Origin: Pseudorhodobacter sp.
GTDB taxonomy: Bacteria; Pseudomonadota; Alphaproteobacteria; Rhodobacterales; Rhodobacteraceae
DNA length: 35,045 nt
NCBI GenBank assembly: GCA_029254215.1
Contig: JAQWYA010000116.1
Location: forward strand, 1-35,045
Direction of reading: 5' to 3'
The notes under the pieces were generated by a model. That model saw nothing but the letters and a program-made list of their open reading frames with translations. It did no database searches and was not told where the DNA came from. This document shows positions 1 through 35,045 of this stretch, piece after piece (within the stretch, counting starts at the first letter, position 1; every line of letters begins with the position of its first letter). Position numbers and translations under genes: made by a program.

Positions 1-7
1 CATCCGT

Positions 8-1438
8 TCATCCTGCTGTGACATGGGCAATCTCCTTTCCCGATACGGCAGGAAGCGGCTGCTGTTCCGTTGCCTTTGCGATGATTTCTTCCGGGTCGAG
101 GATCAAAGCGATCTTGCCATCGCCCATGATCGTTGCGGCCGCGATACCGTCGATATGGCCGTAGTTTTCCTCCAGCCCTTTGATAACGACCTGCCGCTGG
201 TCGGTAATATGGTCAACGGCAAGCGCCCATTTCCGTTGGGCTTCCGTTTCAACCAACAGCAGCACCCGGTCGATCAGCGGCGATCCGTTTGCCCCGGCGC
301 CAAAATTCTCTGCCAGATCAATGACGGGGATGTAGGTGCCGCGCAGATTGACGACTTGGCCAGTGACGCCAAGTTGCTGAATTTCAGTCGCGCGGGGTCG
401 AAGCGTTTCGACGATGGCCGTGATCGGTACAACCATGGTTTGCCCCGCCACTTCCACCACCATTCCGTCCAGCACAGCAAGCGTCAGCGGCAAGCTGATT
501 GAGATTGTGGTTCCGAGGCCGAGAGCCGATTGGATGGACAGTTTGCCCCCCAGCCTTTGGACGGATCTTTTGACGACATCCATGCCCACGCCCCGGCCTG
601 AGAGTTCGGAAACCCGTTCGGCGGTCGAAAAACCCGGCAGAAACAGCAGACCGTCAATTTCTGACGTGCTCAACTCGGCCTCCGCGGCGATCAGCCCCTT
701 TGCGATGGCAATGCTGCGAACCTTTGCCCGGTTCAATCCCGCCCCATCGTCGGATATCTGGATCACGACCCGGCCCGAGCGATGTGCGGCCGACAGCCGG
801 ATTGTCCCCGTTTCGGGTTTTCCCACCTGCAGACGATCTTCGGCGGTCTCGATCCCGTGGTCGATCGCATTGCGCAGAATATGCGTCAACGGGTCCGAAA
901 GCTGCTCAATGACGGTTTTATCAACCTCGGTAGCGTCGCCTTCTGTGACAAGTCGGGCGGATTTCCCTGCGCGATCAGAGGCTTCCCGCAAAATCCGCGA
1001 CATCCGCTGGAACAGCGGCTTGATCGGCTGCGCCCTGATCGCCATCACGCTTTCCTGAATGTCGCGCGACAGGTTGCGAAACTCATCAAGGCCGGTCGCC
1101 AGTTCTGAGCGCAGCGGTTCTCCGGGCACAAGCAGGCATTGCGAAAGCATGGCTTGATTGATGACCAATTCCCCGACGAGGTTGATCAAACGGTCCACCC
1201 TTTCCAGATCAACCCGAACGGTGGCTTTGGGTTGCGGGGGCGGGGCGTCGTTCTTTGACGGATCCTGCAGGGAGGCTTGTTCAGGCGCTCTTAATTCCAC
1301 GGTGGGCTGAAGGGCTTCGGGCGAGATCGGCTCGGACGGGGGCCGGTCTGCGTGAATGGTGTTGATTTGCAAATCGCACAGACCTTCGACAAACTCGAAG
1401 ACTTCGTCGATCACATGAGCGGGTTCGGTTGTTTCCAA
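8..1438 (-). CDS. cheA: CheA C-terminal fragment (dimerisation, kinase and CheW-like domains)
   Basis: This is the second part of cheA, in the same frame as the Hpt fragment. The first usable start downstream of the TAA is a TTG at 1438, giving 476 residues, but no good Shine-Dalgarno precedes it. Coding similarity clearly begins earlier, directly after the stop at 1577. The kinase motifs are intact: N box with HILRNAIDHGIE, G1 with ISDDGAGL, G2 with GRGVGMDVV, then GLGTTISISLPLT, followed by a CheW-like P5 that would dock the receptor array. If translated alone it would be an ATP-binding kinase lacking its own phosphotransfer His. Expression depends on re-initiation or readthrough. Confidence 0.6.
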   Translation of the reverse strand: METTEPAHVIDEVFEFVEGLCDLQINTIHADRPPSEPISPEALQPTVELRAPEQASLQDPSKNDAPPPQPKATVRVDLERVDRLINLVGELVINQAMLSQCLLVPGEPLRSELATGLDEFRNLSRDIQESVMAIRAQPIKPLFQRMSRILREASDRAGKSARLVTEGDATEVDKTVIEQLSDPLTHILRNAIDHGIETAEDRLQVGKPETGTIRLSAAHRSGRVVIQISDDGAGLNRAKVRSIAIAKGLIAAEAELSTSEIDGLLFLPGFSTAERVSELSGRGVGMDVVKRSVQRLGGKLSIQSALGLGTTISISLPLTLAVLDGMVVEVAGQTMVVPITAIVETLRPRATEIQQLGVTGQVVNLRGTYIPVIDLAENFGAGANGSPLIDRVLLLVETEAQRKWALAVDHITDQRQVVIKGLEENYGHIDGIAAATIMGDGKIALILDPEEIIAKATEQQPLPAVSGKEIAHVTAG

Positions 1439-1576
1439 TCGAAGCGACCAGCCGAGGTAACTTTCCTCCCAATCCAGACTGTCAAAATCGGGCAGGGCAG
1501 CGTGATCGAGAGTGATTGAAAGCGTTCCAAACTCGGTCAGGGCGCGAAACAGGATCGCAGGATCATGACCCAGCGC

Positions 1577-2101
1577 TTAGAGGCGGCGGCTGGGGCGAAA
1601 GCCGATCTCATAGCCGAGGATGGGGCCGCTCCCCAGGTCCAACTCAAAGTCCAACGCCATCGGTTTGAAACCGAACAGGCTACCCGTGTCTTCCGCCAGC
1701 GTGGCGGGCTGCGTCAAGCTATCCAACCCGTCGATAATCGCTTGGTTGTGACCGGATGCAAGGCTGCTGCCGGTTCTGGCCGCCAAGGTCAAATCCGTCA
1801 GGTGATCCCCAGCCCTTAGCAGGATTTGCAGAGCGCTTTTGTCGGGGATCAGGCTTCCGGAGCGGAGCGCGTCCAGAACAGTCTCAAAACGGTGAGCGAA
1901 TTGAACCAACGCGTCCAGCGCAAAGGCACCAGCCCCGCCCTTGATCGAATGAACCGCGCGAAAGACGGCATTGACCAGTTCAGCGTCCTTCAGACCGGCT
2001 TCAAAGTCAGCCTCCATCTGGCGCAGGCCCTCGGCCATGCCTTCCAGCAGGTCTTCACATTCCTGAAAGAACGTATCCCTGAGGTCGCCATGCGCTTTCA
2101 T
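1577..2101 (-). CDS. cheA: CheA N-terminal fragment (Hpt/P1 domain)
   Basis: This is the translatable first part of the interrupted cheA, 174 residues. The ATG at 2101 has GAGG about 6 nt upstream. Residues 1-110 form a helical Hpt domain with the phosphorylatable His51 in the HSIKGGAGAF motif. The rest is a linker and the first strand of the next domain, cut at GYEIGFRPSRRL. Isolated P1 domains of CheA can be phosphorylated in trans by the kinase core in other bacteria, so this piece could remain a phosphodonor if the kinase core is also made. This was not shown here. Confidence 0.6.
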   Translation of the reverse strand: MKAHGDLRDTFFQECEDLLEGMAEGLRQMEADFEAGLKDAELVNAVFRAVHSIKGGAGAFALDALVQFAHRFETVLDALRSGSLIPDKSALQILLRAGDHLTDLTLAARTGSSLASGHNQAIIDGLDSLTQPATLAEDTGSLFGFKPMALDFELDLGSGPILGYEIGFRPSRRL

Positions 2102-2108
2102 TCTGACC

Positions 2109-2477
2109 TCACATCACCGAGACGCGTTTGATCGCAGAGACAAGCCTGTCCCCATCAAACGGCTTCACGATCCAGGCCGTCGCACCGGCTGCGCGGGCTT
2201 TTTCCTTAAGGTCCTGCGCGCTTTCTGTGGTCAGAACAAGGATTGGAAGGGCCGTCTTTTTGATGTTTTTCCGAACCGCTGTTATGAACTCAAAACCATT
2301 CATGCGGGGCATATTGATATCAGTGATGACAACATCTGGCGAAAAGACCCGTACCCTGTCGAGCCCATCCAACCCATCAACGGCGAGATCAACAACAAAA
2401 CCCGCGCTCGTTAAAGCTTCGCGCAGCATCTCGCGGATCGTCCGTGAATCGTCAATTGCAAGGATTTTGACGCTCAT
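2109..2477 (-). CDS. cheY: Chemotaxis response regulator CheY
   Basis: A single receiver domain of 122 residues and nothing else, which is the CheY plan. It takes phosphate from CheA and would act on the flagellar motor or serve as a phosphate sink. Key residues are present: the acidic pair Asp9-Asp10, phospho-acceptor Asp53 (VVITDINMP), the switch Thr83 and Lys105 (IVKPF). The ATG start at 2477 has GAAGGGG 7 nt upstream, inside the end of the STAS gene, and only 2 nt separate the two genes. It sits between the STAS gene and cheA in one operon. Confidence 0.95.
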   Translation of the reverse strand: MSVKILAIDDSRTIREMLREALTSAGFVVDLAVDGLDGLDRVRVFSPDVVITDINMPRMNGFEFITAVRKNIKKTALPILVLTTESAQDLKEKARAAGATAWIVKPFDGDRLVSAIKRVSVM

Positions 2478-2479
2478 CC

Positions 2480-2815
2480 TTAAACCCCTTCTTTCAAGCT
2501 GTTCAGTGATAAGCCAAGTCGGCTCAGCCCTTCGATGAAACCGTCTGACGGATGGACGATTTCAAAGGGAAGTCCTGCCCTTGCCCAGCGCATTCTGGCA
2601 GACAGCAGAATTTGCAGGGCAAGGGCCCCAAGGTGCCGAACAGATTGAGTGTCAACGCAGACCGGGTGTGCCTCTTGCCTCCGCAGCGCTTCATGCAAAT
2701 GACGGCAAGCGTCAAAGTCCACCACTGATGGAAGGGTGATCGTTTTGTGGATGGTCTTGCTGAGGGCCGGGGGCTGCGCGCCGGAAGAAGCGGTGTCGGA
2801 AAGGGGACTAGTCAA
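2480..2815 (-). CDS. STAS-domain protein of the chemotaxis operon
   Basis: A 111-residue protein with a STAS fold: strands around KTITLPSVVDF and HPVCVDTQSVRHLG, followed by the helix ALALQILLSARMRWARAG. STAS proteins are anti-sigma-antagonist-like binding modules, and small ones are often found beside cheY/cheA in alphaproteobacteria, where their role is unclear. The residue usually phosphorylated in SpoIIAA-type proteins (Ser in the D-S-S/T-G motif) is not obvious, since the equivalent stretch reads DTQSVRHLG. The first in-frame start is a TTG at 2815 overlapping the cheD stop by 8 nt, with GGAG about 11 nt upstream. Translational coupling to cheD is likely. Confidence 0.8.
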   Translation of the reverse strand: MTSPLSDTASSGAQPPALSKTIHKTITLPSVVDFDACRHLHEALRRQEAHPVCVDTQSVRHLGALALQILLSARMRWARAGLPFEIVHPSDGFIEGLSRLGLSLNSLKEGV

Positions 2816-3386
2816 AAAAGGTTACTCCATCTTGCGGGTTGCGGATGTCGGCCGTTGCCGTTTGCCCACGTCTGGGAATTGAAGCGACCGCTTCGTCGGA
2901 GAGTTCCTGCGCGATGAAGAGTTGCTGGGCTTTGCCGATCGTCGGCCAATATCGAACCCGCCGGGCCTGTGTGCCGCCCAAGCTTCTTCCGACAAGCTTG
3001 ATGCTTTCTGTCTCGAGGAATTTCAGGGCAAACTCGCCGTTGGCCTGTCCTATTTTTCCAAGGCCTCCGTGCATGCCTGCCCCACCAAAGAGCTTTGCTT
3101 CGAGCCGCTGACGTTTCGCCCCGATCTTAAGCAATTCATTTATCAGCAGCTCCATGGCATGCAGTCCGTATCGCACTTTTCCAAAACTCAAATCCTCACC
3201 ATCAGGCAAAAGAAAATGGTTCATCCCGCCCACTCGGGCGATGGGATCTGTCAGGCAGGTACAAACACATGAGCCAAGGATCGTCGTCAGGACGATCTCA
3301 GGGTCTCCAGTCGCTTCATAGGCGCCCTGAACGACGTGGATTTGCCTGAAATGAGTGACATCGGAGTTTTCGATTTCCGGGATCAC
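2808..3386 (-). CDS. cheD: Chemoreceptor glutamine deamidase CheD
   Basis: CheD deamidates specific glutamines of chemoreceptors and in some species interacts with CheC/CheY. The catalytic Cys lies in TILGSCVCTC and the catalytic His in GGMNHFLLP, about 17 residues later, as in the family. The strand FGKVRYGLHAMELLINEL and the motif KLFGGAGM are also typical. The start is uncertain: a TTG at 3395 and a GTG at 3386 are both in frame, and a TGA lies two codons above the TTG. I prefer GTG 3386 because it overlaps the stop of a small upstream ORF as GTGA. The product is then about 192 residues (195 from the TTG). Confidence 0.92.
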   Translation of the reverse strand: MIPEIENSDVTHFRQIHVVQGAYEATGDPEIVLTTILGSCVCTCLTDPIARVGGMNHFLLPDGEDLSFGKVRYGLHAMELLINELLKIGAKRQRLEAKLFGGAGMHGGLGKIGQANGEFALKFLETESIKLVGRSLGGTQARRVRYWPTIGKAQQLFIAQELSDEAVASIPRRGQTATADIRNPQDGVTFFD

Positions 3387-3523
3387 CTTTTGCAACTTTC
3401 AAGGCCTCGTGGCTTTGGGCAGATCTGCCAAGGACGTTGGACGGGTTTGGGATGCGACGCGGAGATTGCAACCGATCCAGACGATTTTGCCTTTAGGGTT
3501 TTGACGGGCCAGCAGGCGGTCAT
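3383..3523 (-). CDS. Possible small protein (46 aa) between chemoreceptor and cheD
   Basis: The gap between the chemoreceptor and cheD holds an ORF of 46 codons beginning MTACWPVKTLK and ending LESCKR. Its ATG is preceded by GGGAGGAG with an 8-nt spacer, the best Shine-Dalgarno of the cluster. Its stop overlaps the cheD GTG as GTGA, which favours translational coupling. Against it, codon use is unlike that of the neighbours (cta, tct, cga, agg). The cheD frame over the same stretch, with no start codon, encodes a more protein-like sequence (KIVWIGCNLRVASQTRP) ending in TGA just before cheD. The stretch may therefore be a short coupling leader or a frameshifted small gene. I do not recognise the product. 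Confidence 0.35.
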   Translation of the reverse strand: MTACWPVKTLKAKSSGSVAISASHPKPVQRPWQICPKPRGLESCKR

Positions 3524-3525
3524 CT

Positions 3526-6105
3526 TCAAAACTCCTCCCAGCCGGTCATTTTCGGATCAGTGGCGCGCCGAAAGAAGGGCTGACCAACTGCGGCGGGCAG
3601 ATCGGCCTCTGCCAGGGCTCCGGGTTTATCGGTCGCGCGACGTGCTTTGAAGCTGACGACCTGATCTGTGGTTGAAGCCAAGGCTGGGGATGCGGAAATC
3701 TGGAAGTAAGAGATCGCCTGGACAAGGGACGCAGCTTCAGCCGTGAGGGACTCGCTGGCGGCCGTGGTTTCTTCCAGCCGCGCGGCGTTCTGTTGCGTCG
3801 CTTGATCCAGATCGGTGACGGCTGCATTTATTTCTGCAAGCCCTAGGGATTGTTGTCGCGCTGATTGTGCGATGTTTGAGACGAGTGTCGAGATATGCGA
3901 AACCGACCCTACGATTTCTTGCAATGCGGCCCCTGTTCTTCCCACAAAATCGACACCGCGTTTCACATGGGCCGAGCTGTTTGCGATCAAAGCGTTGATC
4001 TCTCGGGCTGCGTCGGAAGACCGCTGTGCGAGGGCCCGGACTTCTGAGGCGACCACTGCAAATCCTCGGCCCGCATCGCCAGCACGGGCGGCTTCTACAC
4101 CCGCATTGAGCGCAAGCAGATTGGTTTGAAAGGCAATATCATCAATGACTTTGATGATGGCGGTAATCTTTTCGGAACTGGCTGAGATCAAGTCCATGGC
4201 CGATACGGTCTCCACGATCACGTGGCCGCTTTGCTCCGCGTTGATCTTGGCCTCCGCAACGGCCTTATCCGCCGTTGCGGCGCCGTCTGAGGCGGATTTG
4301 ACCGAATGGGTCAATTCTCCAAGGGCTGCGGCAGTCTGTTCGAGGGTGGCCGCGGTGTTTTCGGTGCGACGTGACAAACCATCTGCGGTGGAGCTGATAT
4401 CGCGGGCCTCATTGCTGATGCTTTGGGCGTTCAACTGCACCTCGCGCATCATTTTTGAAAGCGTTTCCAAGGTATTATTATAATCTTGCCGAACTTCCTC
4501 ATATTGGCCTTGAAATGGGATCTCGATGCGGCCGGTCAGATCACCCTTGCTGAGTTGGCGAAGGCCGATGCGAAGGGAGTCCACCACTTTCGATTGTTGC
4601 GCTTGTTGTTCGGCGCGTTCTTTGCGGGCTTGTTCCAATTCCAGTTCGGCCTCGGTCACATCTTTGCCGATCAGCAAAAGGCGAAAGGGTTTTCCCGCAT
4701 GGTCCCGGATTGTGCTGAGAGCACAGTCTAGGATCCGGGTGCCGTTGCCCGTGCTGTGAAATATGATCTTCCCTTGATAGTTTCCTTCGTTCAGCACCTG
4801 TTCGACCAAACGATCCTTGCCGGTGATGGCATGTGACAAAAGGCTGTCTTTCGCACGCTCGCCGTTTGGCATGTGTTGCGTGCCGAGCAGCGCTTTGAAT
4901 CGTTCATTTGCCTCAAGCAGACGCCCTTGCGTGTCGAATTGTGCGGTCGCTTGCCCCGCGTCGATGGCAGAAAGCACAGCGGTATTCAGCCACTGAACGG
5001 TCACATCCGTCCATTCGATCGCATAGCCGAGGATGGCGCCCGAGGCGTCGGTGATGCGGCGGATAGCAAGGGTCACCCGCGTGTTGCCAAGCTTCAGGGT
5101 TTCAATATGCGTTCCGTCCGCAGATTGGGCGAGGGCGCTGCGCAAATGCGCTTGGCCGTCCCCCAGAAAGCCCAAATCCGACCCAATGATCGCTTCAAGA
5201 TCGAAAGTGGCCAGATTGCTCCGCAGTTCAGGGGAAAGCTGGGTCAGAAGTTCCCTCATGCTGCCATTCAGATCGTGCACCCGAAAGCCAGAGTCCAGAA
5301 GCATTATCGCCGCCGAGGCACCCGTCAAAGCGGCGCTCTTGTAGGCGTTCTCGGCCTTTGCCGCGTCGCCGCTTTCCAGATCAATCCGCATTTGTTCAAG
5401 CGCAAGCGCCATCTGACCGATCTCATCCCTGCGATGTTGGCCCGGTATGCTTTGCGCATAGTCGCGCGCCCCAAGACGGAGCATGGCACCTGCGATCTGG
5501 TTCATTGGGCGCGACATAAGTTGTCGAAAGAAGAGGAGGGCTGCCAGAAGGGACAAGGCAAAGATTGCAAAGGACAGCAGGATGTTGCTTTGGAGTTCCG
5601 ATAAGAGCAACGCGTCTTGTGCCTGCGTATTCCAACCGAGCGCAACGACGCCGAGGACGTCCCCGGTGCCCGCATTGATCACGGGTTCTGCAATCAGCAG
5701 ACCATTCTCGGAGCTTTGACGGATGCCTGTGGACAGTGCGCCTTGTGCCAGAGTCAGGAGTTCTGGATCGCCCTTGCTGAGGGAGGTTGCCTGCGCCAGA
5801 AACTGACCCTGCCCATCCAGCGCGAAAGCGGCATGAACCTGGCCGTTAGCATCGGTTTGGATCCCGTCGAACAGCGCGACGAGGGCGTCACCCTTCCCGA
5901 AACGCACTGCGCCATAGCTTTGTTCTGCCGTCAATTCGGTGACAATCAATGCCTTTGAGGCCGCGAGTTCGGCCACCAGCAGAACCTTGTTTTGATAGGT
6001 CATCGTTGTCAGGACGCCGACAACCAATCCAATGCAAACAACGATAACCCCGCCAAACTTAAGGATTATTGAACGGTGAAGAGGTGTTTTAAGCGCTTCG
6101 CTCAT
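3526..6105 (-). CDS. Methyl-accepting chemotaxis protein with PAS regions and CheR-tether C-terminus
   Basis: An 859-residue transmembrane chemoreceptor. It has TM1 at about 13-35, a periplasmic sensor of about 135 residues, TM2 at about 174-193 and a HAMP at about 194-246. Two PAS-like regions follow (about 255-370 and 375-490), then a second HAMP-like stretch (505-560) and the MA signalling coiled coil. The hairpin tip is canonical ([20 protein letters not shown], about 657-676). The last five residues, GWEEF, match the x-[HFYW]-x2-[HFYW] tether used by CheR and CheB. It is followed by cheD and preceded by a secreted sensor-like gene. The ligand is unknown, and the PAS regions suggest that cytoplasmic cues may also be sensed. 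Confidence 0.95.
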
Positions 6106-6159
6106 CTGGGGTCCATCGGTTGGGGCAAGTGGTCAGGAGTGTTGGACGAGGTTTGAGGG

Positions 6160-6738
6160 TCAGAACGCCTCGGCGTTCAGCCCAAGGGTCATCGCCCCGA
6201 TTGGATAATGTGTGATGGGGTCAAGGATCACGAAAGACACCTGTGACAGGTACATCTGCGTGCTTTCATCAAACTCAATCTCGCCGACATGGACGCTGCC
6301 GGAGCCGAGCGCGAAGGTTTTGAGAAATTTGTCTTCGTCGCCTTGCCAGTAATCTGAGGTGACGGCACTTGCGGCGACATTCAGGCCACGCGCATCCATC
6401 ACAAAAGCCTCCACCACCTGGCCTTGGGTTTCTGCGACGCGTGCGCCAAGAAGGGCGGAGGCGGGCTGGTCAAGAACGGTCGAAATCGTTGGCGTTTCCG
6501 CTGTCCCAACCTCCGACCGCCAAAGGGCATCCATCGCAAGGATCTGATCTTCCGTATAGGCCTTCGTGGTTTCGTTCTGGGCCTTGACTGTCTGAACGAT
6601 CAAAGGGTCCGCCAGCCACTCCGCCGCCGTTTTCAAAGCAAAGATCTTCATCGCCTGTTCGGTTTCCATCGCGAAGGCCGAAGAGGCCGCCAGAGTGGCC
6701 AGAAGGCAGGCCGCCGGGGCCAAGGCTGCAACTTTCAT
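6160..6738 (-). CDS. Secreted PDC/Cache-like sensor protein, first gene of the chemotaxis operon
   Basis: A protein of about 192 residues with an Sec signal peptide (MKVAALAPAACLLATLAASSAFA, written here only as start and end: MKVAALAP to SSAFA) and no later membrane span. The ATG at 6738 has GGAAAGGA 7 nt upstream, so I prefer it to a TTG 8 codons earlier. The mature part (ALLGARVAETQGQVVEAFVMDARG, seen here as an alternating strand pattern, then DYWQGDEDKF and PIGAMTLGLN) resembles PDC/Cache ligand-binding folds in which short sensor domains end in an IG-x-hydrophobic strand. The gene lies 54 nt before the chemoreceptor on the same strand. It could be a periplasmic ligand-binding partner of that receptor. 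Function is inferred from fold-like pattern and context only. Confidence 0.7.
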   Translation of the reverse strand: MKVAALAPAACLLATLAASSAFAMETEQAMKIFALKTAAEWLADPLIVQTVKAQNETTKAYTEDQILAMDALWRSEVGTAETPTISTVLDQPASALLGARVAETQGQVVEAFVMDARGLNVAASAVTSDYWQGDEDKFLKTFALGSGSVHVGEIEFDESTQMYLSQVSFVILDPITHYPIGAMTLGLNAEAF

Positions 6739-7158
6739 TTCAATGTCCTTTCCAAACGCCAAAGCCGGTTGCTCTGCGCTTATCTGTAGGGGGCGGTGGT
6801 TTAAGAAACCGTGAAGCTCTTCGGATCAGGTCTGGCGCGGAGGGAGCTTGGCCCGCGGCGCGCAAATTCACGGAAGCGCCACCCGAGACGGACAGAAGAT
6901 CATTCAAGAACAATGGATAAGGCAGAGATTTGGGCGGGCACGGCTTGCGGCTACCAATGCGGCGCTAAGGAGTTTCGCGCGGGCCTCTTTCGGCGGCGCC
7001 AAGTTTGTAAAATTGATCCGATCCCCCCTCAGTACCGATCCGAATCGCCCCCTTTCCGGCGCTGGGCTGTGCTTCCAGTCTTGACAGGATCGGTCAAAAC
7101 GCCCCCCATGGCGCCGGGTCGCACAGATCCGCGCAACCTTGTCCAGAAGGAGGATGTC
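6739..7158. other. 420-bp intergenic region between the chemotaxis operon and the SDR/FAH operon
   Basis: No convincing gene is seen in this stretch between two divergent operons. It should hold both promoters. Visible elements are a small palindrome GGTTT-AAG-AAACC (6798-6810) upstream of the minus-strand sensor gene, a TTGAC-N7-GTCAA dyad (7081-7097) upstream of the SDR gene, and the SDR ribosome site AAGGAGG at 7147-7153. I could not assign a clear sigma-70 or sigma-28 promoter pair for either direction. Confidence 0.5.
7081..7097. promoter_or_regulatory. Candidate operator dyad TTGAC-N7-GTCAA
   Basis: Half-sites TTGAC (7081-7085) and GTCAA (7093-7097) form an inverted repeat with a 7-nt spacer, 62 nt before the SDR start. 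The size fits a GntR/LacI-type operator, which often controls sugar acid operons, but no regulator gene lies next to it here. The first half also reads TTGACA, but no -10 follows at proper distance. Confidence 0.3.
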
Positions 7159-7896
7159 ATGGGCAGACTATCGGGCAAAACCGCCTTTGTGACCGCAGCA
7201 GGACAGGGAATAGGGCGCGCATCTGCCCTTGCGATGGCGCGGGAAGGGGCGCGGGTCATTGCCTCGGATGTCAATGCGGATACGCTCTCCACCCTCAAGG
7301 CGGACGGGATCGAGACCGTGGTGCTGGACGTCCGGGACCCTGACGCGATTACGGCTCTTGCCGGTCAGGTCGGGGCGGTGGATGTTTTGTTCAACTGCGC
7401 GGGGTTTGTGGCCCATGGCACCATTCTGGACTGTGACGAGGCGCAATGGGCCTCGACCTTCGATCTGAACGTGACAGCGATGTACCGGGTCACCCGCGCC
7501 TTTTTGCCGGCCATGCTGGAGGCGGGGGGCGGATCCGTGATTAACATGTCTTCGGCGGCCTCCTCAATCATCGCGGCCCCGAACCGTTTTGTGTACGGCG
7601 CAACCAAAGCCGCGGTGATCGGGATGACAAAAGCGATCGCCGCCGATTTCATCAAGCGCGGCTTGCGCTGCAACGCCATTTGCCCCGGCACGGTTGACAG
7701 CCCCTCGCTTCAAGGCCGGATCCGGGCCACGGGCGATTATGACACGGGCCGCGCGGCTTTTCTGGCGCGCCAGCCCTCGGGCCGCTTCGGCACACCGGAG
7801 GAGATCGCAAATCTGGTGGTCTTCCTTGCGTCGGACGAAAGCAGCCTGATCACCGGAACGGCCCAGATCATTGATGATGGCTGGTCAAACACCTGA
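7159..7896 (+). CDS. SDR-family dehydrogenase, probably of 2-keto-3-deoxy sugar acids (fuconate-type)
   Basis: A 245-residue classical short-chain dehydrogenase. The nucleotide motif TAAGQGIG is at 12-19, Asp37 at the end of strand 2 points to NAD rather than NADP, NCAG is at 79-82, the Ser region is NMSSAASS, and the catalytic pair YGATK is Tyr146/Lys150. The pattern is close to the DHRS6/2-keto-3-deoxy-L-fuconate dehydrogenase subgroup. The ATG at 7159 follows AAGGAGGAT at a good distance. The FAH-family hydrolase gene starts 25 nt downstream, and this SDR+FAH pairing matches the last oxidative and cleavage steps of the non-phosphorylated L-fucose pathway described in Xanthomonas. The exact substrate is an inference. 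Other 3-deoxy or hydroxy acids are possible. Confidence 0.85.
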   Translation: MGRLSGKTAFVTAAGQGIGRASALAMAREGARVIASDVNADTLSTLKADGIETVVLDVRDPDAITALAGQVGAVDVLFNCAGFVAHGTILDCDEAQWASTFDLNVTAMYRVTRAFLPAMLEAGGGSVINMSSAASSIIAAPNRFVYGATKAAVIGMTKAIAADFIKRGLRCNAICPGTVDSPSLQGRIRATGDYDTGRAAFLARQPSGRFGTPEEIANLVVFLASDESSLITGTAQIIDDGWSNT

Positions 7897-7921
7897 AAGA
7901 CGACTGAGAAAAGGGAATGAT

Positions 7922-8770
7922 ATGAAACTCTTGCGCCATGGCCCCTTGGGTCAGGAGAAGCCGGGACTTTTGGCGGCGGATGGAACGATCCGGGATTTGT
8001 CGGCCCATGTGGCCGATATTGGCGGGGCGGCGATTTCGGACGCCGGGCTGGCCGCTTTGGCCGCGATCGACCCGTCAAGCCTGCCGGTGGTTGATGCGCA
8101 AACGCGGCTGGGTCCTTGTGTTTCGGGCACGGGCAAGTTCATCTGTATCGGGTTGAACTATGCCGATCACGCCGCCGAAGCCGGGATGACCGTGCCGCCG
8201 GAGCCTGTGATCTTCATGAAGGCGACTTCGGCGATCTGTGGCCCCAATGATCCGATCATCATCCCGCGCAACTCGGTCAAGACCGATTGGGAGGTTGAAC
8301 TGGCGGTCATCATCGGGACCCGCGCCAAATATGTCTCGGAGGCCGATGCGATGGCCCATGTCGCGGGCTTTGCCGTGGCCAATGACGTCTCTGAGCGGAC
8401 TTTCCAGACCGAACATTCGGGCCAATGGACCAAGGGCAAATCCGCCGACAACTTTGGCCAGCTTGGGCCCTGGCTTGTGACGCGCGATGAGGTGGCGGAC
8501 ACGCAAAACCTGTCGATGTGGCTGAGCGTGAACGGCGAGATGCGGCAGAACGGCTCTACCCGGACGATGGTTTACGGCGTGGCGCATGTGGTCAGCTATC
8601 TGTCGCGCTTCATGACGCTGCATCCGGGCGATGTGATTTCAACCGGCACGCCGCCCGGTGTCGGGATGGGCATGAAGCCGCCGCGCTATTTGAAGCCGGG
8701 GGATGTGGTGGAACTGGGGATCGAAGGGCTGGGCCAGCAGCGGCAGGACGTGATCGCAGACCCGGAATAG
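7922..8770 (+). CDS. Fumarylacetoacetate hydrolase-family protein (2,4-diketo-3-deoxy-acid hydrolase type)
   Basis: A 282-residue FAH-fold enzyme. The core begins at FICIGLNYADHAAEAG (73-88). The divalent-metal ligands are Glu124 and Glu126 in TDWEVELAVIIG and Asp155 in VANDVSER. The tail PGDVISTGTPPGVGMG is typical. Proteins of this group are often labelled ureidoglycolate lyase, but with a partner SDR gene a role in hydrolysing 2,4-diketo-3-deoxy-L-fuconate or a similar diketo acid to pyruvate and a short acid is more likely. The ATG at 7922 has a GGGA site. It is the last gene of this short operon and faces metG. Confidence 0.85.
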   Translation: MKLLRHGPLGQEKPGLLAADGTIRDLSAHVADIGGAAISDAGLAALAAIDPSSLPVVDAQTRLGPCVSGTGKFICIGLNYADHAAEAGMTVPPEPVIFMKATSAICGPNDPIIIPRNSVKTDWEVELAVIIGTRAKYVSEADAMAHVAGFAVANDVSERTFQTEHSGQWTKGKSADNFGQLGPWLVTRDEVADTQNLSMWLSVNGEMRQNGSTRTMVYGVAHVVSYLSRFMTLHPGDVISTGTPPGVGMGMKPPRYLKPGDVVELGIEGLGQQRQDVIADPE

Positions 8771-8801
8771 GCTGCCCAAGGGCCTGTACCCCAGCGGATT
8801 G

Positions 8802-8838
8802 AAAAAGCAGCGCCGCCCCGAAAGATCAAGGGCGGCGC
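8802..8838 (-). terminator. Rho-independent terminator of metG
   Basis: Perfect 9-bp stem GCGCCGCCC (8810-8818) with GGGCGGCGC (8830-8838) and an 11-nt loop. Read on the minus strand, it is followed after TGC by a run of five T (8806-8802). It lies 10 nt after the metG stop and may also insulate the convergent FAH gene. Confidence 0.8.
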
Positions 8839-8848
8839 AATGCGTAAA

Positions 8849-10558
8849 TCAGGTGCGGATCCCGGCGAAGCGGGCCTGCCATTCGACCCGCTCTTCATCC
8901 GTGATTTTGCGGAACAGAACTTCGGGCACCTCAAAGACATGGCCCACGGGCAGCACGGCCAGCGCCTCTGCCATCGAGGCGGGCCAGGACCAATCGTCGG
9001 TCTTCATGCCTGCCATCATCGAGGCCGAGGCTGCAGGGATGAAAGGCGCTGAAATCACGGCATAAACCCGGATCAGGTTTAGCGCGAGACGGATCATCGC
9101 AGCAGCGGCCTCCGGGTCGGTCTTGACCACGGTCCAAGGGGCTGCGGCCTGCAAATATTCGTTGCCCGCAACCCAGATGCCGCGCAATTCGATTGCGGCT
9201 TTGCGCACGTCCATCGCTTCCATATGCGCCTCATAGCTGCGCAGACGGCTTTCCAGATCGGCAATCAGCGCGGTTTCCCGTTCGCCAAAATGGCCACCCT
9301 CGGGAATGGCCTCGCCAAACTTGGAGCGGCAGAACTTGGTCACCCGGCTGACAAGGTTGCCCAGAACATCGGCCAGATCCTTGTTGGCCGATTGCTGAAA
9401 ATTCTCCCATGTGAACTCTGAGTCCGCAGATTCCGGGGCATGGGACAAGAGCCACCAGCGCCAGTAATCGGCGGGCAAAAGGCCAAGCGCCTGATCCATA
9501 AAGACCCCGCGCCCGCGCGAAGTGCTGAACTGACCGCCATCATAATTGAGGTAGTTGAAGGACTTGATGTAATCGACAAGCTTCCATGGCTCTGCCGACC
9601 CAAGGATCGTCGCCGGGAAGGACAGGGTGTGGAACGGCACGTTATCCTTGCCCATGAACTGGGTGTAGGTCACATCCTCGGCGCCTTTGTCGGTGCGCCA
9701 CCAGCGTTCCCAATCGCCGCCCGTCGCATCAGCCCATTCCTGCGTTGCCGCGATATATTCGATGGGTGCATCGAACCAGACATAAAAGACCTTGCCGTCC
9801 ATGCCCTGCCATGGCGCGCCGTCAAACTGCGCGGGCACGCCCCATTGCAGATCGCGGGTGATGCCCCGGTCTTGTAGCCCGTCGCCGTCATTGAGCCATT
9901 TCTTCGCGATCGAGGTCGTCAGGATCGGCCAATCCGCCTTGCTGTCGATCCAGTCTGCCAGCTTGCCGCGCAATTCCGATTGCCGCAAGAACAGGTGCTT
10001 GGTGTCGCGCAATTCCAACTCGGTGGAGCCGGAGATGACCGAGCGCGGGTTGATCAGATCGACCGGATCAAGCTGCTTGGTGCAATTGTCGCATTGATCG
10101 CCGCGCGCAGAGTCAAAGCCGCAATTGGGGCAGGTGCCCTCGATATAACGATCCGGCAGGAAGCGGCCATCGACCACGGAATACATCTGTTTTTCCGTGA
10201 CTTCCCGGATCAGCCCGGCCTCGGCCAGCCGCTTGGCGAAGGCCTGCGTCAAAACCCGGTTCTGCGGGCTGGAGGAGCGCCCGAAATGATCGAAGGACAG
10301 GTGGAAACCCCGCGCGATCTCGGCTTGAATGGCGTGCATTTCGGCGCAGTAATCGGCGACGGGCTTGCCAGCCTTGGCGGCGGCAAGTTCAGCGGGCGTG
10401 CCATGTTCATCGGTGGCGCAGATGAACATCACCTCATGCCCGCGCGCGCGCAGGTAGCGGGCATAAAGATCGGCCGGCAACTGGCTGCCGACAAGATTGC
10501 CCAGATGCTTGATCCCGTTGATATAGGGAATGGCGGATGTGATGAGATGCCGTGCCAT
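8849..10558 (-). CDS. metG: Methionine--tRNA ligase
   Basis: A 569-residue class I aminoacyl-tRNA synthetase that charges tRNA-Met. The HIGH-type motif is HLGN (18-21). A zinc knuckle is formed by Cys143/146 and Cys156/159 (CPNC...CDNC). The KMSKS loop is of the [10 protein letters not shown] form (344-353), seen in MetG1-type enzymes. The anticodon-binding helical domain follows, with no C-terminal EMAP/dimerisation domain. The ATG at 10558 has GAAGGGG just upstream. A stem-loop lies in its leader at 10578-10598 and a strong terminator follows the stop. Confidence 0.97.
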
Positions 10559-10577
10559 GATGGGCCCCTTCGCTGCT

Positions 10578-10598
10578 TTGCGCTCTCCTTTAGCGCAA
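10578..10598 (-). promoter_or_regulatory. Stem-loop in the metG leader with an SD-like loop
   Basis: On the minus strand TTGCGCT pairs perfectly with AGCGCAA (7 bp), and the 7-nt loop reads AAAGGAG, a perfect Shine-Dalgarno sequence. It ends 19 nt before the metG ATG, which has its own GAAGGGG site. The loop could act as a ribosome standby or regulatory site, or be chance. Confidence 0.35.
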
Positions 10599-10613
10599 GG
10601 GCGCGGCGAGGGC

Positions 10614-10633
10614 CAGAAGGCTTGGCCCTTCTG
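10614..10633. terminator. Hairpin after the MFS transporter gene
   Basis: CAGAAGG (10614-10620) and CCTTCTG (10627-10633) form a 7-bp stem with a 6-nt loop, 6 nt after the stop of the minus-strand MFS gene. There is no T-run, so termination is only suggested. Confidence 0.35.
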
Positions 10634-10639
10634 CCCCTC

Positions 10640-11869
10640 TCAGCCGCCGGATTTGTCTTGGCCCCGGCGCAACAACCGGCCCACCCAGAAAGAGGTGCGC
10701 GGCTCGTAGGTATAGGCGGTTCTTTCGAAGGGGGCGGGGCGGGCGCGCATCCGGGCAATGCCGAAGGCGATCAGTAGAATATGGGCAATGGCGATCATCA
10801 GGAACATCGCCGAGGGCCCGTAGAGATCGATCACCACGGAGGCAAGGAAAGGGCTTGCAATCGCGCCCAAGGCATAGACGAACATCAGGGCGGCGGACAG
10901 TTCCACCCGCTCGCGGTTTTCGGCAAAGTCATGGGCATGGGCGGTTGAAACGGAATAGATCGGCAGGGTTGTGAAGCCAAACAAACCCGCCGACAGGAAG
11001 ACAGCCACCGTGCCAGACCCGGCCAGCAGGATCGTGACGGTGCAACTGACGATGCCCGTGGCGGAAAGCCAGATCAACACGGCGCGCCGGTCATATTTAT
11101 CTGCAATCCAGCCAATCGGGATTTGCGCCAAGGCCCCACCCAGAACGAAAGCCGCCAGAAACAAGGCGATCTGATCGGCGCGCAGGCCCACCTCCAGCCC
11201 GTAAACCGGGCCGACCATGCGAAACGCTGCCCCCGTGACGCCAGAGACCAGAACCCCCGCGACCGCGAGGGGAGACATCCTCCACGCCAGTCCGGGGCGG
11301 AGGCGGGGGGCCTGCGGTGTTTCGGGCACTTCGGCCTTGGTCAGGGTCAGCGGGAACAGGGCTGCACAGCAAGACAGCGCCAGAAGGTTGTAGGAGACGT
11401 AAGATGCGGGCTCTAACACACCGATCATCAACTGCGCGCCAAGGCTGCCGCCGATGTCGATCACCCGGTAGGTGCCCATCGCGCGCCCCCGCGTCTCATT
11501 CGTGACCTTGGCCTGAAGCCAAGCCTCGATGATCGTATAGCATCCCGCGATGCACAGCCCGGAGGCGACCCGCAAGACCGCCCAGGCAAGCGCGTCAATC
11601 ACCAGCATATGCGCTAAAATACCAATCGTGCCCGCTGCAACAAAGGCGGCGAAGGCGCGCGAATGGCCGACTTCGCCCATCAGGCGTGGCGCCCACCAGC
11701 AGCCGATAAAGAAGCCCACGAAATGCGCCGAGCCCAGAATGCCGATCTCAGCCGTTGAAAACCCAAGCGCCGCGCCCGAGATGGCATCAAGCGGGGCGAC
11801 CCCGCCCGATCCCAGTTGCAACAGCACGACAGAGAGAAATAAAGCCGCAAATGAAATTAGCAGTCGCAT
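10640..11869 (-). CDS. MFS transporter (YcaD-like)
   Basis: A 409-residue protein with about 12 hydrophobic segments in two six-helix halves, a plan of the major facilitator superfamily. Loop motifs resemble the family (WWAPRLMGEVGHSRAF after helix 2, GWIADKYDRRAVLIW after helix 8). It is an inner-membrane secondary transporter, similar in size and pattern to the YcaD group, with unknown substrate. I chose the ATG at 11869 (MRLLISFAALFLS), because the longer frame upstream overlaps the divergent TPR gene and has no membrane or family character. The gene lies 81 nt upstream of metG on the same strand. Confidence 0.88.
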   Translation of the reverse strand: MRLLISFAALFLSVVLLQLGSGGVAPLDAISGAALGFSTAEIGILGSAHFVGFFIGCWWAPRLMGEVGHSRAFAAFVAAGTIGILAHMLVIDALAWAVLRVASGLCIAGCYTIIEAWLQAKVTNETRGRAMGTYRVIDIGGSLGAQLMIGVLEPASYVSYNLLALSCCAALFPLTLTKAEVPETPQAPRLRPGLAWRMSPLAVAGVLVSGVTGAAFRMVGPVYGLEVGLRADQIALFLAAFVLGGALAQIPIGWIADKYDRRAVLIWLSATGIVSCTVTILLAGSGTVAVFLSAGLFGFTTLPIYSVSTAHAHDFAENRERVELSAALMFVYALGAIASPFLASVVIDLYGPSAMFLMIAIAHILLIAFGIARMRARPAPFERTAYTYEPRTSFWVGRLLRRGQDKSGG

Positions 11870-12015
11870 CTTAAATGGGCTTTCTTCTCTGGCCTTGCGG
11901 TAGATGATCTGTTTTACGCAGTCGCGTCTACCCCTGTTGGTCCTTGCGACCCTTCTGGATGATCCATTAGTCTTGGGCCTGTCGCCGACCGCTTTTCGTA
12001 ATTTGGGAGAATGCG

Positions 12016-13500
12016 ATGCACCGCAAAGGAATGACCACCGCTTTGACCGCCGCGCTTTTGTCGGGCGCGGCTGCGTTCGGCTGGTACCAGTGGGGCAGCG
12101 TCCTGCAGGCCGTGGCCCCAAGTGCCTCGGCGCAATCGGCAACCGCCCAGCCTCTGACGGCCGAAGGCTTGTCTGCGGCGCTCAGGGCGCGGCTTGAAAC
12201 GGTCCGCGCTGCGATGGCAGAGGCGCAGGGGCCAGCCCTCGCGGCGCTTTTACGCCAGCAGGACGGAATTTTGCGCGCTTTGGCCGCCCCTGCCGCCAGT
12301 TTGGCAGAGGCCGAGGAAACCCGCGCTTTGCTGAGTGGCATCCAGTCCAGCTACGGATCTGCCCCGCCCGCCGGGTCAGAGGCCGCGCTGGAAGCCTTGG
12401 GCGCAGGCGATATTGCCGGGTCTGCGGCGCTGTTTTCAGATATCCGCGCGCAGGCCGAGGCCGAGATCCGGCGCGCCGCCGAGGCCGCTTTTGGCTTGGG
12501 CAAGATTGCGGCGGCCCAGTCTGATCTGGCGGCAGCGGCAGGGTTTTACAGCCGCGCGGCAGAGCTTGCTGGGCGCAGCCTGTATTTCAAGGAAGCCGAG
12601 CGGAGCTTTTTGCAATCGGGTCAGGCAGCGGCGGCTTTGGCCCTTGGCGACCGCTATGTTGCGGCCACACAACGTGAATTCGGCCCGACCAGCCCGGAAT
12701 TCGCAGAGGCTCTTTCGCAGGTCGGTCAAACGCTTTTGGCAAATGGCCGGGCGGAGGATGCGCAGAAGCTGATCCGGCGGGCTATTCAGGTCGGCGCACA
12801 AAGCCCCGGTGAAAAGCCCGAGGCGCAGGCCCAGCGGCTCAGCAATCTGGGCGCTATTCTGCGGGCCTCGGGCCGCGCGGCGGAGGCGGAGCCTTTGTTC
12901 CGTCAGGCCATTGCGATTGACCAGCAGGCCCCGAATGGCGTTTACCCCGATACGGCGATCCGTCTGGCCAATCTGGCAAGCCTGCTGCAGGCGGCGGGCC
13001 GTCTGGAAGAGGCGGAGGCCTATTACGACGCCGCCCTCAAGGCCAATCGGGAGGCTTACGGCCCGACCCACCCCGATCTGTTCACCCGGCTGACCGGTCT
13101 GGCCGATATCCGGGTCTTGCGCGGCAAGAAAGAGGCGGCGATCCCCCTTTATCTGGAGGCCGCAACGGCCGTGCGGGACAGTCTTGGGCCTTATCATCCC
13201 GATTTCACAAAGCGTCTGTCTGTCTTGGCGGGGGGCTTGCGCAACTCCGATGCCTATCCCGAGGCGGAGGTGCTTTATCGGGAAGTACTGGACCGGATCG
13301 AGGCGCGCAGTGGCAAGGATCACGCCGATTACGGGCGGGCGCTGAACAATCTGGGCCTGTTGTTGCGGGACGCCGGAGAGACACGCTCTGCAACCGAGGT
13401 GTTTGAGCAGGCCGTCTTGATCCTGAATGCGGCGCTGGGCATCAATCATGCCGACAGCCGGACGGTCGCGGCAAATCTGGCGGCGTTGCAGGCCCGCTAA
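12016..13500 (+). CDS. Tetratricopeptide-repeat protein with N-terminal membrane anchor
   Basis: A 494-residue protein. An N-terminal hydrophobic stretch (about 7-22, TALTAALLSGAAAFGW) suggests a membrane anchor or uncleaved signal. An Ala-rich helical region follows to about 200. From there to the end are kinesin-light-chain-type TPRs of about 42 residues, each with a pattern such as LSNLGAILRASGRAAEAEPLFRQAI, LANLASLLQAAGRLEEAEAYYDAAL and LNNLGLLLRDAGETRSATEVFEQAV (first and last residues of these repeats are visible at about 275, 320 and 450). It is likely a scaffold in the periplasm or at the membrane, with partner unknown. The ATG at 12016 has GGGAGAA upstream. It is divergent from the MFS gene and convergent with the imuA-like gene. 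Confidence 0.85.
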   Translation: MHRKGMTTALTAALLSGAAAFGWYQWGSVLQAVAPSASAQSATAQPLTAEGLSAALRARLETVRAAMAEAQGPALAALLRQQDGILRALAAPAASLAEAEETRALLSGIQSSYGSAPPAGSEAALEALGAGDIAGSAALFSDIRAQAEAEIRRAAEAAFGLGKIAAAQSDLAAAAGFYSRAAELAGRSLYFKEAERSFLQSGQAAAALALGDRYVAATQREFGPTSPEFAEALSQVGQTLLANGRAEDAQKLIRRAIQVGAQSPGEKPEAQAQRLSNLGAILRASGRAAEAEPLFRQAIAIDQQAPNGVYPDTAIRLANLASLLQAAGRLEEAEAYYDAALKANREAYGPTHPDLFTRLTGLADIRVLRGKKEAAIPLYLEAATAVRDSLGPYHPDFTKRLSVLAGGLRNSDAYPEAEVLYREVLDRIEARSGKDHADYGRALNNLGLLLRDAGETRSATEVFEQAVLILNAALGINHADSRTVAANLAALQAR

Positions 13501-13540
13501 GACTTTGTGAGAAGGCCGTTTTCGTAGATTGGGTTATGGG

Positions 13541-14161
13541 TCATGGTGGGGGCTCGGCATAGTCTGCCGTGGCATCCTGCCGATCTATCAGCCAAGTTTT
13601 GGGCGGCTCCATCCGCGAGCGCACACGTTCCAACCGCCAGCCGCCGGGGCGGTGGCCGATATGCCAGCGGCTTTCCACGCCGGGCGCGCCGCCCTGATCC
13701 GGGGTCAGGATCAGCCCAAGCGGCGGCTCGCGCGTGTTTTTCGCGCCGGCTTCGGTGGCGAGTTGCAGGCGGCGGATGGCGGTCAGGCCGGGCGGCGCGG
13801 GAAGATCGGCGATGACAAGGCTGACGCAGCCCGCGCGCAAGGCCTCCTCCATCGCCCAAAGCAGATCGGCGGGGCGCTGGGCGGCCGCAAACAAAAGCCG
13901 CCCCGGATCCGTGAAATCGGCCAGCCCGTCGGCATGGGGCCTCTCACTTTGCCAGCGGGGCAGAATCCACAGGGCGGGTGCGGTTTGGGGCGGATGTGCG
14001 CCCAGAATCATTGCGGCCAGACTGCGCCGGGCGGGGCCGCACAGCTCATGCACGCGACCGCGCAGCAAGCCGGGCGCGCCGGGGGCGTCCCAAAGCGGCT
14101 GTTGCAGCGCTGCGGCTGCTCTGCCCTGCCTGAGGGCTTTCTGACTGTCCTGAATCAGCAT
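13541..14161 (-). CDS. imuA: ImuA-like SOS mutagenesis protein (orphan)
   Basis: A protein of 206 residues with the RecA-like but Walker-less pattern of alphaproteobacterial ImuA: HELCGPARRSLAAMILG, ALWILPRW, DPGRLLFAAAQRPADLLWAMEEALR, LVIADLPAPPGLTAIRRLQLA and LGLILTPDQGGAPGVESRWHI. ImuA works with ImuB and DnaE2 in error-prone translesion synthesis. A LexA box sits directly upstream (14177-14191). Two starts are possible, ATG 14176 and ATG 14161. I prefer 14161, since AAAAGGG lies before it and outside the operator. No imuB or dnaE2 is next to it, because the following gene is on the other strand. Name rests on pattern and on the SOS box. Confidence 0.7.
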   Translation of the reverse strand: MLIQDSQKALRQGRAAAALQQPLWDAPGAPGLLRGRVHELCGPARRSLAAMILGAHPPQTAPALWILPRWQSERPHADGLADFTDPGRLLFAAAQRPADLLWAMEEALRAGCVSLVIADLPAPPGLTAIRRLQLATEAGAKNTREPPLGLILTPDQGGAPGVESRWHIGHRPGGWRLERVRSRMEPPKTWLIDRQDATADYAEPPP

Positions 14162-14176
14162 GATCCCTTTTAGCAT

Positions 14177-14191
14177 GTTCGTGATATGTTC
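14177..14191. promoter_or_regulatory. LexA (SOS) box GTTC-N7-GTTC
   Basis: The sequence GTTCGTGATATGTTC is an exact match to the direct-repeat LexA box of alphaproteobacteria. It ends 1 nt before ATG 14176 of the imuA-like gene and 15 nt before ATG 14161, so LexA bound here would block its transcription. It is about 110 nt upstream of the divergent aldo-keto reductase, which could also be affected. Confidence 0.8.
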
Positions 14192-14302
14192 TCAATTCCC
14201 AAGGTCGCAACGCGCCCTGTCGCCTTGCGCCCGCCCCGGATTGATGCAACCTTTCAGCCCAACAGGAAAAACCAGTCCCGACCCCGTCTGAAAGGCCCGA
14301 TG

Positions 14303-15343
14303 ATGAAACAGCTTCCGCTTGGAAAAACCGGACTTATGGTCTCGGAGCTTTGCCTCGGGACGATGACATGGGGCAGCCAGAATACCGAAAGCGAAGGCCA
14401 TGATCAGATTGCCCTCGCGCTCGACCATGATGTGACGTTCTGGGACACGGCCGAGATGTATCCGACCAACCCGATCAAGGCCGAAACCATTGGCGGCACT
14501 GAAAAGGTGATCGGCAACTGGTTTGCGCGGAATGGCGGGCGGGACAAGGTTGTGCTGGCCACCAAGATCACCGGCGCGGGCAATGATTATGTTCGCGATG
14601 GCGCGCCCGTCACAGGGGCCAGCCTGCGCACGGCGGTTGAGGAATCTCTTGTCCGGCTTCAGACGGATTACATTGATCTTTATCAGATCCACTGGCCCAA
14701 TCGCGGCTCGTATCATTTCCGAAGGATTTGGGGTTTCAAACCCAAGACCGACAAGCAAACGGTCGTGGATCACATGGAAGACGTGCTTCAATCGGCGCAA
14801 AAGCTGGTGGAAGAGGGCAAGATCCGCGCCATCGGCCTGTCCAATGAAAGCGTCTGGGGCGCGGCCAACTGGCTGCGCATTGCCGATCAGGCAGGCTTGC
14901 CGCGCATGGCGACGGTACAGAATGAGTATTCCCTGCTTTGCCGCCAGTTTGACAGTGACTGGGCTGAATTGGCCGCGATGGAAGACATGCCGCTTCTGGC
15001 ATTCTCGCCGCTGGCTGCCGGCTTGCTGACCGGAAAATATGCGGGTGGCGTGATCCCGGATGGCACAAGGCGCGTGAACACTCCCGATCTGGGGGGGCGG
15101 ATTTCGCCCTATGTGTTCGAGGCGGTGGCCGCCTATATGGGCATTGCGGCCCGGCATGGGCTGGATGCGAGCCAGATGGCCTTGGCCTTTTGCCTGACGC
15201 GGCCGTTCCCGATTGTGCCGATCATCGGGGCAACATCGCTTGCCCAATTGCGCAGCAACATCGACGCGGCGGGCCTTGAATTGTCGCCCGAGGTGATGGC
15301 CGAGATTGATCAGGCGCACCGGGCCTATCCGGCACCGTATTGA
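14303..15343 (+). CDS. Aldo/keto reductase (Tas-like)
   Basis: A 346-residue NADP(H)-dependent oxidoreductase of the aldo/keto reductase family, closest in pattern to E. coli Tas. The TIM-barrel residues are visible: Asp and Tyr in FWDTAEMYP, Lys in VVLATKITG and His in LYQIHWPNR. NADPH-binding elements are near the end (PIVPIIGATSLAQLRSNIDA). Two ATG codons lie in tandem at 14300 and 14303. AAAGG at 14291-14295 gives better spacing to 14303. The carbonyl substrate is unknown. It starts a run of plus-strand genes, with the lipoprotein gene beginning 17 nt after its stop. Confidence 0.93.
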   Translation: MKQLPLGKTGLMVSELCLGTMTWGSQNTESEGHDQIALALDHDVTFWDTAEMYPTNPIKAETIGGTEKVIGNWFARNGGRDKVVLATKITGAGNDYVRDGAPVTGASLRTAVEESLVRLQTDYIDLYQIHWPNRGSYHFRRIWGFKPKTDKQTVVDHMEDVLQSAQKLVEEGKIRAIGLSNESVWGAANWLRIADQAGLPRMATVQNEYSLLCRQFDSDWAELAAMEDMPLLAFSPLAAGLLTGKYAGGVIPDGTRRVNTPDLGGRISPYVFEAVAAYMGIAARHGLDASQMALAFCLTRPFPIVPIIGATSLAQLRSNIDAAGLELSPEVMAEIDQAHRAYPAPY

Positions 15344-15360
15344 GAATGAGGGGAAAGCGG

Positions 15361-15993
15361 ATGGCTTTGAAAGGGTGTAACGGGCAGGGATTTGGGCTGT
15401 CTGTAAGGCGGCTGGCGTTTTGCCTGCTTTTGCCCGCCTTGGCAGGTTGCCAGGTGATCGGCTTTGGGGGTGGCGACGATGCGCCGCTTGGCGATCCCTT
15501 GCAAGCGACCGAGATTGACGTGTCGGTTCTGCCTGCCCAAGGCGGAATTATTGAGGCCCCGGTGGAGGAGCAGCCTGCCGCTGCGGTGGAAATTCGTCCC
15601 TCCCCCCAACCTGTCGCAGCCCCTCGCGACGGCGCGGCGTCACAGGCCGCAGCGCCGCCACCCGCTCCTACTTCCAAACCCAGCACCCGCCCTGCGCCAC
15701 CGCCTGAACCCGCCGTTGCGACCAGCACGGAACGCAATGATTGGGAGCCGCCGCGCACCGCCGCCCATGTCGCCTGCGAACTCGCGGGGGGAAGTTTTGT
15801 CGCCGCGGGCCGGGGGCGCGGCAAGACCTGCCAATATCCGACCAAGGACGGCGGCAAGCAATGCAGCGCCAGCAATCAGTGTGAAGGGGTCTGTCTGGCC
15901 CGGTCGCGGACCTGTGCGCCGGTCAATCCGCTTTTGGGATGCAATGAGGTGCTGCAAGCCGATGGACGGTCGACGCGGCTATGCCTCGACTGA
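15361..15993 (+). CDS. Putative lipoprotein with Pro/Ala-rich linker and Cys-rich C-terminus
   Basis: A 210-residue protein. A type II signal peptide ends at the lipobox LAGC (Cys30), so the mature form should be lipid-anchored. Residues of about 75-130 are rich in Pro and Ala and act as a flexible, probably wall-spanning linker. The C-terminal 80 residues carry many Cys (CELAGG, TCQYPT, QCSASNQCEGVCLARSRTC, GCNEVL), likely a disulphide-linked periplasmic domain. I do not recognise the family. The ATG at 15361 is preceded by AGGGG with 7-nt spacing and is preferred to starts at 15340 and 15346. It overlaps the next lipoprotein gene by 13 nt. Confidence 0.75.
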   Translation: MALKGCNGQGFGLSVRRLAFCLLLPALAGCQVIGFGGGDDAPLGDPLQATEIDVSVLPAQGGIIEAPVEEQPAAAVEIRPSPQPVAAPRDGAASQAAAPPPAPTSKPSTRPAPPPEPAVATSTERNDWEPPRTAAHVACELAGGSFVAAGRGRGKTCQYPTKDGGKQCSASNQCEGVCLARSRTCAPVNPLLGCNEVLQADGRSTRLCLD

Positions 15994-16514
15994 TCATTGC
16001 CTTGCTCTTGCTGGGGGCCTGCGCGCAGGCCCCGGTCCGGCAGGGCTACCGTTTGGCGAATGCCCCGATCTATTCCAGCGCTGTGCTGGAAACGGCGCGG
16101 CTTGAAGGACGCTGGGTACAGGTTGCGGTGTATCAGCCGCCCACTGCCGCGCGCTGCCCTGCGCCAAGGTTGACGTTGGAGCCGCAACCGGAGGGCGGGC
16201 TTGCGCTTTCCGGTCAGCTCTGCGCCCCCGATTTGCAAAATGTGAAAACGATGCTGCGCCCAACGGGGCCGGGGCGTTTTGTGGCCTCAAGGCCGATCGC
16301 CGCCGGGCTTGACGGGCCTTGGTGGGTGCTTTGGGTCGATACGGATTATCGGACGGTGTTGATCGGCTCGCCCGATGGTAAATTCGGTTTTGTGCTGAAC
16401 CGGACGGAGGCTTTGCCCGATGACCGCCGACGTGCGGTTCTCGAATTGTTGGACTGGAACGGCTATGATCCGGAGGGCCTGAGGTTTCTCACGCCGGGAC
16501 GCGGGTCACCCTAA
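15981..16514 (+). CDS. Lipocalin-like lipoprotein
   Basis: A 177-residue protein with lipobox LLGAC (Cys14). The mature part follows the bacterial lipocalin (Blc) pattern: the first strand motif LEGRWVQVAVYQ, two Cys (CPAPRL, LCAPD) that could form a disulphide, and the late strand motif WWVLWVDTDYRTVLIGSPDGKFGFVLNR (given here by its ends at about 117 and 144). Such proteins sit at the outer membrane and bind lipids or lipid-like molecules. The ATG overlaps the preceding lipoprotein gene by 13 nt, pointing to co-translation. The 3' end overlaps the convergent XRE gene by 9 nt. Confidence 0.8.
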   Translation: MPRLIIALLLLGACAQAPVRQGYRLANAPIYSSAVLETARLEGRWVQVAVYQPPTAARCPAPRLTLEPQPEGGLALSGQLCAPDLQNVKTMLRPTGPGRFVASRPIAAGLDGPWWVLWVDTDYRTVLIGSPDGKFGFVLNRTEALPDDRRRAVLELLDWNGYDPEGLRFLTPGRGSP

Positions 16515-17366
16515 GGTCGCCCTCAGGGTTTTGAGATGGTCCCCCATCTCACGCGCGCCGATGGCGGCCTCTCGCACCAGCCAGTCAAAATGCTGTGTCA
16601 GGCTGCTGACCCGCGCAGAATCGCGAAAAGCAAGATAGTGCCGCCCCAGATAGACCACCGCCAGAAGCGGGCCAAACACCGTGACGGGCGCGGAAAACAC
16701 CCGTCTGGCATCAAAAAGATACAGCCGCAGCGACGGATAAAGCCGGTCGGACAAATCGATCAGCCGATCCAGTTGGCCGCGCCGCACATCCACCGGCAGA
16801 CCTTCATAGTAGCCGCTTGCCTTGGCGAAGCTCGACAATTCATGCAAGGGCAGCGCTATTTCATAATCAGACCGCGCCTCGGCCATCCAGGACAACCGAT
16901 CCTCTGAGGCGCCGATCGCCTGTTCAATGGTTTTGCCCAGATGCGGGTCATATTCCCAGCGCAACATATCCTGCGTCTTCAGCATATCGGGCAGGGTCGC
17001 CGGAACATGGCGGATTTTGTAGCCAGCCGCCTCCTTGTGCCATGCGAAAATCTGTTCATCCACCAAGGCGCGCGGGGCCTCGGTTACGCTTAAAGAGGCG
17101 GCGAGCAAGGCCTCTCCGCGTTCGGGACGCTCAGAGAGGCCCAAAAGCCAATCCGTGCTGACGCCAAGGGCCGCTGCACATTCCGCCGCCAATTGCGCAT
17201 TGGGCAGGCGCGTTCCCCCCGATGCAAGGATTTGCGAGATCGTCGAGCGGTCAACACCGACCTGCCGGGCAAGGGCGCTTTGCGATAGCCCGCTTTCAAA
17301 CAAGGAAAGCGACAGCCTGTCGCGAAAGAGGCCCGCCCGATCTCGTCTGTCTGATTTACGCTGCAT
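16506..17366 (-). CDS. XRE-family transcriptional regulator
   Basis: A 286-residue DNA-binding protein. The N-terminal helix-turn-helix reads SQSALARQVGVDRSTISQIL (about 29-48), followed by NAQLAAECAAALGVSTDWLLGL, the usual XRE tail. The C-terminal 190 residues are a separate domain (EEQ/IFAWHKEAAGYKIRHVPATLPDMLKT and later FDARRVFSAPVTVFGPLLAVVYLG), perhaps for ligand binding or dimerisation. The target is unknown. A TTGAT-N7-ATCAA dyad lies just before its ATG, between it and the divergent desaturase gene, so self-regulation and control of the desaturase are plausible. Confidence 0.85.
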   Translation of the reverse strand: MQRKSDRRDRAGLFRDRLSLSLFESGLSQSALARQVGVDRSTISQILASGGTRLPNAQLAAECAAALGVSTDWLLGLSERPERGEALLAASLSVTEAPRALVDEQIFAWHKEAAGYKIRHVPATLPDMLKTQDMLRWEYDPHLGKTIEQAIGASEDRLSWMAEARSDYEIALPLHELSSFAKASGYYEGLPVDVRRGQLDRLIDLSDRLYPSLRLYLFDARRVFSAPVTVFGPLLAVVYLGRHYLAFRDSARVSSLTQHFDWLVREAAIGAREMGDHLKTLRATLG

Positions 17367-17368
17367 TG

Positions 17369-17385
17369 TTGATTATTCTCATCAA
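17369..17385. promoter_or_regulatory. Candidate XRE operator TTGAT-N7-ATCAA
   Basis: Inverted repeat TTGAT (17369-17373) and ATCAA (17381-17385) with a 7-nt AT-rich spacer, starting 3 nt before the ATG of the XRE gene. Binding here would cover the translation start region. The divergent desaturase starts 84 nt further on. Confidence 0.4.
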
Positions 17386-17468
17386 TGTTCGGTTTTTCTT
17401 GCGTGAATACAGACTAGCGCAACACCCTGCACAAGGCTAATGCTTCCGCAAGAAACAGGGATATCCAG

Positions 17469-18458
17469 ATGCGGGCCAGCCAACAGAGTGACGGAAAAGC
17501 GGTTGCGCCCCAAGGGTTTGCGGCTGCGATGCGCAGACAGGAATGGCCCACGATTTGCCTTTTTATCGTTACGGCTGGGCTGTGGCTTTGGGCAACCTCC
17601 GGGCTTTATACGCTGTCGCCCTTGGCCGGAATTGTGCTGACGGGCCTCGCCATCACTCAGTTTTCATCCCTGCAGCATGAGGCTTTGCACGGCCACCCCT
17701 TTGCAAATCGTGTCTGGAATGAGGTTCTGGCCACACCCGCCCTTACGCTGACGGTGCCCTATCGGCGGTTTCGGGACACGCATCTGGCACATCACCATGA
17801 CCCGGTTCTGACAGACCCTTACGATGATCCGGAAAGCAATTATCTGGACCCGGAGGTTTGGGCGCGTTTGCCCGTAGCGGTGCAAATCCTGCTGCGCTGG
17901 AACAATACGATGCTGGGCCGGATCACGATTGGCCCGATCCTTGGAAATGCGCTTTGGTTGCGGAATGAAGCGCGCCTGTTCGCGGCGGGGGAACAGGGCG
18001 TGCGGGGGGCCTGGGCGCTGCATTTGCTGGGTTTGGGGCCGGTGGTTCTTTGGCTTTGGGCCTCATCAATGCCTTTTTGGGCCTATCTGCTGGCCGTCTG
18101 GGTTGGGCATGGGCTTTTGAAGATCCGAACCTTTCTGGAACACCGCGCCCATGAGGCCGCGCGGGCGAGGACCGTGATCATCGAAGATCGTGGCCTGTTC
18201 TCCCTTTTGTTTCTGAACAATAATTTCCACGCTGTGCATCATTGCCAGCCCGGCGTCGCGTGGTATCGCCTGCCGGGTGTCTATCTGCGCGACAAAGCGC
18301 GGTTTCTGGCGCGCAATGAAGGCTACGCCTACCGAAGCTATGCGCAGGTGTTCCGCCTTTACGCCTTGCGCGCCAAAGACCCGGTTCCACACCCGCTTTG
18401 GCCTGCGCCCGAAGCCCTGAGGTCAAGCGATCCGGCGAAAGACCGGGTTCGGGCCTGA
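17469..18458 (+). CDS. Membrane fatty acid desaturase
   Basis: A 329-residue integral-membrane di-iron desaturase. The three histidine boxes are present: HEALHGH (about 69-75), HLAHHHD (about 104-110) and HAVHHCQPG (about 257-265). Hydrophobic stretches flank them. The enzyme would introduce a double bond in an acyl chain or related lipid using O2 and an electron donor, and changes membrane fluidity. Substrate and regio-selectivity cannot be read from sequence. The ATG at 17469 has AGGGA about 8 nt upstream. Its end overlaps the convergent NUDIX gene by 36 nt. It is divergent from an XRE regulator that may control it. Confidence 0.9.
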   Translation: MRASQQSDGKAVAPQGFAAAMRRQEWPTICLFIVTAGLWLWATSGLYTLSPLAGIVLTGLAITQFSSLQHEALHGHPFANRVWNEVLATPALTLTVPYRRFRDTHLAHHHDPVLTDPYDDPESNYLDPEVWARLPVAVQILLRWNNTMLGRITIGPILGNALWLRNEARLFAAGEQGVRGAWALHLLGLGPVVLWLWASSMPFWAYLLAVWVGHGLLKIRTFLEHRAHEAARARTVIIEDRGLFSLLFLNNNFHAVHHCQPGVAWYRLPGVYLRDKARFLARNEGYAYRSYAQVFRLYALRAKDPVPHPLWPAPEALRSSDPAKDRVRA

Positions 18459-19127
18459 GTTGTCAAAGAAGGGCACGCCCTCATCCTTGTTTTGATCGCG
18501 CAAGATCGCGCCAACCTCGGCCAGAACGACTTCGGTGATAAAAGGCAAATCGAGGCTGCGGGCCTCGGTCAGGGCGATCCAGTGAAGATGCGACAACTCA
18601 TCCGACGCGGCTGAGAAATCCTCCGGATCGCCATTGATCGTCGCCGCGCTGACCAGAAAAAAGCGCGCGTCAAAGCGCCGGGGCCTGCCGGGGGGTGTGA
18701 TGGCCCGAAAGACAAAGCGCATCGCATCGGCGGCAGGGCGCAAGCCAAGGGCCGCAAAGCGTGCCCAATCTTCGTCCCGGTCGGGCGGGGCAGCGCTGGG
18801 CCAGTCCCCCGGCGTTCCCAAAAGCAGGCCGGTTTCTTCCCACAGCTCGCGTATTCCGGCGGCGGCCAGCGCGTCCGGGGCAATCGCACTGTCGAAGCGC
18901 AAACGGTCGGCGCAACGCTGGGGCAGGGCGGTTCCGAGGCTGACGCTGATGTCCGCGGGGTCCATCGCGCCACCGGGAAACACATATTTGGAGGGCATGA
19001 ACGCCGCGCCTGCGCCGCGCTGACCCATCAGAACCTCAGGCGCGCCAGAGGGGCCGGGACGCCACAGGATCAGCGTTGCCGCCGGGCGGATGGCCGGGGC
19101 GGCTGTTGGGTCAGCCTCTTGCGCCAA
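18423..19127 (-). CDS. NUDIX hydrolase (NUDT19/NUDT7-like with insertion)
   Basis: A 234-residue NUDIX-fold protein. The box is split by an insertion of about 35 residues: GGAMDPAD (about 52-59), then AAAGIRELWEETGLLLG (about 88-104), where REL-EE-G is the catalytic core. This long form occurs in NUDT7/NUDT19-type enzymes that cleave CoA derivatives or related nucleotides; the substrate here is not known. No ATG is available; a TTG at 19127 overlapping the DUF983 gene by 17 nt gives a natural N-terminus, but the true start is uncertain. Transcribed with the DUF983 gene. Confidence 0.85.
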   Translation of the reverse strand: MAQEADPTAAPAIRPAATLILWRPGPSGAPEVLMGQRGAGAAFMPSKYVFPGGAMDPADISVSLGTALPQRCADRLRFDSAIAPDALAAAGIRELWEETGLLLGTPGDWPSAAPPDRDEDWARFAALGLRPAADAMRFVFRAITPPGRPRRFDARFFLVSAATINGDPEDFSAASDELSHLHWIALTEARSLDLPFITEVVLAEVGAILRDQNKDEGVPFFDNSGPNPVFRRIA

Positions 19128-19503
19128 AGCCGTGCATCCGTCTGGCCCATTGCATCGCGACGATAACCCCCTTCAACCGTGGCAACAAAAACAGCGACAA
19201 GCCGACTGTTCCCACCGAAAACATCGTGGCCAGCAGCATCGGATCGGGGCGGTATTTTGTAAAGACGTAAAGGATCAGCGGTGCCATCAAATGCCCTACG
19301 ATCAAAATCGTCAGATAGGCCGGCCCGTCATCGGCCCGGTGATGGCTCAGGGTTTCATTGCAAACGGAACAGGTGTCGCGCACCTTGAGATAGCCGCGCA
19401 GCATCGGCCCCGCCCCGCAATTGGGGCAACGGCAATGCCAGCCGCGCCGCATGGCAGGGCCAATCGGGCGATCCTCGGTCTGGGGTGTGCTTTGGTCAGT
19501 CAT
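19111..19503 (-). CDS. DUF983 membrane protein with zinc ribbon
   Basis: A 130-residue protein. A Cys4 zinc-ribbon type motif is near the N-terminus (CRCPNCGAG, then CSVCNETLSHH), followed by two transmembrane segments (YLTILIVGHLMAPLILYVF and LLATMFSVGTVGLSLFLL). This is the DUF983 plan, function unknown. The ATG at 19503 is preceded by AGAAAG about 8 nt upstream. A longer frame starting further upstream is not family-like. It overlaps the NUDIX gene, so both are likely co-translated. Confidence 0.88.
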   Translation of the reverse strand: MTDQSTPQTEDRPIGPAMRRGWHCRCPNCGAGPMLRGYLKVRDTCSVCNETLSHHRADDGPAYLTILIVGHLMAPLILYVFTKYRPDPMLLATMFSVGTVGLSLFLLPRLKGVIVAMQWARRMHGFGARG

Positions 19504-19729
19504 GGCGCGGCTTTCTGGCATCAAGGGCATTTGGGCGGACAATCCTCTGCCCGGAAACGCCATTGCATAGCCCTTTCGCGCGCGAAAGTAGAGGCCGCTT
19601 TTCGCCCTTGCGTCCCGATGTCGCAAAAAAACGCCTGACCCGCGACGGAAACCCGGCGCTGCTCCGTTTGATTGGTATGAGGACGGGCAGACAGGCTTCC
19701 CGACCCGGCACAAAAGCAGGAGACTGACA

Positions 19730-20260
19730 ATGACACCGAAAACCGTATTGAGCGTATTGACCGTGGCCACCCTTCTGGGCGCAAGCTTTGCGACAGTGTC
19801 CTACGCGGACGGCCCCCGCAAGGGCGGCGACCGGATGGGAATGGAGCAAGCGTTCAACTTCGAGGCGATGGACGCCGACAAGGATGGCAAGGTCACTCAG
19901 GCCGAAATTCAGGCCTTTCATGCCGCCAAGATCGCTGCCCTTGATACGAATGGCGATGGCAACATCAGCGCCGAGGAACTGACCGTTGGCCGCGAAGCCC
20001 GCAAGGCCGAACGCGCCGCCGAACGCAGCGCCCGGATGATTGAAAATCTGGACGCCAATGATGATGGCGTCTTGTCGATCGCTGAACTGGAAGCGCGCGG
20101 CGGCGACCGCGGCGAAGAGCGGATGGCGCGGATGTTCGATAAGGTCGATACGGACGATGACGGTGCGATTTCTTTGGCCGAGGCGGAAGCCGCAAAGAAG
20201 ATGATGCACAAGCGTGGCAAAGGTCATGGCCACGGGGATCACGACTCGCGCGGGAACTGA
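19730..20260 (+). CDS. Secreted EF-hand calcium-binding protein
   Basis: A 176-residue protein with a signal peptide (residues 1-26, ending VSYA-DG). Four EF-hand loops can be read: DADKDGKVTQAE, DTNGDGNISAEE, DANDDGVLSIAE and DTDDDGAISLAE, each with the D-x-D/N-x-D-G pattern and a Glu at position 12. The C-terminus is rich in His and Gly (HGHGDH) and may bind other metals. It is likely a periplasmic calcium buffer or sensor. The ATG at 19730 has GGAG about 9 nt upstream. It sits 147 nt before an ECF sigma factor gene on the same strand. Confidence 0.9.
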   Translation: MTPKTVLSVLTVATLLGASFATVSYADGPRKGGDRMGMEQAFNFEAMDADKDGKVTQAEIQAFHAAKIAALDTNGDGNISAEELTVGREARKAERAAERSARMIENLDANDDGVLSIAELEARGGDRGEERMARMFDKVDTDDDGAISLAEAEAAKKMMHKRGKGHGHGDHDSRGN

Positions 20261-20277
20261 CCCCTCGTGACGATCCT

Positions 20278-20309
20278 CCGCCGCCCCCTTCTCCCCAAGG
20301 GCGCGGCGG
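20278..20309 (+). terminator. GC-rich hairpin between the EF-hand and sigma factor genes
   Basis: CCGCCGCCCCCTT (20278-20290) pairs with AAGGGCGCGGCGG (20297-20309), 13 bp with one mismatch and a 6-nt loop. It starts 18 nt after the EF-hand stop. No T-run follows, so it may be a weak terminator, attenuator or a 3' stabiliser. Confidence 0.45.
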
Positions 20310-20321
20310 GGGGATCTGGGC

Positions 20322-20353
20322 CACGGGGCTTGCTGGAGTGGGCAGGCCCCGTG
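20322..20353 (+). promoter_or_regulatory. Second hairpin before the ECF sigma gene
   Basis: CACGGGGC (20322-20329) and GCCCCGTG (20346-20353) form a perfect 8-bp stem with a 16-nt loop, 12 nt after the first hairpin and 54 nt before the sigma factor ATG. Confidence 0.35.
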
Positions 20354-20407
20354 ACGCCAAGAGTGAACGCAATTGAACCAGACCGGAAATGCGGATAGCC
20401 CAATCAG

Positions 20408-21007
20408 ATGGACATCGCCTGCGACCCAGATGCTGACCTGACCGATGACGCCCTTTTGGTGCTCTATGCCAATGGCGATCCGATGGCTGTCCGGGTCCTG
20501 ACGGCGCGCTTGACGCCGAGGGCGCTGGCCTATGCTGCCCGCATGTTGGGCGGCGACCGCGCCGAGGCCGAGGATGTGACACAAGAAGCGATGCTGCGGC
20601 TTTGGCGCATTGCCCCGGATTGGCGTCAGGGCGAGGCGAAAGTGAGCACATGGCTCTACCGCGTTGTGACCAATCTGTGCACCGACCGGTTGCGCAAACG
20701 CCAAAGCCGCAAGGCCGTCACGCTGGATGAGGCCCCCGAGATCGAGGATGGCCATGCCGGTGTCGAGGCGGGGCTGATGGAACGGGATCGCATGGCCGCG
20801 CTGAACCATGCGCTGGAAACCTTGCCCGAACGTCAGCGGCAAGCCGTGGTGCTGCGCCATATAGAGGGGCTGACGAACCCCGAGATTGCAGACATCATGG
20901 AGATTGGTGTCGAGGCCGTAGAAAGTCTGACGGCACGGGGAAAACGCAGCCTCGCGGCTGCTTTGGCGGGCCAGAAACAAGAGCTTGGGTATGAGGAAGG
21001 ACGCTAG
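20408..21007 (+). CDS. ECF-family RNA polymerase sigma factor
   Basis: A 199-residue sigma-70-type factor with region 2 (ALAYAARMLGGDRAEAEDVTQEAMLRLWR, given here by ends at about 37 and 66) and region 4 (PERQRQAVVLRHIEGLTNPEIADIM), and no region 3 or N-terminal extension. It would redirect RNA polymerase to a small stress regulon, probably including its own operon. The next gene begins 1 nt after its stop and encodes a small one-TM protein, then a periplasmic sensor-like protein, the layout of a sigma/anti-sigma/sensor unit. I find no clear GGAAC/CGT promoter for it. Confidence 0.92.
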   Translation: MDIACDPDADLTDDALLVLYANGDPMAVRVLTARLTPRALAYAARMLGGDRAEAEDVTQEAMLRLWRIAPDWRQGEAKVSTWLYRVVTNLCTDRLRKRQSRKAVTLDEAPEIEDGHAGVEAGLMERDRMAALNHALETLPERQRQAVVLRHIEGLTNPEIADIMEIGVEAVESLTARGKRSLAAALAGQKQELGYEEGR

Positions 21008-21008
21008 G

Positions 21009-21365
21009 ATGACCGATACCGATATCGACGATCTTTTTGCGATGGCGCGGGATGAGACGCCCAAACCCTCAGCCGCATTGATGGAGAGGGTCTTGGCCGA
21101 TGGTCAGGCCTTGCAACCCCGCGCGCCCAGCCCGCTTCGGGCCAAAATTGCGCCGCAGCCCGGTTTCTGGTCGATGCTGCTGAGTGCGATCGGCGGCGGT
21201 GGCGGTTTGGCCGGGCTGACGACCGCAACGCTTGCGGGGCTTTGGATCGGGTTCTTTCAACCCTCCTCAGTCTCTGCGATGACCGATGTGATCTGGTCGG
21301 AGGGTGCGGCGGTCGATCTGGTGGAACTGATCCCCAGCTTTGATGATTTTCTGACAGAGGGCTAA
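21009..21365 (+). CDS. Small one-TM protein, putative anti-sigma factor
   Basis: A 118-residue protein starting 1 nt after the sigma factor stop, with GAGGAAGGA upstream. The N-terminal 60 residues are soluble and helical (DIDDLFAMARDE, ALMERVLADG) and could bind a sigma factor. One transmembrane span follows (about 68-90, GGLAGLTTATLAGLWIGFF) and then a short periplasmic tail (VDLVELIPSFDDFLTEG). No zinc-binding HxxxCxxC motif is present, so it is not a classical ZAS anti-sigma factor. The size and position resemble CnrY-type anti-sigma factors. The role is inferred from context. Confidence 0.7.
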   Translation: MTDTDIDDLFAMARDETPKPSAALMERVLADGQALQPRAPSPLRAKIAPQPGFWSMLLSAIGGGGGLAGLTTATLAGLWIGFFQPSSVSAMTDVIWSEGAAVDLVELIPSFDDFLTEG

Positions 21366-21368
21366 GTG

Positions 21369-21896
21369 ATGAAAGACCCGGCGACTGCTGCGAAATCCGC
21401 TTCGACGGTAACTGGAACCCGGCTTTGGGTGCGCGTCCTGCTTGGGCTGTCGCTTGCGGTCAATTTTGCCATCGCAGGGGTGGTTCTGGGGGCCGTTCTG
21501 CGGGGCAATGACCGGATGAGCGAGGTGCGCGAATTGGGTTTTGGTCCGTTCAGCCGTGCTTTGGATGAAGAAGACCGCCGGGCCCTGCGCCGTGCCTTTC
21601 TCGACAGTCAGCCTGATCTGAGAGACAGCCGTCGCCAGATGCGCAACGATATGCAGGCGCTTTTGGATGTGCTGCGGGCCGATCCCTTTGACCAAGGGGC
21701 CGCGCAAGCCGTGCTGGCCAATGGGACCGAACGCGGACGGGAGCGGGCGGAACTCGGTCAAAGGCTTATTCTGGAGCGTTTGACGGCCATGACGCAGGCC
21801 CAGCGGCAGGCCTTTGCGGATCGACTGGAATCGGGCCTCAACACCCGGTCCCACCGACCGGGGGATCGGCCTGACCGCGAAGAGGGGCGTCCCTGA
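21369..21896 (+). CDS. Membrane-anchored periplasmic CnrX/CpxP-like sensor (Metal_resist family type)
   Basis: A 175-residue protein with one N-terminal transmembrane helix (about 20-43, VRVLLGLSLAVNFAIAGVVLGAVL) and a periplasmic all-helical part rich in Arg and Glu/Asp (EEDRRALRRAFLDSQPDLRDSRRQMRNDM, then LTAMTQAQRQAFADRLE, a motif of the Spy/CpxP/CnrX group). Proteins of this kind sense misfolded proteins or metals in the periplasm. The domain has no Cys and only one His, near the C-terminus, so the His/Met ligands of CnrX are absent. ATG 21369 (codon after GTG 21366) has GAGGG upstream. The gene ends the ECF operon and faces pleD. Confidence 0.78.
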   Translation: MKDPATAAKSASTVTGTRLWVRVLLGLSLAVNFAIAGVVLGAVLRGNDRMSEVRELGFGPFSRALDEEDRRALRRAFLDSQPDLRDSRRQMRNDMQALLDVLRADPFDQGAAQAVLANGTERGRERAELGQRLILERLTAMTQAQRQAFADRLESGLNTRSHRPGDRPDREEGRP

Positions 21897-21906
21897 TACC
21901 GCCGCG

Positions 21907-21963
21907 CCTCCCGGACCTGGACAAAACCGCACCTTTGGGTGGGCTTTGTCCGGGACCGGGAGG
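21907..21963. terminator. Long dyad, probable bidirectional terminator
   Basis: CCTCCCGGACCTGGACAAA (21907-21925) is complementary to 21945-21963 over 19 bp with one mismatch and one G-T pair. A small inner stem CACC/GGTG sits in the loop. It fills the space between the convergent CnrX-like and pleD-like genes, ending 2 nt from the pleD stop. It has no T-run, but position and stability favour a two-way terminator. Confidence 0.6.
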
Positions 21964-21965
21964 TG

Positions 21966-23351
21966 TTAGGCTGCGGACTGGCTGATTGTGACCTTGTTTC
22001 GCCCCTCTGCCTTGGCGATGAGCAGCGCTTTATCCGCGCGATCAATCACTTGCGTCACATCCTCCGGCACCCAGCTTTGCGCCGAATTCCACAGGGCAAG
22101 CCCGGCAGAGGCTGTTATGCCGATGTGTTTTTGTCCGGGAAGGGCAATCGGCCCGGCGCTGATCGCGGCGCAAACCCGATCGGCGAGGCGGCGGGCGGTC
22201 GCCAGATCGGTCGCAGGCAAGGCGATCAGAAACTCCTCCCCGCCAATCCGGGCCAAAAGATCCTCACTGCGCAAAGCGGCGGCCATCCGCCGGGCGACCT
22301 CAACCAGAACCGCGTCGCCTGCCGGGTGGCCGAAAGCATCGTTGACCGCTTTGAACCGATCAAGATCGACGACCATAACGGCAAAGCTCAGCCCCGACTC
22401 GCCAGAGACTTTCGCTATTCCGGCCAATTGGCGCAGCGCATAGCGGCGGTTGAACAGCCCGGTCAACGGGTCGACCACCGCCAGCCGCAGCCCGTCGCGA
22501 ACAGAGGCCCGCATGTGATCCGCCTCCCGTTTGCGGGCCAGCAACCGCTTGAGGCGCAACGCAAATTCACGCGCCGAGATGTCATGCGCCACAAAGTCAT
22601 TCGCCCCAAGGTCATAGGCGATTGCCGCGTCACAGGGCTGGTCAGTGCTGCGCAGGATGCATATGGCCGCATTGCGCGTTTGCCCACGGCTGCGCAGATC
22701 GGACAGCAGTTGCAACCCGCCCAATCGGTCCGACTTCCCCGCCTCAATGATGAACACATCCGCAGGCGTGGCGACCGGCGGCTCATGCAAGGCCTGTTCG
22801 CGAGTCATCGTGCTGATCCGACCTTTCAGCTCAGGCTCCAGCTTGTGACGCCATTTCAAGGCAAGGTCGGGACGGTCGGTGATCAGCGCAAACCGGCCCG
22901 GATGTTCGAACGTATCGCCTGGTTCGGCCAAACCGAGCGCGCCTATGGTTGCGCGCCCCGCCTCAAACTCGGGCAGCCATTCGCGCCCCCGAAGGAGGTT
23001 CCGCATCCGGGCAAAAAGCGTTTGATCGTCGAGGGTTCGGGGAACAACATCATCCGCCCCTGCATCAAGCGCCGCGATCCGCGCCGCAGGATCAGAGTCG
23101 CGGGTGAGGACAATCACGGGGATCGTCGCCGTCGTCGGATCGGCGCGCAAGCTGTGCAACAGATCAATCACTGACATATCGGCCACTTGTGGGCCCAGCA
23201 GGATCAAGTCCGGTCGCGACAACCGGGCGGCGCGCAGGCAGCCCGCCCCGTCGCCCGCTGTAACAGGTTCATAGAAGGCCGCTGCAAGTTTGACCTTGTA
23301 GACGATGCGATTGGTCGCCACATCGTCAACAATAAGGATTTTGCCGGACAT
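21966..23351 (-). CDS. pleD: PleD-like diguanylate cyclase with two degenerate receiver domains
   Basis: A 461-residue protein with the PleD order REC-REC-GGDEF. The GGDEF domain is intact: GGEEF active site, with an I-site RSED exactly five residues before it, so c-di-GMP synthesis with product inhibition is expected. The first receiver starts normally (KILIVDDVATNR) but the phospho-acceptor position reads LILLGPQ, with Gly (GGC) where Asp is expected. The second receiver is also degenerate (DVFIIEAGKSD). Phosphorylation control therefore looks lost, unlike Caulobacter PleD. ATG 23351 is preferred to a start 31 codons upstream because the core begins directly with MSGKILIVDD. It is divergent from the DUF3572 gene, which often neighbours it. 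Confidence 0.9.
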   Translation of the reverse strand: MSGKILIVDDVATNRIVYKVKLAAAFYEPVTAGDGAGCLRAARLSRPDLILLGPQVADMSVIDLLHSLRADPTTATIPVIVLTRDSDPAARIAALDAGADDVVPRTLDDQTLFARMRNLLRGREWLPEFEAGRATIGALGLAEPGDTFEHPGRFALITDRPDLALKWRHKLEPELKGRISTMTREQALHEPPVATPADVFIIEAGKSDRLGGLQLLSDLRSRGQTRNAAICILRSTDQPCDAAIAYDLGANDFVAHDISAREFALRLKRLLARKREADHMRASVRDGLRLAVVDPLTGLFNRRYALRQLAGIAKVSGESGLSFAVMVVDLDRFKAVNDAFGHPAGDAVLVEVARRMAAALRSEDLLARIGGEEFLIALPATDLATARRLADRVCAAISAGPIALPGQKHIGITASAGLALWNSAQSWVPEDVTQVIDRADKALLIAKAEGRNKVTISQSAA

Positions 23352-23494
23352 CGGTTGACTACCTGCTTGCCTGAAGGATCTGGTTTCCATGATTGTCGGG
23401 ATATGGTTAAAAATTCCTTTCCAAGTTTGACTCATTCCCTGCAAATGCAGGAAATCTTACCGCCAAACGCGCCCTGATCAGAGGATTTCCGCCG

Positions 23495-23776
23495 ATGCGT
23501 TCGCAAGACTCCGCCGAAGCCATTGCTTTGCAGGCCCTGTCCTGGCTGGCCTCCAATGATGAGGTGTTTCCGGTTTTTCTGGCGGCGACCGGGGCTGCCA
23601 TCAAGGACTTGCCCTCAGCCGCGCAGGATCCGGCGTTTCTGGCCTCCGTTCTGGATTTTCTGGTGATGGAGGATGCTTGGGTCATGGGGTTTTGCGACGC
23701 GGCCTCTTTGCCGTATGAGGCCCCGATGCAGGCCCGCGCGGCGTTACCCGGCGGGGCCCAGTTGCATTGGACCTAA
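23495..23776 (+). CDS. DUF3572 protein
   Basis: A 93-residue helical protein with the pattern of DUF3572 (ALQALSWLASNDEVFPVFLAATG, then FLASVLDFLVMEDAWVMGFC and a Pro/Tyr-rich end), a small family of alphaproteobacteria with unknown function. The ATG at 23495 has AGAGGA about 9 nt upstream. It is divergent from the pleD-like gene, an arrangement seen in many relatives. Its stop codon lies in the arm of a long dyad at 23772-23837. Confidence 0.88.
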   Translation: MRSQDSAEAIALQALSWLASNDEVFPVFLAATGAAIKDLPSAAQDPAFLASVLDFLVMEDAWVMGFCDAASLPYEAPMQARAALPGGAQLHWT

Positions 23777-23837
23777 GCTTGCGTTGCAAAGCCCGCGCCG
23801 AAGCGTCATCCTCGCGCCGAGGCAAGCGCAGCTTAGG
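23772..23837 (+). promoter_or_regulatory. Long imperfect dyad between DUF3572 and HAD genes
   Basis: CCTAAGCT (23772-23779) pairs with AGCTTAGG (23830-23837), and the stem continues inwards as GCG and TTGC with bulges. The loop of about 34 nt carries the repeat CGCGCCGA twice. The left arm includes the stop of DUF3572 and the right arm ends before the HAD ribosome site. It may be an attenuator, RNA processing site or regulatory fold. Confidence 0.4.
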
Positions 23838-23851
23838 CACGAGGAACCAGA

Positions 23852-24547
23852 ATGATCGACGGGGTGATTTTCGACAAAGACGGCACGTTGTTCGATTTTC
23901 GCAAAAGCTGGGGGGCTTGGTCTGTCCGACTTCTGGACAGTCTGGCGCGAGATGAGGCCCATGCAGAGGCCTTGGCGCAGGCGATCGGCTATGACCGCGC
24001 ATCGCAGGATTTCTTGCCCCACAGCCCGGTGATCGCCGCCACGGCACTTGAGATTGCGGCGGAGTTGGTGCCATTTTTACCTGAGCTTTCTCAAGAGGAT
24101 ATCGCTGAACGGATGAATGCGATGGCCCATTCGGCGCGCATGGAGGAAGTGATCCCGCTGCGCCCGGCCTTGCTTGCTTTGCGGGAAATCGGCCTGCGGA
24201 TCGGGCTTGCGACAAATGATACCGAGGCCCCCGCCAAGGCCCATCTGGCGGCGCATGATATTGTGGATATGTTCGATTTTGTCGCGGGTTGCGACTCTGG
24301 CCATGGTGCGAAACCCGCGCCGGGGATGCTTTTGGCCTTCGCAAACCAGCACGGGCTGACGCCAGCGCGCGTGGTCATGGTCGGTGACAGTCGTCATGAT
24401 CTGATCGCCGGGCGGGCAGCCGGGATGCAGACGATTGCCGTGCTTACGGGGATCGCCACTTCAGAGGAGCTTGCGCCGCATGCCGATGCCGTCTTGCCGG
24501 ATATTGGCGCATTGAAGGCATGGATCCTGGCCCGGCGCGCCACCTAA
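23852..24547 (+). CDS. HAD-family phosphatase (phosphoglycolate phosphatase-like)
   Basis: A 231-residue haloacid dehalogenase-type hydrolase. Motif I is FDKDGTLFDF (nucleophile Asp8 and general acid Asp10), motif II ATNDTE, motif III has Lys in GAKPAPGML, and motif IV is VMVGDSRHDLIAG. The helical cap between motifs I and II is of the C1 type. It probably hydrolyses a small phosphorylated metabolite; phosphoglycolate phosphatase is the usual label, but the substrate is not proven. The ATG has GAGGA 6-8 nt upstream. The MttB-family gene follows 114 nt downstream. Confidence 0.92.
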   Translation: MIDGVIFDKDGTLFDFRKSWGAWSVRLLDSLARDEAHAEALAQAIGYDRASQDFLPHSPVIAATALEIAAELVPFLPELSQEDIAERMNAMAHSARMEEVIPLRPALLALREIGLRIGLATNDTEAPAKAHLAAHDIVDMFDFVAGCDSGHGAKPAPGMLLAFANQHGLTPARVVMVGDSRHDLIAGRAAGMQTIAVLTGIATSEELAPHADAVLPDIGALKAWILARRAT

Positions 24548-24661
24548 GCGAGGCTTGTTCTGAAAACGACATGTTTGCGTCGGGTTCCGAGTTCTCATTC
24601 CCTGCGCCATTGCGGCATCTTGAACACGAACGAGATGGCCCAAGGCAAAGGGAATGCAAAG

Positions 24662-26218
24662 ATGACCGAGGATCAGGGGCGGCGTCGCCGCGCAGGTGGC
24701 CGGGCGGGCAATAAAACTCGCGCCGGAAGTGCTGCTGTCGATCAGATGCCTTGGCGCATTCCGGTAAACCCCGATCGCCCGGTCGAACCGTTGAACGAGG
24801 ACGGTGTTGAGGCCATCCACCGCGGCGCGATGCGGATCCTCAAGGAAATCGGGATTGAGTTTCTGAACCCCGATGCGGTCGCGATCCTCAAACAGGCGGG
24901 GTGCATCGTTGATGGCACCAATGTCCGCATGGACGAGGCCTTTGTCATGGAAATGCTGGCCACCGCGCCAGAGAGTTTCACCATCACGCCGCGCAACCCG
25001 GACCGAGAGCTGGTGATCGGCGGCAAACATATGGTGTTTGTCAATGTCTCGTCCCCGCCCAACGCCTGGGATCTGGAGCGGGGCAAGCGGTCGGGTGATT
25101 TTGAGACCTTCCGCGAATTCATGAAGCTGACGCAATACTTCAACTGCATTCACATCGCTGGCGGCTATCCTGTTGAACCGATTGATATTCATCCCAGCGT
25201 TCGTCACCTTGATTGCCTGTTTGAGAAGCTGACGCTGACGGATAAAGTCGTGCACGCCTATTCCCTGGGCGCTGAACGGGTCGAGGATGTGATGGAGATG
25301 ACGCGCCTTGCGGGCGGCCTGACCCATGCCGAGTTCGATGCAAAGCCGCGGATGTACACCAATATCAACTCGGTCAGCCCCTTGAAGCATGATTTCCCGA
25401 TGCTGGATGGTGCGATGCGCCTCGCCAAGCGTGGCCAGCCTGTGGTGGTGACACCCTTTACCCTTGCCGGGGCGATGGCCCCGGTGACAATGGCGGGGGC
25501 CGTGGCGCTGAGCATTGCCGAGGCTTTGGCAGCGATTGCGCTTTTGCAATATATCAATCCGGGCTGTCCGGTTGCGATCGGGACCTTCACCTCCAACGTC
25601 GATATGAAATCCGGTGCGCCCGCCTTCGGGACACCGGAATACATGCGCGCCACTCAGATGACCGGGCAGATGGCGCGGCGCTACAAGTTGCCGCTGCGCT
25701 CATCGGGGGTTTGCGCGGCCAATATCCCGGACGGGCAGGCGATGTGGGAAACCTCCAACAGCCTGTGGGCGGCAGTCCAGTCCGGCACGAACATGGTTTA
25801 TCATGCGGCGGGCTGGCTGGAGGGGGGGCTGATCGCCTCGCCCGAAAAGTTCATCATGGATTGCGAAGTCCTGCAGATGATCCAGCGCTATTTTGAAGAA
25901 CAGACCTTCGCCACGACCGAAGAGGATATCGCTTTTGAGGCCATCAAAGAGGTGGGCGCGGGTGGACATTACTTTGGCTGCCAACACACGCAGGACCGCT
26001 ATCAATCGGCATTCTACGCGCCGATGGTGTCGGATTGGCGCAACTATGAGGCTTGGCAGCAGGATGGCTCTGTCTGGACGCCAGAGCGCGCGCACCGGAT
26101 CTACAAACAGATCCTTGCGGAATTCGAAGCGCCTGAGATGAATGGCGATGACCATGAGGCGCTGAGCCGTTTTGTCGCCCAACGCAAGCAGGAAGGCGGC
26201 GCCCCGACAGATTTCTGA
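24662..26218 (+). CDS. Trimethylamine methyltransferase (MttB)-family protein without pyrrolysine
   Basis: A 518-residue member of the MttB superfamily, TIM-barrel corrinoid-dependent methyltransferases. The N-terminus is basic (GRRRRAGGRAG), then DQMPWRIPVNPDRPVEPLNE and EAIHRGAMRILKEIGIEFL, typical of the alphaproteobacterial branch. No in-frame UAG interrupts the gene, so it is a non-Pyl homologue. Non-Pyl members include glycine betaine methyltransferase (MtgB) and relatives acting on other quaternary amines. No corrinoid protein gene is seen beside it, so its substrate and partner are unknown. Start 24662 is preceded by AAAGGGAA; 24635 is an alternative. Confidence 0.88.
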   Translation: MTEDQGRRRRAGGRAGNKTRAGSAAVDQMPWRIPVNPDRPVEPLNEDGVEAIHRGAMRILKEIGIEFLNPDAVAILKQAGCIVDGTNVRMDEAFVMEMLATAPESFTITPRNPDRELVIGGKHMVFVNVSSPPNAWDLERGKRSGDFETFREFMKLTQYFNCIHIAGGYPVEPIDIHPSVRHLDCLFEKLTLTDKVVHAYSLGAERVEDVMEMTRLAGGLTHAEFDAKPRMYTNINSVSPLKHDFPMLDGAMRLAKRGQPVVVTPFTLAGAMAPVTMAGAVALSIAEALAAIALLQYINPGCPVAIGTFTSNVDMKSGAPAFGTPEYMRATQMTGQMARRYKLPLRSSGVCAANIPDGQAMWETSNSLWAAVQSGTNMVYHAAGWLEGGLIASPEKFIMDCEVLQMIQRYFEEQTFATTEEDIAFEAIKEVGAGGHYFGCQHTQDRYQSAFYAPMVSDWRNYEAWQQDGSVWTPERAHRIYKQILAEFEAPEMNGDDHEALSRFVAQRKQEGGAPTDF

Positions 26219-26221
26219 CGG

Positions 26222-26255
26222 GGTACCAGTGGGTTAACGGGATACCAGTAGGTTA
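26222..26255. repeat. Short imperfect tandem repeat at the kdsB 3' end
   Basis: The stretch ggtaccagtgggtta (26222-26236) recurs as gataccagtaggtta (26241-26255), 15-nt units with 13 identities, 19 nt apart. The second copy includes the kdsB stop. A small tandem duplication is the simplest reading. Confidence 0.5.
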
Positions 26256-27044
26256 TTCGCCCATTTCGGCCAGCGCCGCTTCAATCCGGGACACGTCGAT
26301 GGGGTTGTTCAATTCCCAGAACACGCGGCCTTTTGCCTCGACTTCAACGCAGGTCATGGGCGTCCCGTTTTCCAAAAACCGCAACTGCTCCAACCCCTCG
26401 TTGCGCTCCAGCACGCCCATCGGCCAGCCCTGATAGGCCGCAAGCGCCTGCGGGCGATAGGCATAGACGCCGACATGATGAAAGACCGGGATCGGATCTT
26501 GCACGCCGTCCGGGGTGAAAGGGATCACCTCTTTCGAGAAATACAGCGCGCGCATGGTGGCATCAAAGACAGCCGTTGTGCCGCCAACGCGGCCTTCGCG
26601 ACGGTCTGCGCGCAGGTTTTCAACCGTCTGCGCGTCACAGCGGATCACCGGAGTGGCAGTTTGCGCGGCTGGATCGGCGGCCATCGCGGCGATCAGCGCC
26701 TCGACAAACCACGGTGGGGTCAGGGGCGCGTCGCCTTGCAGGTTGACGATCAGATCCGCCTCCAGCCCGGAGCGGGCCAGCGCATCGGCGCAGCGCATGG
26801 TGCCGTTTTCGCAGGTCTCAGAGGTCATGATGACCGAGGCCCCAAATGCTTCGGCGGCAACGCGGATGCGGTCGTCATCGGTGGCGACGTGAACCTCGGC
26901 CACGCCTTTCACGGCCATCGCGGCCTCCCAGCTCCGCTGGATCAGCGATTTCACGCGCCCGTCAGAACTGCGCAGCCCGACCAGAGGCTTGCCCGGATAG
27001 CGGGTCGAGGCATAGCGCGCGGGGATCAGGATGGTGGTTTTCAT
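26253..27044 (-). CDS. kdsB: 3-deoxy-manno-octulosonate cytidylyltransferase
   Basis: A 263-residue CMP-KDO synthetase, which activates KDO with CTP for lipopolysaccharide core synthesis. The N-terminal motif is IPARYASTRYPGKPL, with VATDDDRI, then SETCENGTMRCADA, NLQGDAPLTPP and HHVGVYAYRPQALAAY. The ATG at 27044 has AAGG upstream. It lies 11 nt after kdsD in the same operon, so two KDO steps are co-expressed. Its stop codon is inside a small tandem repeat. Confidence 0.94.
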   Translation of the reverse strand: MKTTILIPARYASTRYPGKPLVGLRSSDGRVKSLIQRSWEAAMAVKGVAEVHVATDDDRIRVAAEAFGASVIMTSETCENGTMRCADALARSGLEADLIVNLQGDAPLTPPWFVEALIAAMAADPAAQTATPVIRCDAQTVENLRADRREGRVGGTTAVFDATMRALYFSKEVIPFTPDGVQDPIPVFHHVGVYAYRPQALAAYQGWPMGVLERNEGLEQLRFLENGTPMTCVEVEAKGRVFWELNNPIDVSRIEAALAEMGE

Positions 27045-27055
27045 CTCGGAGACCT

Positions 27056-28033
27056 TTATTGAACGCCTGCGCGCAGGCAATCATGGATATGCAGGATGCC
27101 AAGCGGCCGGTTTTCGGGATCGACGACGAACAGAAAGGTGATCTTGCGGCTGTTCATCAGGGCCATCGCCTCTACGGCCAGCATCGTGGCTGGGGCGGTC
27201 AGCGGGGATTTTGTGGCCACTTCTATGGCGGTGCGGTCCATCAACCCGGCCATGTTGCGCCGCAGGTCGCCATCGGTGATTACGCCCAGCAAGACGCCGT
27301 TTTCGACGACACCCGCGGTTCCGAACCCTTTTTGGGTCATGGTCAAAAGGGTTTCGGCCATGGAGGTTTGCGGTGCGACCAGCGGCAAATCCTCACCGCC
27401 GCGCATCAATTGCGCCACGCGCGCCAGCCTTGCGCCAAGCCGTCCCCCCGGATGGAAGGTGCGGAAATGCTCTGGCTCAAAGCCGCGCCGCTCCATCAAC
27501 GCGACGGCAAGGGCATCGCCGAGGGCAAGCGCCATCGTGGTCGAGGTTGTCGGCGCAAGGCCCATGTAGCAAGCCTCGGGGGCGGCGGGCAAAACCAGCG
27601 CGATATCAGCGGCCTGTGCCAAAGTGCTGCCGGGCCTGCCGCAGATCGCAATCAGCGGGATCGAGAACCGCCGCGTATGGGCGATCAGATCCCCCAACTC
27701 GGTTGTCTCGCCCGAATTTGACAGGGCGATCACGATATCGCTGGTGGTAATGGTGCCCAGATCGCCGTGGCTCGCCTCGGCAGGATGGACGAAATACGCA
27801 GGGCTGCCGGTCGAGGAAAAGGTCGCCGCGATCTTGCGGGCGATATGGCCCGATTTGCCGATCCCCGACAGGATTACCCGACCTTTGGCGCTGATGATCC
27901 GCTCAATCGCGGCGACAAAGCCGTCGGGAAGCGTCTGGGCCATGGCCAAAAGGGCGTCGCCTTCAATCGTCAGAACGCGGCGCGCGGTCTTTTGGATGGT
28001 GGCGGTATGATCGGTCTTCGGATCGCTTTGCAT
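27056..28033 (-). CDS. kdsD: D-arabinose-5-phosphate isomerase (KpsF/KdsD)
   Basis: A 325-residue enzyme that makes arabinose-5-phosphate, the KDO precursor. It has an N-terminal SIS domain (VILSGIGKSGHIARKIAATFSS, HPAEASHGDLG, ALSNSGETTEL; ends about 53-110) and two CBS domains at the C-terminus (LVAPQTSMAETLLTMTQKGFG and ATMLAVEAMALMNSRKITFLFV, given by their ends). The ATG at 28033 has AGGA 6 nt upstream. kdsB follows after 11 nt. Confidence 0.95.
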   Translation of the reverse strand: MQSDPKTDHTATIQKTARRVLTIEGDALLAMAQTLPDGFVAAIERIISAKGRVILSGIGKSGHIARKIAATFSSTGSPAYFVHPAEASHGDLGTITTSDIVIALSNSGETTELGDLIAHTRRFSIPLIAICGRPGSTLAQAADIALVLPAAPEACYMGLAPTTSTTMALALGDALAVALMERRGFEPEHFRTFHPGGRLGARLARVAQLMRGGEDLPLVAPQTSMAETLLTMTQKGFGTAGVVENGVLLGVITDGDLRRNMAGLMDRTAIEVATKSPLTAPATMLAVEAMALMNSRKITFLFVVDPENRPLGILHIHDCLRAGVQ

Positions 28034-28212
28034 TGGGGTCCTATCGGCAAGGCGGGGCTTGGCGGGTCATATCGCGGAACGAGCGCGACGGAAAGGTTTA
28101 ACGCTGCTCCGGCTTGACCTGCGCAGCCAAAGCGCGGAGGGATAGGCGACCGGGCCCCTTTTTGCCCCCCTGGTCCGCCACGGTGCTTTGCCGGGGCCTG
28201 AAAGTCAGATCG

Positions 28213-29148
28213 ATGCGCCCTGCGTCCCTATCCGTTTCAAAACCCGCGTCCCTTTCGGAAGCAAAACCGGCGCTTGCCGTTGGGTGGATGCTGTGTTCCG
28301 GCCTTGCCTTCGTGGCGGTCACGGGGATCGTGCGCTATCTGGGAACGGATTTGCCCGCCGCGCAATCGGCATTCTTGCGGTTCGGATGGGGCGTTCTGTT
28401 TCTGGCCCCCGCCCTTTTCGCAACCCTTCGGGCCGGGATCGAGCCTGCCCTTTGGCGGCTATTGCTAGGGCGCGGCGCGATTCACACCTTGGCCGTGACC
28501 TGCTGGTTTTTCGCGATGGCGCGCATTCCGGTGGCCGAGGTGACGGCCATCGGCTTTTTGAACCCGGTGCTTGTAACCCTGGGGGCGGCGTTCCTTTTTG
28601 GAGAGAAGCTGGCCCTCCGGCGCATCGCGGCTGTGGTGCTGGCGGTTTGCGGTGCGTTGATCGTGCTGCGTCCCGGCCTGCGCGACCTTTCCTCCGGCCA
28701 TTTGGCACAGATTGCGGCAGCCTTTTTCTTTGCGGGCTCCTACCTCTTTGCAAAGCGCTTGTCCCGAGACATGGGGGCAGGGGCCGTCGTGGCGCTGTTG
28801 TCGCTTTTGGTGACGCTGGGTCTGGCCCCGGTTGCGGCCTTTGTCTGGGTGCCGGTGACGGCCCATCAACTGGCGCTGCTGGCGGGGGTGGCGGGCTTTG
28901 CCACGCTTGGGCATTACTGCATGACGCGCGCCTTTGCGGCGGCTCCGATGGCCGTGACCCAGCCGGTGGTGTTTTTGCAACTGGTCTGGGCCACGCTGCT
29001 GGGGGCCTTGGTCTTTGGCGAAGGGGTCGATCTTTTTGTGCTGCTGGGCGGTGCGGTTATCATCGGGTCGGTCAGCTACATCACGTGGCGCGAATCCGTT
29101 CTCAAGCGTCGTCGCCAGACGCCGCCTCCCGAGGCCACGCATCTGTAG
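28213..29148 (+). CDS. EamA/DMT-family transporter
   Basis: A 311-residue membrane protein with ten hydrophobic segments in two five-helix repeats (EamA domains). The first repeat runs from about residue 24 to 155, the second from about 165 to 295. Motifs WGVLFLAPALF, VAEVTAIGFLNPVLVTLGAAFLFGE (first repeat end) and VTQPVVFLQLVWATLLGALVFGE (second) are typical. It is an inner-membrane exporter of an unknown metabolite. The start is not certain: ATG 28213 has only a weak GAAAG site. It is divergent from kdsD. Confidence 0.85.
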   Translation: MRPASLSVSKPASLSEAKPALAVGWMLCSGLAFVAVTGIVRYLGTDLPAAQSAFLRFGWGVLFLAPALFATLRAGIEPALWRLLLGRGAIHTLAVTCWFFAMARIPVAEVTAIGFLNPVLVTLGAAFLFGEKLALRRIAAVVLAVCGALIVLRPGLRDLSSGHLAQIAAAFFFAGSYLFAKRLSRDMGAGAVVALLSLLVTLGLAPVAAFVWVPVTAHQLALLAGVAGFATLGHYCMTRAFAAAPMAVTQPVVFLQLVWATLLGALVFGEGVDLFVLLGGAVIIGSVSYITWRESVLKRRRQTPPPEATHL

Positions 29149-29331
29149 CGCTTCTGCTTGTTGTCACGAAAGTGCAAGAATTGTGGCAACTTTAAGGCGA
29201 TGCGACCAATGTGCAACACAAGTCCATGGGCCCGGTTCATTGTTTAAACTGAGAGGGTTGCGGGGCTGGATTAATCCCAAGCGGCGGATGTACGGTAAAA
29301 GCTGTTCAAAACAGACTTGTTGGAAAATGAC

Positions 29332-30246
29332 ATGCTGAAAGCTTTGGCAGCGGCCTTGATCGCGGCTCTTCTGGTGCCCACGACCACCTATGCGCAAGAG
29401 CGAGTGACCCTGGGGTTCGGTCGGCTGTTCAGCAATGACGGCATTGGCGACGGCGATGATCGTTGGCGCACGGGGTCTTACACGGTGAGCCTGCTGCGCG
29501 GCCAGCGCTGGTCGGGAACCGCCCCTGACCAGTTCGGAGAGTTGCTTGAGTTTCGGCTTGGGGCCGAAACCATTGCCCCGGCCAATCTGCTTGTTCCGGC
29601 AGCCAATGACCGGCGCTATGCCGGTATTCTGACGCTGGGGGTCAATACGCATTTCGCACTAGCGGGGGGCGAGGCCCGCCTTGGCGCGGCTTTGGCGGTG
29701 CTTGGCCCGCAATCCGGGATCGGCTCTTTGCAGAAATCTTTGCATTCTCTCTTGGGCCAGACCAACCCAAAGGCCAGCTTGGATGAGCAGCTTGGAAACC
29801 AGCTTATCCCAACAGTTTCAGCAGAGTACGGGCGTGACTTCGCGCTTGGGGACCGGGCGCGGTTGCGCCCCTTTGCCGAAGCCCAGGCCGGGATCGAGAC
29901 CTTCGTTCGCGTGGGCGGCGATCTGACGGTGGGCATGTTTGGCGCGGGTGCCTTGATGCTGCGCGATACCACGACGGGCCAACGCTATGTCGGGATCAGG
30001 TCGGTCAGCGGCCCTGCGGTCAGTTTCACGATGGGGGCGGATGTGGCACGGGTGTTTGACACGGAGTTGTTGCCAAAGGGTGGTCAGGTAGAGGCCTCTG
30101 ATACGCGGACGCGTCTGCGCGCGGGTCTGCACTGGAAGGGCGAAACCTCGGAAGTGTTTTACGGCGTCACGCGTCTGGGCAAAGAGTTTGAGACCCAGCC
30201 AGAGGCGCAATACCTTGGCAGCCTGAACCTGAGCATTCGCTTCTAA
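29332..30246 (+). CDS. LpxR-family outer-membrane lipid A 3'-O-deacylase
   Basis: A 304-residue protein with a signal peptide (cut near TTYA-QE, about 21). The mature part follows the LpxR (DUF2219) pattern: the catalytic-region FSNDGIGDGDDR with Asn35 and Asp36, and LGPQSGIGSLQKSLHSLLG with His138, the probable catalytic His. It ends in an amphipathic strand with a terminal Phe (LSIRF), as outer-membrane barrels do. It would remove acyl chains from lipid A. The start ATG 29332 has a weak GGAA site. A kdsD-kdsB operon lies about 1.3 kb upstream on the other strand. Confidence 0.8.
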   Translation: MLKALAAALIAALLVPTTTYAQERVTLGFGRLFSNDGIGDGDDRWRTGSYTVSLLRGQRWSGTAPDQFGELLEFRLGAETIAPANLLVPAANDRRYAGILTLGVNTHFALAGGEARLGAALAVLGPQSGIGSLQKSLHSLLGQTNPKASLDEQLGNQLIPTVSAEYGRDFALGDRARLRPFAEAQAGIETFVRVGGDLTVGMFGAGALMLRDTTTGQRYVGIRSVSGPAVSFTMGADVARVFDTELLPKGGQVEASDTRTRLRAGLHWKGETSEVFYGVTRLGKEFETQPEAQYLGSLNLSIRF

Positions 30247-30360
30247 CACGTTGTTTTAAAGAACTGTTGCGCGAATGTCATAGCCGCGCCGGGCGTAGCC
30301 TGCTACATGTAGTTGCATAATGGCGATCAACGCCAAGAAAACGAGCAGGTAAATCAGGCA

Positions 30361-31437
30361 ATGATAACGGGCTTTGGGGGCACGTTCGTCATCTCTTGGT
30401 CACAAACCGAAACAGATGGCCTGAAGGCCGCACCATTGGATGTTATCGCTGTCGGCGCGTCTTGGCGCTGGACGGGGGAGCCGGTGCGCGTCGATGGGGC
30501 ACAGGGTTTGCTGACATTGCAGGGTGCAGAAGGGGTTGCGGACATACGGAAGCGGGCGGCGCGCATGGTGCGTCGTTTGATTGGGGCAGCTTTACTGCCG
30601 GGCGGCGCGCCATTGGCGGAAGACCCCGGCGACGACGATCTGGACTGCGCGGACCAAAGCTTCATGGTCACAGATGGTCAGCACAGCTATATGGCGACCG
30701 TGATTGAGGTGCCGGACACCGGCTCTCGGCTTGTCATGTTTCTCGACAAGATGCCGCCATCGGATCGCGATCTGTGGATTGTGCGGCATATGATTGACCC
30801 TGCGCTGCAACCTTTTGGGGCGAGGGCCTCGGGCGGCGTGATCTGCTTTGTTCCGGGCACGAAGATTGCCACGGCAACGGGCAACCGCCTTATTGAGGAT
30901 CTGCGCCCCGGTGACTGGATTCAAACCAAGGACAATGGTCAGCAGCAGGTGCTTTGGTCCGGCCGCAAGCGGATGTCGGGTGCGCGGCTCCATGTCATGC
31001 AGCATTTGCGCCCCATTCGGTTCCGCGCCGGAGCTTTGGGCATCGGTCGCCCGGAAGAGGATCTGATCGTCTCTCCGCAGCACAGAATGATCCTGCGTGG
31101 CCCGGCGTCGCGGGCGCTGTTCAACGCGGATGAGGTATTGGTCGCTGCAGAAGATCTGATCAATGATCATTCGATCTGCGTCGATTATCATCTGCGCGAG
31201 GTCACCTATATTCACATCCTACTGGAACGGCATCAGATCATCTGGGCCAATGGGCTGGAAACCGAGAGCTTCCACCCCTCCAACACGGCGCTTGAGGCTG
31301 TGGCCGAGGATCATAAAGCGGGCTTGCTGGAGGTTCTTCCGGCCCTGCGCGACAATCCAGACGCTTACGGCGACTACGCCCGCCGCAACCTCTCTCGGTC
31401 AGAGGCCGCGATTCTGCGGCATGATCTGGCTGCGTAA
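30361..31437 (+). CDS. Hint-domain (intein/hedgehog-like) protein
   Basis: A 358-residue protein. The first 160 residues have no family I can name. The Hint domain begins at Cys162 in ICFVPGTKIATATG, followed by LIEDLRPGDWI and the block SPQHRMIL, then the late strand ESFHPSN. The nucleophile Cys and the block-B His are kept, so auto-processing at the Gly-Val-Ile/Cys junction is possible. Such Hint proteins are common in Rhodobacterales, with unknown role. The ATG 30361 is preferred to a TTG 16 codons earlier. Its stop is inside the first copy of a 23-bp direct repeat. Confidence 0.85.
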   Translation: MITGFGGTFVISWSQTETDGLKAAPLDVIAVGASWRWTGEPVRVDGAQGLLTLQGAEGVADIRKRAARMVRRLIGAALLPGGAPLAEDPGDDDLDCADQSFMVTDGQHSYMATVIEVPDTGSRLVMFLDKMPPSDRDLWIVRHMIDPALQPFGARASGGVICFVPGTKIATATGNRLIEDLRPGDWIQTKDNGQQQVLWSGRKRMSGARLHVMQHLRPIRFRAGALGIGRPEEDLIVSPQHRMILRGPASRALFNADEVLVAAEDLINDHSICVDYHLREVTYIHILLERHQIIWANGLETESFHPSNTALEAVAEDHKAGLLEVLPALRDNPDAYGDYARRNLSRSEAAILRHDLAA

Positions 31438-31481
31438 AGCGAAGCGGCACGCGGGATATGCGTAAAGCGAAGCGGCACGCG
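31431..31481. repeat. Perfect 23-bp direct repeat, 28-bp period
   Basis: Copies at 31431-31453 and 31459-31481 are identical (beginning TGCGTAAAGC, ending GCACGCG), 5 nt apart. The first copy spans the stop of the Hint-domain gene. Core AAGCGAAGCGGCACG is present in both. This looks like a recent tandem duplication or a small protein-binding array upstream of the rpsD promoter. Confidence 0.85.
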
Positions 31482-31498
31482 TTTCAGGCGTTAAGCGG

Positions 31499-31526
31499 TT
31501 GACACCCCTTCGGCGCGCTGTATAAG
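31499..31526 (+). promoter_or_regulatory. Sigma-70 promoter of rpsD
   Basis: TTGACA (31499-31504), 16-nt spacer, TATAAG (31521-31526), a strong housekeeping promoter match. Transcription would begin near 31533, about 160 nt before rpsD. Confidence 0.7.
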
Positions 31527-31535
31527 CCCGCCTGT

Positions 31536-31560
31536 CCCCGGATTTCGTCCGGGGCTTTTC
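31536..31560 (+). terminator. Terminator-like hairpin at the start of the rpsD leader
   Basis: CCCCGGA (31536-31542), loop TTTCG, TCCGGGG (31548-31554), then CTTTTC. It has the form of an intrinsic terminator, but lies only about 3 nt after the expected transcription start, so it may stabilise the 5' end or attenuate rpsD. Confidence 0.55.
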
Positions 31561-31695
31561 ATTGGTGTTGGTGGACCCGGCGACGGGAAACCTGTCACCC
31601 GCGATCCTTCGGGGTCAAGGGGAAGGACAACGCCCTTCCAATCCGGCCAAGCGGCCTTGCCGCAAAACCGGAAACGCAAACGAAGGAGATCAGCC

Positions 31696-32316
31696 GTGAC
31701 CAAACGCACGTCTGCCAAGTATAAAATTGACCGCCGTATGGGCGAAAACATCTGGGGCCGTCCGAAATCCCCGGTTAACAAGCGTGAATACGGCCCCGGC
31801 CAGCACGGTCAGCGCCGCAAGAACAAGCTGTCGGACTTCGGGACGCAGCTGCGCGCCAAGCAAAAGCTCAAGGGCTACTATGGCGACCTGACCGAAAAGC
31901 AGTTCCGCAAGATCTACGGTGAGGCCGAGCGCGTCAAGGGCGACACCGGCGAGAACCTGATTGGTCTGCTGGAGCGTCGTCTGGACGCCGTGATCTACCG
32001 CGCGAAATTCGTGCCGACCGTATTTGCGGCCCGTCAGTTCGTGAACCACGGCCACATCACCGTGAACGGCGCCCGCGTCAACATTGCGTCCTACCGCGTC
32101 AAGGAAGGCGATGTCATCGCGATCCGTGACCGCTCCAAGCAATTGGCGATCGTTCTGGAAGCCGTGGCTTTGGCAGAGCGTGACGTTCCGGACTATCTGG
32201 AAGTCGATCACTCCAAGATGACCGCGACTTTCGTACGCACCCCGACCTTGGGCGATGTGCCGTACCCGGTTCAGATGGAACCGAACCTCGTCGTCGAATA
32301 TTACGCAAAGAACTGA
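31696..32316 (+). CDS. rpsD: 30S ribosomal protein S4
   Basis: A 206-residue S4 protein of alphaproteobacterial length. N-terminal [23 protein letters not shown] (seen here by its ends), then [18 protein letters not shown], and the S4 RNA-binding motif [34 protein letters not shown] (about 90-125). S4 nucleates 30S assembly and can repress its own mRNA. The GTG start at 31696 follows AAGGAG. It is transcribed alone from its own promoter and ends in a terminator. Confidence 0.98.
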
Positions 32317-32351
32317 TCCCTTTCGGGACAGAGCTTTGTGTTCAATCTGTC

Positions 32352-32382
32352 AAAAGGCCGTCGGGAGTTCCGGCGGCCTTTT
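32352..32382 (+). terminator. Rho-independent terminator of rpsD
   Basis: AAAAGGCCGTCGG (32352-32364) and CCGGCGGCCTTTT (32370-32382) form a 13-bp stem with one G-T pair and a 5-nt loop, ending in TTTT. It is 36 nt after the rpsD stop. Confidence 0.9.
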
Positions 32383-32512
32383 GCGTTGCGTTCCCCCCGT
32401 TGTCGGGGCCGGAGTGGTATTCGCGCCACCCTGCGGCAAGGTTTCGCAAAGATGACGCTGGTGCAACACTCGCTCTGCCGCTAGAACGCGGCCTGCAAGT
32501 TGGAGATGACCC

Positions 32513-33598
32513 ATGAGCGATGCAATCCGCCCGCAACCCGGCATTCTGGATATCGCCCTGTATGAAGGGGGTGCCGCGCCGAGCGGCGCGATGACCAATG
32601 CCGTCAAGCTGTCGTCGAACGAGAACCCGTTTGGCGCCTCTGACAAGGCCAAGGACGCCTATTCCCGCGCCGTGCATCAATTGCATCGCTATCCCTCGAC
32701 GGATCATGCGGCCCTGCGGACGGCAATTGCCGATGTTCACAAGCTGGATGCCGCGCGGGTGATCTGTGGTGTCGGCAGCGATGAAATAATCCATTTCCTG
32801 TGTCAGGCCTATGCCGGGCCGGGGGATGAGGTGCTGTACACGGAACATGGCTTTCTGATGTACAAGATCTCGGCCCTTGCGGCGGGGGCCACCCCCGTTG
32901 AGGTGCCAGAGCGGGAGCGGACAACCGATGTCGCAGCCCTTCTTGCCGCTTGTAACGAGCGCACCAAGCTGGTGTTCATCGCAAACCCCAACAACCCGAC
33001 CGGTACCATGATCAGCGCCGCCGAAGTGGCGCAGCTGGCCGAAGGTCTGCCACCGCAGGCCATTCTGGTGCTGGACGGGGCCTATGCGGAATATGTCGAT
33101 GGCTATGACGGCGGCCTGTCGCTGGTCGAGGCGCGCAGCAATGTCGTGATGACGCGCACCTTCTCGAAAATCTACGGCTTGGGCGGCTTGCGGATCGGTT
33201 GGGGCTATGGCCCCAAGGCGATCATAGATGTGCTCAACCGGATCAGGGGGCCGTTCAACCTGTCAAACGCGCAGTTGGAGGCCGCCGAGGCCGCCGTCCG
33301 CGATCAGGAATTTGTCACGCGCTGCCGGACGGATAACGCCCGGATGCGCGCTTGGCTGGCCGAGGCTTTGGCCGAACTTGGCGTGCCGTCAGATACGTCC
33401 TTGGCGAATTTCGTGCTGGCCCGCTTTGCCGACCCGGCCGAGGCCGAGGCCTGCGACGCCTTCCTGCGCGAGCAAGGGCTGATTGTGCGGCGGGTGTCGG
33501 GCTACAAGCTGCCGAATTGCCTGCGGATCACCGTGGGCGACGAAAGCTCCTGCCGCCGGGTGGCTCATGCGGTTGCCCAGTTCAAAGGGATGCGGTGA
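32513..33598 (+). CDS. hisC: Histidinol-phosphate aminotransferase
   Basis: A 361-residue PLP-dependent transaminase. It begins with IALYEGG and [13 protein letters not shown], has the PLP lysine in [19 protein letters not shown], and ends with [19 protein letters not shown]. It converts imidazole-acetol phosphate to histidinol phosphate and, in this gene context, may also transaminate aromatic precursors. The ATG at 32513 has GGAG 8 nt upstream. The tyrC start overlaps its stop (ATGA-type, 33598), so the two are translationally coupled. Confidence 0.95.
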
Positions 33599-34557
33599 TG
33601 GCTGCGATCTATGATCGTGTGGCCCTGATCGGGCTGGGGTTGATCGCCTCGTCCATGGCCCATGCGATGCGCCAGAACGGCTTGGCCAATGAGATCGTCG
33701 GCCATGCCCGATCCCCCGAAACCCGCGCAACCGCGCTGGAACTCGGCATCTGCGACGCGGTGTTCGCCACGGCGGCTGAGGCTGTGGCCGATGCCGATCT
33801 GGTTGTTCTTGCGGTTCCGGTGGGGGCCATGGGCGATCTGGCGGCTGAAATTGCCCCGCATCTCAAGCCGGGGGCGACGGTCACGGATGTGGGGTCTGTT
33901 AAACAATCGGTCATCGCAGCCGTTGCCCCGCATATGCCCGAGGGCGTGCATTTCGTGGCCGGGCATCCGCTGGCCGGGACAGAGCATTCCGGCCCGCGTG
34001 CGGGCTTTGCCGCGCTGTTTCGCAACCGCTGGTGGCTTTTGACTCCGGATGAGACGACAAACCGCGCCGCCGTGGACCGGTTGCGCGCGCTTTGTGTCGC
34101 GATGGGGGCCAATGTTGATGAGATGGACGCAGCCCATCACGATCTGGTCCTTGCAGTCACCTCGCATACGCCGCACCTGATTGCCTACACGATGGTGGGC
34201 GTGGCGGATGACCTTGGCCGCGTCACCGATAGTGAAGTGGTGAAATATTCTGCCGCGGGCTTTCGGGATTTCACGCGGATCGCGGCCTCGGACCCGGTGA
34301 TGTGGCGCGATGTTTTCTTGACCAACAAAGACGCCACGCTTGAGATTCTGGGCCGCTTCACGGAAGAGCTGTTTGCCTTGCAAAGGGCGATCCGGCTGGG
34401 CGATGGTCAGCATCTGCAAGAGTATTTTACCCGCACCCGTGCAATCCGCCGGGGCATTATCGAGGCGGGGCAAGATACAGCCGCCCCCGATTTCGGGCGC
34501 GCGCCCAATGCGGATCTTGGCCAAAAGCCCGGCCTCGCGCCCAAGTCCGACGGCTGA
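33598..34557 (+). CDS. tyrC: Prephenate/cyclohexadienyl dehydrogenase (TyrC-type)
   Basis: A 319-residue NAD(P)-dependent dehydrogenase of tyrosine biosynthesis. The nucleotide motif GLGLIASSMA is near residue 12, followed by LVVLAVPVGAM, TVTDVGSVKQSV, the catalytic motif VAGHPLAGTEHSGP and the VTSHTPHLIAYTMV helix. No ACT domain is present, so no feedback domain is visible. The gene overlaps hisC by 1 nt. A pairing of hisC with tyrC occurs in other bacteria (for example Zymomonas), where HisC also serves tyrosine and phenylalanine formation. Confidence 0.94.
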   Translation: MAAIYDRVALIGLGLIASSMAHAMRQNGLANEIVGHARSPETRATALELGICDAVFATAAEAVADADLVVLAVPVGAMGDLAAEIAPHLKPGATVTDVGSVKQSVIAAVAPHMPEGVHFVAGHPLAGTEHSGPRAGFAALFRNRWWLLTPDETTNRAAVDRLRALCVAMGANVDEMDAAHHDLVLAVTSHTPHLIAYTMVGVADDLGRVTDSEVVKYSAAGFRDFTRIAASDPVMWRDVFLTNKDATLEILGRFTEELFALQRAIRLGDGQHLQEYFTRTRAIRRGIIEAGQDTAAPDFGRAPNADLGQKPGLAPKSDG

Positions 34558-34559
34558 CG

Positions 34560-35045
34560 ATGCGCGCGGTCTTGGTGTTCGGTCTGGTGATGGGGCTGGC
34601 GATACCAAGTTTTGCGCAGTCTTCCTCGGTGCGACCGATGCCGCGTCCGGACCATATGGGCGCCCCACCGCCGGCGCTAGCGCCGCCCCAGACAGCGGCC
34701 CCGGCGGTTGCCGTTCCTGACCCAATGGGACGGGTGAAGCCCCGCCCGCGGCCTGATAGTCGCGCGCAACAAGCTGCCGTGCAAACCATCGCCCTTTCCG
34801 GGATGCGCTCTGTCCGCCCGCAACCCCGCCCGGCTGACGCCCCGAGCGCTGTGCGCAAGGGCGGGTTTCTGGGCGGTCTTTTTGCGCGACCCGCCGCAAT
34901 GCGGCCGCCGCCTGAGGGGCCAAGCGCGCTCAAGGGGTCGGTCTGTGCTGACCCATCGATCCGGGGGGAGACCCTTGCGCCGATCCTTGGGAAATCCGAT
35001 GGCTGCGGCATTGCTGAACCTGTGCGCGTCCGTGAAATTGAGGGC
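34560..35045 (+). CDS. Extensin-family protein (N-terminal part, cut at the window edge)
   Basis: An open frame of 162 codons running off the right edge, starting at an ATG 2 nt after the tyrC stop. The N-terminus is a signal peptide (MRAVLVFGLVMGLAIPSFAQ), then a Pro/Arg/Ala-rich linker of about 100 residues, and the start of an extensin-like C-terminal domain with GSVCADPSIRGETLAPILG and DGCGIAEPVRV. It is probably periplasmic. The family function is unknown. Close spacing suggests an operon with hisC-tyrC. Confidence 0.8.
   Translation, partial: MRAVLVFGLVMGLAIPSFAQSSSVRPMPRPDHMGAPPPALAPPQTAAPAVAVPDPMGRVKPRPRPDSRAQQAAVQTIALSGMRSVRPQPRPADAPSAVRKGGFLGGLFARPAAMRPPPEGPSALKGSVCADPSIRGETLAPILGKSDGCGIAEPVRVREIEG

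Follow-up and report, generated by a model that had tools for sequence, protein, structure and literature searches.

The window analysed here, a stretch of 35,045 nucleotides from a Pseudorhodobacter sp. (positions 1 to 35,045 of contig JAQWYA010000116.1, assembly GCA_029254215.1), begins with part of a chemotaxis operon that is read from the minus strand. According to the list of open reading frames and to Pfam, this part includes a chemoreceptor with HAMP, PAS and MCPsignal domains (3526..6105), cheD (2808..3395), a gene for a STAS-domain protein (2480..2815) and a response regulator gene, cheY (2109..2477), all of them open, followed by cheA. The contig end (1..119) is shared, as a 119-base overlap that covers the last 36 codons of cheA, with a second contig, C161, which carries the operon on with cheW, cheR and a second cheY. 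The order of the operon is receptor, CheD, STAS protein, CheY, CheA and, on C161, CheW, CheR and the second CheY; apart from cheA, the che genes in the window and on C161 are open.

The cheA gene is interrupted by a nonsense codon. Read directly from the sequence, the plus strand has TTA at positions 1577-1579, i.e., TAA on the minus strand, and this codon is in frame with an upstream ORF of 174 amino acids that starts with ATG (2101-1577), as well as with a downstream open frame of 522 codons plus a stop (1576-8). In Pfam searches the 5' frame (1577..2101) matched Hpt (E 5.5e-17), and the 3' frame (8..1576) matched H-kinase_dim (E 1.6e-19), HATPase_c (E 3.7e-18) and CheW (E 6.6e-27). These domains keep the order of a CheA protein and a single frame with one stop inside; the two pieces are one CheA frame, as the original prediction had proposed, and a frameshift or a gene fusion at the junction was ruled out, given that both parts share the same frame. 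For annotation, this means that the two frames should be described as one interrupted gene rather than as two genes, one for an Hpt protein and one for a kinase. From the alignment with other CheA proteins and a motif search, the 5' part includes the Hpt domain (P1) with an HSIKG motif and the start of a P2-like conserved stretch, while the 3' part includes the rest of this stretch, the dimerization (P3), ATPase (P4) and CheW-like (P5) domains, and the ATP-site motifs; the motif of the phospho-acceptor histidine and those of the ATP site were located using what we take to be their usual definitions. The stop had been placed between the Hpt and the kinase domains, which is correct as far as the domains are concerned, but it has to be refined, as the codon lies inside the P2-like stretch that is conserved in the relatives. 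We infer from its position that this stretch is the P2 domain, for which Pfam gave no match in the cheA frames.

The residue expected at this site was deduced from other CheA proteins. A CheA match was present in 109 loci; the alignment took in the 48 with scores above 480 bits, and the remaining 61 did not enter the count. The 48 relatives were drawn from two collections that overlap, and some of them are not independent of each other. In one row the region of the stop column is missing, due to a contig end; in the other 47, the column is mostly aromatic, with Tyr in 31, Phe in 11, Leu in 4 and Asn in 1, and the codons used are TAT (17), TAC (14), TTC (6), TTT (5), CTG (2), CTA (1), CTC (1) and AAT (1). 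The TAA codon is one base away from the commonest of these, which agrees with the earlier proposal of a nonsense change at a conserved position. The surrounding stretch is conserved in the relatives, often as LYxxGH[DE]P. A conserved stop followed directly by a start codon, the pattern in close relatives that had been put forward as contrary to this proposal, was also sought; none of the 47 relatives has a stop at this column, and no split common to the relatives was found. The remainder of CheA is well kept, with two mild departures at the 149 columns that are at least 95% conserved (147/149 kept), in a range of 0 to 15 departures for the relatives. Judged by its nearest CheA relatives, the protein is of the Rhodobacter/Cereibacter kind. 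Plasmid records gave no near relative; the 102 matches all have 60-80% identity, and none covers 80% of the query.

Some of the CheA matches are themselves incomplete. One of them (G014:C47:79434-80297, 62% identity over query positions 224-511) lies in an open frame no longer than 297 codons, and it is either another short or broken CheA or the result of an assembly break. Four others, G094:C15, G225:C2, G285:C65 and G056:C36, show one stop inside the matched stretch; the first of these (locus L023) has Tyr at the column of the window's cheA stop, its own stop being elsewhere.

The genome, a draft assembly in 242 contigs rated 98.83% complete, was searched for other chemotaxis genes. This search yielded a single CheA, an additional CheW protein, a complete receptor, which is that of the window and the only full-length MCPsignal match, and one truncated receptor-like ORF. 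A CheB methylesterase domain was not found in the genome, though it encodes CheR, CheD and a receptor; the control search for this domain matched in 6 of 14 genomes. The eight congeners lack a CheA of this type, five of them giving matches that are weak (E about 1e-4, identity 29-41%) and three none, and none of the eight has an MCP signalling domain. Of nine genomes in the genus, the present one alone yielded either such a CheA or a chemoreceptor, a distribution that bears on the gain and loss of taxis in swimming lineages. In a literature search made by subject and not by organism name, no report among the best-ranked papers was recognised as dealing with this locus.

Another aspect that was considered is whether the kinase half could be translated from a start of its own. 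There is no ATG, GTG or TTG in frame within the 138 bases that follow the cheA TAA; the first such codon is a TTG 138 bases downstream (1436..1438, minus strand), preceded by a Shine-Dalgarno match of 3 bases, and the TTG further on, at 1372, has one of 4 bases. For comparison, the match is 4 or 5 bases long at four of the five gene starts that the operon has in the window, and 3 bases long at the fifth. Low-level expression of the kinase half is conceivable because a product begun at either TTG (1438 or 1372) would retain P3, P4 and P5, but nothing that was found supports it.

A second in-frame stop was detected in a gene of the flagellar motor. A search of the genome gave a single fliG, located on contig C92 (L145:6303-7376, plus strand) in the same gene neighbourhood as in the congener G007, and it carries an in-frame TAA at L145:6828-6830. 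This stop lies within the middle domain of FliG, so that FliG_N and half of FliG_M precede it and FliG_C follows. All eight congeners have Arg at this site and open fliG frames of 360-383 codons. A match was obtained in 121 of 149 genomes; among the 37 relatives listed, i.e., the eight congeners and 29 other genomes, the residue is Arg in 27, Lys in 7, and Asp, Gln and Leu in one each. The TAA is at least two base changes away from every codon seen in these 37 relatives, and an intermediate is therefore needed to reach it. The dN of fliG between the present genome and the eight congeners is 0.24-0.35, versus 0.10-0.20 for five pairs of congeners, and it is higher in both halves of the gene. 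The dN/dS ratio is well below 1 in both halves with no clear relaxation, and no firm conclusion on relaxed selection follows from these values because dS is near saturation. Fourteen other flagellar genes, a sample that represents less than half of a typical flagellar cluster, are all open: those for FliK, FlgD, flagellin, FlaF, FlbT, a DUF1217 protein, FliI, a short rod protein, FliE, FlgF, FlgG, FlgA, FlgH and FliL. Some of these names are those that we presume to apply where Pfam was not specific.

To place both stops against the rest of the genome, a set of 841 genes, predicted in 1.2 Mb of G007, was matched to 832,680 bases (about 24%) of the present genome. A counterpart with at least 50% identity was obtained for 121 genes, with 41,485 aligned residues. 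A mid-gene stop was found in one of the 121, namely fliG, and a change of frame in none. Three other genes have a stop at query positions 4, 13 and 14, which is read as a wrong choice of start, the stop at position 4 having a well-matched right flank. One mid-gene stop in 121 genes makes frequent base errors or a recoding of UAA unlikely in what was compared. By our own arithmetic, when fliG is set aside, the absence of other mid-gene stops gives a 95% upper limit of about 3 in 41,000 codons, i.e., an expectation of at most about 0.05 stops for a gene of some 700 codons. Nine of the 121 genes were recognised as flagellar, so that, starting from cheA, the probability of the single broken gene falling in this group is about 0.07, a figure that suggests a shared cause for the cheA and fliG breaks without proving it. 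The first scans had flagged 5 of 22, 9 of 67 and 6 of 60 ORFs, and the codon filter of the last of them dropped fliG itself. Seven of the flagged ORFs were judged by eye to be antisense ORFs or over-long 5' ends; with better gene calling, in the comparison of the 121 genes, fliG and the three early stops were what was left, and genome-wide decay or error was rejected.

The explanation that we favour, and consider likely, is that the one cheA of this genome has lost its function through a genuine nonsense mutation and that, with fliG also interrupted, chemotaxis would be dead and the motor probably not built. Translation of cheA would end beyond Hpt, partway through the P2-like stretch, and the kinase half would not be made in useful amounts; CheY would then not be phosphorylated, and the one-receptor chemotaxis operon would be silent. 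The interruption of fliG, in turn, would probably prevent the cell from assembling a functional flagellar motor, and by then, or at about the same time, chemotaxis would have ceased to be under selection. That chemotaxis signalling is probably broken, as the original prediction suggested, is consistent with the single CheA found and with the poor starts available to the kinase. Because the only CheA gene and a key flagellar motor gene are both interrupted, this strain has probably lost directed swimming, by ordinary gene decay, and the two stops are probably real, recent mutations by which genes for motility and chemotaxis lost their function. A premature stop without a counterpart in the orthologues, a mark of pseudogenes formed by nonsense mutation, is what is seen in cheA (0/47). 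Against this explanation, the breaks are so far confined to two genes, and the other che genes and the 14 flagellar genes are open; the intermediate that the fliG stop needs and the lack of clear relaxation in fliG also count against it. With the operon and these flagellar genes otherwise open, the genome looks like a case of motility decay caught early. We infer the loss of function, the loss of motility, and the order and age of the mutations from the genome sequence.

Other explanations have to be weighed against this loss of function, and the likeliest of them, itself unlikely, is that 1577-1579 was misread in sequencing or misassembled, or shows a minority allele from a mixed sample, and that cheA is intact in the living strain. 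The single base that separates the stop from the commonest codons would suit an error, as would the fragmented draft of 242 contigs, one end of which overlaps the last 36 codons of this very gene; but with fliG aside there is no mid-gene stop in the 121 genes (41,485 residues), and in fliG an error would demand at least two wrong bases. A sequencing error had been offered as an option from the start, and these two results weaken it. The idea that both nonsense codons arose in culture after isolation is considerably less probable; a loss of motility in laboratory culture has been reported for Campylobacter jejuni (PMC7677240), and the remainder of cheA and fliG is well kept, but the distance of at least two steps between the fliG TAA and all codons in the 37 relatives listed fits an older history.

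The stops could also be tolerated instead of harmful. If the split kinase were functional, the cell would make the Hpt fragment as well as a fragment with P3, P4 and P5, and the free Hpt would be phosphorylated in trans by the latter. This arrangement, which we regard as improbable, is mechanistically conceivable because P2 is not essential for phosphotransfer, even if its deletion slows this step and impairs chemotaxis (PMC10782961); moreover, liberated P1 domains have been used in studies of CheA (PMC10653900), the histidine motif of Hpt and the ATP-site motifs are present, and the TTG at 1372 with its 4-base match would still yield P3-P4-P5. A natural precedent, described in PMC3591291, is the CheA3/CheA4 pair of Rhodobacter sphaeroides, separate proteins that are bound to the cluster via their P5 domains. 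The likeness is that Hpt and kinase functions would reside on separate polypeptides, provided that both pieces are made; unlike that pair, there is here one gene with one stop, no good second start, and an Hpt piece in which Pfam detects Hpt and no P5 or CheW-like domain that could bring it to the array. The stop inside a conserved stretch, its absence from all 47 relatives, the lack of a CheA of this kind in the eight congeners, and the interruption of fliG also speak against a kinase acting in trans, a possibility raised by the original prediction. Even less probable is that UAA is read through at some level to give full CheA and FliG. In its favour, the same four bases, GCGC, follow the TAA in either gene, and the sequence beyond each stop is conserved; yet the shared context is weak evidence, since the codon after the fliG site is GCN (Ala) in all 37 relatives listed, and GCG in most. 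A tRNA with a TTA anticodon, expected of a UUA suppressor, was absent from the 30 of 34 tRNA matches that were read, a set that does not include tRNA-Tyr, and the in-frame UAA in many conserved genes that a recoding requires was not seen, fliG being the only such case among the 121 genes compared, so that the readthrough once suggested for cheA is not supported. The more general proposal that CheA and FliG are both functional, as split proteins or through context-dependent readthrough of UAA, with motility gated by translation termination, is very unlikely.

The operon resembles a locus of Cereibacter johrii, from the Rhodobacter sphaeroides group (L042), in its order receptor-CheD-CheY-CheA-CheW-CheR-CheY and in the kinase part, which is 61% identical; this type of operon is presumably the one known as cheOp1 in Cereibacter. 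The two differ in that cheA is interrupted here and open in C. johrii, and in the STAS gene, for which no match was found in the C. johrii locus. Four other loci (L043, L044, L052 and L064) share only the core order CheY-CheA-CheW-CheR-CheY with the present operon. With regard to fliG, a study of Phaeobacter inhibens (PMC12363192) lists three fliG transposon insertions among immotile mutants; in that species, whose flagellar cluster comprises 36 genes, fliG is away from the main cluster, and its disruption leads to immotile cells. The difference is that in P. inhibens the gene was broken by transposons, whereas here the TAA is present in the deposited genome and its effect on motility is predicted.

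A few minor observations concern the neighbours and possible remnants of the chemotaxis genes. When 11 proteins of the window and C161 were compared with 1.2 Mb of G007, only CheD gave a match (G007:C1, approx. 243867-244268; 34% identity, E 2.5e-22), and since that genome has no CheA of this kind or MCP domain, it is possibly an orphan CheD. The truncated receptor-like ORF is located on contig C18 (L146:7042-7728, plus strand), just before a convergent ORF; its 228 residues end in a partial MCPsignal match (profile positions 29-94 of 172), by which it is classed as a truncated or degenerate chemoreceptor. In the window, the receptor gene is adjoined by a gene for a 200-residue protein (6160-6762, minus strand) that has no Pfam match and a start resembling a signal peptide, and is perhaps a periplasmic partner of the receptor.
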